Assembly: GCF_004168285.1 (NCBI RefSeq)
Contig: NZ_SEWF01000032.1
Span: forward strand, 1-58,713
Direction of reading: 5' to 3'
Length of the DNA: 58,713 nt
Source: Emticicia agri
GTDB lineage: Bacteria > Bacteroidota > Bacteroidia > Cytophagales > Spirosomataceae
Shown: piece by piece, positions 1-58,713 of the stretch
Layout of the letters: the number at the start of each line of letters is the position of its first letter
How positions within the stretch are numbered: the first letter of the stretch is position 1
Position numbers and translations under genes: made by a program
The notes under the pieces: model-generated
Database searches by the model: none
The model's input: only the letters and a program-made list of their open reading frames with translations
Told to the model about the DNA's origin: nothing

Positions 1-3000
1 ACTGCCGCTGTAGTTACATTACTTATACTTGGATTCTGGCTTGTTGAACTATATGAATTCGGCCCTGACCAAGAGTAGCTTGTGCCACCTGATGAAGTCA
101 GATTCAATGTTTGCCCTACGCAAACTGGTGTGTTTGAAGTGGCTGTTGGCGTTGGCAAGGCGTTGATGACTATCGAAGTAGTCGCTGTGGCACTACAACC
201 ATTGGCATTGGTTACAGTTACCGTATAAACTCCTGCCGCCGCTGCTGTTACATTATTAATGCTTGGGTTCTGGCTTGTTGAACTGTATGAGTTTGGTCCT
301 GACCATGAATAAGAAGTTCCACCTGAAGCTGTCAGGTTTAAGGTTTTGCCCACACAAACAGGACTGTTTGAGCCTGAGGTTGGCGTAGGGGCAGCATTAA
401 CTGTAACTGTTACCTGAGCAACTGCCGAACATACTTTAGAGCCTCCCACAATCCATTCAGCGAAATTAAGTGTGGTTTCTCCACTTGTGGTGTTCGCTCC
501 GTTCAGAAAAATATATCTTATTTCATCTCCTATTACATTTGGTGCAGGGCTGGCACTAATCACTCCATTGCCTGTCCCACTTACTACATTACCTTGATAA
601 ACCATTGAGCCGTTTTTCCAGATTTGCATTACTCCACCTTTAGAGCGGTCTGTGCAACAATCATTTCTGCTATCAAGGCTTAAAGATGTAATCAGGTAAT
701 CTCCTCCTAAATTATAACCTATACCCCAATCTTGGCCACCGGTTATTCTGGTGGCATGGAATGTATCTCCCCCTGTATTATCAACCCCATCAAATAAACT
801 CTGCGGGCCGGCGTATGAAGCTGAAGAGTTAATATAATTAAAATTGGTACCACTATAAATTGACTGGTCTTTTACCAGATTTGTATAACTACTGTTGGCT
901 TCATAAGCGGTTACTGTATAAACAGTACTTGTAGTCGGACTAACATTGATACTTGTCGTAGTTTCACCAGTACTCCATACATAACTTGTTCCTCCATTGG
1001 CTGTTAAAGTAGTGGATTGCCCTATACAGATAGCTGTACTTCCTGAAATACCGGGTGTTGGAGTCGGATTAACCGTTACATTGGCTGTTGCTGTAGCTGC
1101 GCAACCTTGAGCTGAAGTAACTGTAACGGTATAAACCCCTCCCATAGCCGTAGTTGCATTAGGTATAGTTGGGTTCTGAGATGTAGAACTAAAACCAGCG
1201 GGTCCAACCCAGTTATAGGTACTGCCACCAGTTGCTAATAAATCAATAGTATTACCTGCACACTCTACATCTCCGGTTGCGGTTACTGTAGGAATCGTGT
1301 TTATTGTAGCTGTTACTGCTGTCCGGGATGAACTCACGCAACCATTCACTGTACAGGTTACATAATAAGTAGTATTAATGCTGATACTTGGCGTAGTATA
1401 AGTAGTTCCGGTAGCTAAACTTGAGGTAGCTGTGGCAGAGGCGTACCAGGTTACTGTACCGCTACAACCTGTTGTACCTAAACTTACTGTTCCGGTGCCG
1501 CATCTGCTTCCGTTAACAGCAGTTGGTGCTGATGGTAAGTTATTCACTGTTACCCGTGTGGTGGCTGTGGCTGTACAACCATTCGCATCTGTAACGGTTA
1601 CGGTATAAACTGTGGTAGAAGTAGGGCTGACAGTTTTAGAAGTACCGCTTCCCAAGCTATTACTCCAGGAATAAGTATAAGGACTGGTACCCCCTGAAGC
1701 ATTGGCTGTTATAGTTGCACTACTACCTGTACAAATGGTCTGGTTAGCTGAAGGATTGATTGTAATTACAGGTACGGTCAAGGTTGTTTCAGTTCCATCG
1801 TAAGAGCAATCAGAATTAGCTAAGTTAGTTAATGAAGTGCCTACTACAATTTTGTATTTTCTGCCATTCATTGCCGCCGCGATAGTTGGCAATGTGTAAG
1901 AAACCGTATAGGCTCCTGAGGTAAATGTAGTTGATGCACCGCTTGTCAAATCAGTCCAGGTGGTTCCGCCATCAGTGCTTTGTTGCCATTTATAGTAGGT
2001 ATATTGAGTATTACCATCCGTTACAGTAGCAGAAATGGTATGTCCGGTAGTGCCAATACATTTAGTTATATCAGCACTTTGCACAATACTTGGTAAACAC
2101 TGAGTAATAGAGATATCGTCAATAACCCAGTCATTTCCCATCCCACCAGTTGCATTATTTCTGACACTGAATATTGATGTGGTAGCATTACCTGTAGTAA
2201 ATGTAAAGCCCACTTTCTGCCAGCCAGTTCCTGTTATATCACCAGTAGTATATTTACCAACCCCATCAACCAGGAAGGTTAAGTTAGGTTTAATGGTACA
2301 ACCTGAAGTATTAGCGGCAGGGCAAATATTATATATCCATAAACTATATTCGTATCTTGTATTCGGACATAGGTTTGTTACTGTTCTTTCAATCACAATA
2401 TCAGGGTTATAAGAAGCATTAACAACCATCATATACCCGTTTACATCGCCTGTAGTATGGTCTTGTGTTAAAATATCCCAAGTTGTAAAGATATTTCCGC
2501 CAGCTGTTGCGCCATTATAATCTGTTGAATTCGTAATTGAATAATTACCATCATTGGGCGAGTCACTGGTTATAGGGGCATAACTATATTGTGTCTCACC
2601 TTGCACTAAAGAAGGGCCATTCTGAGAACTACCTGAACCAAAATCGCCACCTGGAAAGAGGTTTGAGCTTTTTGTAGTCGTACAAAGACCAGGAGGGCAC
2701 GCAGGTCCGGTATTACCCACAGTTACTTTTCTTTCACTATAACAAAGTGGATTACCCCCTCGGGAAACTACTACATAATAAGTACCTTGCGATAAGTTTG
2801 ATATAGTATTAGCAGGAGAAAGTGTAGAAACTTTCACATAGCTACGGCTTGTTGATGAAATCCACGAAACGTCATCTGTTCCTAAAACATTTTGCAAAAC
2901 GATTTTACCATCAGTAGCAGAACAAGATGTGGCAGAAGTAGTGGTAGCACCAGTAAAATAAGAACTGGTTGAAGAAATAAGAACCGCTGATATAGTTCTA

Positions 3001-6000
3001 CAAACAATCTTTGAAGTTTTGTCTCTGATAAATATGGTATAATAACCAACACCCAGACCTGAATAAGTCATCTCTGAATTATACCAGGTAATTCCATCCA
3101 TACTATTTTCATAGTAAGGACCTGCACTATACTCTGTTACAAAAATATACCCGTCAGTTCCTGAGCATGTGGTCGGATTTGTTGGCGTTACGGCAACAGG
3201 TGTTGTACATATAGAGGCACAGCTGCTATTAATGACCATATTTGTGGTAGCTGTAGCTGTACAACCATTACTGGCAGTTACTGTTAGTGTATAAACACCT
3301 GCCATAGCACTCGTAGCACTGGTAACTAAGGGAGATTGCTCACTACTGCTAAAACCATTCGGGCCGCTCCATGAAAAACTTTCCCCGTTTCCTCCACCTA
3401 TTAATTTGAAGGTTGTTCCCATGCAGTGGGCACCTGTATTGGATGCGCTTGCTGTTGGAGGCACCAAAACAGTAACTGTTAAAGCAGTGCGGCTTGAACT
3501 CACACAACCGTTTACTGTACAGGCAGCATAATAGGTAGTTGTTGAACCAACAGCAAGACTTGGTGTAGTATAATTTCCGGTTCCTAATACTGTTGAAGTA
3601 GTCGTATTGGCATACCAATTGACTGTTCCGGCACAATTAGATGCTGAAAGAGTTACAGAACCTGTTCCACAACGGCTAACAGAGCTTGTGGTAGGTGCAG
3701 CAGGGATAGGCTTAATAATTGCATCGGCTGACCCTCTGGTTGTACTTGCACAGCCGTTTATAGTACAGCTTACATAATAAGTAGTTGTACTTGAAATACT
3801 TGGTGTGGTATAGTTTGTTCCGGTTCCTGAACTTGTAGAAGTAGTGGCATTGGCATACCAGGTATAAGTGCCTCCACTACAACCTGAAGCCGATAGTGTT
3901 ACTGTTCCAGAACCACAACGACTATTATCATTGCCTGTTGGCGCAGAAGGAATAGGCTTTACCAATACACTGGCTGTAGCTGTAGCCGTACAACCTGCGG
4001 CATTGGTTACAGTTACTGTATATACGCCCGACATTCCGGTTGTTCCGTTCGGAATAGTAGGGTTTTGTAAAGTTGAAGTAAAACTATTCGGGCCTGACCA
4101 GCTATAGGAAGTTCCGCCTGATGCACCTAAAAAAACCGTAGAGCCTTCACATTCGTTGTCTCCGGTTGTAGTTATGGTTGGTAAAGCATTAATAGTAGCG
4201 GTTGCTATGGCTCTATTACTGACACAACCATAATTACATTCAACATAATAATTGGTCGTACTTGAAATACTTGGGGTAGTAAAGGTGCTTCCTGAACCAA
4301 TTGAAGAGCCACCCGTAGCGGCTGTGTACCAGGCATAGGTACCCGAACATCCGCTCGCAGAAAGTGTTACAATTCCTGTACCACAACGGCTTCCACCAAC
4401 TGTGTTTGGTGCTGAAGGAGGAGCAGTAACAATGGCATTTATTGAACCTCTGGTAGTGCTTACACAACCATTCAAAGTACAACTTACATAATAAGTAGTA
4501 GTGGTTGAAATGCTTGGGGTAGTATAGGTAGCACCAGTTCCTAAACTTGCTGAGGTAGTAGCATTGGCATGCCAGGTATAAGTACCACTACAACCGGTTG
4601 CTGTCAAGGTAACTGTTCCTACATCACAGCGGGCTACATCTGCTCCACTTGGTGCGCCAGGAATTGGTTTAACCAACACGCTGGCTGTGGCAGTAGCCGT
4701 ACAACCTGCTGCATTGGTTACAGTTACTGTATATACACCCGACATATTGGTTGTACCATTAGGTCTGGTCGGGTTTTGTAAAGTTGATGTAAAACCATTT
4801 GGTCCTGCCCAGTTATAAGAGGTTCCGCCTGACGAGGCTAAAATAACTGTCGAACCTTCACATTCAATATCACCTGTAGCAGTAGCTGTAGGATTAGGAT
4901 TTACAGTAGCTGTAACTGCCGATCTGCTACTTAAACACCCAAAGTTACATTCAACATAATAAGTGGTGGTGCCTGAAATACCTGGCGTATTAAAGGTACT
5001 TCCTGAACCAATTGAAGAACCACCTGTAGCAGTTGTGTACCAGGCGTAAGTGCCAGCGCATCCACTTGCTGAAAGAGTTACCGAACCTGTACCGCAACGG
5101 CTACCATCTACGGTAACAGGGGCTGAAGGAGGGGAAGTAATAATGGCATCCATTGAACCCCGGCTTGTACTCACACAACCATTTACTGTACAGCTTACAT
5201 AATAGGTAGTCGTACTTGAAATACTTGGGGTAGTATAACTTGCCCCAGTACCCAAACTTGTTAAGGTAGTTGTATTGGCATACCAGTTATAGGTACCTCC
5301 ACTACAACCTGTAGCTGTTAAAGTAACTGTACCTGTACCACAGCGAGCTACATCTGAACCTGTAGGTGCTTCCGGAATTGGGGTTACTAATACATTGGCT
5401 GTGGCAGTAGCCGTACAACCCGCGGCATTGGTTACAGTTACAGTATATACACCCGACATATTGGCTGTACCATTGGCTCTGGTCGGATTCTGTAAAGTAG
5501 AAGTATAACCATTCGGGCCTGCCCAGCTATAAGAAGTTCCACCTGTGGCACCTAAAATAACTGTAGAGCCTTCACATTCTGTATCTCCGGTTGCTGTGGC
5601 AGTCGGATTAGCGTTTACTGTAGCGGTAGCCGATGCACGGCTACTTGTACACGAACCAACATTACATTCAACATAATAGGTAGTTGTACTGGAAATACTC
5701 GGGGTCGTAAAACCACTGCCAGTGCTTAAAGAAGAACCTCCGGTAGATACATTATACCATCTGTATGTGCCTGAACAACCGCTTGCTGTAAGAGCAACTG
5801 TACCTGTACCACACCGACTGGCTCCGGTAGCACTTGGCGTAGAAGGAGCCGCCGAAACTGTAACTGCAGTAGTAGCCGTATAAGTACCACTACAGCCGCT
5901 GAATGTTACGGCTAAAGTATAAGTACCGCTCATAGCGGTAGTGGCATTGGTTCTGGTCGGATTCTGTGAGGAAGAGGAGAAGCCTCCCGGCCCGGTCCAT

Positions 6001-7490
6001 TGATAGGTGGCTGCTGTTGGGTTAGCAGAGCCTATCAGGTTTAATGTTTGTCCTACACAAAGAGGTTCATTGCTATCTGCTGTTACCGTAGGTGTAGTTG
6101 TAGTTAAAGTGATATTGCTTGAAGTAGTACAACCATATACATCTTTAATAGTTACTGTATAGGTACCTGCAGCTAATCCCGTAAATTCATTGCTATCCTG
6201 AAATGAACCACTGCCTAATTTATACTGGTAAGTTGGTGTTGTTACAGAAGATGAAGCAAATGGTCTGATGGCGTCAATCGGTATAACCTCAGAAGGGGCA
6301 GTCGTCGACTCCCCCGGTTTTGCCCATCCTACTGCCATATTATCTCCTCCGCCGCCTTCTTTGTAGATAGCTTCAATATAATAGATTTCCCCGGCTACCA
6401 GACTAATGGCTGCTGACTTCTGTGTAGAAAACTTATTCCATTCCCGTACACCTGTATAACTCGTATGATAAGCAATTCTGGTTCTATTAGCAGCACTGGA
6501 CGTAGTACTTAGCCAGAGTTCACTATTGTCGTCAGAAGCAATCCAGAAATAATAGGTTCCTGTTTTAGTGGGTGTAATATATCCAATTATCCGACCACCA
6601 AAATTATCATCCTGATCGGTCTCTGCTTCCATAGTCGTCAATGAAGAAGTACTGGTCGGGCTATTCGGATAATTGGCATTGCTGGTAAGGTTTGCTACTG
6701 TTGAGCCGCTGATGCCGCTCCATTTCTGGAAAGTAATACTTCCTAATCCAATAATTCCATCACTACCTGTGGCGGTGATGGTTCCATTACTTGCGCCACA
6801 CGTAGGGTTAGTTCTTGACAAACTTACCTGCGGCAACATATTTACTGCTACCAATATTGTATTTGAGGGTAGCCAGGTTGTACACTCATATCTTCTTGCT
6901 AAACGGCGAAAATAAGTTAAGGTAGAGATTGTTGGAGAGTCATAAGTAGCACTGGTTGCTCCTGAAATATCTGTCCATGTATAATTATCTGTACTCGACT
7001 GCCATTGATAATAGAGTTGCTGGCTACCACCAGATGCCGATGCGTAGTTATTAAAAGCGGCCGGATTAACCGAAGTAGCACAAAAAATCTGGATTGTCTG
7101 GTTATCGCTGGTGCTTATATAGCCCGCAGAGGTAACGTTACTACAAGCTACTGCGTCGCCATTCACATAATTGGCAGGTAAGTTTCTGTGAAAGAATTTT
7201 TCGCCTTCATTAAAGATTTTGCTTTCTTCTCCGGTAGTATTGGCTAAAGAGAATATAGCGGCATTCTGGTCTGACAGACCTGAATTAATATTTGCACCGA
7301 CTGAAAGTAAACCCTGATTTGCTGATGATAAAAGAGAATTTTGCGCAAGAGCAGAAGAAAAAACACTAAAAAGAAGACAGACACTCAGACCTATGGCACA
7401 CTTATAGTTAACATAAGTCTGCCAAAAGAGGCTTCTCTTTAAATCAATGAATTTAGGAGAGCAATAGTTATTTTCTATTACAATGGACAC
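1..7490 (-). CDS. Giant secreted Ig-like repeat adhesin, 5' part, truncated by the window edge
   Basis: An open frame of about 2,496 codons runs without a stop from 7490 off the left edge, so the C-terminus, and any T9SS sorting domain, is outside. The N-terminus has a basic stretch, a hydrophobic segment and an Ala-Gln cleavage site (about residue 49). In order: an Ig-like region; a PA14-type domain at about 6310-6690 (key GWAKPG near its end); many Cys-paired modules of two kinds (RCGTG...TYYV and GDxECEGST...YTVTVTNAAGC) at about 3480-6100; a jelly-roll-like segment ending WVIDDISI at about 2110-2680; more modules; a discoidin-like segment at about 450-905; then further modules. The only in-frame start after the upstream TAG is GTG at 7488-7490; no ATG lies before the signal peptide. 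It resembles surface adhesins of gliding Bacteroidota. The function as adhesin is inferred from architecture, and the ligand is unknown. Confidence 0.85.
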   Translation of the reverse strand, partial: MSIVIENNYCSPKFIDLKRSLFWQTYVNYKCAIGLSVCLLFSVFSSALAQNSLLSSANQGLLSVGANINSGLSDQNAAIFSLANTTGEESKIFNEGEKFFHRNLPANYVNGDAVACSNVTSAGYISTSDNQTIQIFCATSVNPAAFNNYASASGGSQQLYYQWQSSTDNYTWTDISGATSATYDSPTISTLTYFRRLARRYECTTWLPSNTILVAVNMLPQVSLSRTNPTCGASNGTITATGSDGIIGLGSITFQKWSGISGSTVANLTSNANYPNSPTSTSSLTTMEAETDQDDNFGGRIIGYITPTKTGTYYFWIASDDNSELWLSTTSSAANRTRIAYHTSYTGVREWNKFSTQKSAAISLVAGEIYYIEAIYKEGGGGDNMAVGWAKPGESTTAPSEVIPIDAIRPFASSSVTTPTYQYKLGSGSFQDSNEFTGLAAGTYTVTIKDVYGCTTSSNITLTTTTPTVTADSNEPLCVGQTLNLIGSANPTAATYQWTGPGGFSSSSQNPTRTNATTAMSGTYTLAVTFSGCSGTYTATTAVTVSAAPSTPSATGASRCGTGTVALTASGCSGTYRWYNVSTGGSSLSTGSGFTTPSISSTTTYYVECNVGSCTSSRASATATVNANPTATATGDTECEGSTVILGATGGTSYSWAGPNGYTSTLQNPTRANGTANMSGVYTVTVTNAAGCTATATANVLVTPIPEAPTGSDVARCGTGTVTLTATGCSGGTYNWYANTTTLTSLGTGASYTTPSISSTTTYYVSCTVNGCVSTSRGSMDAIITSPPSAPVTVDGSRCGTGSVTLSASGCAGTYAWYTTATGGSSIGSGSTFNTPGISGTTTYYVECNFGCLSSRSAVTATVNPNPTATATGDIECEGSTVILASSGGTSYNWAGPNGFTSTLQNPTRPNGTTNMSGVYTVTVTNAAGCTATATASVLVKPIPGAPSGADVARCDVGTVTLTATGCSGTYTWHANATTSASLGTGATYTTPSISTTTTYYVSCTLNGCVSTTRGSINAIVTAPPSAPNTVGGSRCGTGIVTLSASGCSGTYAWYTAATGGSSIGSGSTFTTPSISSTTNYYVECNYGCVSNRAIATATINALPTITTTGDNECEGSTVFLGASGGTSYSWSGPNSFTSTLQNPTIPNGTTGMSGVYTVTVTNAAGCTATATASVLVKPIPSAPTGNDNSRCGSGTVTLSASGCSGGTYTWYANATTSTSSGTGTNYTTPSISSTTTYYVSCTINGCASTTRGSADAIIKPIPAAPTTSSVSRCGTGSVTLSASNCAGTVNWYANTTTSTVLGTGNYTTPSLAVGSTTTYYAACTVNGCVSSSRTALTVTVLVPPTASASNTGAHCMGTTFKLIGGGNGESFSWSGPNGFSSSEQSPLVTSATSAMAGVYTLTVTASNGCTATATTNMVINSSCASICTTPVAVTPTNPTTCSGTDGYIFVTEYSAGPYYENSMDGITWYNSEMTYSGLGVGYYTIFIRDKTSKIVCRTISAVLISSTSSYFTGATTTSATSCSATDGKIVLQNVLGTDDVSWISSTSRSYVKVSTLSPANTISNLSQGTYYVVVSRGGNPLCYSERKVTVGNTGPACPPGLCTTTKSSNLFPGGDFGSGSSQNGPSLVQGETQYSYAPITSDSPNDGNYSITNSTDYNGATAGGNIFTTWDILTQDHTTGDVNGYMMVVNASYNPDIVIERTVTNLCPNTRYEYSLWIYNICPAANTSGCTIKPNLTFLVDGVGKYTTGDITGTGWQKVGFTFTTGNATTSIFSVRNNATGGMGNDWVIDDISITQCLPSIVQSADITKCIGTTGHTISATVTDGNTQYTYYKWQQSTDGGTTWTDLTSGASTTFTSGAYTVSYTLPTIAAAMNGRKYKIVVGTSLTNLANSDCSYDGTETTLTVPVITINPSANQTICTGSSATITANASGGTSPYTYSWSNSLGSGTSKTVSPTSTTVYTVTVTDANGCTATATTRVTVNNLPSAPTAVNGSRCGTGTVSLGTTGCSGTVTWYASATATSSLATGTTYTTPSISINTTYYVTCTVNGCVSSSRTAVTATINTIPTVTATGDVECAGNTIDLLATGGSTYNWVGPAGFSSTSQNPTIPNATTAMGGVYTVTVTSAQGCAATATANVTVNPTPTPGISGSTAICIGQSTTLTANGGTSYVWSTGETTTSINVSPTTSTVYTVTAYEANSSYTNLVKDQSIYSGTNFNYINSSASYAGPQSLFDGVDNTGGDTFHATRITGGQDWGIGYNLGGDYLITSLSLDSRNDCCTDRSKGGVMQIWKNGSMVYQGNVVSGTGNGVISASPAPNVIGDEIRYIFLNGANTTSGETTLNFAEWIVGGSKVCSAVAQVTVTVNAAPTPTSGSNSPVCVGKTLNLTASGGTSYSWSGPNSYSSTSQNPSINNVTAAAAGVYTVTVTNANGCSATATTSIVINALPTPTATSNTPVCVGQTLNLTSSGGTSYSWSGPNSYSSTSQNPSISNVTTAA
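3715..5855 (-). repeat. Three tandem three-domain supermodules of about 711-714 bp inside the adhesin gene
   Basis: The segment encoding the motif ECEGST recurs with equivalent bases at about 4141, 4852 and 5566, giving spacings of 711 and 714 bp. Each unit encodes one Cys-rich module, one YTVTVTNAAGC module and a second Cys-rich module. The copies are similar but clearly diverged at DNA level, so this is an old or slowly homogenised expansion. It is a coding repeat and not an intergenic or CRISPR structure. Confidence 0.8.
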
Positions 7491-7787
7491 CTAATTTTTA
7501 TATGCTTTTTTTGAGTTGGGTATATTGAGAGACTAATTAAAAAATGTTTAGGTTTGCCTCTATGTATCCTTATAAAGCAAATGCCATGCCATTGACAAAA
7601 AATATTATCAAGCGGATACACCAAAAATTATAAACACCTGATAATCAGCAATAAAAAAATTACAATCCACCTAAAAAAGCGGGAGAAAGAAAGTGATAAA
7701 AACAGTTGGAAGAAGCTAAAGAAAAAGCGTAAAGACTTAACAAAAAACTTACCAGTTTTGTATTATTCTTTTATAAAGAAGAAACTA
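7491..7787. other. Intergenic spacer between porQ and the giant adhesin, nothing recognised
   Basis: About 297 AT-rich bases with no plausible gene, no strong hairpin and no exact TAnnTTTG box on the minus strand. It must hold the adhesin's promoter unless that gene is co-transcribed with porQ. Confidence 0.5.
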
Positions 7788-8894
7788 TTACCGCAGTAAA
7801 GCCCATAGTACACTAAACGTAAAATAACCTTTACCCGTAGTAAGTGCCGAGCGTGAAAATGAAAATCCGAATTGCTTGATTCGTAGATTGGCACCAAAAC
7901 AGAAGCCGCCTGCGCCCCCTAAAGAATTAACAGTAAGCTCCTGATGGCGCAGGTGGTTGTATCCGGCAAGCAGATGGAAGTTTTTATGAATCAAAATTTC
8001 AGTTCCGACTACCAGATGGCGAAGTACCTTATCTGCCACAGATATTTTTTCAGGAACTTTATTGCCCTGATTATCAAAGGTATAGTTAAATGCAGGGTCG
8101 TTATAGGCTATATCAAAAACGTAGAGATGATGGGCTGTAAGTGAAAATCTTACAGGCATATGGGCAGGCTTGAAAGAGGCACCAATCTGTAAATCAAAGG
8201 GTATGTCATGCTTAATATTTCCATAGCTTTTTATAACAAACCCGATATTTTTTGCCACAACACCAAAGTTCAAATCGTATTCCGGATGGTTAAACGTACC
8301 TCCCCAATCGGTAAGTATCGCCATTGAATTATACGATTCCAGAACAGACCCGACTAACCGGGCAGTGATGCCAAAAGATATATTGTTGATTCTTCTGGCA
8401 TGGGTAATACCCAGTGAAAAATCATTTGCCAAAAACTCGGCAGTTGGGTTACCAACTGCATCAGTTCCCTGAAAAGTACCATAGTTCAGGTTTTGCAAAC
8501 TAATGCCCCATTGACATTTATTATTAGCTTTTTTAAACTTTGGCGAATAATTGAGTGCAAAAAAATTACTTTGTGCCAGATATGGTGAGTAGTTTATACC
8601 CAATTGTCCTTGTTGAGAGGAGTCCAGCAAGGCGGGGTTAACGGTATGCAAATTAATATCCTTATCGAAAAGTGAAGCATTTACACCACCTAAAGCATTC
8701 AGGCGTGCATTATTGGTTAGTGTAAGAAAAGAAAAGCTATTCTGTGCATTTGCGTCACTGCCTGAAAAACAAATTACTGAAAAAAATATGAATGGTCTAA
8801 AAAATGAGGTAGCCGATTTTAAGGCCCAATGCCAGGTGGGGTATGTTGTAGTTTCTGTCTCTGTATCCAAGCCCTGAGTTGCTGAGTAAACCAT
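7788..8894 (-). CDS. porQ: Type IX secretion system protein PorQ
   Basis: An outer-membrane-barrel-like protein of the PorV/PorQ family. PorQ is known as part of the T9SS and of the attachment complex that anchors cargo at the cell surface. The mature part begins with the family-typical sequence FLTLTNNARLNALGG, followed by NPALLD and long beta-strand-rich segments up to the C-terminus. A signal peptide with an Ala-Gln site ends about 51 residues from the start given here. The start is uncertain: the frame stays open up to 8951, but every ATG or TTG upstream of the signal peptide lies inside the preceding gene. ATG 8892-8894 is the nearest ATG, TTG 8868-8870 an alternative. The 98-bp overlap with the upstream gene is unusual. 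Identity is well supported, the N-terminus is not. Confidence 0.8.
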   Translation of the reverse strand: MVYSATQGLDTETETTTYPTWHWALKSATSFFRPFIFFSVICFSGSDANAQNSFSFLTLTNNARLNALGGVNASLFDKDINLHTVNPALLDSSQQGQLGINYSPYLAQSNFFALNYSPKFKKANNKCQWGISLQNLNYGTFQGTDAVGNPTAEFLANDFSLGITHARRINNISFGITARLVGSVLESYNSMAILTDWGGTFNHPEYDLNFGVVAKNIGFVIKSYGNIKHDIPFDLQIGASFKPAHMPVRFSLTAHHLYVFDIAYNDPAFNYTFDNQGNKVPEKISVADKVLRHLVVGTEILIHKNFHLLAGYNHLRHQELTVNSLGGAGGFCFGANLRIKQFGFSFSRSALTTGKGYFTFSVLWALLR

Positions 8895-9519
8895 CATTAT
8901 AATAAAAAAAATCATTCGACATATCGCTCTGTAAAGATTCACTCGGGTCATGATGATTAATCATGATTCTCCTTAAACCTGCACCCACATAAAAATCAAA
9001 TACAAAGTTGGTATTTTTTTTCAATTCATTACGGATTCTTATCTGATATCCGACTTTTGCGCTTATCCCTACCACATATTTATTGATAGGATAATTGACC
9101 ATTTCATAATAATTGCATAGCCCGGATTCACATTCCCGGCCTATACTCCTATCTGACCTGTCGTTGATTTGCTTATAAAACAACTCATAAGCTACATATC
9201 TTCCGGTAAGCGCGCTAGTAGGTCTATATCTTCTTGCTTCTATCTTGGCACGGATATTTTCTCTGAATCTGCTTTGAGTAGTGCCCAGAGAAGCTGTCCA
9301 GAAATTAGCTTCTGCTGTACCATACCCAAATTCTTCCGATAAAGTCCATCTGTTTCCTTTCAGCCGATGTTCTATAGCAAACTGAAAAGTATTATCAATG
9401 TCTAAAAAAGCCAGCGGTGCCAGCTTCAAGGCAAGATGCTTTTTCCGGAGAGTATCTTGAGCTAATGATTGATTTAAAAATACTAAAACGAACAACCAGC
9501 TATATATGGTATATCTCAT
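8797..9519 (-). CDS. Secreted outer-membrane beta-barrel-like protein, function unknown
   Basis: 240 residues with a clear signal peptide (cleavage after SLAQ, about residue 21). The rest consists of alternating polar/hydrophobic strands with many Tyr, Phe and Arg residues and ends in a terminal Phe (GLKIGYLIF), as is common for outer-membrane barrels. It overlaps the preceding propeller lipoprotein by an ATGA junction (9516-9519) and its 3' end overlaps the extended porQ frame. The tight coupling suggests co-translation with the lipoproteins and perhaps a joint role at the outer membrane. No specific family is recognised; a small porin-like or DUF3575-like barrel is possible. Confidence 0.75.
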   Translation of the reverse strand: MRYTIYSWLFVLVFLNQSLAQDTLRKKHLALKLAPLAFLDIDNTFQFAIEHRLKGNRWTLSEEFGYGTAEANFWTASLGTTQSRFRENIRAKIEARRYRPTSALTGRYVAYELFYKQINDRSDRSIGRECESGLCNYYEMVNYPINKYVVGISAKVGYQIRIRNELKKNTNFVFDFYVGAGLRRIMINHHDPSESLQSDMSNDFFYYNDGLLSNSGLGYRDRNYNIPHLALGLKIGYLIF

Positions 9520-10265
9520 GATTCTATCGGAATTTTACTCAGCAGTTTCAGTTCATTCTGTGCATTGTAGCTGTATTGGTAGATACCCTGTTTTCCGGTA
9601 ATAATCAATACGTTAGCGTCAGGGATAACATCAAATGCAGTAAAATCTTCAAAAGTTTTGATTAACTTCAAGTCGTTAGGATTGGTTTTGTCAAATACTT
9701 TCAACCCGAAATCGCCTTCCGTTACAAACAAAAGTTTACCATCTACACCTAAGCCATGTGGATTCTGCATAGGATAGCTTTTTACTAACTGCGGTCTGCT
9801 CATATCTCTGATGTCAACAACATCTAAAGCATTTAAGCCCCGGTTACAATTATTGCCACTGCGCAGGGTTACATACGCATAGTTACCTTCGGCCACAACA
9901 GGGTCACAGGATACAATGTGAGAATATACGGCTACTCTTGCAGGCTCTTCGGGATTAGCTATACTGAAAATAAACATACCGGTTTGTGTACCCACTAACA
10001 GATGCCCCTCAAAAGGGAAAATAGTTTCAACAACTGTATTGAGCGGCACTCTTTTAATAAAAGTTGGATTTTCGGGCTCAGTAATTCTAAAAACCTTTAA
10101 TGACTGGCTATCTACAATATATAAATAATCTTTGGCAATCGTAAAGCGGGCAGTAGAGCCTCCCCTACCAGTATTTGCACTGTCTGTGCCAACATAATCT
10201 GATTTACAGGCATATATCAGAAATAGCAGAATCAGACTACAGATAATTTTTCTCATAACTTTCAT
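9516..10265 (-). CDS. LVIVD-repeat beta-propeller lipoprotein
   Basis: 249 residues. The N-terminus has a signal peptide ending in a lipobox-like LIYAC, so it is probably lipidated and exported. The remainder carries blade-like repeats with motifs such as YLYIVD, LLVGTQTG, LDVVDIRD and LLFVTEGDFGLKVFD, typical of LVIVD/YVTN-like propellers. Two ATGs (10265 and 10256) are possible starts. It begins 3 bases after the preceding lipoprotein ends and overlaps the next gene by four bases, so these genes almost certainly form one transcript. The binding partner is unknown; the family has no firm biochemical role. Confidence 0.8.
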   Translation of the reverse strand: MKVMRKIICSLILLFLIYACKSDYVGTDSANTGRGGSTARFTIAKDYLYIVDSQSLKVFRITEPENPTFIKRVPLNTVVETIFPFEGHLLVGTQTGMFIFSIANPEEPARVAVYSHIVSCDPVVAEGNYAYVTLRSGNNCNRGLNALDVVDIRDMSRPQLVKSYPMQNPHGLGVDGKLLFVTEGDFGLKVFDKTNPNDLKLIKTFEDFTAFDVIPDANVLIITGKQGIYQYSYNAQNELKLLSKIPIES

Positions 10266-10268
10266 GAT

Positions 10269-10787
10269 TTATCTGAAACATTTAGGATTGGTTAGTTCGA
10301 CATACTCCCATGCTTTTACATACCCTTTACTTGGGTCAACACATTCAAACTTCCCCCGTTCATTCGGATAACTCGGATATGGAAATGCCTTTTCGACACG
10401 CTTCAAAACCTTTACACTATTCGGGTTTGAAATATCAATACTTACTAAATCATCGCCATTATCTGCATACAGAATGTTATCCTTAATTGAAATATCTTTG
10501 TTGACAGGAATTGAAAGAAAAGCAACAGGCTTGGGGTTGGTTTTATCTGAATTATCGAAAATATGGATACCCTCGCCTGATTCATTGATGTAGAGGTACT
10601 TACCTTTTATATAAATTTTACCGGGGCTGGTCAGCCCTCTGGCTTGCTGAAGTTCTATTTTGCGGATACTTGCGTAGTCGGTGTAAACAGGTCTGTAACC
10701 CATCACTTTTTCATTGGCTGCTTTCTCTTCTTCAGAAATGCAGCTACTCATCAGGGCGATTATTACCAAAAAGTACAGTTTTCTCAT
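10269..10787 (-). CDS. Small propeller-type lipoprotein
   Basis: 172 residues with a signal peptide ending MSSC (lipobox Cys about residue 16). It contains KIYIKGKYLYINESGEGIHI and FDNSDKTNPKPV, the signature of LVIVD-type blades, but only about two or three blades fit, too few for a closed propeller. The C-terminus has two Cys residues (FECVDP and NPKCFR) that could form a disulphide. The next gene encodes a longer propeller lipoprotein, so the two may assemble together. This is inferred from adjacency and shared repeats. It is the first gene of the cluster; 76 bases separate it from the 5'-nucleotidase gene. Confidence 0.75.
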   Translation of the reverse strand: MRKLYFLVIIALMSSCISEEEKAANEKVMGYRPVYTDYASIRKIELQQARGLTSPGKIYIKGKYLYINESGEGIHIFDNSDKTNPKPVAFLSIPVNKDISIKDNILYADNGDDLVSIDISNPNSVKVLKRVEKAFPYPSYPNERGKFECVDPSKGYVKAWEYVELTNPKCFR

Positions 10788-10863
10788 AATAATATGTGTT
10801 AAAAACAGAACTTACTCTCTATCTACTATGACAACAATCGCCCCGGAATGGTTGGAAAAAACT

Positions 10864-12396
10864 TTAGTTTTTTTTCAGATAGGCAATTACCGTTTTTCTG
10901 ATGTCATTCCGCACATCACCATCTGAAAAAGAATCATTTACAGAAATAATATCAGGATTTGTTTTTACAAAAAAGTCAAGATTGCGCTCCTTACCTGTCA
11001 GTAGAAAATCGCTCGTTACTACTTTATATTCCTGGTTTACATCAAGCAATTTTCCGTTGATTTTCCATTCTTTTTTCGTCTCATCATAACTGATTTTATC
11101 CCATTGCAGATAACCTCCGCTTCCTTTGTTTTGCATACCAGTCTGTAATATTCTTTCTAATAAACGGCCACGCATTTTTACTTCAATTACTTTTCCGCCA
11201 AAAGGCAGTATGCGCAATACATCTAACTGGGTAAGTTTGCCAGCAACCACATCATCTATTCTGATAGAGCCACCATTGAAAAAGGCACAATCTATAGCAT
11301 CAGGTGTAGCGGTGGTCATGGCTTTGGCAATCATGTTACCCATCGCACACTGCTGATTTCTGACAGTTGACTCATGCCCATCTAAAGGCTCTTTTAAATC
11401 GGTAATTACTTCGTTTTTATCAATGCCAATGGCTTTAAAACTGGCATCAGCAATATCTTCCCATTTTTTTACTACTACTGCCGCTTCTGCATTATCAACT
11501 ATGGTATCATCTATTTTCTGCAATTCTGATTTTACTGTGGCCTGATGTTTAGCTTTGTTGTAAACAATTCTATGGACATAGGCAGTTTTGGCATTAGCAT
11601 CTGCTTTAGCCGTCGTTACATTGCCTATTTTTTCAATCATATGCTCATGGTCGTGTCCGCCCATAATCAGTTTTACTTCCGGCAACATACTAGCCAGTGT
11701 CATATCGTCAACTTTATTAAGGTGTGTCAGGGCCACTACAAAATCACATTGCGGCTTTAATTCATTATAGGCTTTTTTAGCTGATTCAAAAAAATCATCG
11801 TACCAGACATAATCTTTCGGGTTCGATGGCAACACTACGCCAAACATTCCCATTTTTACGTCTTGACCTTTAGCATTTTTAAAAGTAAAGATTTGTGTTT
11901 TCGGAAAAGGCACTTTGGTGCCATTTACTACCTTACCAAAAGGCTCTAACTTACCGTTAATCTTCTCTAAGGCATTGGTATTTAGCCAGTTAAATTTCGA
12001 TTCGTTGATTCGTTCCTGTAAATCTTTCTCGTCTAAATCAAATTCATGGTTGCCAAAGCATACCCAGTCTACACCTGCTGCATTCATAGCATCTACCATT
12101 TGTCTGCCTTTAATTCCCTTGCCTTCATATCTTAATGTACCTGTAACTGATGGACTCAAAAAATCGCCGGAAAGCACCGTAATTGTATTCGGATTTTCTT
12201 TTAATAATTCCTGCCTTACAGTAGCTACTCTCGCCATACCCCCTACTTTACCATTGTCTAAAGGCGATATTTCATATACATCATTCAGATGTAAGAAAGT
12301 AACAGCTACTTCGTCGGGGTTGGTTTTACCGACTTTAGCCGTGCGACAGGCACCGAATAATACGATTAAAGACAGAAAAAGGAAAAGTTTTTTCAT
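10864..12396 (-). CDS. 5'-nucleotidase/metallophosphatase lipoprotein (UshA-like)
   Basis: 510 residues with lipobox LFGAC near residue 17, so an exported lipoprotein. The N-terminal calcineurin-type metallophosphoesterase domain shows VLSGDFLSPS, CFGNHEFD, ALTHLN and GGHDHEHM, which supply most of the two-metal site. The C-terminal 5'-nucleotidase domain starts near residue 320 and has FFNGGSIR and LPFGGKV. The first metal motif reads LNDVYEI where UshA-type enzymes have Asp-x-His, so Tyr replaces His. The family hydrolyses nucleotides or UDP-sugars in the periplasm; the exact substrate here is not evident. It has its own -7 box at 12432-12439 just after the terminator of the upstream gene. 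Confidence 0.85.
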   Translation of the reverse strand: MKKLFLFLSLIVLFGACRTAKVGKTNPDEVAVTFLHLNDVYEISPLDNGKVGGMARVATVRQELLKENPNTITVLSGDFLSPSVTGTLRYEGKGIKGRQMVDAMNAAGVDWVCFGNHEFDLDEKDLQERINESKFNWLNTNALEKINGKLEPFGKVVNGTKVPFPKTQIFTFKNAKGQDVKMGMFGVVLPSNPKDYVWYDDFFESAKKAYNELKPQCDFVVALTHLNKVDDMTLASMLPEVKLIMGGHDHEHMIEKIGNVTTAKADANAKTAYVHRIVYNKAKHQATVKSELQKIDDTIVDNAEAAVVVKKWEDIADASFKAIGIDKNEVITDLKEPLDGHESTVRNQQCAMGNMIAKAMTTATPDAIDCAFFNGGSIRIDDVVAGKLTQLDVLRILPFGGKVIEVKMRGRLLERILQTGMQNKGSGGYLQWDKISYDETKKEWKINGKLLDVNQEYKVVTSDFLLTGKERNLDFFVKTNPDIISVNDSFSDGDVRNDIRKTVIAYLKKN

Positions 12397-12431
12397 CGAA
12401 TCAACAATTATGAATGATTAAAAATAGGTTA

Positions 12432-12439
12432 CAAAGGTA
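12432..12439 (-). promoter_or_regulatory. Bacteroidota -7 box (TACCTTTG) for the 5'-nucleotidase gene
   Basis: An exact TAnnTTTG match on the minus strand, 36 bases before the start codon. It lies just downstream of the terminator hairpin of the kinase operon. A TTTTG lies 25 bases further upstream, longer than the usual 19-21 spacing, so the -33 element is unclear. Confidence 0.55.
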
Positions 12440-12448
12440 TTTAAACGA

Positions 12449-12483
12449 AAACGCTTATAAAGTACAAAACTCTATAAGCGTTT
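12449..12483 (-). terminator. Rho-independent terminator of the ABC1-kinase operon
   Basis: An 11-bp perfect stem (arms 12449-12459 and 12473-12483, 13-base loop) followed on the minus strand by TTTT. It lies 25 bases after the kinase stop codon. Confidence 0.7.
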
Positions 12484-12507
12484 CAAATGTATAGAAAAAG
12501 CCTTGAT

Positions 12508-13842
12508 TTATACTAACTCTCCTTTCAAATGCTGAGGTGTTACCCAATCGGGCTTGGTAGTACGGATATTGGCTTTTAAGTCATTTAATAGGGTATAAAG
12601 CCCAAAATAGGTACGGTTGACATATAGCCCATGTTGTGAACCACGTGCCGAATTACCGTTTTTCAATTCGGGCATTTTTGAAATAAAATCCAAAAACTGA
12701 TAAATTTCATCTACATAGCCCGATGCACCAAAATCGAAGGAATGAGAGTCGAAAGGACGACCTAATAAACGAATCATCTGTTTGAATATATCAGCAAACA
12801 AAGCCTGTTCTTTGGGTGAGTCTTCTTTCAGCAAGAAATCCAGTTCCCAGAAAATTTTCTGGATTTTTTCTTCATCATTCAATGTATCAGGGTTCATCAA
12901 AGCAAAATAATTCTGATAATAATCGTCAGGAATTACTTTGATACAGCCAAAATCTAATACGCCTAATCTACCGTCAGCAGTCATCAGAAAATTGCCCGGA
13001 TGAGGGTCTGCGTGCACTTTACGAAGTGTGTGCATCTGATAATCATAAAAATCCCATAGTGCCTGCCCAATCTGATTCCTGATTCCCTGCGAGGGGTTGG
13101 TCTCTAAAAATTCTTTCAGATGCATTCCTTCTATCCAATCCATAGTCAGAATCCGGTTAGATGAAAACTCAGGATAATATTTCGGAAAAAACAAATGCGG
13201 TATATGGGCACAGGCTTCTGTAATCTCAACAGAACGCTTCAATTCCAAATCATAGTTCGATTCTTCTAACAATCGTTCTTCTACCTCTTTAAAATATCGA
13301 TCAATTTCAGCATCGTTCAGACTCAGCAATTGCACTGCCAGAGGACGAGCCATTTTTAAATCAGAACTAATACTTTCTGCTACGCCGGGGTACTGTATTT
13401 TTACAGCCAGTTTTTTGCCGTTTTTATAGGCTAAATGTACTTGCCCAATAGAAGCGGCGTTTTCAGCCTTTAATTCAAACTTATCAAACATTTCAGCCGG
13501 AGATTTCCCGAAATACTGTCTGAAAGTTTTAATAACCAAAGGAGACGACAAGGGCGGTGCCGAATACTGTGCCATCGCAAATTTATCTGTGTAAGCCCTC
13601 GGTAAAAGATTTTTATCCATACTCATCATCTGAGCTACTTTCAGGGCACTGCCCTTGAGGTTGCTCAAAGTTTCATACACATCAGTGGCGTTGTCTTTGT
13701 GCAATTCCTCCTTGCTTAATGAAGGGTCTAAAATCTTTTTACTATAATGTTTTATATAGTTTCCTCCTACTTTTACACCTGCCTTTACAAACTGCGTGGC
13801 TCTGGCTACTTTAGAGGTAGGTATTTTATCTTGTGGGTTCAT
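12508..13842 (-). CDS. ABC1/UbiB (AarF) family atypical kinase
   Basis: 444 residues, a usual length for the family. Visible motifs: an N-terminal extension with LKVAQMMSMD (the position of the KxGQ motif), the Ala-rich nucleotide loop AASIGQVH near residue 130, the lysine strand KLAVKIQYPG, LTMDWIEGMHL, the catalytic-loop-like HADPHPGNFLM and the metal-binding LDFGCIK. No transmembrane segment is obvious at the C-terminus. UbiB/COQ8 members are ATPases/kinases linked to isoprenoid lipid and quinone metabolism. Here the neighbours are an MpaB-type oxygenase and a TetR-like protein, which suggests a lipid-related pathway rather than ubiquinone synthesis specifically (inference). The Gly of KxGQ is Ala here. 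A 40-nt-arm inverted repeat separates it from the preceding gene. Confidence 0.85.
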   Translation of the reverse strand: MNPQDKIPTSKVARATQFVKAGVKVGGNYIKHYSKKILDPSLSKEELHKDNATDVYETLSNLKGSALKVAQMMSMDKNLLPRAYTDKFAMAQYSAPPLSSPLVIKTFRQYFGKSPAEMFDKFELKAENAASIGQVHLAYKNGKKLAVKIQYPGVAESISSDLKMARPLAVQLLSLNDAEIDRYFKEVEERLLEESNYDLELKRSVEITEACAHIPHLFFPKYYPEFSSNRILTMDWIEGMHLKEFLETNPSQGIRNQIGQALWDFYDYQMHTLRKVHADPHPGNFLMTADGRLGVLDFGCIKVIPDDYYQNYFALMNPDTLNDEEKIQKIFWELDFLLKEDSPKEQALFADIFKQMIRLLGRPFDSHSFDFGASGYVDEIYQFLDFISKMPELKNGNSARGSQHGLYVNRTYFGLYTLLNDLKANIRTTKPDWVTPQHLKGELV

Positions 13843-13859
13843 GTGTTAATGGTGAATTA

Positions 13860-13997
13860 TCTTGAACTGTGATTTACCTGATTTGATGATTTCTCTGATA
13901 CTGGTTAAATAGATTGTGAATGAATTATGTAACCTCTCGATGTTCTTATTATAAGAAATCAGCGCAATCATCAAATCAGGTAAATCAAAGTTCAAGA
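13860..13997. repeat. Large inverted repeat, 40-nt arms with three mismatches, 58-nt loop
   Basis: Arms are 13860-13899 and 13958-13997. The outer 32 bases of each arm pair with one mismatch; the inner 8 add two more. It fills nearly all of the 155-base gap between the TetR-like gene and the kinase gene and touches the TetR stop codon. It is much longer than the terminators in this window and has no U-run on either side. It could be a REP/MITE-like element, or an RNA hairpin that lowers kinase expression relative to the upstream genes. No second copy was noticed in the window. Confidence 0.85.
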
Positions 13998-14666
13998 CTA
14001 AATTCTTCTGTTATGAAATAAAAATTTACCTAAATCAAATAAAGAATCTAAGGGCGAACGGCCTAATAAATCGAAGGCAGTATTAACCGACTTCTCAATC
14101 ATGGTATCGGTTTTTTCGAAAGCCTTACTGGTATCATTAATCCAGAAGTCTAAGATAAATAAGGTCTTACCCCAGAATAAGTCGGGATAACGCTGAGTGA
14201 TTTGCGGAAGCGGGCGTTGCTCTATTTCTTTGGTTTCACGAGCCTCTAATACCAGTTCATTGATATAATCGTAGAAGGCAACTTTAAAATCTGTGAGTTG
14301 AATATTACGCTTCATATAAACAGGTTTCTGAAATCCTTCATACGATTTCAGGATAAAACTTCTGTTTTGTTTGAGAACTTCTACCCACGTATAGAAAAAG
14401 GCCAGTACTTTTTCACGAACCGAATACTCGCCATACACTTCCTCGTCCTGTGCCGTCGTAATCGTATCTAAAAAGAAGCCTTTCCAGATTTCGCTTTCTA
14501 TCTGAGGAAACGAAGTGTATTCTTCATAAAAAGCAGCTTCTTTGATTTTCAGTTTTTTAGAGAAAGCATAAACTGATTCAGGTTGAGTACCCTTGTCAAG
14601 AATATGCTCTATGTAGGCTTGTTTGATTTTATCTTTAGTCATTGATGTTAAATTAGAATTGTCCAT
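13998..14666 (-). CDS. TetR-family-like regulator
   Basis: 222 residues. The first 60 or so fit a TetR helix-turn-helix domain: DKIKQAYIEHILDKG, then VYAFSKKLKIKEAAFYEEY, with the usual Phe/Tyr-rich recognition region. The rest is helical and fits a TetR C-terminal ligand/dimer domain. It starts 7 bases after the oxygenase gene ends, so both are on one transcript. It probably regulates this operon in response to a small hydrophobic ligand, as TetR proteins often do; no operator could be identified. The DNA-binding helix is weaker than in canonical members, so loss of DNA binding is possible. Confidence 0.75.
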   Translation of the reverse strand: MDNSNLTSMTKDKIKQAYIEHILDKGTQPESVYAFSKKLKIKEAAFYEEYTSFPQIESEIWKGFFLDTITTAQDEEVYGEYSVREKVLAFFYTWVEVLKQNRSFILKSYEGFQKPVYMKRNIQLTDFKVAFYDYINELVLEARETKEIEQRPLPQITQRYPDLFWGKTLFILDFWINDTSKAFEKTDTMIEKSVNTAFDLLGRSPLDSLFDLGKFLFHNRRI

Positions 14667-14673
14667 TTTGTCT

Positions 14674-15642
14674 TCAGTTTCCGAAGAATCTCGATAATAA
14701 AACAGAAGTAGTATTATGTACTTTCAACAAAGTGTCAGGAATATTTGTTTCTTTTACACCCAGCATTTCTGCATATTTTTCGCCCAGTAAAAATCTTGAT
14801 TGCGCCTGTAGTATATCAGCAGCAAACGAACCCGGGCTTATGCCTCTTATAGCCTGCATCAACGATTCTGTTAATGCCTGACTTTCAGCCGATTGTCTGA
14901 ATTGTCGTTCAGCAATTAACCGTTCAAGTTTAATGGCATCCTGTTCGCTGGCAGGTAATAAATCATTCTCAATACCTAATAAAAAACTAATCATATTCCA
15001 GGCGTGCAGATAGGCTCTTTCGTAGGTACTATCAATACTATAGCCCAGTTTTCGCATACCTCTCAATACAATCAGCGAAAATGCCAGATTAGTGCCCAGC
15101 ATATCTTCCTGATTAATCGGGTGTCCCCATGCCATGTCCCATCTCTGGCTGTGTAGTGTAAAAAATCTGATGGCTGCGTGCATCAGTCTTACTTTGGTAC
15201 AAATGGCAAATATTTTATTACTCGTCCAGTTATCATAATTCATTACTGCTTTCAGAAAATTACCTGTTTCAACCAACCGGTTATAAGTATCTTTCCTGAT
15301 TCTTTCTGATAAATACAATACTCTGGCACCGTCGGCACCTAAGTAGCAATAAGGCAAAGCATACAGTCCTAAGATTAACCCGATGGTCTGCTGATTTTGC
15401 CGATAAAAATCCGTAGCCCGAATGAGCTCTTTTTTATTGAAAAAATCAGGGAAAGAAGAATTTTCAGCTAAGAAGTCTTGCAATAGCTGTGGTTGACTTT
15501 GAAAACTAAGTTTTTTAAAATCTGACAGAAATGGCATTAAGTTACGAAGAAAACTTATGCTCTCTTGCGCTACTAAATCCTGTATCAGGGCATCTGCCTT
15601 TCTATCTCCTATTAATCGATAATTCGCTAACTGGTTTTTCAT
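14674..15642 (-). CDS. MpaB/Lcp-type oxygenase-like protein (DUF2236)
   Basis: 322 residues from the ATG at 15640-15642; the frame is open to 15702 but that extension is not family-like. The core contains KVRLMHAAIR, WGHPINQEDMLGTNLAFS and GYSIDSTYERAYLHAWNMIS, matching the DUF2236 fold shared by fungal MpaB and bacterial latex-clearing protein, which are haem b proteins (established). The His in LMHAAIR and in YLHAWN are candidate haem or active-site residues. It opens an operon with a TetR-like regulator and an ABC1 kinase. The substrate is unknown; cleavage or oxidation of an isoprenoid-type lipid is plausible given the family and partner but is inference. Confidence 0.75.
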   Translation of the reverse strand: MKNQLANYRLIGDRKADALIQDLVAQESISFLRNLMPFLSDFKKLSFQSQPQLLQDFLAENSSFPDFFNKKELIRATDFYRQNQQTIGLILGLYALPYCYLGADGARVLYLSERIRKDTYNRLVETGNFLKAVMNYDNWTSNKIFAICTKVRLMHAAIRFFTLHSQRWDMAWGHPINQEDMLGTNLAFSLIVLRGMRKLGYSIDSTYERAYLHAWNMISFLLGIENDLLPASEQDAIKLERLIAERQFRQSAESQALTESLMQAIRGISPGSFAADILQAQSRFLLGEKYAEMLGVKETNIPDTLLKVHNTTSVLLSRFFGN

Positions 15643-15863
15643 TATTGCAACTCTTGTATATATATAAACGCCTTGCCTGAAAGAATAGTTTTCCCTAATC
15701 ACTAATATAGTTTAATAGGAAAAGTAGTAAGGTTATGGTGTCTGAATAGCTTTATTTGTAATTTTACAGGAAATCATGGCAGGGTAAATTAAATTTGTAT
15801 CCTGACTATTTCCTGCATGATATTTGCTTTGTTTAATCATCTGATTCATATAATTTGTTACAC

Positions 15864-16682
15864 ATGCCCGTTCATAAGTCATTATATATTTTACTGCTGT
15901 TAGTCTTTCTTACGTTCGCTTGCAAGAATCGTTTAGATGTATTGGCCAGAACAGGAGAAGGCGAGACTAAAGAAACGGAATTGTGTTTATTGAAAAATGC
16001 GAGTCATGGGCATGGCATTGTTTATAATTTCGACTACGACACTAAAAAACTCATGACCTCCTTAGAGGGCTTTGCCGATTTTGACAGGATTTCTTATGAA
16101 AACGGCTTACCTGTTAAAGCCGAAAACTCAAGAGATAAAAGCTATTATATTCTGTTTCAGTATGATGCCAAAGGAGGGCTATCAACTATTAATTTTGTTG
16201 GTAAAGACAGTGCAGGCAAGCCTTTTGAGTTTAAGAGCAATGCCTATGTAAACACTAAAAAACAGGTAGAACGTATCAATTTATCGCTTCCTATTTTTGA
16301 AGATATTCTTGAAACTACCATTACGTATGATAAAGCCGGGAATGTTGCTAAAATAAGCATTATAAAAGACGGCAAAACAAATACGCTATTAGAAAACCTG
16401 AGTTTCGATGATAAAAACTCGCCTTACCTTGGTTTACCTTTATCTAATGTGATGCTGTATTTTGTTATCTTTTCAGCAAGTGTAGGCACAGAAAATACCA
16501 CCTATTTTATCAATAAAAACAACGTAACTTCGGCTAAAGTCTATTCCATCAACGGAGACATTAGTTATAATTACCAGTACGACTATAACGACAAAAAGTT
16601 TCCGACTAAAACCAGAATTACCCGCAAATACAACGGTAAAGATGAAAATTATCATGAGAGTTTTTCTTATAACTGTCCATAA
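15864..16682 (+). CDS. Putative lipoprotein, function unknown
   Basis: 272 residues from the ATG at 15864; a TTG nine bases upstream is in frame but less likely. The signal peptide ends LTFAC, a weak lipobox, giving a probable lipid-anchored Cys near residue 20. The mature protein has repeated short beta segments such as ITYDKAGNVAKI, FQYDAKGGLSTI and YQYDYNDKKFPTKT, resembling the loose YD/RHS-like strands of Bacteroidota envelope proteins with DUF4595-type folds. No catalytic motif is visible. It is divergent from the oxygenase operon and about 150 bases upstream of pyrG, apparently with separate transcription. Confidence 0.7.
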   Translation: MPVHKSLYILLLLVFLTFACKNRLDVLARTGEGETKETELCLLKNASHGHGIVYNFDYDTKKLMTSLEGFADFDRISYENGLPVKAENSRDKSYYILFQYDAKGGLSTINFVGKDSAGKPFEFKSNAYVNTKKQVERINLSLPIFEDILETTITYDKAGNVAKISIIKDGKTNTLLENLSFDDKNSPYLGLPLSNVMLYFVIFSASVGTENTTYFINKNNVTSAKVYSINGDISYNYQYDYNDKKFPTKTRITRKYNGKDENYHESFSYNCP

Positions 16683-16794
16683 TAAAGAAATATCTGGAAA
16701 TTTAATTAAAAGAACAAGCCTCTGATAGTCAGGACTTTAAGGTAAAAAGCAAAAACTTCTCAAATTTTACCCGAAAGAGTTCGACAAAAAATCG

Positions 16795-16802
16795 TACCTT
16801 TG
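16795..16802 (+). promoter_or_regulatory. -7 promoter box (TACCTTTG) upstream of pyrG
   Basis: An exact TAnnTTTG match, 30 bases before the pyrG start. No clear TTTG -33 element at 19-21 bases upstream was found, so transcription may rely mainly on the -7 box. Confidence 0.6.
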
Positions 16803-16831
16803 TATCCCGTAATCAAAGATATTAAGACAAC

Positions 16832-18481
16832 ATGTCAATGAACGGGCAACCCCGAAATCCGAAGTATATTTTCGTTACGGGCGGCGTAACTTCATCACTT
16901 GGAAAAGGCATTATCGCTTCTTCTTTAGCCAAACTCCTCCAATCAAGAGGCTTATCCGTAACTATTCAAAAGTTTGACCCCTACATCAATGTAGATCCAG
17001 GTACACTGAACCCTTATGAGCATGGCGAATGCTATGTAACTGATGATGGTGCCGAAACCGACCTTGATTTAGGCCATTATGAGCGTTTCTTAAATGTTCC
17101 TACTTCACAAGCCAACAATGTAACCACCGGACGCATCTATTATAATGTAATTATGAAAGAGCGTAAGGGAAATTACTTGGGAAAAACTGTGCAGGTAATC
17201 CCTCATATCACCGATGAAATCAAAAGAAACATTCTTCAGTTAGGAGAAACAGGTAATTTTGATATTATCATTACCGAATTGGGTGGTTGCGTGGGCGACA
17301 TCGAATCGCTTCCTTATGTAGAAGCAGTACGTCAGTTAAAATGGGATTTAGGTTCAGATAATCTGCTTGTTATCCATCTGACGCTCGTACCTTATTTACA
17401 ATCGGCAGGTGAGTTAAAAACAAAACCGACACAACACTCGGTTAAAATGCTACAGGAATCAGGCGTACAGCCGGATATTATTGTTTGCCGCACCGAACAC
17501 CCGCTTCCGCAAGATATTCGTAGAAAAATAGCACTTTTCTGTAATGTAGAGCAAAATTCTGTGATTGAGGCAATGGATGCTGAAACGATTTATGATGTGC
17601 CTTTGTTGATGCAGAAAGAAAAGCTCGACCAGAGAGTATTGTATATGTTAGACATCTATAACGACCAGGATGCTGACATGGATGCCTGGAAGGGTTTCTT
17701 AGGCAGATACAAGAATCCGATTGAAGAGGTGCGTATTGGTTTAGTGGGCAAATATGTAGAGTTAAAAGATGCGTATAAATCAATTGCCGAATCATTTATT
17801 CATGCAGGTGCAGCTAACGAATGTAAAGTAAATATTGAGTGGATTCACTCTGAGAGCCTTACTCCTGAAAACATTGCAGAAAAATTTGACGGGCTTGATG
17901 GTGTATTAGTAGCTCCGGGTTTCGGCGAAAGAGGAATTGAAGGCAAAATAGCTGCAGTACGCTATGTAAGAGAAAACAACATTCCGTTTTTTGGTATCTG
18001 TTTAGGTATGCAGATGGCTTGTATTGAATTTGCCAGAAACGTAATTGGTATGCCTGAAGCACATTCAACCGAAATGGCACCGGATACCGAATTTCCGGTA
18101 ATTGACCTGATGGAAGAGCAGAAAAATGTAACTGATAAAGGTGGTACCATGCGCTTAGGTGCTTATGCTTGTAAACTAAAAGACAAGACATTAGCCAAAA
18201 AAATCTATGGCAAAGCCAATATCAGCGAGCGCCACCGTCATCGTTGGGAGTTCAATAACAAGTATCAGAAAAATTATGAAGCTGCAGGTATGGTTATTTC
18301 AGGTATTAATCCTGACAGCGGATTGGTAGAAATAGTAGAATTGCCTAATCATCCTTATTTTATAGGTGTACAATTTCACCCTGAATTAAAAAGTACGGTA
18401 ATGAACCCTCACCCACTCTTTGTTAACTTCGTGAAAGCAGCTATAGAATACGCTTCCAACAAGAAATTAGTACTTAGTTAA
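16832..18481 (+). CDS. pyrG: CTP synthase
   Basis: 549 residues, full length. It catalyses ATP-dependent amination of UTP to CTP with glutamine, the last step of pyrimidine nucleotide synthesis in the cytosol. The N-terminal synthase domain shows [11 protein letters not shown] (P-loop), [10 protein letters not shown] and GGCVGDIES. The C-terminal class I glutamine amidotransferase domain has the nucleophile Cys in GICLGMQMA and the His-Glu pair in VQFHPEL. Two ATGs at the start (MSMNGQ) differ by two codons. It lies upstream of yidC in the same direction with a gap of 130 bases to the chosen yidC start. Confidence 0.98.
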
Positions 18482-18611
18482 TTAGTGTTTAAATCTTTGA
18501 ACGCCAAGCGCTTAGAGAAAGCCTAATAATTAGGAATTATTATGAATGTTTGCGACTTTTGTAGGGCAATTTGAATTGCAAAGTGGATTTTTTACGAATT
18601 ATAAATTTTTA

Positions 18612-20495
18612 ATGGAAAAATTAATAGACAAAAACCAGATAATTGGTATTGTATTGTTGTTGGCAATGTGGGCTGGATATATGTATTTTATGCCTTCAAC
18701 TCCCCCTCAAGAGCAAAAACCAGCAATTCCGGCAGATGCAACAAAACTAACACCTAAAAATGCTCCTATTACCGATACTACAGCTATTAAAGCCGCATTT
18801 GGTGATTTTGCATCAGCAGCTATCGGAACTGCACAAGATATAGTTATCGAAAATCAGGATACCCGTTTTGTGTTTACTACACAGGGAGGAGATATAAAAG
18901 AGGTTACGCTGAAAAATTATTCTGCCTACGGCGATTTCAAAGCAGGTAATAAAAAACCTTTGACCCTTTTTGATAACAAGACTTCGACCATTAATCTTGA
19001 GATTCAGACCAATAAAGGGAAAGTAGATTTAAAGAAACTGTTTTATACATCTGCCAATCAATCGACAGTATTAAAAGCAGGCGATTCTACCAGACTGGTA
19101 TTCAAATCTGCTTTGGCTGATAATCAATATGTAGAGCAGGTATATACCATTAAAGGTACGGGGTATACTGTTGATTATGATGTAAATCTGGTAGGCTTAG
19201 ATGCCGTTGTACAAAATCAGCCTGCCCGTTTATTCTGGCAAGATAACCTGAAAGTATTAGAGCATGATATTAACGAAAACCGAAAAGCAGCTCAAATCAA
19301 CTATTGGGATGCGAAAGAAGATGATTTTGACGATATTGGCTCTAATAAAATAGGCAACGACGAAATAAATCTGGTTGACCCTATTCAATGGTTTTCGTTC
19401 AAGCAAAAATACTTCATTACAGGTTTTGTAGCTAAAAATCAGGCAATGGCTACGCCTAAGTTTAAACTGACTACTCCTGAAACAAACCCCAATGTAGTAA
19501 AGATTGCAGAAGTAGAGGCAAATCTGCCTATTGCTGATTTGAAAACAGGTAAAGGCAATTACCGTTTCTATTTCGGGCCTAATGATTATAACCTGGTTAA
19601 AACAGTGGCTACGGGTTTCCACAGAAACGTATATTTAGGTTATGACTTTGTAAAACCTATTAACCGCTACATTTTTGTACCTTTATTTAACCTGGCCGAA
19701 AACCTTATCAGTAATTATGGGTTATTAATTATAGTGGTGGTATTGGTAATTAAACTGGTGCTTACACCACTGATTTACAAGTCTTATATCAGTTCGGCTA
19801 AAATGCGTATTCTGGCACCTGAACTAAGCGAGATTCGCGCAAAGGTGGGTGATGACCAGGTGAAAATGCAGCAGGAACAAATGAAGCTTTACCAGCAAGT
19901 AGGTGTGAATCCCCTGAGTGGTTGTGTACCTATGTTGTTGCAGATGCCAATTCTGATGTCGGTATTCTTTTTGTTTCCGAACATGATTATGTTCCGTCAG
20001 AAAAACTTCTTGTGGGCTTCTGACCTTTCAACTTACGATTATCCGATCAGCTGGGCTACTGACCTCCCGATTATTGGTAATCATATCAGTTTGTTTGTGG
20101 TACTAATGACCCTATCGAGTTTGGCGTTTACGTATTATAATAACCAGATTACCCCAGACCAGCCGGGTCCTATTGATATGAAGAAATTAAGCTATGTATT
20201 TCCGATAGTTTTCTTCTTTGTTTTAAATAGTTTTCCGGCGGCATTAAGTTTTTACTACCTTGTTTCAAACGTTATCACTATTGCGCAACAACAAATTGTA
20301 CGCCGATTCGTTGATGAAGATAAAATTCGGGGGATTCTGATGAATAATAAGATAAAATATCAGGCGAACCCACAGGCTGCTAAAAAAGGAAAGTTTGCGC
20401 AGTTTATGGAAAACCAGGTAAAAATGGCCGAAGAAAGCCGCAGACAACAGGAAGAGTTGAAAAAGAAACAACAACAACCGAATAAAAAGAAATAA
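18612..20495 (+). CDS. yidC: Membrane protein insertase YidC
   Basis: 627 residues from ATG 18612 (MEKLIDKNQIIGIVLL); the frame opens earlier, but this start places the first transmembrane segment at the N-terminus as in the family. It has a large periplasmic beta-sandwich domain (about residues 60-350), then the conserved core: LIIVVVLVIKLVLTPL, the coiled amphipathic region SSAKMRILAPELSEIRAK, NPLSGCVPMLLQMPILMSVF, and further membrane segments near the C-terminus. The tail is rich in Lys and Gln, which fits ribosome contact. It inserts proteins into the inner membrane, alone or with SecYEG. Confidence 0.97.
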   Translation: MEKLIDKNQIIGIVLLLAMWAGYMYFMPSTPPQEQKPAIPADATKLTPKNAPITDTTAIKAAFGDFASAAIGTAQDIVIENQDTRFVFTTQGGDIKEVTLKNYSAYGDFKAGNKKPLTLFDNKTSTINLEIQTNKGKVDLKKLFYTSANQSTVLKAGDSTRLVFKSALADNQYVEQVYTIKGTGYTVDYDVNLVGLDAVVQNQPARLFWQDNLKVLEHDINENRKAAQINYWDAKEDDFDDIGSNKIGNDEINLVDPIQWFSFKQKYFITGFVAKNQAMATPKFKLTTPETNPNVVKIAEVEANLPIADLKTGKGNYRFYFGPNDYNLVKTVATGFHRNVYLGYDFVKPINRYIFVPLFNLAENLISNYGLLIIVVVLVIKLVLTPLIYKSYISSAKMRILAPELSEIRAKVGDDQVKMQQEQMKLYQQVGVNPLSGCVPMLLQMPILMSVFFLFPNMIMFRQKNFLWASDLSTYDYPISWATDLPIIGNHISLFVVLMTLSSLAFTYYNNQITPDQPGPIDMKKLSYVFPIVFFFVLNSFPAALSFYYLVSNVITIAQQQIVRRFVDEDKIRGILMNNKIKYQANPQAAKKGKFAQFMENQVKMAEESRRQQEELKKKQQQPNKKK

Positions 20496-20500
20496 TTTAT

Positions 20501-20529
20501 ATTGCGTGTGAGGTATCCTTACACGCAAT
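20501..20529 (+). terminator. Hairpin after yidC (no U-run)
   Basis: A 13-bp stem (20501-20513 with 20517-20529, one G-U pair on the plus strand) closed by only three bases, starting 5 bases after the yidC stop. It is not followed by a U-run, so it may be an RNA-stability or processing element rather than a true terminator. Confidence 0.5.
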
Positions 20530-20554
20530 TCATATAAATCCCTTGAACCAACCT

Positions 20555-22231
20555 ATGAGAAGGACAAAAAATATTTTCATTTTTTTATTCCTATCATATG
20601 CTGCCATAGCGCAACAGCAAGCTGGTCTTAGCGACAATGATTATTTGCTGCGATATAAGAAAGCTGTGCAATTTTACGCCGACCAGAAATATATTGAGGC
20701 AAGAGAACTACTTTTACCGCTCACCAATAAGAAATACGAAAACACGGTTTCCCCTTACGCACATTATTATTATGCGCTATCAGCTTTTAAACTGAATAAA
20801 TTTTATGATGCCCGTACTATTCTGAAACAGCTTTTCGACCGCTTTCCAGACTGGAGAAAGATGGAAGATGCTACTTATTTATATGCCAATATTGCTTTTG
20901 CTGAAAATAAGCCGGAAGAAGCCTTACAGGCACTCAACCGTATTACTTCTAAAGCCTGGAGACAGGAGATTGAGAATATGGAGTATGTGTATCTGAGCAA
21001 AATTAAAGAACTAAGCCATTTAAAACAACTTTATAAAACATCGCCTGATAATCCGGTACTTGCTCAGCTGATAGTTGACCATATTCAGAATAGTAAAAAT
21101 GTAAGCAGAGAAGATTTAGAATTATCTGACCAATTAACCAACCAGTTTAAGTTAGGAGGAAATTCGGATAGTAAATCTTCAAGAAGAACGAAAAAAGAAG
21201 ATGATAACGCTATCAATGTAGCGGTTATGTTACCCTTTCGCCTGTTTGAGTTTGACCCAAACAGAACCAACCGTTCCAACCAGTATATCTATGATATGTA
21301 TGCGGGCATGAAACTGGCACAAGAAAAATTAGCCAATGAGCAAATCAATGTTAACTTATACGCTTTTGATATAGAGCGTGATGTAAAACATGCCAACGAA
21401 GTAGTGGGTAACCGTGGTTTTGATAAAGTGGATATGATTATTGGGCCGCTGTATCCGGAAGTAAACAAAGTAGCTAATAATTTTGTCAAATCTAACGATG
21501 CTATACAGATACATCCGTTATCGAATAACCTTCAATTGGTAAGTAATGATAAAAATACCTTCTTAGCTTCTCCTTCTTACGAAACTCAGGCTGCCAAAGC
21601 TATTGAATATATTGCTAATGAAAAATCGGCACGTTCGGTAAGCATTTATTATGGTAATAGCCGTAAAGACTCCACTTTTGCCTATATATACCGAGATAAA
21701 GCTATGGAAAAAGGGTTGAAAGTATTAGCTATTAAAAAATACCTGAATGCCGATAATATTGATGCTAAACTTAAGCCTGATCATATTTTTATTTCAATCA
21801 GTGAACAAAACTTAGGGGCTAAAATTATAAGTGCTTTAGACAAAAAAAGAGTTAGCTCCCCTATTATAGCAGCGTCGACGGCTTTTGACTTTGAAGGCTC
21901 TTCTCTTAATATCTTTAACAGAGAGTTGTATCTGATTCAGTTAGACTATATGGACAGAGAAAAAGAAGAGGTAAAAAATTTCAGAAGTGCCTATATCAAT
22001 AGCCAGAATATTGCGCCATCTTATTATAGTTACTGGGGATACGATATGTTGCTGTTTTATGGCCGAATGTTAAAATCAGGTAAAAATAGGCTTCGAAGCA
22101 ATTTAGATGCTATTGAATATACCCAAGGTTATACACTTGACGGCTTTGATTATACCAGCCACTCTAATGAAAATAAGATTGTACCTATTATAAAATACCA
22201 AGATGGTAGGTTTATTGAAGTAGCAAGATAA
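20555..22231 (+). CDS. TPR plus type 1 periplasmic-binding-fold protein (LpoA-like architecture)
   Basis: 558 residues from ATG 20555, with a signal peptide ending SYAAIAQ. Residues about 25-190 form TPR-like helices (YKKAVQFYADQKYIEARELL, AHYYYALSAFKLNKFYDA). From about residue 220 a type 1 periplasmic binding fold begins: INVAVMLPFRLF, YDMYAGMKLAQEKL, VDMIIGPLYPEVNKVA, RSVSIYYGNSR and a closing TLDGFDYTSH. The TPR-plus-binding-fold order resembles LpoA, the outer-membrane activator of penicillin-binding protein 1A, but there is no lipobox and the role here is unproven. Amino-acid-transporter-type naming would be misleading because no permease is nearby. A strong terminator follows directly. 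Confidence 0.8.
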   Translation: MRRTKNIFIFLFLSYAAIAQQQAGLSDNDYLLRYKKAVQFYADQKYIEARELLLPLTNKKYENTVSPYAHYYYALSAFKLNKFYDARTILKQLFDRFPDWRKMEDATYLYANIAFAENKPEEALQALNRITSKAWRQEIENMEYVYLSKIKELSHLKQLYKTSPDNPVLAQLIVDHIQNSKNVSREDLELSDQLTNQFKLGGNSDSKSSRRTKKEDDNAINVAVMLPFRLFEFDPNRTNRSNQYIYDMYAGMKLAQEKLANEQINVNLYAFDIERDVKHANEVVGNRGFDKVDMIIGPLYPEVNKVANNFVKSNDAIQIHPLSNNLQLVSNDKNTFLASPSYETQAAKAIEYIANEKSARSVSIYYGNSRKDSTFAYIYRDKAMEKGLKVLAIKKYLNADNIDAKLKPDHIFISISEQNLGAKIISALDKKRVSSPIIAASTAFDFEGSSLNIFNRELYLIQLDYMDREKEEVKNFRSAYINSQNIAPSYYSYWGYDMLLFYGRMLKSGKNRLRSNLDAIEYTQGYTLDGFDYTSHSNENKIVPIIKYQDGRFIEVAR

Positions 22232-22244
22232 ATAGCATACATAT

Positions 22245-22290
22245 AGTAAAAACAAAAAAGGTGCCTTCCAGCACCTTTTTTGTTTTTACT
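22245..22290 (+). terminator. Rho-independent terminator, perfect 20-bp stem
   Basis: Arms 22245-22264 and 22271-22290 are perfectly complementary with a six-base loop. The stem carries a GGTGC/GCACC core flanked by A and T tracts, so it can act in both directions. It lies 14 bases after the preceding stop codon. Confidence 0.9.
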
Positions 22291-22348
22291 ATCTTCAAAA
22301 TGTCAAAAATTTCATTTATTTCAAAACATACTGAAAATTCAATATACA

Positions 22349-22384
22349 AAAAAATAAGGAGGATATGAGCCCTCCTTATTTTTT
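22349..22384 (-). terminator. Rho-independent terminator of metK
   Basis: A 14-bp stem (22349-22362 with 22371-22384, eight-base loop) with a GGAGG/CCTCC core and a T tract on the minus strand, 18 bases after the metK stop. Confidence 0.85.
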
Positions 22385-22402
22385 ATATACAATTTGGGCA
22401 AA

Positions 22403-23695
22403 TCAAATTCCGAAAGTTTCTTTCACTTTCTCAACAAAATCTAATTTTTCCCAGGTAAATAGTTCAACATCTACAACTTTCTCACCTTCAGGTCCTTTAA
22501 ACACCTTTCTAACCCACTCTGACTCACGACCCATGTGTCCGTAAGCAGCCGTTTCAGAGTACATCGGATTACGCAATTTCAAACGTTGTTCGATAGCATA
22601 AGGACGCATATCAAATATTTTCTCTACAATCCTTGCAATCTCTCCGTCCGAAAGTTTTTTACCGTTTTCGCCTTTTACTTTAGCAGTGCCATAAGTATTT
22701 ACAAAAATACCACAAGGTTTAGCTATACCAATCGCATAAGATACCTGCACTAAAATTTCGTCGCATACGCCGGCAGCCACCAGATTTTTAGCAATATGGC
22801 GGGTAGCATAAGCAGCAGAACGGTCAACTTTTGATGGGTCTTTGCCTGAAAAAGCACCACCACCGTGCGCACCTTTTCCGCCATAGGTATCAACAATAAT
22901 TTTACGACCTGTTAATCCTGTATCACCATGCGGGCCACCTATCACAAATTTTCCGGTTGGATTAATGTAATAAGTAATCTGGTCGTTAAACAATTTACGT
23001 AACGATGGCTTTAACTTAGCCTTTACACGAGGAATCACGTAATTAATGATGTCTTTGCGGATAGTCGCCAACATTGCTTCGTCTGTACCGAAATCATCGT
23101 GTTGAGTCGAAACTACAATGGTATCTATTCTAACAGGCTTGTTAGTATCTGTATATTCAATCGTTACCTGAGATTTTGCATCAGGTCTCAGGTACTTAAT
23201 ACGTTTGTTTTCACGACGAATGCTGGATAATTCCTGTAAAATTTTGTGTGCCAGATCTAAAGCCAGAGGCATATAGTTGTCGGTTTCACGAGTAGCATAA
23301 CCAAACATCATTCCCTGGTCTCCTGCACCTTGGGCATCAGCTTTTTCTTCAAAATTTTTCTCATCTGCTGTGCGGTCAACACCACGGTTAATATCATCGG
23401 ATTGTTCATGAATCGCTGATAATATACCGCATGAATTGGCTTCGAACATATACTCTGATTTAGTATAACCAATTTTTGAGATTACATCACGGGCAATTGT
23501 TTGTACATCAAGGTAGGTTTTAGTTTTTACTTCACCTGCCAAAACCACTTGACCTGTTGTTACGAGTGTTTCGCACGCAACTTTAGAAGAGGGGTCAAAC
23601 GCCAGAAAATTATCAATAAGAGCGTCAGAAATTTGGTCAGCAACTTTGTCCGGGTGACCTTCCGATACTGATTCGGAAGTGAATAGGTACGCCAT
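22403..23695 (-). CDS. metK: S-adenosylmethionine synthetase
   Basis: 430 residues, a usual length for the Bacteroidota form. It makes S-adenosylmethionine from ATP and methionine in the cytosol, the source of methyl groups for the cell. Family signatures are clear: [17 protein letters not shown] at the N-terminus (ATP and metal binding), [26 protein letters not shown], and the P-loop-like [15 protein letters not shown]. The start at 23695 gives the standard [10 protein letters not shown]. About 180 bases of unusual, structured leader precede it (23700-23878), suggesting post-transcriptional regulation. Confidence 0.98.
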
Positions 23696-23699
23696 AAAT

Positions 23700-23878
23700 C
23701 TTATTTAGTTTTAAATGATTTGCAAAAAGTGTATGCTAAAACTCTATGCTATGCAGAAGGAAAAAAGAAACTGTTTTTGACAAACAAGCATCTGAAAACT
23801 TGTTGCCCGCATCTTTTTACCACCGTAGTGTTTCTACTCGGTTGGATTTCCGCAAAAGGGAATTTCTTGATACTTCTA
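23700..23878 (-). promoter_or_regulatory. Structured 5' leader of metK, candidate cis-regulatory RNA
   Basis: On the minus strand a less AT-rich block (about 23780-23875) sits in an otherwise AT-rich spacer. It contains an 11-bp hairpin with small bulges (23820-23845; GTAG/CTAC on top, CC/GG pairs below, loop AAACA), the stretch GCGGGCAAC, a second hairpin AACAAG/CTTGTT (23783-23804) and two copies of AGATGC about 21 bases apart. A promoter ends just upstream. Position before metK makes a SAM- or methionine-sensing riboswitch plausible, but the sequence does not fit the SAM-I consensus, and no known family is claimed. Confidence 0.55.
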
Positions 23879-23911
23879 CAAAGTACGGCATTTAGCAAAA
23901 CAAATGCAAAA
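23879..23911 (-). promoter_or_regulatory. Probable promoter of metK
   Basis: On the minus strand TTTTG (23907-23911) is followed 21 bases later by TACTTTG (23879-23885). The spacing fits the Bacteroidota -33/-7 promoter; the -7 box is one base short of TAnnTTTG. The implied transcript start near 23873 coincides with the start of the structured leader. Confidence 0.45.
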
Positions 23912-24063
23912 TTTAGCATGGAAATATATCTATAATACATTATTTGCCTACCGAAATTATCTTTAAATAAATTCTATAATGGAAAATTTATCTATAAAAA
24001 CAGCATGAATACCGATATTTTCACCTTTATGTATTCTTCTGTAAAACCTTTGCATTTACAAAA
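23912..24063. other. AT-rich spacer, nothing recognised
   Basis: Between the metK promoter and the terminator of the NlpC/P60 gene. No plausible gene or strong structure is seen. Confidence 0.5.
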
Positions 24064-24103
24064 AAACAAAGAGTTACTTTGTAGATAAAGCAACTCTTTG
24101 TTT
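24064..24103 (-). terminator. Rho-independent terminator of the NlpC/P60 gene
   Basis: A 12-bp perfect stem (24064-24075 with 24092-24103), with a further 4-bp pairing inside the 16-base loop, followed on the minus strand by a run of T. It lies 50 bases past the stop codon. Confidence 0.8.
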
Positions 24104-24153
24104 GGGAAAATAAATATTTTCTAAACGAATATTTGGCAAAAATACTATTTACC

Positions 24154-24675
24154 TTATTTCAGACTATCTATTACACGTCGGATTCCTGCAAAACGTGAAG
24201 CGTAATATTTTTCTTTTAAATAGCTGATACTAACCCCGGTTTTGCAGGCTGAATGAATAAATTTCAGGCCATTTTTATCAGATTCCAGCACAATACCTAC
24301 ATGAGATACCTCATCTTTTCTGTTAGCATTGATTTTGAAAAATATCAAATCGCCGGGTAGCGCATGTTCGGGCGTTGTCTGATAGCCCATTTTAAAAAGG
24401 TCTATACTACGATGGCTGAGTTTCATGCCAAATTTGGCAAATACGTAGTTTACTAAACCGGAACAATCAAATCCTTTGAGTGTTTTGCCGCTCCATAAAT
24501 AGCGGATGCCAATAAGCTTTCGGGCGAATCGTTGTAGGTCGTCGGTTAATTTTGAATTACTCTTTTTATCGCTTACCTCGTTCGGTGAAGTTGTGGGGGA
24601 TTTTGGAAGGTCATTAGCTTTGGAAGCCAATGATGAAACGACTAACAACGAACCCAATACATATTTTTTTAACAT
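24154..24675 (-). CDS. Secreted NlpC/P60 (C40) cell-wall hydrolase
   Basis: 173 residues from ATG 24673-24675; the frame continues upstream but this start gives a proper signal peptide (MLKKYVLGSLLVVSSLASKA). The catalytic domain has the Cys nucleophile in LKGFDCSGLVNYVF, the first His in EVSHVGIVLE and the third residue in LKFIHSACKTG. Family members cut the gamma-D-Glu to meso-diaminopimelate or related peptide bonds of peptidoglycan. A short polar linker (residues about 20-45) joins signal and domain; there is no SH3 or LysM targeting domain. It is a single-gene unit with its own terminator. Confidence 0.9.
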   Translation of the reverse strand: MLKKYVLGSLLVVSSLASKANDLPKSPTTSPNEVSDKKSNSKLTDDLQRFARKLIGIRYLWSGKTLKGFDCSGLVNYVFAKFGMKLSHRSIDLFKMGYQTTPEHALPGDLIFFKINANRKDEVSHVGIVLESDKNGLKFIHSACKTGVSISYLKEKYYASRFAGIRRVIDSLK

Positions 24676-24737
24676 TATATATTGATTTGGTTCTGCTACA
24701 AAATTAGACAAATACAATGCCTAAGTCCAAAAAAACG

Positions 24738-24881
24738 ATGCAAATAGGCAATTTATTGTCAACGAATCACAAAAAAGTACAATTTTCTTTTAGAAATAAG
24801 AAGGAAAGCGATGATGAGCCGGAGGATTTTTCTGAATCAGGTGCGGAATACAAAATATTAATTATAGGTAAATATTTGTAA
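24738..24881 (+). CDS. Possible 47-residue small protein
   Basis: ATG 24738 to TAA 24881 in the 342-base gap between the divergent NlpC/P60 and TonB-type genes. The predicted peptide is basic in its first half (NHKKVQFSFRNKKES), acidic in the middle (DDEPEDFSESG) and ends hydrophobic/basic (YKILIIGKYL). No promoter box or ribosome-binding site marks it. It may be a chance frame; only conservation or expression data would decide. Confidence 0.25.
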   Translation: MQIGNLLSTNHKKVQFSFRNKKESDDEPEDFSESGAEYKILIIGKYL

Positions 24882-24948
24882 AAAATTCCGTAAAAAAAAA
24901 TGTTAGTTAAAAAAACTTAAAATTTACATTCATAATAGAAAATATATT

Positions 24949-24956
24949 TATCTTCG
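24949..24956 (+). promoter_or_regulatory. Possible -7 box (TATCTTCG) for the TonB-type gene
   Basis: One mismatch to TAnnTTTG, 62 bases before the start codon of the outer-membrane receptor gene. No clear -33 box is seen. Confidence 0.35.
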
Positions 24957-25017
24957 CATCAGGTTTAACTAAACAATTAGTTAAAAACGCAACGTTATTA
25001 CTTTACTAAACCATTTC

Positions 25018-27837
25018 ATGAAAAAGCGCTTACTTCTCCTCGCTGTGCTTGTGCACACTGTTACACTTGTCTTTGCCCAGACTCCCACTAAATTTAACAT
25101 TAAAGGCATTGCTATTGATTCGGGTAATGCAGTTATGCCATTTGCTACGGTTATGCTCTTACAACCCAAAGACTCTACGCTGGTAAACTTTGGACGAACT
25201 GACGAAAACGGAGCATTTGAATTTAAAAATGTAAAAAAGGCCAACTACATTCTGAAAATCTCTTTTGTAGGCTACATTCCTTTCCAGATTGATGTAAAAC
25301 CTGTTGATGGAGCAGTAAATGATTTAGGACAACTAAAACTGAAGCCCATTGCCAAAGAGCTGATGGAAGTAGTTGTGAAAACCGCTCGGGCCCCTTTGAA
25401 TATCAAGGGAGATACTATAGAGTATAACGCCGCCTCATTTAAAGTACCGCCGGGCTCATCGGTCGAAGACCTGCTGCGGAAATTACCCGGTGTTCAGATT
25501 GACCAGGACGGCAATATAAAAGCCCAGGGACAAGATGTAAAAAAGGTAACAGTTGATGGGAAAAGTTTCTTTGGCAATGACCCCAAAGCTGCCACCAAAA
25601 ACCTGCCTGCTGACGCAATTACTAAGATTCAGATTTTCAATGATAAATCAGAGCAGGCCAAAGCTACTGGTGTTGACGACGGAAAGAAAGAAAAAACTGT
25701 TAACCTTGAACTAAAAGATGATTTCAAAAAGGGAGGATTTGGAAAAGTTACAGCGGCTCTTGGTACAGATGAAAGAGCTGAACTGAAAGGGAACTACAAC
25801 AGATTTGACACCAAGCAGCAATTCTCGGTACTTGGTTTAGGTAATAATATTAATCAGACGGGTATTTCGAGAGATGATTTTCAGGATTTCAGGGGCAGCC
25901 AGGCTAATAACTGGGGCGATGAAGCTGATTTCGGATTCAGTAGCGGTGTAAGATTTTTCTACGATAATGATACTGAAGAAAGCATATCCATTCCGGTAGG
26001 TGGGCGCAATTTTCAGGGTTTCTCAGAAAACTATGCTGGTGGTGCCAATTATAACTACGATACCAAAAAGACCAAGTTTAGTTCTAACTACTATTATAAC
26101 CAAACACAGCAATTGGTTTCTAAAAAATCAGAGAGAGAGAATTTTCTTTCAAATAACAATTCATTCAAAACCGATGAAGATAGTTACCAAAATCGTATTA
26201 GCCGGAACCACCGTGTGAGTTTACGTTTCGAACAACAAATAGACTCACTAAATACATTGGTATTGATAGGAAACGGTAGAATGGGTGATGGCACAACTAA
26301 ATTTAACAGTTTGCAGGAGATTTACAGAAATGGCAGTACCACAAAGTCGAATCAGACTACCATCAATAACTTTAATGAGTTTAACTCAACTGCCATTGCC
26401 CTGATTGGTTTGTATCGCCATAAATTCAAGAAAAAAGGCAGAAATTTTGCTGCAAGTGTAACTTATAACTATAATATTTCAGACGGCGAAGCCAGTCAGA
26501 GTTCGGTAAACGAGCTATTTGGTGCTCCGGTGGGTTCTATTCCTGCCAATATCAATCAGATTAACTTTACGAATAGCCCTCGTAATCTGGTTAAATCGAG
26601 CTTGCTTTTTGTAGAGCCTTTGTCTAAAAAATTCTTCTCAGAAACATTTTATAACTTCAGTTTACGCCGTGATGCCGTAGATAGAAATGTACAAACTACC
26701 GACGGTATCCGTATTGATTCATTGAGCAATTATTACAACAACGATTTCATGTTCAATCGTTTCGGCACCAATGTAAGATATAATCATAAAGGAGTAAATA
26801 TTTCGTTTGGTTTAGCGGCACAGCATTTCCATTTCGATGGAAACTTTGCACGCAGTAAAAACGCAACAGATGTGCAACACATCAGCAGAGATATTTTTGC
26901 CTGGATTCCTGCGTCTTCAATTAATATCGACCTGAAAAATAACCGTTATCTATGGGCTGATTATACCAAAGAAGTAAGCGAACCTGCCATTAAAGATTTA
27001 CAACCGATTATTGATAATAGCAATACGTTATACATTCGGGTAGGTAACCCTAATTTATTGCCTATGAGTACGCACAGAGCGTTTGTGGGTTATAATATGT
27101 TTAATCCGGGAAGTTTTACCAATATGTTTTTCAACCTGAACTATGGGTATAACATTAATCAGGTAATCTATAACCAGACTGTTGACCCTGTAACTCTGGT
27201 AACTACCGCCATGCCTACCAATATTTCAGGCGGGCAAAACTTGGGTTCATATTTAGGTTTCGGTTTCCCTCTTAAAAAAACCAAGAGTACTTTAAATTTA
27301 AACGCAGGAACAAATATCTCTAAAAACCTGATTTACATTAATAACGTATTAAATACCACCAGAAATAATAACTACAACTTTGGTTTCCGTCTTGATTTGA
27401 CACCAAGCGATAAGTTTACTTTCTATGCCAATGGTAACTTTGGTATTACTAATACCAAATACTCTATCAATACAACGCAAAACCAACAGATTTTTAATCA
27501 TACTTTAGGTGCCGAAATGAACATTGCCTTGCCCGCAGGCATCTATTTCAGTTCGAATCTGAATTACAGAATCTCTAAAAACGAGCGTTTTGGGTTCAAT
27601 CAGCATATACCCATTTTATATGCTTCAATGTATAAGATATTGGGTAAAGCCAAAAAAGCAGAGATTCGCCTATCCGGGTATGATTTGTTGAAGAAAAATA
27701 TCGGTATCAACCAATATGCGTATCAGAACTTCGTTTCAACAGAACAGACACAGACACTTTCGAGGTATTTCATGTTAAGTTTTACTTACAACATGAGAGG
27801 TGTAAGTGCTAAAATGCGTCGTCAAGGGTGGTTCTAA
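25018..27837 (+). CDS. TonB-dependent receptor-type outer-membrane barrel with carboxypeptidase-regulatory-like domain
   Basis: 939 residues. Signal peptide of about 21 residues (ends LVFAQ). Residues about 25-105 form a CarboxypepD_reg-like beta-sandwich (IDSGNAVMPFATVML, FKNVKKANYILKISFVGYIP). A plug-like domain follows at about 115-215 (VEDLLRKLPGVQIDQDGNI, VTVDGKSFFGNDP). The rest is a long beta-barrel with Asn/Tyr-rich strands and aromatic girdles. It belongs to the OMP_b-brl_3 type of TonB receptors widespread in Bacteroidota; the substrate is unknown. The following GLPGLI-family gene, 28 bases downstream, is a frequent partner of this subfamily and supports an operon. Confidence 0.9.
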   Translation: MKKRLLLLAVLVHTVTLVFAQTPTKFNIKGIAIDSGNAVMPFATVMLLQPKDSTLVNFGRTDENGAFEFKNVKKANYILKISFVGYIPFQIDVKPVDGAVNDLGQLKLKPIAKELMEVVVKTARAPLNIKGDTIEYNAASFKVPPGSSVEDLLRKLPGVQIDQDGNIKAQGQDVKKVTVDGKSFFGNDPKAATKNLPADAITKIQIFNDKSEQAKATGVDDGKKEKTVNLELKDDFKKGGFGKVTAALGTDERAELKGNYNRFDTKQQFSVLGLGNNINQTGISRDDFQDFRGSQANNWGDEADFGFSSGVRFFYDNDTEESISIPVGGRNFQGFSENYAGGANYNYDTKKTKFSSNYYYNQTQQLVSKKSERENFLSNNNSFKTDEDSYQNRISRNHRVSLRFEQQIDSLNTLVLIGNGRMGDGTTKFNSLQEIYRNGSTTKSNQTTINNFNEFNSTAIALIGLYRHKFKKKGRNFAASVTYNYNISDGEASQSSVNELFGAPVGSIPANINQINFTNSPRNLVKSSLLFVEPLSKKFFSETFYNFSLRRDAVDRNVQTTDGIRIDSLSNYYNNDFMFNRFGTNVRYNHKGVNISFGLAAQHFHFDGNFARSKNATDVQHISRDIFAWIPASSINIDLKNNRYLWADYTKEVSEPAIKDLQPIIDNSNTLYIRVGNPNLLPMSTHRAFVGYNMFNPGSFTNMFFNLNYGYNINQVIYNQTVDPVTLVTTAMPTNISGGQNLGSYLGFGFPLKKTKSTLNLNAGTNISKNLIYINNVLNTTRNNNYNFGFRLDLTPSDKFTFYANGNFGITNTKYSINTTQNQQIFNHTLGAEMNIALPAGIYFSSNLNYRISKNERFGFNQHIPILYASMYKILGKAKKAEIRLSGYDLLKKNIGINQYAYQNFVSTEQTQTLSRYFMLSFTYNMRGVSAKMRRQGWF

Positions 27838-27865
27838 TCTTAAATATCATTAATATCACATACAA

Positions 27866-28624
27866 ATGAAAGCTATATCAAAATATCTATTCGGGTTGCT
27901 CTTGTTTTTATGCTTATCACCTCTATCGGGTTTTTCTCAAAAAACCGAAGGCATGATAGTGTATGAGCGCCAGGAGTTCTGGTCAAAAATTATTGGGCAG
28001 TTAACGTATCTCTCTAACGAAGAAAAAGACCGTGTGAAACAAACATGGGGCAAAAACGATGAAGGATGGAAATCTAAAACAAAGATGTATTTTAACGCCA
28101 ACGAAAGCCTGCTGACTAATCTGGAAGAAGCGAGTGAGTATGGTTGGTCGTCACGCACAGAAGACTATTATATCTACCGGAACTACGAGAAAGAGAAGAA
28201 AATAGAACTTATTGAAATGTTGGGTAAAACCTATGTACTTGAAGATTCACTAAGAGCCCCTAACTGGAAAGTTCTTAATCAGATAAAAGATGTGGCAGGA
28301 TATATCTGTATGAAGGCAGTTACAGAAGATACTGTTAAACATCAGAAAATAACTGCCTGGTTTACTGGTGATATTCCGGTTTCAGGAGGGCCTGAAAGGT
28401 TTTACGGACTACCGGGAATGATTTTAGAATTGGAAATCAATGATGGTGATGTGGTGATTACAGCCTCTAAAGTAGAGTTCAAAAAACTGGAGGGTAAAGA
28501 ACTGGCACTTCCGAAACTAAAGGGGAAAAAGATAAAAGATGCTGATTATGACACTATCATAGCCAAGCATATCAAAGATAGCATTAAGTCTTATCGGAAT
28601 CCCTACTGGGCTATTAAGTATTAG
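27866..28624 (+). CDS. GLPGLI family secreted protein
   Basis: 252 residues with a signal peptide (cleavage after SGFSQ, about residue 25). The family-naming motif is present as GLPGMI at residues 181-186, preceded by AWFTGDIPVSGGPERFY, the diagnostic context. The function of the family is unknown; genes commonly follow TonB-type receptors, as here, and may act as periplasmic or surface accessory factors. The C-terminus is rich in Lys and has no sorting domain. A hairpin follows in the convergent gap to the dehydrogenase gene. Confidence 0.9.
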   Translation: MKAISKYLFGLLLFLCLSPLSGFSQKTEGMIVYERQEFWSKIIGQLTYLSNEEKDRVKQTWGKNDEGWKSKTKMYFNANESLLTNLEEASEYGWSSRTEDYYIYRNYEKEKKIELIEMLGKTYVLEDSLRAPNWKVLNQIKDVAGYICMKAVTEDTVKHQKITAWFTGDIPVSGGPERFYGLPGMILELEINDGDVVITASKVEFKKLEGKELALPKLKGKKIKDADYDTIIAKHIKDSIKSYRNPYWAIKY

Positions 28625-28650
28625 AAGTATATACATTATAAATAGAATAT

Positions 28651-28679
28651 TACCTGTGCTACCGTATGTAGCACAGGTA
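28651..28679. terminator. Hairpin in a convergent gap
   Basis: An 11-bp perfect stem (28651-28661 with 28669-28679, seven-base loop) between the GLPGLI gene (+) and the zinc dehydrogenase gene (-). It has no U-run, so terminator function is likely by position only. Confidence 0.5.
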
Positions 28680-28695
28680 CATCTATCAGCATCAG

Positions 28696-29865
28696 TTATT
28701 TCCATGGGTCTAACACTACTTTTACGCAACCATCTTCTTTTTTATGAAAGATTTCGTAAGCGTGTTCAATTTCTGACAAACCTAAGCGATGCGTAATAAT
28801 ATCATCTAATTGCACTTTACCTTCTGCAACATAGCTTAATAACTTATCTATATGTTTTTGCGCAGGAGCCTGCCCGCCTTTTAATACAATTCCTTTATCA
28901 AAGAACTGACCTATCGGAAAATTATCGTACATAGTGGGATAAACTCCTAAAACCGATACCGTTCCTCCCCTGCGTACAGCACTCATACACGCTTCTAATA
29001 CTTTTACAGAGCCTTTCTCAAAGTTAATTGTAGCCTTAACCTTATCTATCAGGTTTCGTTCCGGCTCAAAACCTACGGCATCAATACATACCTCTGCTCC
29101 ACGGCCTTCGGTCAAAGCACGTATTTGTTCCACCACATCTTTAGGTCCATCTTCCCACAAAATAGTTTCACAACCTGTTGTCTGCTTTGCTTTGTCTAAT
29201 CTGTATTGCAGCGTATCTACTACAATTACTTTAGCTGCCCCTCTCAGCCAGGCACTTTTTGCTGCCATTAATCCAACCGGTCCTGAACCAAAAATAGCGA
29301 CAGTTTCACCGCCTTTTACCTCTCCCCAATCTACACCTGTGTAGCCAGTCGGAAATATATCTGTCAGAAATAAAACCTGCTCATCAGTCAGATTTTCGGG
29401 CACTACTCTTGGGCCAAAATTGGCATAAGGTACTCTCACATATTGTGCCTGACCACCATCGTAGCCACCATATAAATCTGTATAGCCAAATAAAGCACCC
29501 CCTTTTTCTGTCATTAATCCACCCTCAGGACCATACATTTCAGGATTGCTATGTTCGCAATGCCCGGGTAAATCATGGTTGCAAAAGAAACAATGTCCAC
29601 AAGCAATCGGGAAGGGCACTACTACCCTGTCGCCACGTTTAAGCTTTTTTACACCTTTACCTGTCTCTTCTACAATTCCCATAAATTCATGCCCCATTAC
29701 CATAGGACGTGGCTGTGGAATGCCACCTGAATACATATGCAGATCAGAGCCACAGATGGCTGTTGAAGTTACTTTTAGAATAATATCATCCTGTTCTTGA
29801 ATAGTCGGGTCATCTACTGTATCATAAGTAATTTTGTGTGCCCCATGTATGACTGCTGCTTTCAT
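28696..29865 (-). CDS. Zinc-dependent alcohol dehydrogenase (formaldehyde-dehydrogenase-like)
   Basis: 389 residues, medium-chain dehydrogenase family. Catalytic zinc ligands are in AICGSDLHMYSG and GHEFMGIVEE; the structural zinc site is CGHCFFCNHDLPGHC with four cysteines. The nucleotide-binding Rossmann motif is FGSGPVGLMAA. Long insertions around MYGPEGGLM and GFEPERN and the overall layout resemble the glutathione-independent formaldehyde dehydrogenase/dismutase group, so an NAD-linked oxidation of a small alcohol or aldehyde is likely; the substrate is not certain. It follows the SDR gene by 7 bases in one operon, suggesting joint redox or stress-related metabolism. Confidence 0.9.
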   Translation of the reverse strand: MKAAVIHGAHKITYDTVDDPTIQEQDDIILKVTSTAICGSDLHMYSGGIPQPRPMVMGHEFMGIVEETGKGVKKLKRGDRVVVPFPIACGHCFFCNHDLPGHCEHSNPEMYGPEGGLMTEKGGALFGYTDLYGGYDGGQAQYVRVPYANFGPRVVPENLTDEQVLFLTDIFPTGYTGVDWGEVKGGETVAIFGSGPVGLMAAKSAWLRGAAKVIVVDTLQYRLDKAKQTTGCETILWEDGPKDVVEQIRALTEGRGAEVCIDAVGFEPERNLIDKVKATINFEKGSVKVLEACMSAVRRGGTVSVLGVYPTMYDNFPIGQFFDKGIVLKGGQAPAQKHIDKLLSYVAEGKVQLDDIITHRLGLSEIEHAYEIFHKKEDGCVKVVLDPWK

Positions 29866-29872
29866 AAGTTTT

Positions 29873-30682
29873 TTATTTTGCGTTATCTACAGGTTCCTGT
29901 TGTTTATACATATTATTCGCAACTATTTTGTCTGGCGTAACGTTGCTCATAGCTACCTGCATTTTGTTTTTAAAGCCTGAAACAACCATATCATCACCAT
30001 TCATAAGGGCATTATAGCCATCCATTGCTACATCGGCAGGATCAGATAGCTTATCAGGGTCTTGTACAATTTTTGAGTTTAACATATCAGCTTTTCTGAA
30101 AAAATCGGTAGCCGTAGCTCCCGGTAACAGAGAAGTAATTACTACGCCCGATTCTTTTACTTCTGCACGAATGGCCTCAGTAAATGAATGCACAAATGCC
30201 TTAGTACCATGATAAACTGCCTGAAATGGTCCAGGTACTTTACTGGCAATAGAAGCAAGATTCAGAATTTTACCACTTTTCCGACCCACCATATCAATCA
30301 GGAATAGTTTTGTGAGTGTAACTAAACTAATAATATTTAGTTCAATAATAGCTGCTTCTCTTTCAAGGTCAGTGTTAATAAATTCTCCATACTGACCTTG
30401 TCCGGCATCATTGACCAGAATATCAATCAGAATACCCTGAGATTTCACAAAATCATACACTTCAAAAGCTGCTTTTCTATTAAAAAGGTCTTTTGCTAAA
30501 GAAATTACATCTACTTTATAAGTAGCTATCAATGAAGTCGCTACCTGGTCAAGCTCTTTCTGGCTACGAGCCACAATAATCAAATTATGGCCGTCTTTAG
30601 CTAATAATTTGGCTAATTCGTATCCAATACCACTCGTACCGCCTGTGATAAGAGTATAGAATTTTTGTTGTTTTTTAGACAT
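29873..30682 (-). CDS. Short-chain dehydrogenase/reductase (SDR)
   Basis: 269 residues from ATG 30680-30682; the frame opens further upstream, but this start puts the cofactor motif TGGTSGIG near residue 15 as usual. Other motifs: NDAGQGQYG, the catalytic Ser in LNLASIASKVPG and the Tyr-x3-Lys in AVYHGTKAF. It is a classical NAD(P)-dependent oxidoreductase; the substrate cannot be read from the sequence. It is first in an operon with the zinc dehydrogenase. Close homologues are often annotated as general-stress or cell-envelope dehydrogenases, but this is not specific. Confidence 0.88.
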   Translation of the reverse strand: MSKKQQKFYTLITGGTSGIGYELAKLLAKDGHNLIIVARSQKELDQVATSLIATYKVDVISLAKDLFNRKAAFEVYDFVKSQGILIDILVNDAGQGQYGEFINTDLEREAAIIELNIISLVTLTKLFLIDMVGRKSGKILNLASIASKVPGPFQAVYHGTKAFVHSFTEAIRAEVKESGVVITSLLPGATATDFFRKADMLNSKIVQDPDKLSDPADVAMDGYNALMNGDDMVVSGFKNKMQVAMSNVTPDKIVANNMYKQQEPVDNAK

Positions 30683-30803
30683 GACTTTATAGATTGATAT
30701 ATACCTTTTTGGCAAAAAGAAAGACCACGGTAAAATCACCAGCTATAAATTCTTAAGTAGGTAATAATGGGCAATAACACGGACGCAAAGTTGAAGGAGG
30801 GGG

Positions 30804-30811
30804 TAAATTTG
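30804..30811 (+). promoter_or_regulatory. Possible -7 box (TAAATTTG) for the first Q/N-rich gene
   Basis: An exact TAnnTTTG match 91 bases before the start codon at 30902. There is no -33 box at normal spacing, so support is weak. Confidence 0.3.
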
Positions 30812-30901
30812 TCTCAATATGAACACCCAACTAATCATCAACTAACTGGCACAGCTTTTTTACGTTTTAAGTAAGGAGTAAACAATTAAACTCATACAAC
30901 T

Positions 30902-31249
30902 ATGCAAAATCAAAAAGACACGCAGAGACGAGACGAAGACAAAAACACGTCAACACAACAAGGTGGTAACAGAAATACCCCTCAACAAGGACAACAAAGT
31001 AACAGTAATCAAGGTCAGCAAGGCCAGGAAAACCGCAACCAAGGCCAACAAGATACCAACCAGCAAGGTGGTAACAGAAATACTCCACAGCAAGGTCAAC
31101 AAAATAGCTCAAATCAAGGCCAACAAGGACAAGAATATGATGCCAATGGTCCGGATAGAGATGACCAGAACAAGCAAAGTGGAGATAATCGTTATGATAA
31201 ACCAGAGATTCAACCTCAGACAGATAAACCTGAAATAAATGAGGTATAG
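30902..31249 (+). CDS. Gln/Asn/Gly-rich intrinsically disordered small protein
   Basis: 115 residues without signal peptide or membrane segment. The N-terminus MQNQKDTQRRDEDKNTSTQQ is shared almost exactly with the next gene. The middle is two copies of a 35-residue unit built on GGNRNTPQQGQQ and NQGQQGQE; the C-terminus is charged (DKPEIQPQTDKPEINEV). The composition predicts disorder, without evidence for a fold. The gene has its own terminator (31288-31320). No known family is recognised. Overlapping frames in the other phases are by-products of the repeated CAA-rich codons. Translation of this frame is supported by conservation of the frame between the two paralogues. Confidence 0.75.
   Translation: MQNQKDTQRRDEDKNTSTQQGGNRNTPQQGQQSNSNQGQQGQENRNQGQQDTNQQGGNRNTPQQGQQNSSNQGQQGQEYDANGPDRDDQNKQSGDNRYDKPEIQPQTDKPEINEV
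30962..31139 (+). repeat. 105-bp tandem repeat in the Q/N-rich gene
   Basis: The GGTGGTAACAGAAATAC-type start recurs at 30962 and 31067 (exact 105-base spacing); the second copy is partial. Because 105 is a multiple of three, copy-number change would keep the frame. Confidence 0.75.
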
Positions 31250-31287
31250 AAACTGATTTTTTGTAAAATCAGGATTTCAAATACAGG

Positions 31288-31320
31288 CAAGCCATCTCAG
31301 ATTGTATTTGAGGTGGCTTG
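31288..31320 (+). terminator. Rho-independent terminator after the first Q/N-rich gene
   Basis: A 12-bp stem (31288-31299 with 31309-31320, one G-U, nine-base loop) followed by TTTTC. It lies about 20 bases before the second paralogue's start codon. Confidence 0.8.
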
Positions 31321-31340
31321 TTTTCTAAATAAATAAAGCC

Positions 31341-31619
31341 ATGCAAAATCAAAAAGACAATCAAAGAAGAGACGAAGACAAAAATACCTCAACACAGCAA
31401 GCAGGTAATAGAAATACATCTCAACAAGCGCAGCAAAGTGGCAGTCAAACCCAGCAAGGGCAAGAACATTGGAATAAAGGGCAGCGACAAGGAGATAACC
31501 ATGAGAGCCAACAAAATATTACAAACCTCGGACAAGACTATCAGACTACTGATGCCACAAGCACACAGGATGATACCTCAAATAACAGAAACCCTAAAAC
31601 TCATAAAAGTGAAGGTTAA
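31341..31619 (+). CDS. Second Gln/Asn-rich disordered small protein (paralogue)
   Basis: 92 residues. Its first 20 differ at one position from the preceding gene (MQNQKDNQRRDEDKNTSTQQ), then AGNRNTSQQAQQ aligns with the repeat start, while the C-terminal half diverges (HESQQNITNLG, TSTQDDTSNNRNPKT). There is no signal peptide. The pair looks like a tandem duplication in which only the N-terminal motif stayed constrained, which hints that this motif is the functional element, perhaps a binding or localisation tag (inference). A hairpin terminator lies between it and the convergent moxR gene. Confidence 0.7.
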   Translation: MQNQKDNQRRDEDKNTSTQQAGNRNTSQQAQQSGSQTQQGQEHWNKGQRQGDNHESQQNITNLGQDYQTTDATSTQDDTSNNRNPKTHKSEG

Positions 31620-31629
31620 ACCTGTTAAA

Positions 31630-31671
31630 ACAACAAAGCATGCTAAATATCGACTTAGCATGCTTTGTTGT
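31630..31671. terminator. Bidirectional hairpin terminator, 17-bp perfect stem
   Basis: Arms 31630-31646 and 31655-31671 with an eight-base loop, in the convergent gap between the Q/N-rich paralogue (+) and the MoxR ATPase gene (-). On the minus strand it is followed by TTTT. Confidence 0.85.
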
Positions 31672-31693
31672 AGTTGATAATGGTATGTATATA

Positions 31694-32665
31694 CTAAAGC
31701 ATTCGCTTGATAATTTCTTCTACTGAAACGTGTTCTGCCTCTGCCTTGAAATTTCTTACCACACGATGGCGTAATACAGGCACGGCTACTGCTTTTACAT
31801 CTTCAATATCAGGTGAGTATTTACCGTTAACCAAGGCATTGCACTTGGCACCTAATATCAGGTTCTGAGAAGCACGAGGGCCTGCCCCCCACTCCAGATA
31901 TTTATTGGTATCCGGTGAAGCTAATTCTGTATTCGGGCGGGTTTTATGTACCAGACTTACTGCGTACTCTACTACGTTATCAGCTACCGGAACACGACGC
32001 ACCAGATGCTGGAAATAAAGAATCTCATCGCCTGTTAAAACCTTTTTTACTACCTTTTTATTATCAGAGGTTGTATTCTTTACAATGTCTAACTCTTGTT
32101 TGTATGAGGGATAATCCAGATTAACCATAAACATAAAGCGGTCAAGCTGGGCTTCCGGTAGCGGATAGGTACCTTCCTGTTCGATAGGGTTTTGCGTTGC
32201 CAATACAAAGAAAGGGCGACCGATGTTGTGTTTTTGTCCTGCTACAGTTACCGCATATTCCTGCATGGCCTCTAAAAGTGCTGATTGCGTTTTAGGAGGT
32301 GTACGGTTAATCTCATCGGCCAGAATAATATTAGCAAATACAGGACCTTTGATAAATCTGAAATTACGTTCGTTATCTAAGGTTTCTGAACCTAAAATAT
32401 CAGAAGGCATTAAGTCAGGTGTAAACTGAATACGATTAAAGTCCAGATCTAAAGCCGAAGCAATTGTTTGAATCAATAGGGTTTTTGCCAGACCCGGCAC
32501 CCCTACTAAAAGACAGTGACCCTGGGTAAAAATAGCTGTTAATAATAAACGAACGGTTTCATCTTGCCCAACGATAATTTGTCCGATTTCATTTCTTAAA
32601 TTGTTAAAGGCAACTTTAAGGGCATCTGCTGCTTCTACGTCTGAATTAAATTGAACTTTGCTCAT
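31694..32665 (-). CDS. MoxR-family AAA+ ATPase
   Basis: 323 residues. Walker A GVPGLAKT at residues 55-62, Walker B IILADEINR at about 112-120, sensor 1 in FVLATQNPIEQEGTYPLPEAQLDRF style (split across 150-170), and the C-terminal lid from about 230 with GPRASQNL. MoxR proteins act as chaperone-like ATPases in maturation of enzyme complexes, often with DUF58/VWA partners; none lies here. Instead it ends an operon with two periplasmic PPIases (41-base gap to the SurA-like gene), suggesting a link to envelope biogenesis or just co-regulation. Confidence 0.95.
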   Translation of the reverse strand: MSKVQFNSDVEAADALKVAFNNLRNEIGQIIVGQDETVRLLLTAIFTQGHCLLVGVPGLAKTLLIQTIASALDLDFNRIQFTPDLMPSDILGSETLDNERNFRFIKGPVFANIILADEINRTPPKTQSALLEAMQEYAVTVAGQKHNIGRPFFVLATQNPIEQEGTYPLPEAQLDRFMFMVNLDYPSYKQELDIVKNTTSDNKKVVKKVLTGDEILYFQHLVRRVPVADNVVEYAVSLVHKTRPNTELASPDTNKYLEWGAGPRASQNLILGAKCNALVNGKYSPDIEDVKAVAVPVLRHRVVRNFKAEAEHVSVEEIIKRML

Positions 32666-32706
32666 TAATTTATGGTATGGGTGAATTGTTTATGAATGAA
32701 TCGCTG

Positions 32707-34047
32707 TTAATTATCGGTTCGTACCTGACCAAAAATATTACACGATTCAAACTCAGGGTCAATTTTTATATAAACATCAGCTATTGCTTTTTTAAACCAA
32801 GCTTCTATCTCTTTGCTCCGTTTTTCCATCAGTGCAAATTCTTTTATTTTCTCAAAATCATCTTTCAGGTTAGCAATATGCGGTGCATATTTTGCCTTAT
32901 AATAAATGATTCTTGCGCCTGTTTTACCATCTTCACTTCTGTAGGGCATGGGTGCAGTAATCGTGCCAACTTTCATACTATCAATGGTGAAGTAAAGTGT
33001 CGGATCCATCGATTGGTCTAACGGTAATTTTGATGCTCCCGTCTGTGGGTCAGACAACATACCGCCGGCATCTTGTGTTTGTTTATCGTCTGAAAAGTCT
33101 TTGGCTGCTTTTTCAAATTTAATACTGTCTTTCACAATTTCTTTACGAAGACTATCTAAAAATTTAGTAGGCTCACCCAAATCTAAACGATTATAATCCG
33201 GGCGTAATAAAATATGTCTGGCATGGTATTCCTGCCCTCTTATTTCAAGGGTCTGAATCAAATGCAAGCCAAAATCAGACTCTACTACATCAGTCATTTC
33301 ATTGGGTTTCAGCTTCATTGCTGCGGCTTCAAATTGTGGTACCATCTGCCCTCTTTTTGACCAGCCTAAATCGCCTCCGTACTGACGTGACCCCGGGTCT
33401 TCTGAATATTCTTTGGCTAAATCTTCAAATTTTTCTCCGGCCAATATACGTTTTTTGTAGTCTAACAACCGCTCTGAGAGTTCGTCTTTCTGAGCCCTCG
33501 TTACCTTGGCATACCTTACAATATGGCCTATCTGTACTTCAGCAGGTATTTCAGGAATACTGTCTTTTGGAATCTGGTTAAAAAATTTCTTTACCTCATT
33601 GGGCGTTACCTTCAGGTTTTTAGAGATTTCGCCCTGCATTTTCTGCGCAGTTAATTGTTCTTTTACCTGCGACCGGACTTCACTTTTTAAAGTTTCCAAC
33701 GATTTGCCAAACTGTTCCACAATATTTTTTTCATTTCCATAGAGTTGAACCATCTGCTGCATACGGGCTGTCAACTGATCATCTACTGTTTTATCGTCTA
33801 CAATTACCGAGTCTATTTCAGCTTTCGCTACTAATAGTTTGTTCACTACTAAACTCTCTAATGCCTGGCATTTGGTAACAGGTTGCTGTTGCTGCGCCGA
33901 ACGCAGGTACCATTGCTCTACTTCTGAACGAAGCACAATATAGTTATCCACTTTGGCAATAATCCTGTCAACATTAATAGGCTTAGGCGTTTCTTGTGAG
34001 AATGCCAGTATTGGCAGGCAAATGAGTAAAACTAATTTCTTTAACAT
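32707..34047 (-). CDS. SurA-like periplasmic peptidylprolyl isomerase
   Basis: 446 residues with a signal peptide (MLKKLVLLICLPILAFSQ). A SurA N-terminal chaperone domain (about residues 25-170) is followed by two parvulin-type rotamase domains: the first with GHIVRYAK, EYSEDPGSRQYGGDLGW and FGLHLIQTLE (about 172-272), the second with YHARHILLRP, FSDDKQTQDAGGML and RIIYYKAKY (about 275-385). It helps outer-membrane proteins fold in the periplasm. It sits in the middle of an operon with a PPIase/OmpA fusion upstream (37-base gap) and moxR downstream. Confidence 0.92.
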   Translation of the reverse strand: MLKKLVLLICLPILAFSQETPKPINVDRIIAKVDNYIVLRSEVEQWYLRSAQQQQPVTKCQALESLVVNKLLVAKAEIDSVIVDDKTVDDQLTARMQQMVQLYGNEKNIVEQFGKSLETLKSEVRSQVKEQLTAQKMQGEISKNLKVTPNEVKKFFNQIPKDSIPEIPAEVQIGHIVRYAKVTRAQKDELSERLLDYKKRILAGEKFEDLAKEYSEDPGSRQYGGDLGWSKRGQMVPQFEAAAMKLKPNEMTDVVESDFGLHLIQTLEIRGQEYHARHILLRPDYNRLDLGEPTKFLDSLRKEIVKDSIKFEKAAKDFSDDKQTQDAGGMLSDPQTGASKLPLDQSMDPTLYFTIDSMKVGTITAPMPYRSEDGKTGARIIYYKAKYAPHIANLKDDFEKIKEFALMEKRSKEIEAWFKKAIADVYIKIDPEFESCNIFGQVRTDN

Positions 34048-34084
34048 ATAATTGGTAGTGTACTTGATTCTTTTTTTTGACTTA

Positions 34085-36460
34085 TTATTTTTTCGCCTCT
34101 AAGGCTTTATCTAATTCTTCTCTGTTAATTTTAACCGGATATCTGTTTTCCAATTCTTCATACAATTGTTTTTCCAGTTGCTTCTGGTAGTCTACCAATA
34201 CCTGACCACGTGCTTCACGCAAGGTTTTGTAACGGGCCGGTTCAATTCTTTCAACACTTAATTCAATATACTTCCCATCTTTTATTACCGATTGGCTGCC
34301 GATTTCCCATTTAAAAGCATTTATATACTTATTATCTCCTTTCTTGAAATAGCCATCTTCTATTGTTACAGCATTGGCCTCCTTACGATTGAAACGTTTT
34401 TCAACATCTTTTTTTGAATTGCTGTAAAATACAAACATCACCCTTTGGTTTTTTGTCCAGTCAAAGCGGTCAGCACGTTTGGTTTTGGCAAAATCATTTT
34501 CTATAATTCTTTCTATTGGTAACCCATTCGCTACCAGAAACTCCTTCACTTTTTCAATACGCTCTGCCGAATTACTGGTGTTTTCGTTCTGGTCGGCATA
34601 TCCACCAATCTCAACAATATATCCTTTATTGATACGCATGATTTCCAGCAAAGTTGCCAGAATCTTTTTATGGTCAGGAGTTAATTCGCTTGCATACTTG
34701 TCATAATACAAAGGTGTACGCATGGTACTATTAAGCGAATACGGCACCCCTTTCTTGAAAACCTCTCTGACTTGCCCTAATGTTTTAGCATCTTTCGCTA
34801 CTATCAGGCTTCCAAACATTCTTTCAGACATCCGGTAGTTACCTTTATTCTTTTCATAAAATGCTCTTTGTCCTAAAGTATCTGCTACCGATTTTTCAAA
34901 CACAAAATCATTCATCAGTTGCATTTTCAGAAAACTGGTTGAGTATTCCTGCATCAATAGCCTGAAATCAGAGTTGATTTCGGCCAAATGCGTTTCGGCG
35001 TACTCTTTCACATTCTTATCGACAAATTTCTTATAAAGACTGCGCATCCAGCTAATTGCCGAATATCCGGTTGGTATCCGTTCAACCAATTGCCTTTCCA
35101 TTACATAATCGAAAAAGGCTTTGGCTTTGATTTCATTCTTACCAATTGAAAAAATAGTGCTATTAGTTATCGGGCCATTCAAGGCATATCCCCATTTCTT
35201 TTTCACTAAGTTTGTATCTGCCGACTCAATGGCTTTCTTTACAATGTCCGGGTATTCAACAAACTGCATATCTTTTTTCATTCGGTTCAGAGCATTTTCT
35301 CTCACCAACTCACCTCTCGAATCGGTTACTACTTTTTCTTTTAATTTTGGTAAAAGAACTTCATACGATTCAAGCGGAATTTTCTTGGCTAATCGTATAA
35401 TATGCCAACCTGCCGAAGTACGAACAGGTTTAGAGAACTCTCCAACTTTCAAAGAAAATGCTGCCTGCTCAAAGGCGGTTTCTTCACGTGTGCCGATACC
35501 AAAAACAGGCAGATAACCCTGGTTTTTTCTGGTCTTATAATCATCAGAATATTGTTCACATAAAACTTCAAATTTGGCCCCTTTTGTTAAAGCCGTATAT
35601 AAAGAATCTATCTGAAACTTTGCTTTGCCAAGAGAATCGCTTGAATTAGGAGGAACAGCCTTTAAAATATGCTGTACCCATACTTTTCCACTATTAGGCC
35701 GACGCTCCAGAACTTTAACTAAATGGTATCCGGCCTTTGTTCTGATAGGCATTGATACCTGCCCCACTGCTATATTAAACGCAGCTTTTTCTAACGGATA
35801 CACCAGTTGTAAGGCGCTAAACCAGCCTAACTCTCCTCCTTTACCACTTGTTTTTTTATCTTGCGAGAATTGCTGTGCCAATACCCCGAAATCTTCTCCT
35901 TCCAAAGCTCTTCTGCGGATATCTATCAGTTTATTATAAATAGCGGCAGTATCAGCAGGGTTGGCAAATTCAGAGATTTGATACATGATGTGCGAGGCTC
36001 TTACCTCTTGTAACATCCAGTCGTAGGTTTCTTTCAGCAAATATTTGATAGTAGCACTATCTGTCAGGTAAGCCTCTGCTAAAAGACCGTTATAGGTCTG
36101 TAGTTCCTCTTTATACTCCTCCGAATTATCATAACCTCTTCTTTTTGCCTCGGCTACTATTCTCTGATCCTGAATTACTTGTTCTAAAGCCTTATCAGCA
36201 GATACAGAATCATTCACCATCATTTTCTCAAGTTCGTGTTTCAGTTCAGACACCTTTACTTCATTGGTACCTACTGTCAAACCAACCGGTTCAGTATTTA
36301 CTACATTTACAGGCTTTACCTCTTGTGCAGTTGGTGCCATGCCTGCTGTTTGCGAACTATCTTTTACCTTTTTTTCAGAAGCAGTTTTCTTTAAAACCTG
36401 GCAAGCAAACTGTGAAAAGATTATTAATATATATGGAAATATCTTGTAAAATCGCTTCAT
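34085..36460 (-). CDS. Lipoprotein parvulin PPIase with an inserted OmpA-like segment
   Basis: 791 residues, lipobox-like QFAC near residue 20. Residues about 65-140 look like the SurA-type helical region. Two parvulin domains follow: VRASHIMYQI...KGGELGWFS...AGYHLVKVLE (about 150-252) and VWVQHILKAV...QGYLPVFG...AGWHIIRLAK (about 257-362). A helical region leads to an OmpA_C-like segment at about 575-685 with VEIGGYADQNENTSNSAERI at residues near 614-633 and a terminal NQRVMFVFY. The last 100 residues (KTLREARGQVLVDYQKQLEK) are typical of the tail of Bacteroidota PPIases. OmpA_C domains bind peptidoglycan, so the protein might be a folding factor tethered to the wall (inference). Confidence 0.85.
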   Translation of the reverse strand: MKRFYKIFPYILIIFSQFACQVLKKTASEKKVKDSSQTAGMAPTAQEVKPVNVVNTEPVGLTVGTNEVKVSELKHELEKMMVNDSVSADKALEQVIQDQRIVAEAKRRGYDNSEEYKEELQTYNGLLAEAYLTDSATIKYLLKETYDWMLQEVRASHIMYQISEFANPADTAAIYNKLIDIRRRALEGEDFGVLAQQFSQDKKTSGKGGELGWFSALQLVYPLEKAAFNIAVGQVSMPIRTKAGYHLVKVLERRPNSGKVWVQHILKAVPPNSSDSLGKAKFQIDSLYTALTKGAKFEVLCEQYSDDYKTRKNQGYLPVFGIGTREETAFEQAAFSLKVGEFSKPVRTSAGWHIIRLAKKIPLESYEVLLPKLKEKVVTDSRGELVRENALNRMKKDMQFVEYPDIVKKAIESADTNLVKKKWGYALNGPITNSTIFSIGKNEIKAKAFFDYVMERQLVERIPTGYSAISWMRSLYKKFVDKNVKEYAETHLAEINSDFRLLMQEYSTSFLKMQLMNDFVFEKSVADTLGQRAFYEKNKGNYRMSERMFGSLIVAKDAKTLGQVREVFKKGVPYSLNSTMRTPLYYDKYASELTPDHKKILATLLEIMRINKGYIVEIGGYADQNENTSNSAERIEKVKEFLVANGLPIERIIENDFAKTKRADRFDWTKNQRVMFVFYSNSKKDVEKRFNRKEANAVTIEDGYFKKGDNKYINAFKWEIGSQSVIKDGKYIELSVERIEPARYKTLREARGQVLVDYQKQLEKQLYEELENRYPVKINREELDKALEAKK

Positions 36461-36639
36461 AACAATACGCCTTCAATCATCTTCATGGCAATGCCACTAT
36501 GTTACAATAACTAAACTCTATGCGTTTAAAAATTATTGTGATGAATATTAATTTTGTTTGGGTTATTAATGTGCCTGAAATTTCTATTTTTCAGGCCTTA
36601 GAAAAACGAAGAATCAAAAATAACAGAAAAATCTGCTTT

Positions 36640-36993
36640 TTACGAAGTTTTCTTGATTATTTCTTCCACAATTGACTCCCCTAATGACAAATCTCCACTT
36701 GTCCACTGCCATTTTTCATACAGACGAATACGTCCGTCAGGCAATACTTCCGGCGTAGAATAACATCGCCCGGTCATTAACTCTCCTGCTTTATTAATAT
36801 GCTCATATCGCATATCCAAAGCATTTTTTTCTACCACTTTAGCTATCAGAAAGCCTTTTACTATGGCTCCTCCGGCATACTCTGCCCAAACTATATCGCC
36901 TGCCTGCGAATAATAAAACAGGGTTTCATCTCCTACTTCACCATTAGCCGTATTACTAAGCGACCCGAATATTTTTTTATGAAAATTTAACAT
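36640..36993 (-). CDS. Conserved small protein, function unknown
   Basis: 117 residues, no signal peptide. It shows ANGEVGDETLFYYSQ, GDIVWAEYAGGAIVKGFLIA, MRYEHINKAGELMTGRC and RLYEKWQWTSGD, a pattern widespread in Bacteroidota and Firmicutes proteins often labelled N-acetylglutamate synthase. Nothing resembling an acetyltransferase core (no GNAT A motif) is visible, so that name is not supported. The repeated beta-strand pattern suggests a small all-beta fold, perhaps with a ligand pocket. It stands alone between the PPIase operon and the agmatine deiminase gene, 87 bases from the latter. Confidence 0.7.
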   Translation of the reverse strand: MLNFHKKIFGSLSNTANGEVGDETLFYYSQAGDIVWAEYAGGAIVKGFLIAKVVEKNALDMRYEHINKAGELMTGRCYSTPEVLPDGRIRLYEKWQWTSGDLSLGESIVEEIIKKTS

Positions 36994-37080
36994 TTATAGG
37001 AACTGTTTACGTTAAATTTTAAGAATCAGTATGACAATTTTTGCAAAGATATCGCTACCTCAACCAATTTCTTATTGACC

Positions 37081-38127
37081 TTAAACAATAGGTTCTTGTT
37101 GAGACAGACAGTGAAAACTTCCAAGTCCCCAGATAATTTCGGTGGCCTCTATGCCTATGATTTTTCTATCCGGAAAACACTCCTGAATAATACCTAAAGC
37201 TACCTCGTCTTTATCACAACTATAAGTCGGAACAATTACTCCTCCATTGGTAATCAGGAAATTGGCATAAGAGGCGGGCAGACGTACACCACTATCGTAT
37301 ACAGGCTTAGGCATAGGCAGTTCTTTAATAGTTAACTGCTTACCATTCAGCAAACGCATTTTAGATAAATCTTCAAGATTTTGCTTCAATGGATGATAAT
37401 TATCATCTGTTTTATCATGCTCTACTACCGTCAATACCGTATCTTCATTTACAAAGCGGGTGGTATCGTCAATATGTCCATCAGTATCATCACCTACTAT
37501 ACCCTCTGTTACCCATAATACCTGGTCAACGCCATAATAATCATACAGGTATTGTTCAATCTGAGACTGGTTCAGATGTGGGTTTCTGTTTGGGTTTAAT
37601 AAACAGGACTTACTGGTCAGCACAGTACCTTTGCCATTAAATTCTACAGACCCACCTTCCATAATAATACCCGGCACTACATAAGGTAAGCCTAAATAAT
37701 GGGCAATCTTTACAGGTATCTGGTCATCGTCGCCATAGGGTGGATATTTACCTCCCCAGGCATTATAACCCCACTCTACAATCATTCTCTGCCTGGTTTC
37801 CGGATTTATCAGAAATGCCGGACCGTGGTCTCTGCACCATGAATCATTCGTAGCATGTATAGGAACTTCTATCTGATTCGGGTCTATCTCATATTGTTTA
37901 ATAAGGTCTGTTATCAAAGCCTTTTGTTGTTCGTCAGTTGCATTTATACATACTTTCTCACTTTCGGCAATGGCTTTAATAAACGCCATATAAGAGGGAT
38001 ATATTCTTTCCAGACGTTCGCCATAATCCCACGAATCAGAGTTCTGTGGAAAACTTAGCCACGTAGCACGGTGTGGATGCCATTCTGCCGGAAAGAAAAA
38101 GCCTTGTTGTTTGGGTGTTGTAGCCAC
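37081..38127 (-). CDS. aguA: Agmatine deiminase
   Basis: 348 residues, usual length for the bacterial agmatine/peptidylarginine deiminase (PAD_porph) family. It hydrolyses agmatine to N-carbamoylputrescine and ammonia, a step to putrescine. Motifs: PAEWHPHRATWLSFP at the start, WCRDHGPAF, MEGGSVEFNGKGTVL, GDDTDGHIDDTTRF with catalytic Asp/His, and the nucleophile Cys at about residue 340 in GLGSFHCLSQQEP. No signal peptide, so cytosolic rather than a secreted peptidyl-arginine deiminase. The carbamoylputrescine hydrolase partner (aguB) is not in the window. Its promoter box lies 61 bases upstream. Confidence 0.93.
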   Translation of the reverse strand: MATTPKQQGFFFPAEWHPHRATWLSFPQNSDSWDYGERLERIYPSYMAFIKAIAESEKVCINATDEQQKALITDLIKQYEIDPNQIEVPIHATNDSWCRDHGPAFLINPETRQRMIVEWGYNAWGGKYPPYGDDDQIPVKIAHYLGLPYVVPGIIMEGGSVEFNGKGTVLTSKSCLLNPNRNPHLNQSQIEQYLYDYYGVDQVLWVTEGIVGDDTDGHIDDTTRFVNEDTVLTVVEHDKTDDNYHPLKQNLEDLSKMRLLNGKQLTIKELPMPKPVYDSGVRLPASYANFLITNGGVIVPTYSCDKDEVALGIIQECFPDRKIIGIEATEIIWGLGSFHCLSQQEPIV

Positions 38128-38187
38128 TAGATAAACTTTATTTTGGGTTTCAAAACAGATTATTTATTAGAAAAATATAAAGAATGG

Positions 38188-38195
38188 CAAAGGTA
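38188..38195 (-). promoter_or_regulatory. -7 promoter box (TACCTTTG) for agmatine deiminase
   Basis: An exact TAnnTTTG match on the minus strand, 61 bases before the start codon. A TTTTGG lies 25 bases further upstream, longer than the usual spacing. Confidence 0.55.
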
Positions 38196-38393
38196 AGGCT
38201 ATTATTTAATAAAATAAATCCAAAACTCAGGATATTCCGTAAGTACAATCAGAAGTGCAAAAAGATTAAAAATTTGGGCTTGAATGAATCACAAAAAAAA
38301 TCCGCTTAAAATGTGTTGTTTTTTTTGGAAAGATGTAAGATAAGTAACATATTTGGACAAACTTACTAATTTAGCCCCGAAAGCATAGATCGT

Positions 38394-38972
38394 TTGGCAC
38401 GTCGCATTAGCATATCAGAAGAAGAATTAGTGGCTTTGTTGAAAGACAGAGACGAGCGAGGCTACACTATTCTGTATAATAATTATTCAAGTGCCTTGTA
38501 TGGTGTCTTGAACAAGATTGTACAATCAAATGATGATGCTAATGATTTACTTCAGGATACATTTCTAAAAATCTGGAAGAATATTGGAAATTATGATTCC
38601 TCTAAAGGAAGCATTTTTACCTGGATGATGAATATCGCCCGGAATCTGGCCATAGACAAAATCCGTTCAGTTGATTTCAGAGATACTTCGCAGAATGTTT
38701 CTATGGAAGACAAGGTACTTTATCAGATTGATAATGAATACCAGACAGCTCAGGACGTGGACGGTATAGGGTTACAAAAAGTAGTTGGTAAACTAAAACC
38801 TGAATATAAGCAGTTAATAGATTTAGTTTATTATCAGGGCTATACCCAGGCGGAGGTGGCCGAAGAATACGGAATACCTCTTGGTACAGTGAAAACCAGA
38901 ATTAAAGCGGCCGTTAATACACTACGGACTTTACTTCAGACATTAGTACTTTTGTTGATGAATGTTTTTTAA
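38394..38972 (+). CDS. ECF-type RNA polymerase sigma factor
   Basis: 192 residues from TTG 38394; between the upstream in-frame stop (38367) and this codon only an ATA is available, so TTG is the best start. Region 2 appears as NDDANDLLQDTFLKIWKNI with GSIFTWMMNIARNLAIDKIR; region 4 as LKPEYKQLIDLVYYQGYTQ followed by EVAEEYGIPLGTVKTRI, a clear helix-turn-helix. It belongs to the SigK-like ECF group paired with RskA-type anti-sigma factors, and the next gene encodes one, 78 bases downstream. The regulon and inducing signal are unknown. Confidence 0.92.
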   Translation: MARRISISEEELVALLKDRDERGYTILYNNYSSALYGVLNKIVQSNDDANDLLQDTFLKIWKNIGNYDSSKGSIFTWMMNIARNLAIDKIRSVDFRDTSQNVSMEDKVLYQIDNEYQTAQDVDGIGLQKVVGKLKPEYKQLIDLVYYQGYTQAEVAEEYGIPLGTVKTRIKAAVNTLRTLLQTLVLLLMNVF

Positions 38973-39050
38973 AAATTAGTAGAAAATGAATAAGATATGC
39001 TTGATACTTTGACCTAAACTTTTCATAGTATTATCAAGCTAAATATAAAA

Positions 39051-39875
39051 ATGGATATTAATTCATACATAGCGTCCGGTATTTTAGAAAGCTACGTGCT
39101 TGGCTCGGCTACTCCAGAGGAGATAGCTGAAGTAGAGCAAATGGCTGTAAAATATCCTGAAGTAAAGGCAGAGCTTCGTGCTATCGAAGACGCCTTGGAA
39201 AGCTATGCCTTTGACCATGCCGAAATACCCCCAACTCATTTAAAAAATCAAATATGGAACACACTTGTGGCTGATACAGTTCATATAGATGCTGCGACAC
39301 AAGGAACAAAAGTGATAGATTTCAATAGCGGAGAAGAGGTAGAGCCGGTGTTTACAAAACCAAGTGGATTTTTCAGTAGTTATATTCGTATTGCCGCTTC
39401 ATTGGCTTTACTGGGTAGTGTGCTTGCTAATGTGTATGTACTGACCCGTTGGAACGAAAGTAAGCAGAATTTAACCGCAGCCATTAATGAAAATATAAAT
39501 CTGCAAAAAGAGGTCAAAAATAATGAAGGCATGATGAAGCCGAGTGAAGTAAACCTGTTGATGAGCCCGGCTGTAAAAACATTTAAGTTGATGGGGCAAA
39601 AAGTATCTCCAAACTCAACCGTAATGCTTGCCTTAGATATGAGAACCAACACGGTTTATCTGGTTCGTCCTAATTTACCTGCTCCACCTGCCGGAATGCA
39701 ATATCAACTGTGGGCAATTGTAGGAGGTAAGGCTTTAGATGCTGGGGTATTTGATATTATCAACAACACTCAGCAATTGAAAAAGGTACCTATACCCAAT
39801 GCTTTCGCTGTAACGCTTGAGAAGAAAGGCGGAAGCGCAGTACCAACATCAGATATTTTTGTTCAGGGTTTATAA
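39051..39875 (+). CDS. RskA-type anti-sigma factor
   Basis: 274 residues. The N-terminal cytoplasmic part (YIASGILESYVLGSATPEEI, then EVEQMAVKYPEVKAELRAIE) fits the zinc-less anti-sigma domain. One transmembrane helix at about residues 108-126 (IRIAASLALLGSVLANVYV) is followed by a coiled region and the extracytoplasmic RskA domain (SPNSTVMLALDMRTNTVYLV, MQYQLWAIVGGKALDAGVF). It should sequester the sigma factor encoded just upstream and release it upon an envelope or redox signal. The bidirectional terminator at 39897-39928 follows. Confidence 0.9.
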   Translation: MDINSYIASGILESYVLGSATPEEIAEVEQMAVKYPEVKAELRAIEDALESYAFDHAEIPPTHLKNQIWNTLVADTVHIDAATQGTKVIDFNSGEEVEPVFTKPSGFFSSYIRIAASLALLGSVLANVYVLTRWNESKQNLTAAINENINLQKEVKNNEGMMKPSEVNLLMSPAVKTFKLMGQKVSPNSTVMLALDMRTNTVYLVRPNLPAPPAGMQYQLWAIVGGKALDAGVFDIINNTQQLKKVPIPNAFAVTLEKKGGSAVPTSDIFVQGL

Positions 39876-39896
39876 GGGTTTAGAAACCAGAGCAAT

Positions 39897-39928
39897 TACA
39901 AAAGCCAACCCTTCGGTTGGCTTTTGTA
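39897..39928. terminator. Bidirectional rho-independent terminator
   Basis: A 14-bp perfect stem (39897-39910 with 39915-39928) and CTTC loop, core AAGCCAACC/GGTTGGCTT. It lies between the convergent anti-sigma (+) and DNRLRE (-) genes and has A/T tracts on both sides. Confidence 0.9.
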
Positions 39929-39946
39929 TTATAGTTTAAAAGCATT

Positions 39947-40744
39947 TTATTTTTTATAGATAATTAGTTTTGGATACATACTCGGGTTATTGCTTTTAGA
40001 GGAAGCAAAAATTAATCTTCTATAAGGTGTTTCATCAACAAGTTTTAGAATAAAACCAAAACTGTTACTTTTATCATTGAGGTAATTCTGAACTAAAGAA
40101 GTTATATCGACTATATAGTTGGCATAATCTTCGGTTGAAGAAGATAGTGTTACCTTAACATTTGAGTCAAATGTCGGTTGAGTACTCCAGGTTACTGTAT
40201 TCTGATCCCAACTACTCGTAATTCTATAAATTTCTAATTCATTCGGTGGCATATTAACTCCTATAGTTGTATTTGGGTGCCCATATAAGTGTAATTCTGC
40301 ACGCTTTATCTCTGTTCCTTGTGTTATATTAGTTAAGTCAAAATCTAACAAAGTTCGCGTAATATTTGGGATACCGCTATTTGTTTGCGTAACACCTCCG
40401 ATATCTAAAATACTACTGCTTCGGTTCTCATCAGGTATATATGAGCTTATGGTCGCCTCTTTACTAAATGTTTTATTGGGTTGTAATTGCAAGCAATTGA
40501 CACAATTTGAGTTTGATACTGTTTTGGTTATTACATAAGGCACACATGCAGTCCCTTTACAAACAGAATCTACACCAATAATGATTACAGATAATTCTTG
40601 TTTTGACGATTTATTCAAAATCAGATTCTGTACATCAGGTAGAGAATTAAAGGCTAAAGCTTTACTTAAACTGATAGTAAGAACCATTGTAAATAAAAAA
40701 TAATCGCTTTTCTTAAATAAAAGCATAAGTTTTGAGACTTTCAT
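39947..40744 (-). CDS. Secreted DNRLRE-domain protein (short paralogue)
   Basis: 265 residues with a somewhat long signal sequence (hydrophobic stretch YFLFTMVLTISLSKALA, residues about 15-31). From about residue 85 it carries a DNRLRE-type jelly-roll: ATISSYIPDENRSSSILDIG, RTLLDFDLTNI, ELHLYGHPN, SWDQNTVTWSTQP and the closing RLIFASSKSNNPSMYPKLII. The domain occurs in surface and spore-like structural proteins; ligand unknown. A CVNC pair (residues near 88) and two further Cys residues may form disulphides. It is closely related to the next gene downstream in coordinates (40990-42243) but lacks its N-terminal half. There is no recognisable T9SS sorting domain. Confidence 0.8.
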   Translation of the reverse strand: MKVSKLMLLFKKSDYFLFTMVLTISLSKALAFNSLPDVQNLILNKSSKQELSVIIIGVDSVCKGTACVPYVITKTVSNSNCVNCLQLQPNKTFSKEATISSYIPDENRSSSILDIGGVTQTNSGIPNITRTLLDFDLTNITQGTEIKRAELHLYGHPNTTIGVNMPPNELEIYRITSSWDQNTVTWSTQPTFDSNVKVTLSSSTEDYANYIVDITSLVQNYLNDKSNSFGFILKLVDETPYRRLIFASSKSNNPSMYPKLIIYKK

Positions 40745-40922
40745 TGCATTACTTTGTTTAAATCACTCAGCAAATAAATAATTACAAGAGAGATATAAAG
40801 AGTCTCTCTCCTACCTTTTGATTTCAAAAATTGCGCCAATTATTTTATTACCGATTAATGAGTAAACTATGTAAATGAAACTCGATTCAAACTCAATTCT
40901 TCATTAAAGAATATCAAAAGAA
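40745..40922. other. AT-rich spacer, nothing recognised
   Basis: Upstream region of the short DNRLRE gene. No exact promoter box or gene-like frame is seen. Confidence 0.4.
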
Positions 40923-40948
40923 AAAGGTATCCATAAATAGATACCTTT
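40923..40948 (-). terminator. Rho-independent terminator after the long DNRLRE gene
   Basis: A 9-bp stem (40923-40931 with 40940-40948, eight-base loop) followed on the minus strand by TTTTTCTTTTG, 42 bases past the stop codon. Confidence 0.7.
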
Positions 40949-40989
40949 CAAATCAATAAAATTCTTATCAAAATTAAAATCTTGCTATA

Positions 40990-42243
40990 TTAATTGGGCG
41001 TATAATAAACCACCAGTTTAGGATGTAACTGCGCATTAGAAACCTTAGATGAAGCAAAAATTAACATTCTGTTAGGTGATTCATTCAATAATTTCAGCAT
41101 AAACCCAAAACTATTGCTTTTATCATTTACATAATTCTGAACTAATGAAGTAACATCTACTACATAGCTTGAGTAATCGTTTCCAGGAGATGAAGGAAGA
41201 GAAGCTTTAGTACTTAAATCCATAGAAGGCTGTGTGTGCCAGGTAACCGTATTTTGATTCCAATAAGTTATAATTCTATAAATATCCAAATCATTAGGTG
41301 CAATATTAGGTCCTATGGTAGTATTTGGGTTTCCAAATAAGTATAACCTTGCACTATCAATTGGAGTGCCATCAGGTATAGAAGACAAATCGAAATCCAA
41401 TAAAGTTCTGGTAGTATTATAATTTATTTGCGTAACACCTCCAATATCCTTTATATTGGCACTTCTGTTTTCATCAGGTATAATAGAACTAATAGTAGAT
41501 TCCTTGCTTGAACTTGCATTAGGCTGTAAAACTAAAACTCCCAGACAGTTTACTGTACAGTTTGGACAAGCCACCTTTTTTTTAACAAAGTTCCCATCAT
41601 TATCAATCGTAACTCTCCAACAATTACTATCAGGAGATTTCAGTATAATACCTTTTGTAAAATCTTTTACATATACATCTCCATTATCTAACTGAACATT
41701 TCCAACCCCTATATTCAATTTTGCTTCTGGTTCCTGAGTGGCTATACCCACATTTCCGCTTGGGTCAATACGCATTCTTTCGTTGGCTCCATATGAGCCA
41801 AATCCGGTTGTAAACTTGATTATTCCTTTCGGAGAGCCTTCAAAAGGAGAGTCAGCCCTTAAAATTAACCCATTGCTGCCACCTCTGGCTTGAATAGTAC
41901 TAAAATTGGCATAGATTGTTTGTAAAGGAGTTCCTTGTCCATATTGTGAGCCTAAATATCCTATTTCTAAAAAACCATCGTTTGCAAGACTGAATCTCTG
42001 GCTTACCGTTCCCTGAGTATTCGTATTTTTAAATTCAGCATAAATACGTGAATCAGGATAATCGCCACCAACTGTATTATCTTCAATATATATTTTATTG
42101 AGTACTTTATCAGTATTAAGACTTATTTTCTTTGTAGCAACATGAGTTCCACCTGAAGGTAGTGGACTAATGGTATAAGGTATCTGTCCGAAACTCAGAA
42201 TAGGGATTAATAACACAGCCAAAAATGTAAAAATGTTTTTCAT
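40990..42243 (-). CDS. Secreted protein with tail-fibre-like N-terminal region and DNRLRE domain
   Basis: 417 residues with signal peptide (ends ILSFGQ, about residue 20). Residues about 25-215 hold repeat-like strands ending with ANERMRIDPSGNVGIATQEP, the pattern seen in Bacteroidota tail-fibre-like proteins with NVGIG-type repeats. A Cys cluster (CPNCTVNC) links to the C-terminal DNRLRE jelly-roll (ESTISSIIPDENRSANIKDI to LHPKLVVYY). It is about 34 bases downstream of the FkbM gene in the same direction, so it may share the transcript. The function is probably structural at the cell surface; no T9SS signal is visible. Confidence 0.8.
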   Translation of the reverse strand: MKNIFTFLAVLLIPILSFGQIPYTISPLPSGGTHVATKKISLNTDKVLNKIYIEDNTVGGDYPDSRIYAEFKNTNTQGTVSQRFSLANDGFLEIGYLGSQYGQGTPLQTIYANFSTIQARGGSNGLILRADSPFEGSPKGIIKFTTGFGSYGANERMRIDPSGNVGIATQEPEAKLNIGVGNVQLDNGDVYVKDFTKGIILKSPDSNCWRVTIDNDGNFVKKKVACPNCTVNCLGVLVLQPNASSSKESTISSIIPDENRSANIKDIGGVTQINYNTTRTLLDFDLSSIPDGTPIDSARLYLFGNPNTTIGPNIAPNDLDIYRIITYWNQNTVTWHTQPSMDLSTKASLPSSPGNDYSSYVVDVTSLVQNYVNDKSNSFGFMLKLLNESPNRMLIFASSKVSNAQLHPKLVVYYTPN

Positions 42244-42276
42244 AAAATGTTCTAATTAAAAGTTTAAAAATAGTCA

Positions 42277-43089
42277 CTAAAAAAAATAGATAAGCATATC
42301 CTGAAATATACCTAATTGTTGAAAATCTGTTCTTATCTGATATTCAAAATTATTATTTTCGAATGGCTTTAAAAAGGTACCCATAGATGATTTTTGATTA
42401 GGTATCTTATGATGGTATTCCATGATAATTTGGTCAATTTTTTCTTTACTTAACAGCTTATTTTCTACCAAATCCTTTACAATCAATTTTTCAGCCCCCT
42501 CTACATCTATTTTTATTAAATCAGCCTTCTGCGTAATAAAATCAGATAGTTTTTTGGTTTTCACTTCTATTTTAGTTCCTACTACTCTGTCTTCTAAAAT
42601 ACTACCCATTAAATTCTGACTGTCACTTTCATAAAAAGTAATTGTTCCCTCTTCATCAGATAAAGCCAGATTATAGCAGAATACATTTGACAAATTGTTA
42701 TTCTTAATGTTTTGCTGTAGAAATTCAAAGGTTTTGGTTTGTGGCTCAAACGCATAAATAGTGGCTTCGGGATAAAGCCATTTAAAGAAAATAGTTGCCA
42801 TTCCGATATTGGCTCCACAATCAAAAATAACAGGTTTTTGCGTTTTTGCTGAAAAATTATACTCAAATCCTACAAAAACTTCCTTCACTAAATAATCTAA
42901 AAGTCGATAATTATAGTTAACAATTTCAAAACCAAACAATCTTACTTTTGCAGGTGTCTGTTTTTTAGCAACTATTTTTAAAAAAGCTAATTTGGTAAGA
43001 ACAAAAATCAAGTGAAATTTCTGAGATATACTTAAAGGCAATCGAGTTGTCTTTAGTATTGCTCTCCATAATTCGATAAAAATATTCAT
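42277..43089 (-). CDS. FkbM family methyltransferase
   Basis: 270 residues. SAM-binding motif VIFDCGANIGMATIFF, then YAFEPQTKTFEFLQQN, LALSDEEGTITFYES and the family signature ADLIKIDVEGAEKLIV. FkbM-type enzymes O-methylate sugars or small molecules; next to a glycosyltransferase the likely acceptor is a glycan. The start codon overlaps the stop of the GT2 gene by one base (TAATG), implying translational coupling. No signal peptide, so cytosolic. Confidence 0.9.
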   Translation of the reverse strand: MNIFIELWRAILKTTRLPLSISQKFHLIFVLTKLAFLKIVAKKQTPAKVRLFGFEIVNYNYRLLDYLVKEVFVGFEYNFSAKTQKPVIFDCGANIGMATIFFKWLYPEATIYAFEPQTKTFEFLQQNIKNNNLSNVFCYNLALSDEEGTITFYESDSQNLMGSILEDRVVGTKIEVKTKKLSDFITQKADLIKIDVEGAEKLIVKDLVENKLLSKEKIDQIIMEYHHKIPNQKSSMGTFLKPFENNNFEYQIRTDFQQLGIFQDMLIYFF

Positions 43090-44081
43090 TATATATTTGC
43101 TATGTATTTAATCATCAAAAACCCATTCCGTAAGTTTATTTCGGCGAATTTAGTTTTAAAGTATATGCTTAAAGCCTTTGTGCCTAATGCCTTGTTACTT
43201 GTACATACTTTTATCCAGCGATGCGCAAGTATATAGTGTAAGGCTTTGGCGTCAAATCTTTTTGTAATTTTATTCTGCTCTTCAATGCGTTGAAGCCAAT
43301 CGGCAGTTTTTTGCAGAAAAACTAAACTTTCCGCCTTTCTGAAAGCAATATTGTAGTGTAAGTTCACTTCTTCGTCACCTGGCAATATGCCTAAATTTTT
43401 TAACTGTATCTCATAATTCAGCTTGACAGCTTTTTCTGACTTTTGCTGTTGTACTGAACTGATGTTGGTAGTATGTATACGATAGTCAACCAGCGTTTTC
43501 GGTAAAATGGCAACCGGATACTTTGATGCGATTCTTACCCAGAGTTCATAATCTTCAGTAGGCGGAAATTCAGGTCGGTAATGCACTTCGGGTAAACAAT
43601 TTTTTCTTAGCATCACACTCGACTGCACAAAGTAATTGACAAATAACAATAAGGCAGAGAGGTATTTGTCAGGAATATAAGACTTAATAAAGTTGCCTGT
43701 TGGTTTACCCTCCGAATCTATCAGTCTTGCCCAACTTGCCACCATCGCATGGTCGGCATGTTTTTTAAGAAAACTATATTCTTCTTCAAGCCTTGTTGGG
43801 TATGAAACATCATCAGCATCAAGCCATGCAATATATTCTCCTCTCGATTCACCCAACAAACGGTTCCTTGAAAAAGAAAGCCCTTTATTTTCTTCATTCT
43901 CTATATACCTTATACGAGAATCCTGAAAACCCAATATGACTTCTTTACCCGAATCGGTTGAAGCATCATTTAAAACAACTAACTCAAAATCTTTAAATGT
44001 CTGATTTAAAATGCTATTAATCGCTTCTTTAACATACCTTTCTGCATTATAGACAGGCATTAAAACTGAAACAACAGGCAT
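43089..44081 (-). CDS. Family 2 glycosyltransferase
   Basis: 330 residues. GT-A fold at the N-terminus: VSVLMPVYNAERYVKEAINS, FELVVLNDASTDSGKE and the metal-binding DxD-type WLDADDVSYPTRLEEE; PPTEDYELWVRI supplies the acceptor-side ED motif. The C-terminal 100 residues are helical and lack transmembrane segments, so the enzyme is soluble or peripheral. It uses a nucleotide-sugar donor; the acceptor is unknown. Coupled to FkbM downstream and preceded by the YfhO-like gene with a 57-base gap, pointing to a small glycan-modification operon. Confidence 0.92.
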   Translation of the reverse strand: MPVVSVLMPVYNAERYVKEAINSILNQTFKDFELVVLNDASTDSGKEVILGFQDSRIRYIENEENKGLSFSRNRLLGESRGEYIAWLDADDVSYPTRLEEEYSFLKKHADHAMVASWARLIDSEGKPTGNFIKSYIPDKYLSALLLFVNYFVQSSVMLRKNCLPEVHYRPEFPPTEDYELWVRIASKYPVAILPKTLVDYRIHTTNISSVQQQKSEKAVKLNYEIQLKNLGILPGDEEVNLHYNIAFRKAESLVFLQKTADWLQRIEEQNKITKRFDAKALHYILAHRWIKVCTSNKALGTKALSIYFKTKFAEINLRNGFLMIKYIANI

Positions 44082-44138
44082 AACTAAATGATTAAATCAA
44101 ACAATTCTTTTTCAATACTACTTACTTATTCACAGAAA

Positions 44139-46616
44139 TCAAGCCTTTGGTTTGTTTTCTGCATTATTTTTTCTGAACTCCATTACCAGACCTCCAACAA
44201 TTAATAATACAAAAACAATTGATGAAAATAAATCAATTTTTGTTCCGACTACTACCGATTTTGGTTGAAACTTGAATTCAATTTTATGTTTTCCTGCCGG
44301 AACAACCATTGCCCGCAGTACATAATTAGCTCTGAAATGCGGCGTTTCCTGTCCATCTACATAAGACTTCCAGTCTTCATTACCTCTATAATATACTTCT
44401 GAGAAAACAGCCACCTGATTTGATGCCGAATTTGACTCATAAGTCAAGGCATTTGGTTTATATTCTGTCAGTTTAATAGTAGCTGTGGTATCTTGTTGCA
44501 AAGATTTTCCATTCAGATAGCTGTTATAACGCTGGTCAACAAAAGCTATGGTACGAGGATTAAAGTTACCTACCGATTTAAGTTCTTCATCGGCATTTTT
44601 TACTACTTTTATTTCATTCACAAACCAGGCATTCCCTAAAGCATCAGGGTTTCTCTGGGCCATAGGCTCTCCATTTTGGCCGGGTGTTATGAAATACTTC
44701 GTATTAAGCATATTCAAAATCGGCACATTCAGTTTCCCGTCTTTTACCATAGCATTCTCGTATAGCTCCTGCATACGTTTCAGTTTAGCACCATGATACC
44801 CCCCTATCGATTTATGGAAATAAGAGATTTTGGCATCTGACCAGAATCCCTGTTCTGTGGCTAAATCAACTACTCTGAAATCAGGGTCTGTGTCCTGCAA
44901 AATCTGCTCATCAGCAGGTGATGGTGTATAAGATTGACTTACAATGGAAGATTTTGGTTGGAAATCGGCATTGTTTACATAGCGTTTGTCAACCAGAATC
45001 AAATCCATAATTGTTAATATACCTAATACAATTACAAATATATTGGTTTTGATTTTCTGCGTACTAAAAGCCCAGACTAAACCTGCTGCTGCTGCCAATA
45101 AAAACAGCGAGCGCAGAATATCACTCATCACTGCCGACTGACGGTCAGCTATAATCGAGGCCAGTAATGAATTGGCAAACTCCTGCCCGTTGGCCTGTGC
45201 GATATTCTTCACAAAACCGTCATCATTCGGCGAGCGGAAATCAAGCATAAAATAACCGATAACCATTATACCTAATAATCCTCCTAATGTATACATCAAA
45301 GGTTTTTTCAAATCTTTGAAAGCAAGGTTATTATCAACAATCTGTTTAATACCTAACATGGCTCCCAAAACCAGACACAGGTGTAGCAGTGTCAGAATCA
45401 TCTTGCTATCTCTGAACTTATTGAAATAAGGGAAGTAATCGAACATAAAATAATTAAACCCGCTGAAATAGCTTCCCCAGGCTATAAAAAGGTAGATAAC
45501 TGATGTGGCCAGTACGACATATTTAAGCCCGTCTTTGACGATAAATAATGACAAAAGGAAGAAAAACAGAACGATAATACCTGAATAATTAGCCCCTGAT
45601 GTATAGCCTTGCGGGCCAAAGTATAAGGGTAGATTAGAGCTGAAGTTGAGTGCCGTACCTTCGTCTATGCCTTTACCCACCATCATTTTATACGTTTCTG
45701 AACTTTTACCAAGATTACCATTAGAAGACCCACCCAAAAAATTGGGTGCTAACAGGCTTAATGTTTCTATTTTACCAAAAGCATAATTTTGTCCAAAAGC
45801 ATAGTCTCTGTCTAATCCGTCAGCCGAACGATTAATGTTTCCTAAAGTTAATTCAGATTTGCCACGTGTGGTTTCTTTGGTATAAACTAATGTATTCCAC
45901 AGATACATTCCACGTGTTCCTACGCCTACTGCTATACAAACAAGAATGATAGCATACGCTTTTAATAATCCTGAAAAATTACTCTTTTTTACATGAAGGT
46001 AACTTTCGAAAATAGTATAAAACCCTAACAGGAAGAACAAGTAATAGGTTATCTGAGGGTGATTAGCATAAATCTCTAACCCCATAAACAGGGTTGTAAG
46101 GGCAATACCTATCCAATACCTTCCTCTGAAAACTGCAATAAATCCGGCCAATACTCCAGGAGCAAAAGCCAAAGCAATGATTTTTGAAATATGTCCTGCT
46201 TCAAGAAAAAGAAAACCATATGAACCAAACGCATAGGCCACAGAACCAAAAAAACTAACCCATCTGTTTACGTTCAATACCCGCATTAATACATAAAAGC
46301 CCAACATTAATGCAATCAATACATTGGCAGGTACCGGAAAAGCCCCCAACAATGTAGCCCCTAACCAACTTGACCAACTATTAGGATAGCCGCCAACAAT
46401 CATATAGCTGGGCATACCGCTAAACATAGAGTTTGTCCACCAACCCCAATCACCTGTCTGTTTATGAAAATCGTTTAATTCTTTTGCAGCAGCAGAGGCC
46501 ATCTGAATATCGTGCAATCCAAGTCGTTTTCCTTGCAAGAGCGGAGAAGCATATAAAAAACTAATCACAACAAAACCAACTATTGCAAGAATGGTAGGGA
46601 TATACTTTTTAAACAT
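44139..46616 (-). CDS. YfhO-like multispanning membrane protein
   Basis: 825 residues with about a dozen predicted transmembrane segments in the first 560 residues (for example ILAIVGFVVISFLY at the N-terminus and LLGAMLGIK-type helices in the middle) and one near the end (IVFVLLIVGGLVMEF). Between them is a soluble domain (about 570-780) with FRVVDLATEQGF, LNMLNTKYFI and GNAWFVNEIKVV, diagnostic of the family. In Bacillus, YfhO works with GT2 enzyme CsbB in cell-wall polymer glycosylation (established); here a GT2 gene lies immediately downstream, so an analogous lipid-linked sugar transfer is a reasonable inference. Confidence 0.85.
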   Translation of the reverse strand: MFKKYIPTILAIVGFVVISFLYASPLLQGKRLGLHDIQMASAAAKELNDFHKQTGDWGWWTNSMFSGMPSYMIVGGYPNSWSSWLGATLLGAFPVPANVLIALMLGFYVLMRVLNVNRWVSFFGSVAYAFGSYGFLFLEAGHISKIIALAFAPGVLAGFIAVFRGRYWIGIALTTLFMGLEIYANHPQITYYLFFLLGFYTIFESYLHVKKSNFSGLLKAYAIILVCIAVGVGTRGMYLWNTLVYTKETTRGKSELTLGNINRSADGLDRDYAFGQNYAFGKIETLSLLAPNFLGGSSNGNLGKSSETYKMMVGKGIDEGTALNFSSNLPLYFGPQGYTSGANYSGIIVLFFFLLSLFIVKDGLKYVVLATSVIYLFIAWGSYFSGFNYFMFDYFPYFNKFRDSKMILTLLHLCLVLGAMLGIKQIVDNNLAFKDLKKPLMYTLGGLLGIMVIGYFMLDFRSPNDDGFVKNIAQANGQEFANSLLASIIADRQSAVMSDILRSLFLLAAAAGLVWAFSTQKIKTNIFVIVLGILTIMDLILVDKRYVNNADFQPKSSIVSQSYTPSPADEQILQDTDPDFRVVDLATEQGFWSDAKISYFHKSIGGYHGAKLKRMQELYENAMVKDGKLNVPILNMLNTKYFITPGQNGEPMAQRNPDALGNAWFVNEIKVVKNADEELKSVGNFNPRTIAFVDQRYNSYLNGKSLQQDTTATIKLTEYKPNALTYESNSASNQVAVFSEVYYRGNEDWKSYVDGQETPHFRANYVLRAMVVPAGKHKIEFKFQPKSVVVGTKIDLFSSIVFVLLIVGGLVMEFRKNNAENKPKA

Positions 46617-46713
46617 TTTTTAAAAGAATATGATAGAAATAAAAATCAGTTAATGAAGGTTTTAAGAGTAGATTCAAAGTTTAAATATTCTGACTGCACA
46701 GACGCTTTGTAGA

Positions 46714-46721
46714 TACCTTTG
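46714..46721 (+). promoter_or_regulatory. -7 promoter box (TACCTTTG) for the DUF4286 gene
   Basis: An exact TAnnTTTG match 127 bases before the start codon. TTCTG lies 21 bases upstream as a weak -33 element. A small hairpin (CAAATTTC/GAAATTTG, 46799-46819) follows in the leader. Confidence 0.5.
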
Positions 46722-46847
46722 CAGAACGAACCATAGTTTTAAAACATACTCCAAGTACAAAGAACGCAAAGAAAAATCAAACTCGGTAAGAATAAGACCA
46801 AATTTCTTTGCGAAATTTGCAAATCTTTTATTTTAAAATCAGACTTA

Positions 46848-47153
46848 ATGTTCCTTTTCAATATCACTTTCAACGTTGAAACAAATATTCATCCCCAATG
46901 GCTTAAATGGATGAAAGCCAATTTTGTACCTGCTGTGATGCAAACAAAATTACCCTATAAGTCTTCTCTATTAAAGTTGTTGACCGAGGTAGAAAATGGG
47001 GGTAATACTTATTCTTTTCAGTTTTTTTTCAAGACTATGGAAGATTTCCTCAGGTTTGAACTTACGCACAAAGAACCCATTTTAGACAGACATAATATGC
47101 TTTTCAGAGGAAAAGTTGTACAGTTCAGTTCTCTTCTTGAAGAAATAGAATGA
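46848..47153 (+). CDS. DUF4286 family protein
   Basis: 101 residues, no signal peptide. The family pattern is evident: FLFNITFNVETNIHPQWLKW, MQTKLPYKSSLLKLLTEVEN, TYSFQFFFKTMEDFLRFE and DRHNMLFRGKVVQFSSLLEE. The fold is likely alpha/beta with a ferredoxin-like plait. No function is established. It is convergent with the RluA-type gene, with only 11 bases between stop codons. Confidence 0.88.
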   Translation: MFLFNITFNVETNIHPQWLKWMKANFVPAVMQTKLPYKSSLLKLLTEVENGGNTYSFQFFFKTMEDFLRFELTHKEPILDRHNMLFRGKVVQFSSLLEEIE

Positions 47154-47164
47154 TTTTTCACTGC

Positions 47165-48079
47165 TCAGTCAAATAATTTCATAAACTTCGCAGGTACTTC
47201 TGTTTCAAAAAACAGGTCTTCTTTCGTAACCGGATGTTTAAATGATAACACCCAGGCGTGTAATCCCAAACGATTAATCGGGTTGCCTGTGGCTCCATAT
47301 TTGGCATCTCCTACAATGGGGTGTTTCATATCTTTGGCATGTACCCGTATCTGGTTTTTACGACCTGTTTCGAGGTTAAACTTTACTAAAGAATACCGGT
47401 TGCTTCGCCTTAAAACCTCAAAATGGGTAACGGCCTTTTGCCCAATAGCAGGGTTCTGGCTTGAATAAACTATCAGAGCCTTGTTTTCGACCAGGTAAGA
47501 AACTATTGTTCCCTTATCTTTTTCTACAGAACCCTCGGTTATTGCCAGATAGATTCTCTGCTCAATGGTATCATTCCAGGATTCCTGTAAAAGTTTCTGT
47601 ACTTTTTCACTTCTGGCAAATATCATTAGCCCCGAAGTCTCTCTGTCAAGCCTATGTACCACAAATATCCTGTTAGCCGGATTCTGTTTTTTTACGTAGG
47701 CACTTAAAGTACTATAAGCATTATTATCTTTTTGTTTCTCGGTAGCTATTGATAGTACTCCCTCCTGCTTTTCAATAACAAGCAGATACTGGTCTTTAAA
47801 AACAATTGTCAGCCCCTTTTGTTTCTGTTCTTCAGGGCTTTTCTTCCAGTGTACTTCTACTACCTGCCCAGGTTTGAGAATATGGTTAAACTGGGTAACA
47901 GCCTTTCCTTCAACTATAATATGTCTATCTCTTAGCAATGCTTTTACGTCGTTCCGGCTTTTATTGATAGATTTAAGCAGAAATAACAATAACTCTGTTT
48001 CTTCTTTTACCTCAAATCTGGTTTCTGCGGGTTTATTGGTGCTCTTCTGTAAATGGGTTTCTTTATTGAAATTCTTCAT
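47165..48079 (-). CDS. RluA-family RNA pseudouridine synthase
   Basis: 304 residues. An N-terminal S4 RNA-binding domain (SRNDVKALLRDRHIIVEGKA) precedes the catalytic domain, with the active-site Asp at residue 145 in VVHRLDRETSGLMIFARS. Later motifs FNLETGRKNQIRVH and HPIVGDAKYG complete the signature. It isomerises specific uridines in rRNA (or tRNA) to pseudouridine. Which position is modified cannot be read from the sequence. It has its own promoter box upstream. Confidence 0.92.
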   Translation of the reverse strand: MKNFNKETHLQKSTNKPAETRFEVKEETELLLFLLKSINKSRNDVKALLRDRHIIVEGKAVTQFNHILKPGQVVEVHWKKSPEEQKQKGLTIVFKDQYLLVIEKQEGVLSIATEKQKDNNAYSTLSAYVKKQNPANRIFVVHRLDRETSGLMIFARSEKVQKLLQESWNDTIEQRIYLAITEGSVEKDKGTIVSYLVENKALIVYSSQNPAIGQKAVTHFEVLRRSNRYSLVKFNLETGRKNQIRVHAKDMKHPIVGDAKYGATGNPINRLGLHAWVLSFKHPVTKEDLFFETEVPAKFMKLFD

Positions 48080-48119
48080 ATCTGTCTATCTATAAAGCAT
48101 ATAGATTTGCTTTACAGAG

Positions 48120-48127
48120 CAAAGGTA
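48120..48127 (-). promoter_or_regulatory. -7 promoter box (TACCTTTG) for the pseudouridine synthase gene
   Basis: An exact TAnnTTTG match on the minus strand, 41 bases before the start codon. No clear -33 box was found. Confidence 0.5.
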
Positions 48128-48206
48128 ATGTATTCATTAGCTGTTCTGAACAGACAGACTGTAAATTTTAAAAGCAGATTAATAATGATGAAGATTTTAG
48201 TTAGAG

Positions 48207-50756
48207 CTATTTACGCTCAATAGAAAGAATCTTGAATTCGGTACGGCGGTTTCTTTGATGTTCGGCTTCTGTGCATTGTACGCCATCACCACAACCATTT
48301 ACGGGTTCTTTTTCTCCCATACCTACGCCTTTCATTCTGGCTTTAGCTATTCCTTTCTTTGCCAGAAAGTTTACTACTTCATTTGCCCGTAACTGCGATA
48401 ATGACAGATTATCCTGTGCGTTGCCTCGTGTATCAGTATGAGAGCGTATTTCAATAATCATATTGGGATTTTTCTGCATGGTTTGCACCAGTTTCTCCAG
48501 TTCTCTTACCGACTCTCCCCTTATTTTGTAGCTTTCAGAATCGTAATAGATATTATCTAACTGTACCACATCGCCGACTTTATAGAGTTTTGTATCAAAC
48601 AAAGAGCCTACGTTAGCTTTTGTGGTTTTCTTTTTAAAGATATTGGTGATACTTCTTTTCTCTGCTATTTTTTCAACCAGTTCAAAACTTCTTCCAAAGT
48701 TTTCCTTGATGGCTTCCAGCAGGTAATCGCAATTCAAATCCCTTTTAAATTCATAAGACCCATCAGCACCCGTTGTCATTTCCTGTACCTGATTGGTACA
48801 TTGGTTAATAAACCGAATCAGTACGCCTGCAATAGGTGTGCTGTCTCGTCCGGCTGTTACTACTCCTCTGAAAATCGTTGATACATTATTCTTATTTCCT
48901 TTCGATAAGAGAATTTCGTTAGGGGCATTAGCATAAGCAACTTCTTTTTTCTTGGTATTATCAACCAGTACCGCTTCACGTTTCAGATAAATATCTAATT
49001 TTGAGGCTTCATAATCTGACGCATCTTTGTTTGAAAAACCAACAACTATTTGCTGATACCCATTCTGCTTGACAATAAAATTGAAATCATTATCTGCTTC
49101 AAGACATAGATTTATAGTACCTGCATTATTGGTAATGGCACTTTCTTTAGAATTGGCTTCCCCTTTGGTTTCGTATTCAAACCTGATACGGTCAAAAGGC
49201 TTTTTACTTTCTGCATCAAATATATTTACCACTACTTCTCTGCAGCCATATACTGTTCCTAAACGGGTAAACTTATAAATATCATCATCATTACCGCCTC
49301 TTTTACGGTTACTGCTTAAAAATCCTGTCCGACGGTCGCTATCAGTAATAAGTCCGAAATCATCTTTATTTGAATTGAGCGGTGCACCAAGATTTCTGAC
49401 CTTACCCGAAGGCATACCTGTGGCGGTATTCATAGGCATGAAAAAAATATCCAAATCTCCTAAACCCGGGTGGCCGTCTGACGAAAAATACAAGTTTCCT
49501 CTTTCGTCAACAAAAGGAAACATTTCGTTACCTCTTGTATTGACACTTGCCCCTAAGTTTTCAGGTTTAGACCACTCACCATTGTTATACCTTGTCATCC
49601 AGACATCGGTTCCGCCATAGCCACCGGGCATATCTGAAACAAAATACAGAATTTTATCATCAATGGTAATAGTCGGGTGTCCACAAGAAAAATCATTGCT
49701 ATTAAACGGCAGTTCTTTTACTTTTTTCCACTCATTGTCTTCATAAAACGCCATGTATAGTTTTAATCGGGTGATACCTGTATTTTTTTTCTGACCGAAA
49801 ATACCTCCACTTACATTCTGACTATTGCGGGTAAAGACAATTTTTGAACCATCATGAAAAAACGTACACGGCCCCTCATGGTATTTTGAATTCAATGTTT
49901 TGCTGAATTTCTGCGTAGGAATACTGGGTTCTTCTTCATAGTCCAGGTCTTTGCTACCTGCCACATAGTCACTGCCTTTGCGCCCTACTGTTTTGCTATC
50001 GTTAGAGGTAGGCTGCGTATAATAATCATCACCTAATTTTTTTGAGGCAGGCGTTGTTCTTGTAGTAGAAGAAGTACTTGTTCCAATAGCTGAGGCATTT
50101 GATTCATTGGCCAGTATTTTCAGGTCTTCCAGATAAAATAAATCAAGAAAAGAAGAAGCATCCCAGTTAAATACCCGTTTGATAGTGGCATTGCCTGTTC
50201 GACCCGATACAAACACTAGGCCCTTTTTGTAATAAATCGGACTAAAATCGGCACTGCTCGAATTAATTCCTATATATTCTATCCGGTAACTGCCTGAGTT
50301 TCGCTCTAATGCGCCACGATTACTGTTGAGTTTGATAAACTCCTCTCCTCGCTTGTCTTGCTCCTGTAATTCATTGAATTTCTGCCAGTATTGATTAGCT
50401 TCTGTGTATTTCCCGTTACTGGTTAGCACCTGAGCAAAATGTCGATAGGTTTTTACATCTTCCCCTTTTAAAACAGGGTTCCCACTTAGTACTTCTCTGA
50501 AAACCCTTTCGGCATTTACAAAGTCTTTTACCTGACGGTAGGCTAATGCTAATTGTATTTTGGCCTTCAGGGTTTCTTCATCAGTCAAGCCCTTCGGTTT
50601 TTTCAAAGCAGTTTCATACAACTCTATTGCTTTTGCGTATGCTAAAGCATCATATTGCGCATCAGCTTTCTGAAGCGCCTTAGAAGTGCTTTGAGCATGA
50701 ACGACAAAAGCAGAAGTAGCAAGAAAGATAAAAATTATCAGGTTTCTCAATAGCAT
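48207..50756 (-). CDS. TPR/beta-propeller/CRD/OmpA outer-membrane-associated protein (PorE-like architecture)
   Basis: 849 residues. Signal peptide MLLRNLIIFIFLATSAFVVH (then AQ). TPR-like helices at about 25-140; WD40-like PD40 propeller strands at about 290-500 (CTFFHDGSKIVFTRN, FVSDMPGGYGGTDVWMTR, PFVDERGNLYFSSDGHPGLG); carboxypeptidase-regulatory segment at about 635-700; OmpA_C domain at about 740-849 with IEIRSHTDTRGNAQDN, LSLSQLRANEVV and HQRNRRTEFKIL. The same domain order defines PorE, a T9SS component, in Porphyromonas, but Bacteroidota have several paralogues, so the assignment is only likely. It lies just downstream of a T9SS cargo gene. Confidence 0.8.
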   Translation of the reverse strand: MLLRNLIIFIFLATSAFVVHAQSTSKALQKADAQYDALAYAKAIELYETALKKPKGLTDEETLKAKIQLALAYRQVKDFVNAERVFREVLSGNPVLKGEDVKTYRHFAQVLTSNGKYTEANQYWQKFNELQEQDKRGEEFIKLNSNRGALERNSGSYRIEYIGINSSSADFSPIYYKKGLVFVSGRTGNATIKRVFNWDASSFLDLFYLEDLKILANESNASAIGTSTSSTTRTTPASKKLGDDYYTQPTSNDSKTVGRKGSDYVAGSKDLDYEEEPSIPTQKFSKTLNSKYHEGPCTFFHDGSKIVFTRNSQNVSGGIFGQKKNTGITRLKLYMAFYEDNEWKKVKELPFNSNDFSCGHPTITIDDKILYFVSDMPGGYGGTDVWMTRYNNGEWSKPENLGASVNTRGNEMFPFVDERGNLYFSSDGHPGLGDLDIFFMPMNTATGMPSGKVRNLGAPLNSNKDDFGLITDSDRRTGFLSSNRKRGGNDDDIYKFTRLGTVYGCREVVVNIFDAESKKPFDRIRFEYETKGEANSKESAITNNAGTINLCLEADNDFNFIVKQNGYQQIVVGFSNKDASDYEASKLDIYLKREAVLVDNTKKKEVAYANAPNEILLSKGNKNNVSTIFRGVVTAGRDSTPIAGVLIRFINQCTNQVQEMTTGADGSYEFKRDLNCDYLLEAIKENFGRSFELVEKIAEKRSITNIFKKKTTKANVGSLFDTKLYKVGDVVQLDNIYYDSESYKIRGESVRELEKLVQTMQKNPNMIIEIRSHTDTRGNAQDNLSLSQLRANEVVNFLAKKGIAKARMKGVGMGEKEPVNGCGDGVQCTEAEHQRNRRTEFKILSIERK

Positions 50757-50896
50757 TGCCAGGTAGTACTGCTTTCTTATAAAACGTAATCAACCACAAA
50801 AATCATGCCTTTGAACAAGACATTTTATTCACATTTCACCCAATTTGGAATCACAATTTATGAATTATTCAATAATATAAGCATAATTTTTCTACG

Positions 50897-53800
50897 TTAG
50901 TGCAGTATTACCAGTTTTTTGACCGATTTACCAACCTCTTTGGTTTCATCTTCCAGAATAATAAAGTACACGCCACTTTTATACGTTTTAAGTGATAAAT
51001 GGTGTTCGGTTTTATTAATGAATGATTCCTGATGTATGAGACTGCCCCTCTCGTCAATCATTTGTAATTTCACGGTTCTATTTGCCAGTTTATTTAATTG
51101 CAGGGTGATGCTTTCATCAGCCGGATTGGGAAATAGCAGAACTTCTTTATCTTCAGTCTCTCCTACTATAAAACTGCCTATTGTTTCAGGTATCTGTGAA
51201 TCGTTAATGATACCTGAAGTATTTATCTTAGGGAATAACTGGCTCTGGGGTATTACCTCTCGTGCCTGATTTGAGCCAGACCATTCTAATTTGGCTACTG
51301 CTCCGCCTGTATTTTCGTAATATTCTATCTTAATCGGTACTTTTACGCCACCTGATAGCAAAACAGCATAAGAGTGTGTAGTAGGCGACTGGTCAATCCA
51401 TTTATTGATAATTAACCGATTATCAATCCATACCCTTACCCCATCATCTGCTGTCATGATAATATTATACACCTGTGTAGTACGTGGCAATAAGAACCCT
51501 TCCCACCGAGCAGAATAAGTATCGGCGGCTATACTTGATGCCGGAGACCCATTGCCCCAGTTAAAATTGATTGTCTTGTCTATACGGGTGAGTTTCAGGC
51601 TTGTCAGATCTCTGTTATTATAATAACTGGCTGTTAAACCCGTACCTGCAACAGGTTCAGGCTCTACACCAAATAACTGGCTTTGTGGTACTACTTCTCT
51701 GGTCTGGCTTGCACTTTCCCACTCTAATTTTACCATAGCATTACCTGTATTCTCATAGTATTCTATCAGAATAGATGCTCTCTGCCCGGCCACTAAATTC
51801 ATCGTAAAAGTATTAGTTACAGAAGATTGTGTTACCCATTTATTTACTTTCAACTGGTTGTTAACCCATACTTTTACACCATCGTCTGATGTAATTCTGA
51901 ATGTATATGTTTCTGTATATTTAGGTAAAATCTGTCCTTGCCATCTTACTGAATAAGTATCATTTCCTATAAGTACATCCGGTGAACCATTGCCCCAGTT
52001 AAAATCAATTTTACTATCCATTCTGGTTAGTTTAGGGGTAGTCAGGTTAGCGTTATCATAATAAGTAGCCGCCAGACCATTGCCGTTGCCATCGGGTGGC
52101 GTAGTCGGATTAACAGGTACTACAACACCAAATAACTGACTTTGCGGAATTACCTCTTTCACCTGGCTTGCACTTGTCCATTCTAATTTAACTGCGGCAT
52201 CGCCCCCGTTTTCATAGTATTCAATCTTAATTGGCACTTTCTGCCCGGCTATCAGGTCAATAGTAAAGTTATAGGTGGTAATCGGTTGGTCAACCCATTT
52301 GTCTAATACCAACTGATTATTAATCCATATCCGTATTCCGTCATCAGCCGACGCACTTATGGTATAGGTTTCTGAGTATTTAGGCAATATCTCTCCTATC
52401 CATCTGGCAGAATAAGTATCTACGGCAATATTGGATGCAGGAGAACCCGTTGCCCAGCTAAAATCAATTTTATTGTCAATACGAGCCAGCTTAGGCTCTG
52501 TTAAATCCATATTGTCATAATAAGTAGCAGCAAGGCCATTTCCATTCCCATTTTGTACCGGAGGGGTGGTTGGCGTATCAGTCTTTTTGCTTACGGTGAA
52601 GGACTGAAAGACTGGTCTTGCCGGAGCAAAATTAGTATTACCCGACTGTGTAGCTGCAATAGTTACCGTGCCCGGTAAACCGTTTAAGGTAACCAGGTTA
52701 CCTATAACCGTAGCAGGTCCACTCAGCACATAATAAGAAACAGGTAAATTTGACGAAGAAACGGCATTGATGCTGAAAGGCACATCTGTATTAAGTTTGT
52801 TGGCAAGCCCACCAAATGTAATCGTTTGCTGTGCTCCGCCGCAATTAGGATAAATATCTTTACTTAATACGCTCTCCAATCCTTGTGCATCTTGCACCAT
52901 TAGAGTAATCCGATACCAATAGGTAGCTCCATCGCAACCTACAGGAGAGATAACGGTTGAAATTGTTTTCTGATTGATAGGAGGCTCAGGGTGATTATGT
53001 TCATTATGAAATAAGGCTACCTGCCAGCTATATTTTAACTGCGAAGGAGAGGTCTCATTGTCAGAAGCAGAACAATCCAATGTCAGATAGGTTTTGCCAC
53101 TTACCTGAAAAGTATTAATCTCGCTTAAAGTACTTGAGTTAATAACAGGTGGAGTATTATTAGGTGAAACTAACATATAGGCCGAACTTTTGGCACCTCC
53201 ATTATCTGTTACGGTCAGTTTTACATTATACGCATTATTTCCTGTAGTAGTAAATGTTTTTTGCGGATTGGCAGCCGTACTGGTACTGCCATCACCAAAC
53301 TCCCATAGGTAAGTCAGGTTACCATTTTCAGGGTCATATGACTGGTCGCCTTTAAATTGAACGGTCAAGGGTGAGGCACCAAAGTTTTTATCTAAAGACA
53401 CAATGGCTGTCGGAAACTTATTGCCTGACTGTGTATAGGTAATACGTCTTATCTCACCCGGATATTTAACATATAATATAGCATCCTGAAATGGTTGCTG
53501 ACCCACATAAAGAATGGGGCCACTTCCGTCAGGAACAAAATTCTTCACTTGTTTCGGATTAAGGTTATCATCAAAACTGATATTTCTTATCCAACCCCCA
53601 CCATAATCTGCATGGAAATAAGTGTCTTTATATTCAGCCGGAAAACTTGACCCTGTGTACCATACCCCACCGGTAGAGGCATTTCCGCCAAAAGAAGTAC
53701 CTGTCAGCAAACTACTCCCTACATTACTCACTACTCCATTCACAAGTCCTCTTGCATTACTTCCGCTACGCCAGTCTAATTTAGGTCTGTCAGCGTTAGA

Positions 53801-54841
53801 GGGTCTATAGGCAGTATTACTATATGCCCCCAGTAAATCCATACCTTCGTAAGAAGGCCAGCCAAAATTTTGCCCCTTGGTTGTGAGTACATTTAATTCT
53901 TCTTTGGTATTCCAACCTACATCGCCTATTAAAAATGTACCCGGGTTACCATCGTTTCTGTCGGGGCTACCTGTACCTGTTTTTATAGTAAAACGATAAG
54001 GGTTTCTTAAACCGATTGCCCACACTCTCGACTGTGCCGAACGAGGGCTACCTGGGTTCCAGTAAGGATTTGAGGGAAGTCCATCTCCGGTATTAGGGTC
54101 GATTCTGATGATTTTACCGCTTAGCGAGTTAAGCATCTGACATCTGTAAGCCCCTACGTTTTCCTGTTGCGTAATAATTCCATCGTTCAGGGCTGTCTGC
54201 CAGTAGGTTTCTCCGGCTGACCCCTGATCGGCAGAGGCATAACTGGCACCATCACCAAAACTTGCCAGTAGTGTTCCGTCAGTACCAAAAACAATATGCC
54301 CTACGCCATGAGATTCGTGCAGAACAGGCATACCTGTTGATTTGGTTTCTCCTAATATTATTTTTCTTGAATTATAGTCAATCTGAGAGAAGTTTGAGCT
54401 GGCAGTGGCTGTATAACGTGTAATACGACCAATAGTAGCATTATAATACTCATTGGTATTTGCATTATACTGCGATGTGCCAAACTTTAATAAATGATGC
54501 CTGTCAACTACATATAGTAGATATACATTTCCGTTCGAAATGAAATTGGGGTCTAAGGCAAACCCTACCATACCAAAATCCCGCCAGTCGCCTACCTCGG
54601 CCGAAATATCAATAAAAGGCTGGCTTTGCTTTACTCCATTTTCAACAATCCAAACTCTTCCGGCTTTTTCCCACACAAACATACGGCCGTTGGCATCGAA
54701 GGTAAAGCCCACTACCTGATTCCACCCTCCTAAAAAAAGCTGGTCATTAAAACCGGACGGTAGTTGTCCGAAAGATAACTCTGATAAAAAAAGTAAAATA
54801 AAAAGGTTTACTACCTTTTTAAAGGGGTAGATTTTTTTCAT
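50897..54841 (-). CDS. T9SS-exported glucose/sorbosone-dehydrogenase-like protein with PKD and three PA14 domains
   Basis: 1,314 residues with signal peptide (ends ELSFGQ). Residues about 30-470 form a six-bladed GSDH-type propeller: NQVVGFTFDANGRMFVWEKA, HESHGVGHIVFGTDGTLL, IGLRNPYRFTIKTG and LNVLTTKGQNFGWPSYEG; family members bind PQQ to oxidise sugars, but PQQ binding here is unproven. A PKD domain (YLWEFGDGSTST) spans about 475-565, an Ig/MBG-like segment about 670-755, then three PA14 units (about 765-905, 910-1045, 1055-1190) each ending with EYYENxG..VKLEW and VIPQSQLFG. The C-terminal 80 residues match a T9SS type A sorting domain (LFPNPADESITLQL, YKSGVYFIIL). Probably a surface carbohydrate-active protein. 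Confidence 0.88.
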   Translation of the reverse strand: MKKIYPFKKVVNLFILLFLSELSFGQLPSGFNDQLFLGGWNQVVGFTFDANGRMFVWEKAGRVWIVENGVKQSQPFIDISAEVGDWRDFGMVGFALDPNFISNGNVYLLYVVDRHHLLKFGTSQYNANTNEYYNATIGRITRYTATASSNFSQIDYNSRKIILGETKSTGMPVLHESHGVGHIVFGTDGTLLASFGDGASYASADQGSAGETYWQTALNDGIITQQENVGAYRCQMLNSLSGKIIRIDPNTGDGLPSNPYWNPGSPRSAQSRVWAIGLRNPYRFTIKTGTGSPDRNDGNPGTFLIGDVGWNTKEELNVLTTKGQNFGWPSYEGMDLLGAYSNTAYRPSNADRPKLDWRSGSNARGLVNGVVSNVGSSLLTGTSFGGNASTGGVWYTGSSFPAEYKDTYFHADYGGGWIRNISFDDNLNPKQVKNFVPDGSGPILYVGQQPFQDAILYVKYPGEIRRITYTQSGNKFPTAIVSLDKNFGASPLTVQFKGDQSYDPENGNLTYLWEFGDGSTSTAANPQKTFTTTGNNAYNVKLTVTDNGGAKSSAYMLVSPNNTPPVINSSTLSEINTFQVSGKTYLTLDCSASDNETSPSQLKYSWQVALFHNEHNHPEPPINQKTISTVISPVGCDGATYWYRITLMVQDAQGLESVLSKDIYPNCGGAQQTITFGGLANKLNTDVPFSINAVSSSNLPVSYYVLSGPATVIGNLVTLNGLPGTVTIAATQSGNTNFAPARPVFQSFTVSKKTDTPTTPPVQNGNGNGLAATYYDNMDLTEPKLARIDNKIDFSWATGSPASNIAVDTYSARWIGEILPKYSETYTISASADDGIRIWINNQLVLDKWVDQPITTYNFTIDLIAGQKVPIKIEYYENGGDAAVKLEWTSASQVKEVIPQSQLFGVVVPVNPTTPPDGNGNGLAATYYDNANLTTPKLTRMDSKIDFNWGNGSPDVLIGNDTYSVRWQGQILPKYTETYTFRITSDDGVKVWVNNQLKVNKWVTQSSVTNTFTMNLVAGQRASILIEYYENTGNAMVKLEWESASQTREVVPQSQLFGVEPEPVAGTGLTASYYNNRDLTSLKLTRIDKTINFNWGNGSPASSIAADTYSARWEGFLLPRTTQVYNIIMTADDGVRVWIDNRLIINKWIDQSPTTHSYAVLLSGGVKVPIKIEYYENTGGAVAKLEWSGSNQAREVIPQSQLFPKINTSGIINDSQIPETIGSFIVGETEDKEVLLFPNPADESITLQLNKLANRTVKLQMIDERGSLIHQESFINKTEHHLSLKTYKSGVYFIILEDETKEVGKSVKKLVILH
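51230..52560 (-). repeat. Three tandem PA14-coding units of about 430-460 bp
   Basis: The segment encoding SQLFG recurs near 51235, 51670 and 52130. The three copies share long stretches of DNA identity in their central parts, so they arose by tandem duplication within the gene. Confidence 0.75.
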
Positions 54842-54921
54842 AATAAATTGTTATAGGTTCTCAATAGCGTTTACACTCTTTCATTAGGATAATAACCAGA
54901 CTTTTTAGCCTGATAAAGAAA

Positions 54922-54964
54922 GTGCCACCTCTCATTAGAATTGAATCGTCTTGAAAGATGGCAC
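54922..54964 (-). terminator. Rho-independent terminator of the right-hand adhesin gene
   Basis: A 12-bp stem (54922-54933 with 54953-54964; two G-U pairs on the minus strand) with GTGCCA/TGGCAC ends, followed by TTTCTTTAT. It lies 26 bases past the stop codon. Confidence 0.75.
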
Positions 54965-54990
54965 AGTTTAATCGAATCGGGGGTTAGCGT

Positions 54991-57900
54991 TTATCTTGCA
55001 AGGGTAATATATCCTACTTTATGTACTTTTTTACCTCCAAGCTCGTAGTCAATTGCATAGAAGTACGTTCCGTCAGGTAAACCTTCACTACCAAATCTGA
55101 TACCCTGATTTGATGCTCCGTCCCAACCTTTTCCTGCTAATGTATTGTCTTTATCCTTGAAGACTAAATGACCCCAACGGTTGAAGATACTACCTGATGT
55201 GATTTTGGCACCCTCAGGAATAGTTACCTTGAAGTAGTCGTTCACACCATCTTCGTTCGGTGAGAAACCTTCAGGGATTACCACAACCCCACCTGCATCA
55301 AGCGGCAATCTCAATAATGTTGGCGATGCCTGATTAGGTTTCACCTCCATACCTGAATTTGATTTGTCTGTTACAAGTTTTCCATCGCCTATTGCTTTTG
55401 CATGCGCATAGCTTTCATAAGGACCTTCATGACCGTTGTGGAATACTTTCACTGTATAGAAAATAGAGTCCATTTTACTTACGGCCAATTGGCTTGTGGT
55501 GTCAGCTATCAATAGGTTGGCATCTTCTTTACCATCGAAATTAGGATTCAGTTTCAATGTTGAGTTCAAGCCTACTGTTGGTTTACCTACCATCACGTAG
55601 CTTACGCTATCAGCGAATGTCTTGTTCAGACTATCAGATACCTGTACATTGGTCAATTTAGAACTTCCAACATTTTTCACTAACGCTAAGTAAGTTACTG
55701 AATAACTTGTTTCATCCAGTTTCGTCGAATCTACTATCGCTAATGCTATACCAATGGCCGGTTCTGTCGGATTAATATCCACTTCTACTTCAATCGGCGT
55801 AGGGTCATTGTTGTTGGTTGGGTCGCCATCATTATCAGGGTCAGGATTTACACCATCAGTTGATTCTTCTTTCGGCTGACCATCTACACTCAATTCTGCT
55901 TTGTTGTAGAACATGCCTGCCGTAGCATTGCTAAAGTCAACTTTCACATTGAATTTCAATGCTGAAGTTTTACCTTTCTTAACGCTGCTTAACGAATCAA
56001 TCAACATATTTTTGTTCAATCCACGACCTGTAAAGTTAGGATTCACAACCAGACCTGAATCAGCTACTATCTTCACAGTATCATTCAGAATCTTCGCACC
56101 ACTGCCAAAGGCTTTCTCTAAGTCATCAACTACCTGCACACCTGTTACATCTGCATTACCCATGTTTTTCACATAGATAGTAAATGGTATAGTATACGTT
56201 TTCCCGCTTACTAACAGAGGTTCGCCAGATACTTTGCTTAAGCCTAACAAGGTTTCTTCTTTACCCGGATCATTGATTGTGTATTCGCTCACATTGTTGC
56301 CAGGCGTATTATCAATCTCATTTACTTTAGATAGCTCGGCTTTGTTCACAATCTTACCACCTGCTACCACTTTTGTTTTGTAAGTAAATGCTACACTATC
56401 ACCTGCTGATAAGCTATCCAGTTTCAGATTAACAATGCCATTAGCATAAGTAGCATTTGAACTGGCAGACACAAAGCTTAGTTTATACGGTAAGATGTCT
56501 CTTACTTCTATACCTGTTGCTTTCTTGGTACCTACGTTTTTCACAGATACTCTGTACTCAACTTCCTGATCCATCGCTACTTTATTTGCCGAAGCTGTTT
56601 TCTTCACAGCCAGGTCTACGATGGTTGTGCCAGGGGTAACTCCGCCATCGCAAGTATCAATAGCTACTTTGATGATTGAGCCTGCTGAATAACAACCTGC
56701 CGATGTGCGTTCAAACACGTAGTAAGTTCCTGCTCCTACTGCTCCCGGATTCGTAATCAATGGTGATGATGTTGAATTGGTAGCATGGAATTCAAATTGA
56801 CCTCCTACTGTAGTAATGTCAGTCAGGATTGCTGTATTCAAATCTGCTGTATTGAACGGACACACATTCTTGATTTCGGCAATCACAGTTGGTGCTGTTG
56901 CAGCTTTACCTACCGTAACGATTACTTCATTAGAACGTGGACTTTCGCACTTACCACTCAATGATTTACACTTAGCCCAGTAGGTAGTGAATTCCTGCGT
57001 TGGTGTTACTGTCAATACTGCACCTGTTGCGCCTGTTGACCAAACTATCAAACCTGTACATCCCGTGGCTGTGATAACTGTACTTTCACCAGGACAGATT
57101 TGTTTTTTGCAGTGGATGAATGGTTTGTTCGGACTTCCGAATGGTATCATTACTGGCTCGGTTACACCGCTTTCGCACTCACCTACTTTACATTTAGCAG
57201 TATATTTAACCGTGCTGTCAGGAACCAGTGTAAGTGTTTCACCTGTTGCGCCTGTTGACCATACTACGATACCTTCACAACCGCTGGCTTTGATAGTTAC
57301 TGATTCACCATCACAAACGAAGTCGGTTAAGCAAACAAGACTTGGTAAGGTAACATTGGTTACTTTCACTTGTACTGCATTCGACAATGAACTGCTACAC
57401 AAATTCGATTCTTTACAAACCGCTGTGTAAATTGATGTAGCTGTTGGTTTTACGGTTATCGAGCTACCTGTCTGACCTGTTGACCAAATAACCACTCCTG
57501 TACTACAACCTGTAGCTGTCAGTGTTACGTTTTCAGGTTTACAGATACTTGTTTTGTTAGCTGAAATTACCGGAGCTACTGCATTACAAGTACCGCAATC
57601 ATTTTTAGGTGTGATAACAATACTATTAGATGCGCCGCTGGTTCCGCAACCATTCATACAAGTTGCTGCATAAGTTCCGGCAGTGCTTACAGTTAACATC
57701 GTACCTGTGCTACCGCCTGTCCAGACAATTGTTCCGTTACAAGCACTTGCCGTCAGGATTGCTGTTTCACTTGGACAAATACTTGTTTTGTTAGCAGCAA
57801 TGATTGGTGCAGTTGGCGTAGTGCCTTGCGTAATAGTGATTACTATTGATGAACCACTGGTTCCGCAAGCTGTTATACAGATGGCACTGTAAGTTCCGGC

Positions 57901-58713
57901 TGTACCTACTGTGATACTTGTACCTGTTGCATTGTTGCTCCATTTCACAGTTCCGCCACAACCCGTTGCTGTCAATGTGGCTGTTTCATTACCACACAGG
58001 CTCGTTTTGTTGCTTGCAATGGTTGGTGAACTTGGTGTACCTCCCGTTGTAATGATTATCGGAGTTGAAGCAGTACTCACACCGCAAAGGTTGGTACAAG
58101 TTGCTGTATATGTACCTGCTGCGTTTACAGTAAGACTTGTACCTGTGTTGCCACCTGTCCAGGTTACTGTTCCGCTACAACCCGTTGCTGTCAACGTTGC
58201 TGTTTCATTACCACATAGGCTTAATTTATCAGAAGCCACTGTTGGAGGTGCCGGATTACCACCTGTGGTGATAATTACTGCATTCGATGCACCACTGGTT
58301 CCACAAGCCGTTGTACAAGTTGCTGTATATGTACCTGCTGTACCTACTGTAATGCTTGTACCAGTTGAGCCATTGCTCCAGGTTATTGTTCCACCACAAC
58401 CAGTTGCTGTAATTTCAGAAGTTTCATTACCACACAGACTTGGTTTGTTGGTAGAGATTACCGGTGCACTTGGCGTACCACCTGTTGTAATAATCACTGC
58501 ATTTGATGCACCACTTGTGCCACAAGCAGTTGTACAAATGGCTGTATAAGTACCTGCTGTACCTACGGTGATACTTGTACCTGTGGCATTATTGCTCCAT
58601 TTCACAGTTCCACCACAACCTGTTGCTGTCAATGTTGCTGTTTCATTACCACACAAGCTCGTTTTGTTGCTTGCAATGGTCGGTGCACTTGGCGTACCGC
58701 CTGTGGTGATAAT
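54991..58713 (-). CDS. Giant gliding-type adhesin, 3' part, truncated by the window edge
   Basis: 1,240 codons are visible; the frame continues past 58713, so the true start and signal peptide lie outside. From the edge inward: at least five exact 73-residue Cys-rich modules (SLCGNETATLTATGCGGTVK, TGTSITVGTAGTY, CTTACGTSG), several diverged modules, then three or more DUF11-type repeats (YRVSVKNVGTKKATGIEV, YTIPFTIYVKNMGNADVTGV, SYSVTYLALVKNVGSSKLTN), and a C-terminal CHU_C domain with IPEGFSPNEDGVNDYFKVTI, NRWGHLVF and DGTYFYAIDY, which directs T9SS type B export. It is a surface adhesin by architecture. Confidence 0.88.
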   Translation of the reverse strand: MITTGGTPSAPTIASNKTSLCGNETATLTATGCGGTVKWSNNATGTSITVGTAGTYTAICTTACGTSGASNAVIITTGGTPSAPVISTNKPSLCGNETSEITATGCGGTITWSNGSTGTSITVGTAGTYTATCTTACGTSGASNAVIITTGGNPAPPTVASDKLSLCGNETATLTATGCSGTVTWTGGNTGTSLTVNAAGTYTATCTNLCGVSTASTPIIITTGGTPSSPTIASNKTSLCGNETATLTATGCGGTVKWSNNATGTSITVGTAGTYSAICITACGTSGSSIVITITQGTTPTAPIIAANKTSICPSETAILTASACNGTIVWTGGSTGTMLTVSTAGTYAATCMNGCGTSGASNSIVITPKNDCGTCNAVAPVISANKTSICKPENVTLTATGCSTGVVIWSTGQTGSSITVKPTATSIYTAVCKESNLCSSSLSNAVQVKVTNVTLPSLVCLTDFVCDGESVTIKASGCEGIVVWSTGATGETLTLVPDSTVKYTAKCKVGECESGVTEPVMIPFGSPNKPFIHCKKQICPGESTVITATGCTGLIVWSTGATGAVLTVTPTQEFTTYWAKCKSLSGKCESPRSNEVIVTVGKAATAPTVIAEIKNVCPFNTADLNTAILTDITTVGGQFEFHATNSTSSPLITNPGAVGAGTYYVFERTSAGCYSAGSIIKVAIDTCDGGVTPGTTIVDLAVKKTASANKVAMDQEVEYRVSVKNVGTKKATGIEVRDILPYKLSFVSASSNATYANGIVNLKLDSLSAGDSVAFTYKTKVVAGGKIVNKAELSKVNEIDNTPGNNVSEYTINDPGKEETLLGLSKVSGEPLLVSGKTYTIPFTIYVKNMGNADVTGVQVVDDLEKAFGSGAKILNDTVKIVADSGLVVNPNFTGRGLNKNMLIDSLSSVKKGKTSALKFNVKVDFSNATAGMFYNKAELSVDGQPKEESTDGVNPDPDNDGDPTNNNDPTPIEVEVDINPTEPAIGIALAIVDSTKLDETSYSVTYLALVKNVGSSKLTNVQVSDSLNKTFADSVSYVMVGKPTVGLNSTLKLNPNFDGKEDANLLIADTTSQLAVSKMDSIFYTVKVFHNGHEGPYESYAHAKAIGDGKLVTDKSNSGMEVKPNQASPTLLRLPLDAGGVVVIPEGFSPNEDGVNDYFKVTIPEGAKITSGSIFNRWGHLVFKDKDNTLAGKGWDGASNQGIRFGSEGLPDGTYFYAIDYELGGKKVHKVGYITLAR
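57560..58713 (-). repeat. Tandem 219-bp repeats in the right-hand adhesin gene
   Basis: The bases for LCGNET start at 57991, 58210, 58429 and 58648, exactly 219 apart, and the diverged copy at 57772 keeps the same step. DNA similarity between neighbouring copies is high, including long identical runs. The tract continues past the window edge. Confidence 0.9.

Follow-up and report, generated by a model that had tools for sequence, protein, structure and literature searches.

Several described RNAs stand close to the leader analysed here. Variant SAM-I/SAM-IV RNAs without an internal loop in P2 have been reported (Weinberg et al. 2010, PMC2864571, in the part available to us), the accessible part of PMC6890682 gives SAM-I/IV a P4 helix, and a SAM-I/IV crystal structure exists (4L81), the sequence of which is quoted in the available part of PMC5393176. 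The literature covered by our search, outside which most subscription papers fell, contained no description of the leader analysed here. Here we analysed a stretch of 58,713 nucleotides of Emticicia agri (the window), in which a structured leader at 23763-23878 on the minus strand lies between a conserved promoter-like box and metK. We found that this leader is in all probability a SAM-I/IV riboswitch that gives metK negative feedback (roughly 0.92). The features of the region are as follows.

22403-23695, minus strand: metK, S-adenosylmethionine synthetase, 430 aa (TIGR01034 equivalog and Pfam domains)
23731-23744, minus strand: candidate anti-P1 strand GAGUUUUAGCAUAC, pairing with 23873-23870 and 23866-23860 in the predicted unliganded fold
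23763-23878, minus strand: SAM-I/IV riboswitch aptamer (Rfam RF01725 SAM-I-IV, model positions 1-99 of 99)
23767-23771, minus strand: PK2, tail strand GUUUC (permutation test)
23779-23807, minus strand: P5 hairpin, GGCAACAAG at 23807-23799 with CUUGUU(U)GUC at 23788-23779
23809-23813, minus strand: P1 3' strand GAUGC, within the first AGATGC copy (alignment and letters)
23820-23845, minus strand: P3 with its CCAACC...GGUGG core, hairpin CCAACCG...CGGUGG
23830-23834, minus strand: PK2, P3 loop strand GAAAC, complementary to 23771-23767
23848-23862, minus strand: P2 hairpin without internal loop, UUCC at 23862-23859 with GGAA at 23851-23848
23869-23873, minus strand: P1 5' strand GUAUC, pairing with GAUGC at 23813-23809
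23879-23885, minus strand: plausible -7 box TACTTTG
23907-23910, minus strand: plausible -33 box TTTG

The identity of the gene behind the leader is clear. Its product scored 505.9 bits with the TIGR01034 equivalog in an NCBIfam search (cut-off 309.4) and contained three S-AdoMet_synt domains in a Pfam search; the ATG of metK lies at 23695. A covariance-model scan of the window returned one gathering-level match, which was RF01725 at 23763-23878. This match ran end to end (E 1.7e-5 in 601 nt); its 42.2 bits exceed the gathering score, 41.1, by just 1.1 bits. The window aptamer also scored 85.1 bits with R1, a covariance model made from 28 aligned sequences, a value that is not independent, as R1 was built partly from the window aptamer itself. 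The first-pass annotation of this DNA had proposed a structured leader before metK that did not follow the SAM-I layout, and had called it a divergent or undescribed riboswitch. The structured leader is upheld by the RF01725 match and by covariation, and the SAM-I model (RF00162) found no match at the metK leader, in agreement with the departure from SAM-I. "Divergent" is a fair description of the leader; "undescribed" is not supported, as RF01725 was matched above gathering. A match to a known Rfam family was one of the outcomes that the annotation had named as refuting, and it was obtained here, if by the narrow margin given above.

The folding energy of the leader was unremarkable on its own (z -1.39; 16 of 200 shuffles folded at least as well), and it is the covariance-model match together with covariation that places the leader above chance. 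An entirely undescribed class of metK leader, matched by RF01725 through chance, would fit this energy and the narrow clearance of the gathering score, but we give it next to no credence: the match is end to end at the E value given above, RF01725 scores of other metK leaders reach 53.8 bits (locus L015), and P1, P2, P5 and PK2 covary as SAM-I/IV requires. It is also highly improbable that the leader is, strictly speaking, a SAM-I or SAM-IV riboswitch. Such riboswitches have the same superfamily core, but at E <= 1e-3 the SAM-I model matched this genome on contig C12 only and the SAM-IV model (RF00634) nowhere, and reading of the alignment gave neither a P2 internal loop nor a P4 between P3 and P1. 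In place of P4, a short unpaired joint was read in 28 of 28 aligned rows; the Rfam consensus structure line of RF01725 is also without P4, which is thus not required for RF01725. The SAM-I copy on contig C12 is followed after 115 nt by an ORF that matched MetX models best in NCBIfam, below their cut-offs. SAM-I is common in the family, being present in 193 of 200 genomes. We read the layout of the metK leader as SAM-I/IV because P2 is uninterrupted, P5 follows P1 and PK2 is formed, on the basis of the available parts of PMC2864571, PMC6890682 and PMC5393176.

To the family match we added an alignment of 28 sequences, the window included. Locus L030, which scored 37.3 bits, below the cut-off, and has a different gene, was dropped; L025, the 5' end of which is missing, was left out of alignment A1 and of the anti-P1 duplex and permutation tests, and odd tails of L028 and L029 blur the P5 columns of A1. 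The SAM-I/IV structure was paired in 94.8% of cells, and 11 of its 20 pairs changed on both sides. Its covariation score was 0.347. Shuffles gave 0.207, none of 500 reaching the observed value, and sliding the partners gave no more than 0.122; over this sliding control the tested structure has an advantage, having been derived from the window and from the layout in Rfam. The further-pair-type measure was not above shuffles (472 of 500 as high). Covarying stems among homologues, which the annotation had proposed to look for, were found in P1, P2 and P5 of these 28 sequences. P1 was paired in 99.3% of cells, with three of five pairs changing on both sides; for P2 the figure was 84.3%, and all five modelled pairs changed on both sides; and the GGC/GUC base of P5 was paired in 98.8%, two of its three pairs changing on both sides. 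P2 in the window has four Watson-Crick pairs, the fifth modelled pair being A-A. The main helix of P3 was 100% paired, one inner pair being paired in 81.5%, and its six core pairs were invariant in 28 of 28. Because these six pairs never vary, covariation in P3 is uninformative either way, and the changes sit in P1, P2 and P5.

The motifs listed in the earlier annotation were all present on the minus strand: GCGGGCAAC at 23810-23802, a second hairpin at 23845-23820, and two copies of AGATGC at 23814-23809 and 23793-23788. A bulged hairpin of 11 bp had been listed as well; the hairpin exists, and is P5, at a length of 9 to 10 bp. The loop of P5 holds most of the second AGATGC. By eye, within a subclade of four genomes, this second copy was present in L010, read AGATGT in L011 and was absent from L009. 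Both AGATGC copies could pair with GUAUC, and we rejected the second as an alternative P1 strand as it was not conserved by eye.

From lineage to lineage, the two strands of the pseudoknot PK2 changed together, as in AGAAC/GUUCU and GAGCG/CGUUC. Permuting these strands 20,000 times gave the lowest attainable p value, 5e-5, both for 28 representatives and for the 11 that precede metK; for the 17 non-metK representatives p was 0.005. These tests used a tail window that was narrowed after a longer one had given p 0.0055 over 29 sequences, and the complementarity of both PK2 and the anti-P1 strand had been spotted by eye in the locus listing before statistical testing.

The genome of the window has one RF01725 match, and 11 of 11 genomes of the genus, this one included, matched RF01725 at E <= 1e-3, nine passing the cut-off and two falling below it; each had a single match, which stood before metK. 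RF01725 was found in 32 of 200 genomes of the family sample, 37 of 291 of the order sample and 34 of 395 of the phylum sample, in scans run with stricter filters that lost some weak matches. The family sample held 34 matches, 30 of which were taken as loci and four left out. Downstream of 24 of the 30 first-fetched loci (own included) lies metK, 56-140 nt after the aptamer match, and three more loci, from the order sample, precede metK (L136, L138 and L141). Among 80 named metK loci, one of which holds no leader (L085) and a few of which hold short ones, model R1 matched two (L053 and L061), both shortly before metK. No similar leader was matched on plasmids. Loci L111-L114, L143-L150 and L151-L159 stood outside the sequence comparison. 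The metK leaders lie at the edge of detection by the Rfam model, so related leaders may be missed.

The borderline Rfam score and the short P2 of the window's subclade would be compatible with a divergent SAM-I/IV relative that still controls metK but binds a changed ligand, such as SAH or a different adenosyl compound. We consider such a change of ligand improbable, given that the six core pairs of P3 are the same in 28 of 28 sequences, that 24 of the 30 fetched loci have metK as their gene, and that the 11 genomes of the genus have one match each, always before metK. In line with the earlier annotation, the leader probably senses SAM.

Promoters of Bacteroidota have a -33/-7 consensus in which the -7 element is TAnnTTTG. 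Ahead of the leader, TTTG at 23910-23907 is followed, after 20 nt, by the 8-mer GTACTTTG at 23886-23879, the first half of which departs from TAnnTTTG. All 24 metK loci have a TTTG that ends 4-6 nt short of P1, and in 16 of them a second TTTG lies further upstream at a spacer of 20-21 nt. A Bacteroidota-type promoter here, as first suggested from a fitting -33/-7 pair, is plausible. A sigma-70 scan of 23600-24200 gave 5 sites versus 2.4 expected, and the proposed promoter was not among them.

We propose that the SAM-I/IV leader would act on metK in the following way. Transcription would start just before P1, and the P1-P2-P3-P5 aptamer, closed by PK2, would form a SAM-I-type pocket for SAM. 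Abundant SAM would stabilise the aptamer together with P1 and lower metK expression; when SAM is scarce, the 5' strand of P1 would pair with the anti-P1 strand at 23744-23731 and metK would be expressed. Control in the window may be translational or by termination. We infer SAM as the ligand, the OFF logic and the presence of the same kind of switch in the window.

Predicted folds contain such an alternative helix. The predicted ligand-free fold of the window forms an anti-P1 helix of GUAU/AUAC and GAAAUUC/GAGUUUU, with an energy of -41.7 kcal/mol versus -38.1 kcal/mol for the aptamer when enforced without PK2 and ligand. P1 was nearly absent (at most 0.05) from the unconstrained folds of 24 of 24 metK leaders, so the energy model, without PK2 and ligand, disfavours the aptamer throughout. 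An anti-P1 helix was predicted in 9 of the 11 genus leaders at nearly the same distance from metK, and at least six anti-P1 pairs were predicted in 17 of 24 metK leaders, some with the coding region. Permutation of the anti-P1 strand against P1 and J1/2 gave p 5e-5 for 28 representatives and the same for the 17 non-metK ones, and was borderline for the 11 metK ones (p 0.041). When compared with shuffled tails, the anti-P1 duplex reached p <= 0.05, uncorrected, in 8 of 28 loci; in the window, the duplex did not stand out from the shuffles (z -0.14, p 0.41). A tail-swap test in the genus was modest (p 0.007), and the leaders of the window's subclade showed no preference for their own tails (mean -8.0) over sister-subclade tails (mean -9.0). 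Over the pooled family, the anti-P1 switch has good support; for the window it is no more than plausible, and on these modelled folds we would put the chance that the helix operates there somewhat short of even.

An antisequestor/sequestor scheme is a described platform of translational riboswitches (PMC2258182, in its available part). The anti-P1 strand and its 3' flank, taken together, paired with the start-codon region in a test of 13 of the 17 non-metK representatives (p 5e-5). This test left out L121, L123, L132 and L137, in which the first listed ORF lies at 100, 296, 85 and 7 nt, respectively, and used a start for L128 that was set by hand at an internal ATG. In the window, we found no hairpin that switches the metK start codon, the accessibility of which hardly differed between the two predicted folds. 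A start-proximal hairpin, AAAUC...GAUUU within 23724-23696, was rejected as the switch because it is present in both predicted states. A scan of 23600-24200 found no intrinsic terminator between the aptamer and metK. The only one in that scan was a minus-strand terminator-like hairpin of 17 pairs with a T run, at 24103-24064; it precedes the metK promoter and probably ends the gene at 24154-24717.

Small ORFs follow the aptamer in other genera of the order, as well as in some of the family. One group encodes 77-110 aa and follows SAM-I/IV aptamers by 46-59 nt (L120, L124, L014, L017, L117 and L135), and its members are weakly alike, with 18-41% identity to the first. Six small proteins compared with Pfam, and three of the six compared with NCBIfam, gave no family above cut-off. 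Among 18 genomes of its family, one small protein was present in 9, which belong to a single genus, and each of the nine copies lies just downstream of an RF01725 match from the order sample. A second group after SAM-I/IV aptamers (L125, L128, L131, L133 and L134) shares the motif PFDL..ECY.ILK...LTM.QAE.LLGLRN..DHS.PK.YG; its member L134 matched no Pfam or NCBIfam family above cut-off, and PK2 was not evident by eye in the five loci. The aptamers of L014 and L017 have TTCGA in J1/2 versus CAAGA in most others and a P1 of GUAUU/AAUAC, with the anti-P1 strand changing in step (TCGAAATAC and CGGAATAC); from these letters, they are possible pocket variants. L132 and L140 scored 53.2 and 46.7 bits with RF01725 and only 32.0 and 22.6 bits with model R1, and these aptamers stand before large ORFs that we take, from their appearance, to encode NhaC-type transporters. 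L013 has two SAM-I/IV matches on one contig, at 1086-1191 and 1501-1597, about 300 bases apart, which possibly form a tandem or precede neighbouring small genes.

The short P2, variable P5 and low Rfam score could also be read as marks of a distinct SAM-I/IV subtype with a deviant ligand preference or platform, the same aptamer running a small-protein regulon in the sister genera. We think this unlikely; if true, that regulon would point to an undescribed SAM-controlled process. Because the leader belongs to the known SAM-I/IV family as a divergent, still recognisable member, it is in all likelihood an ordinary feedback switch, not a new class. Such a switch could account for how this bacterial group controls SAM synthesis by feedback; two classes of SAM riboswitch seem to serve two genes within one genome, SAM-I a metX-like gene and SAM-I/IV metK. 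From the comparative set come an expression platform of SAM-I/IV RNAs that can be tested and a group of small SAM-I/IV-linked proteins without a known family.

The SAM-binding core motifs of SAM-I (RF00162) are shared with the window leader, whereas the P2 internal loop and P4 of SAM-I are absent from it and the SAM-I model gave no match. SAM-IV (RF00634) resembles the leader in P5 and PK2, as given in the available part of PMC6890682, but the leader is without the P2a/P2b split and has no conserved PK-1 by eye. In the window, the P2 loop could form a few A-U pairs with the P3-P1 joint, a candidate PK-1 that we rejected because, by eye, L009 does not retain these pairs. Compared with RF01725 SAM-I/IV, the window leader has a low score, a P2 cut to four Watson-Crick pairs and no counterpart of the P4 found in the accessible part of PMC6890682, and in its subclade P5 is longer, at 9-10 bp, and bulged. 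In common with RF01725, the leader has P1, a P2 without internal loop, the AACC...GGUG core in P3, P5 after P1, and a PK2 that joins the P3 loop to the 3' tail, a connection that is also read in the 4L81 sequence as quoted in the available part of PMC5393176.
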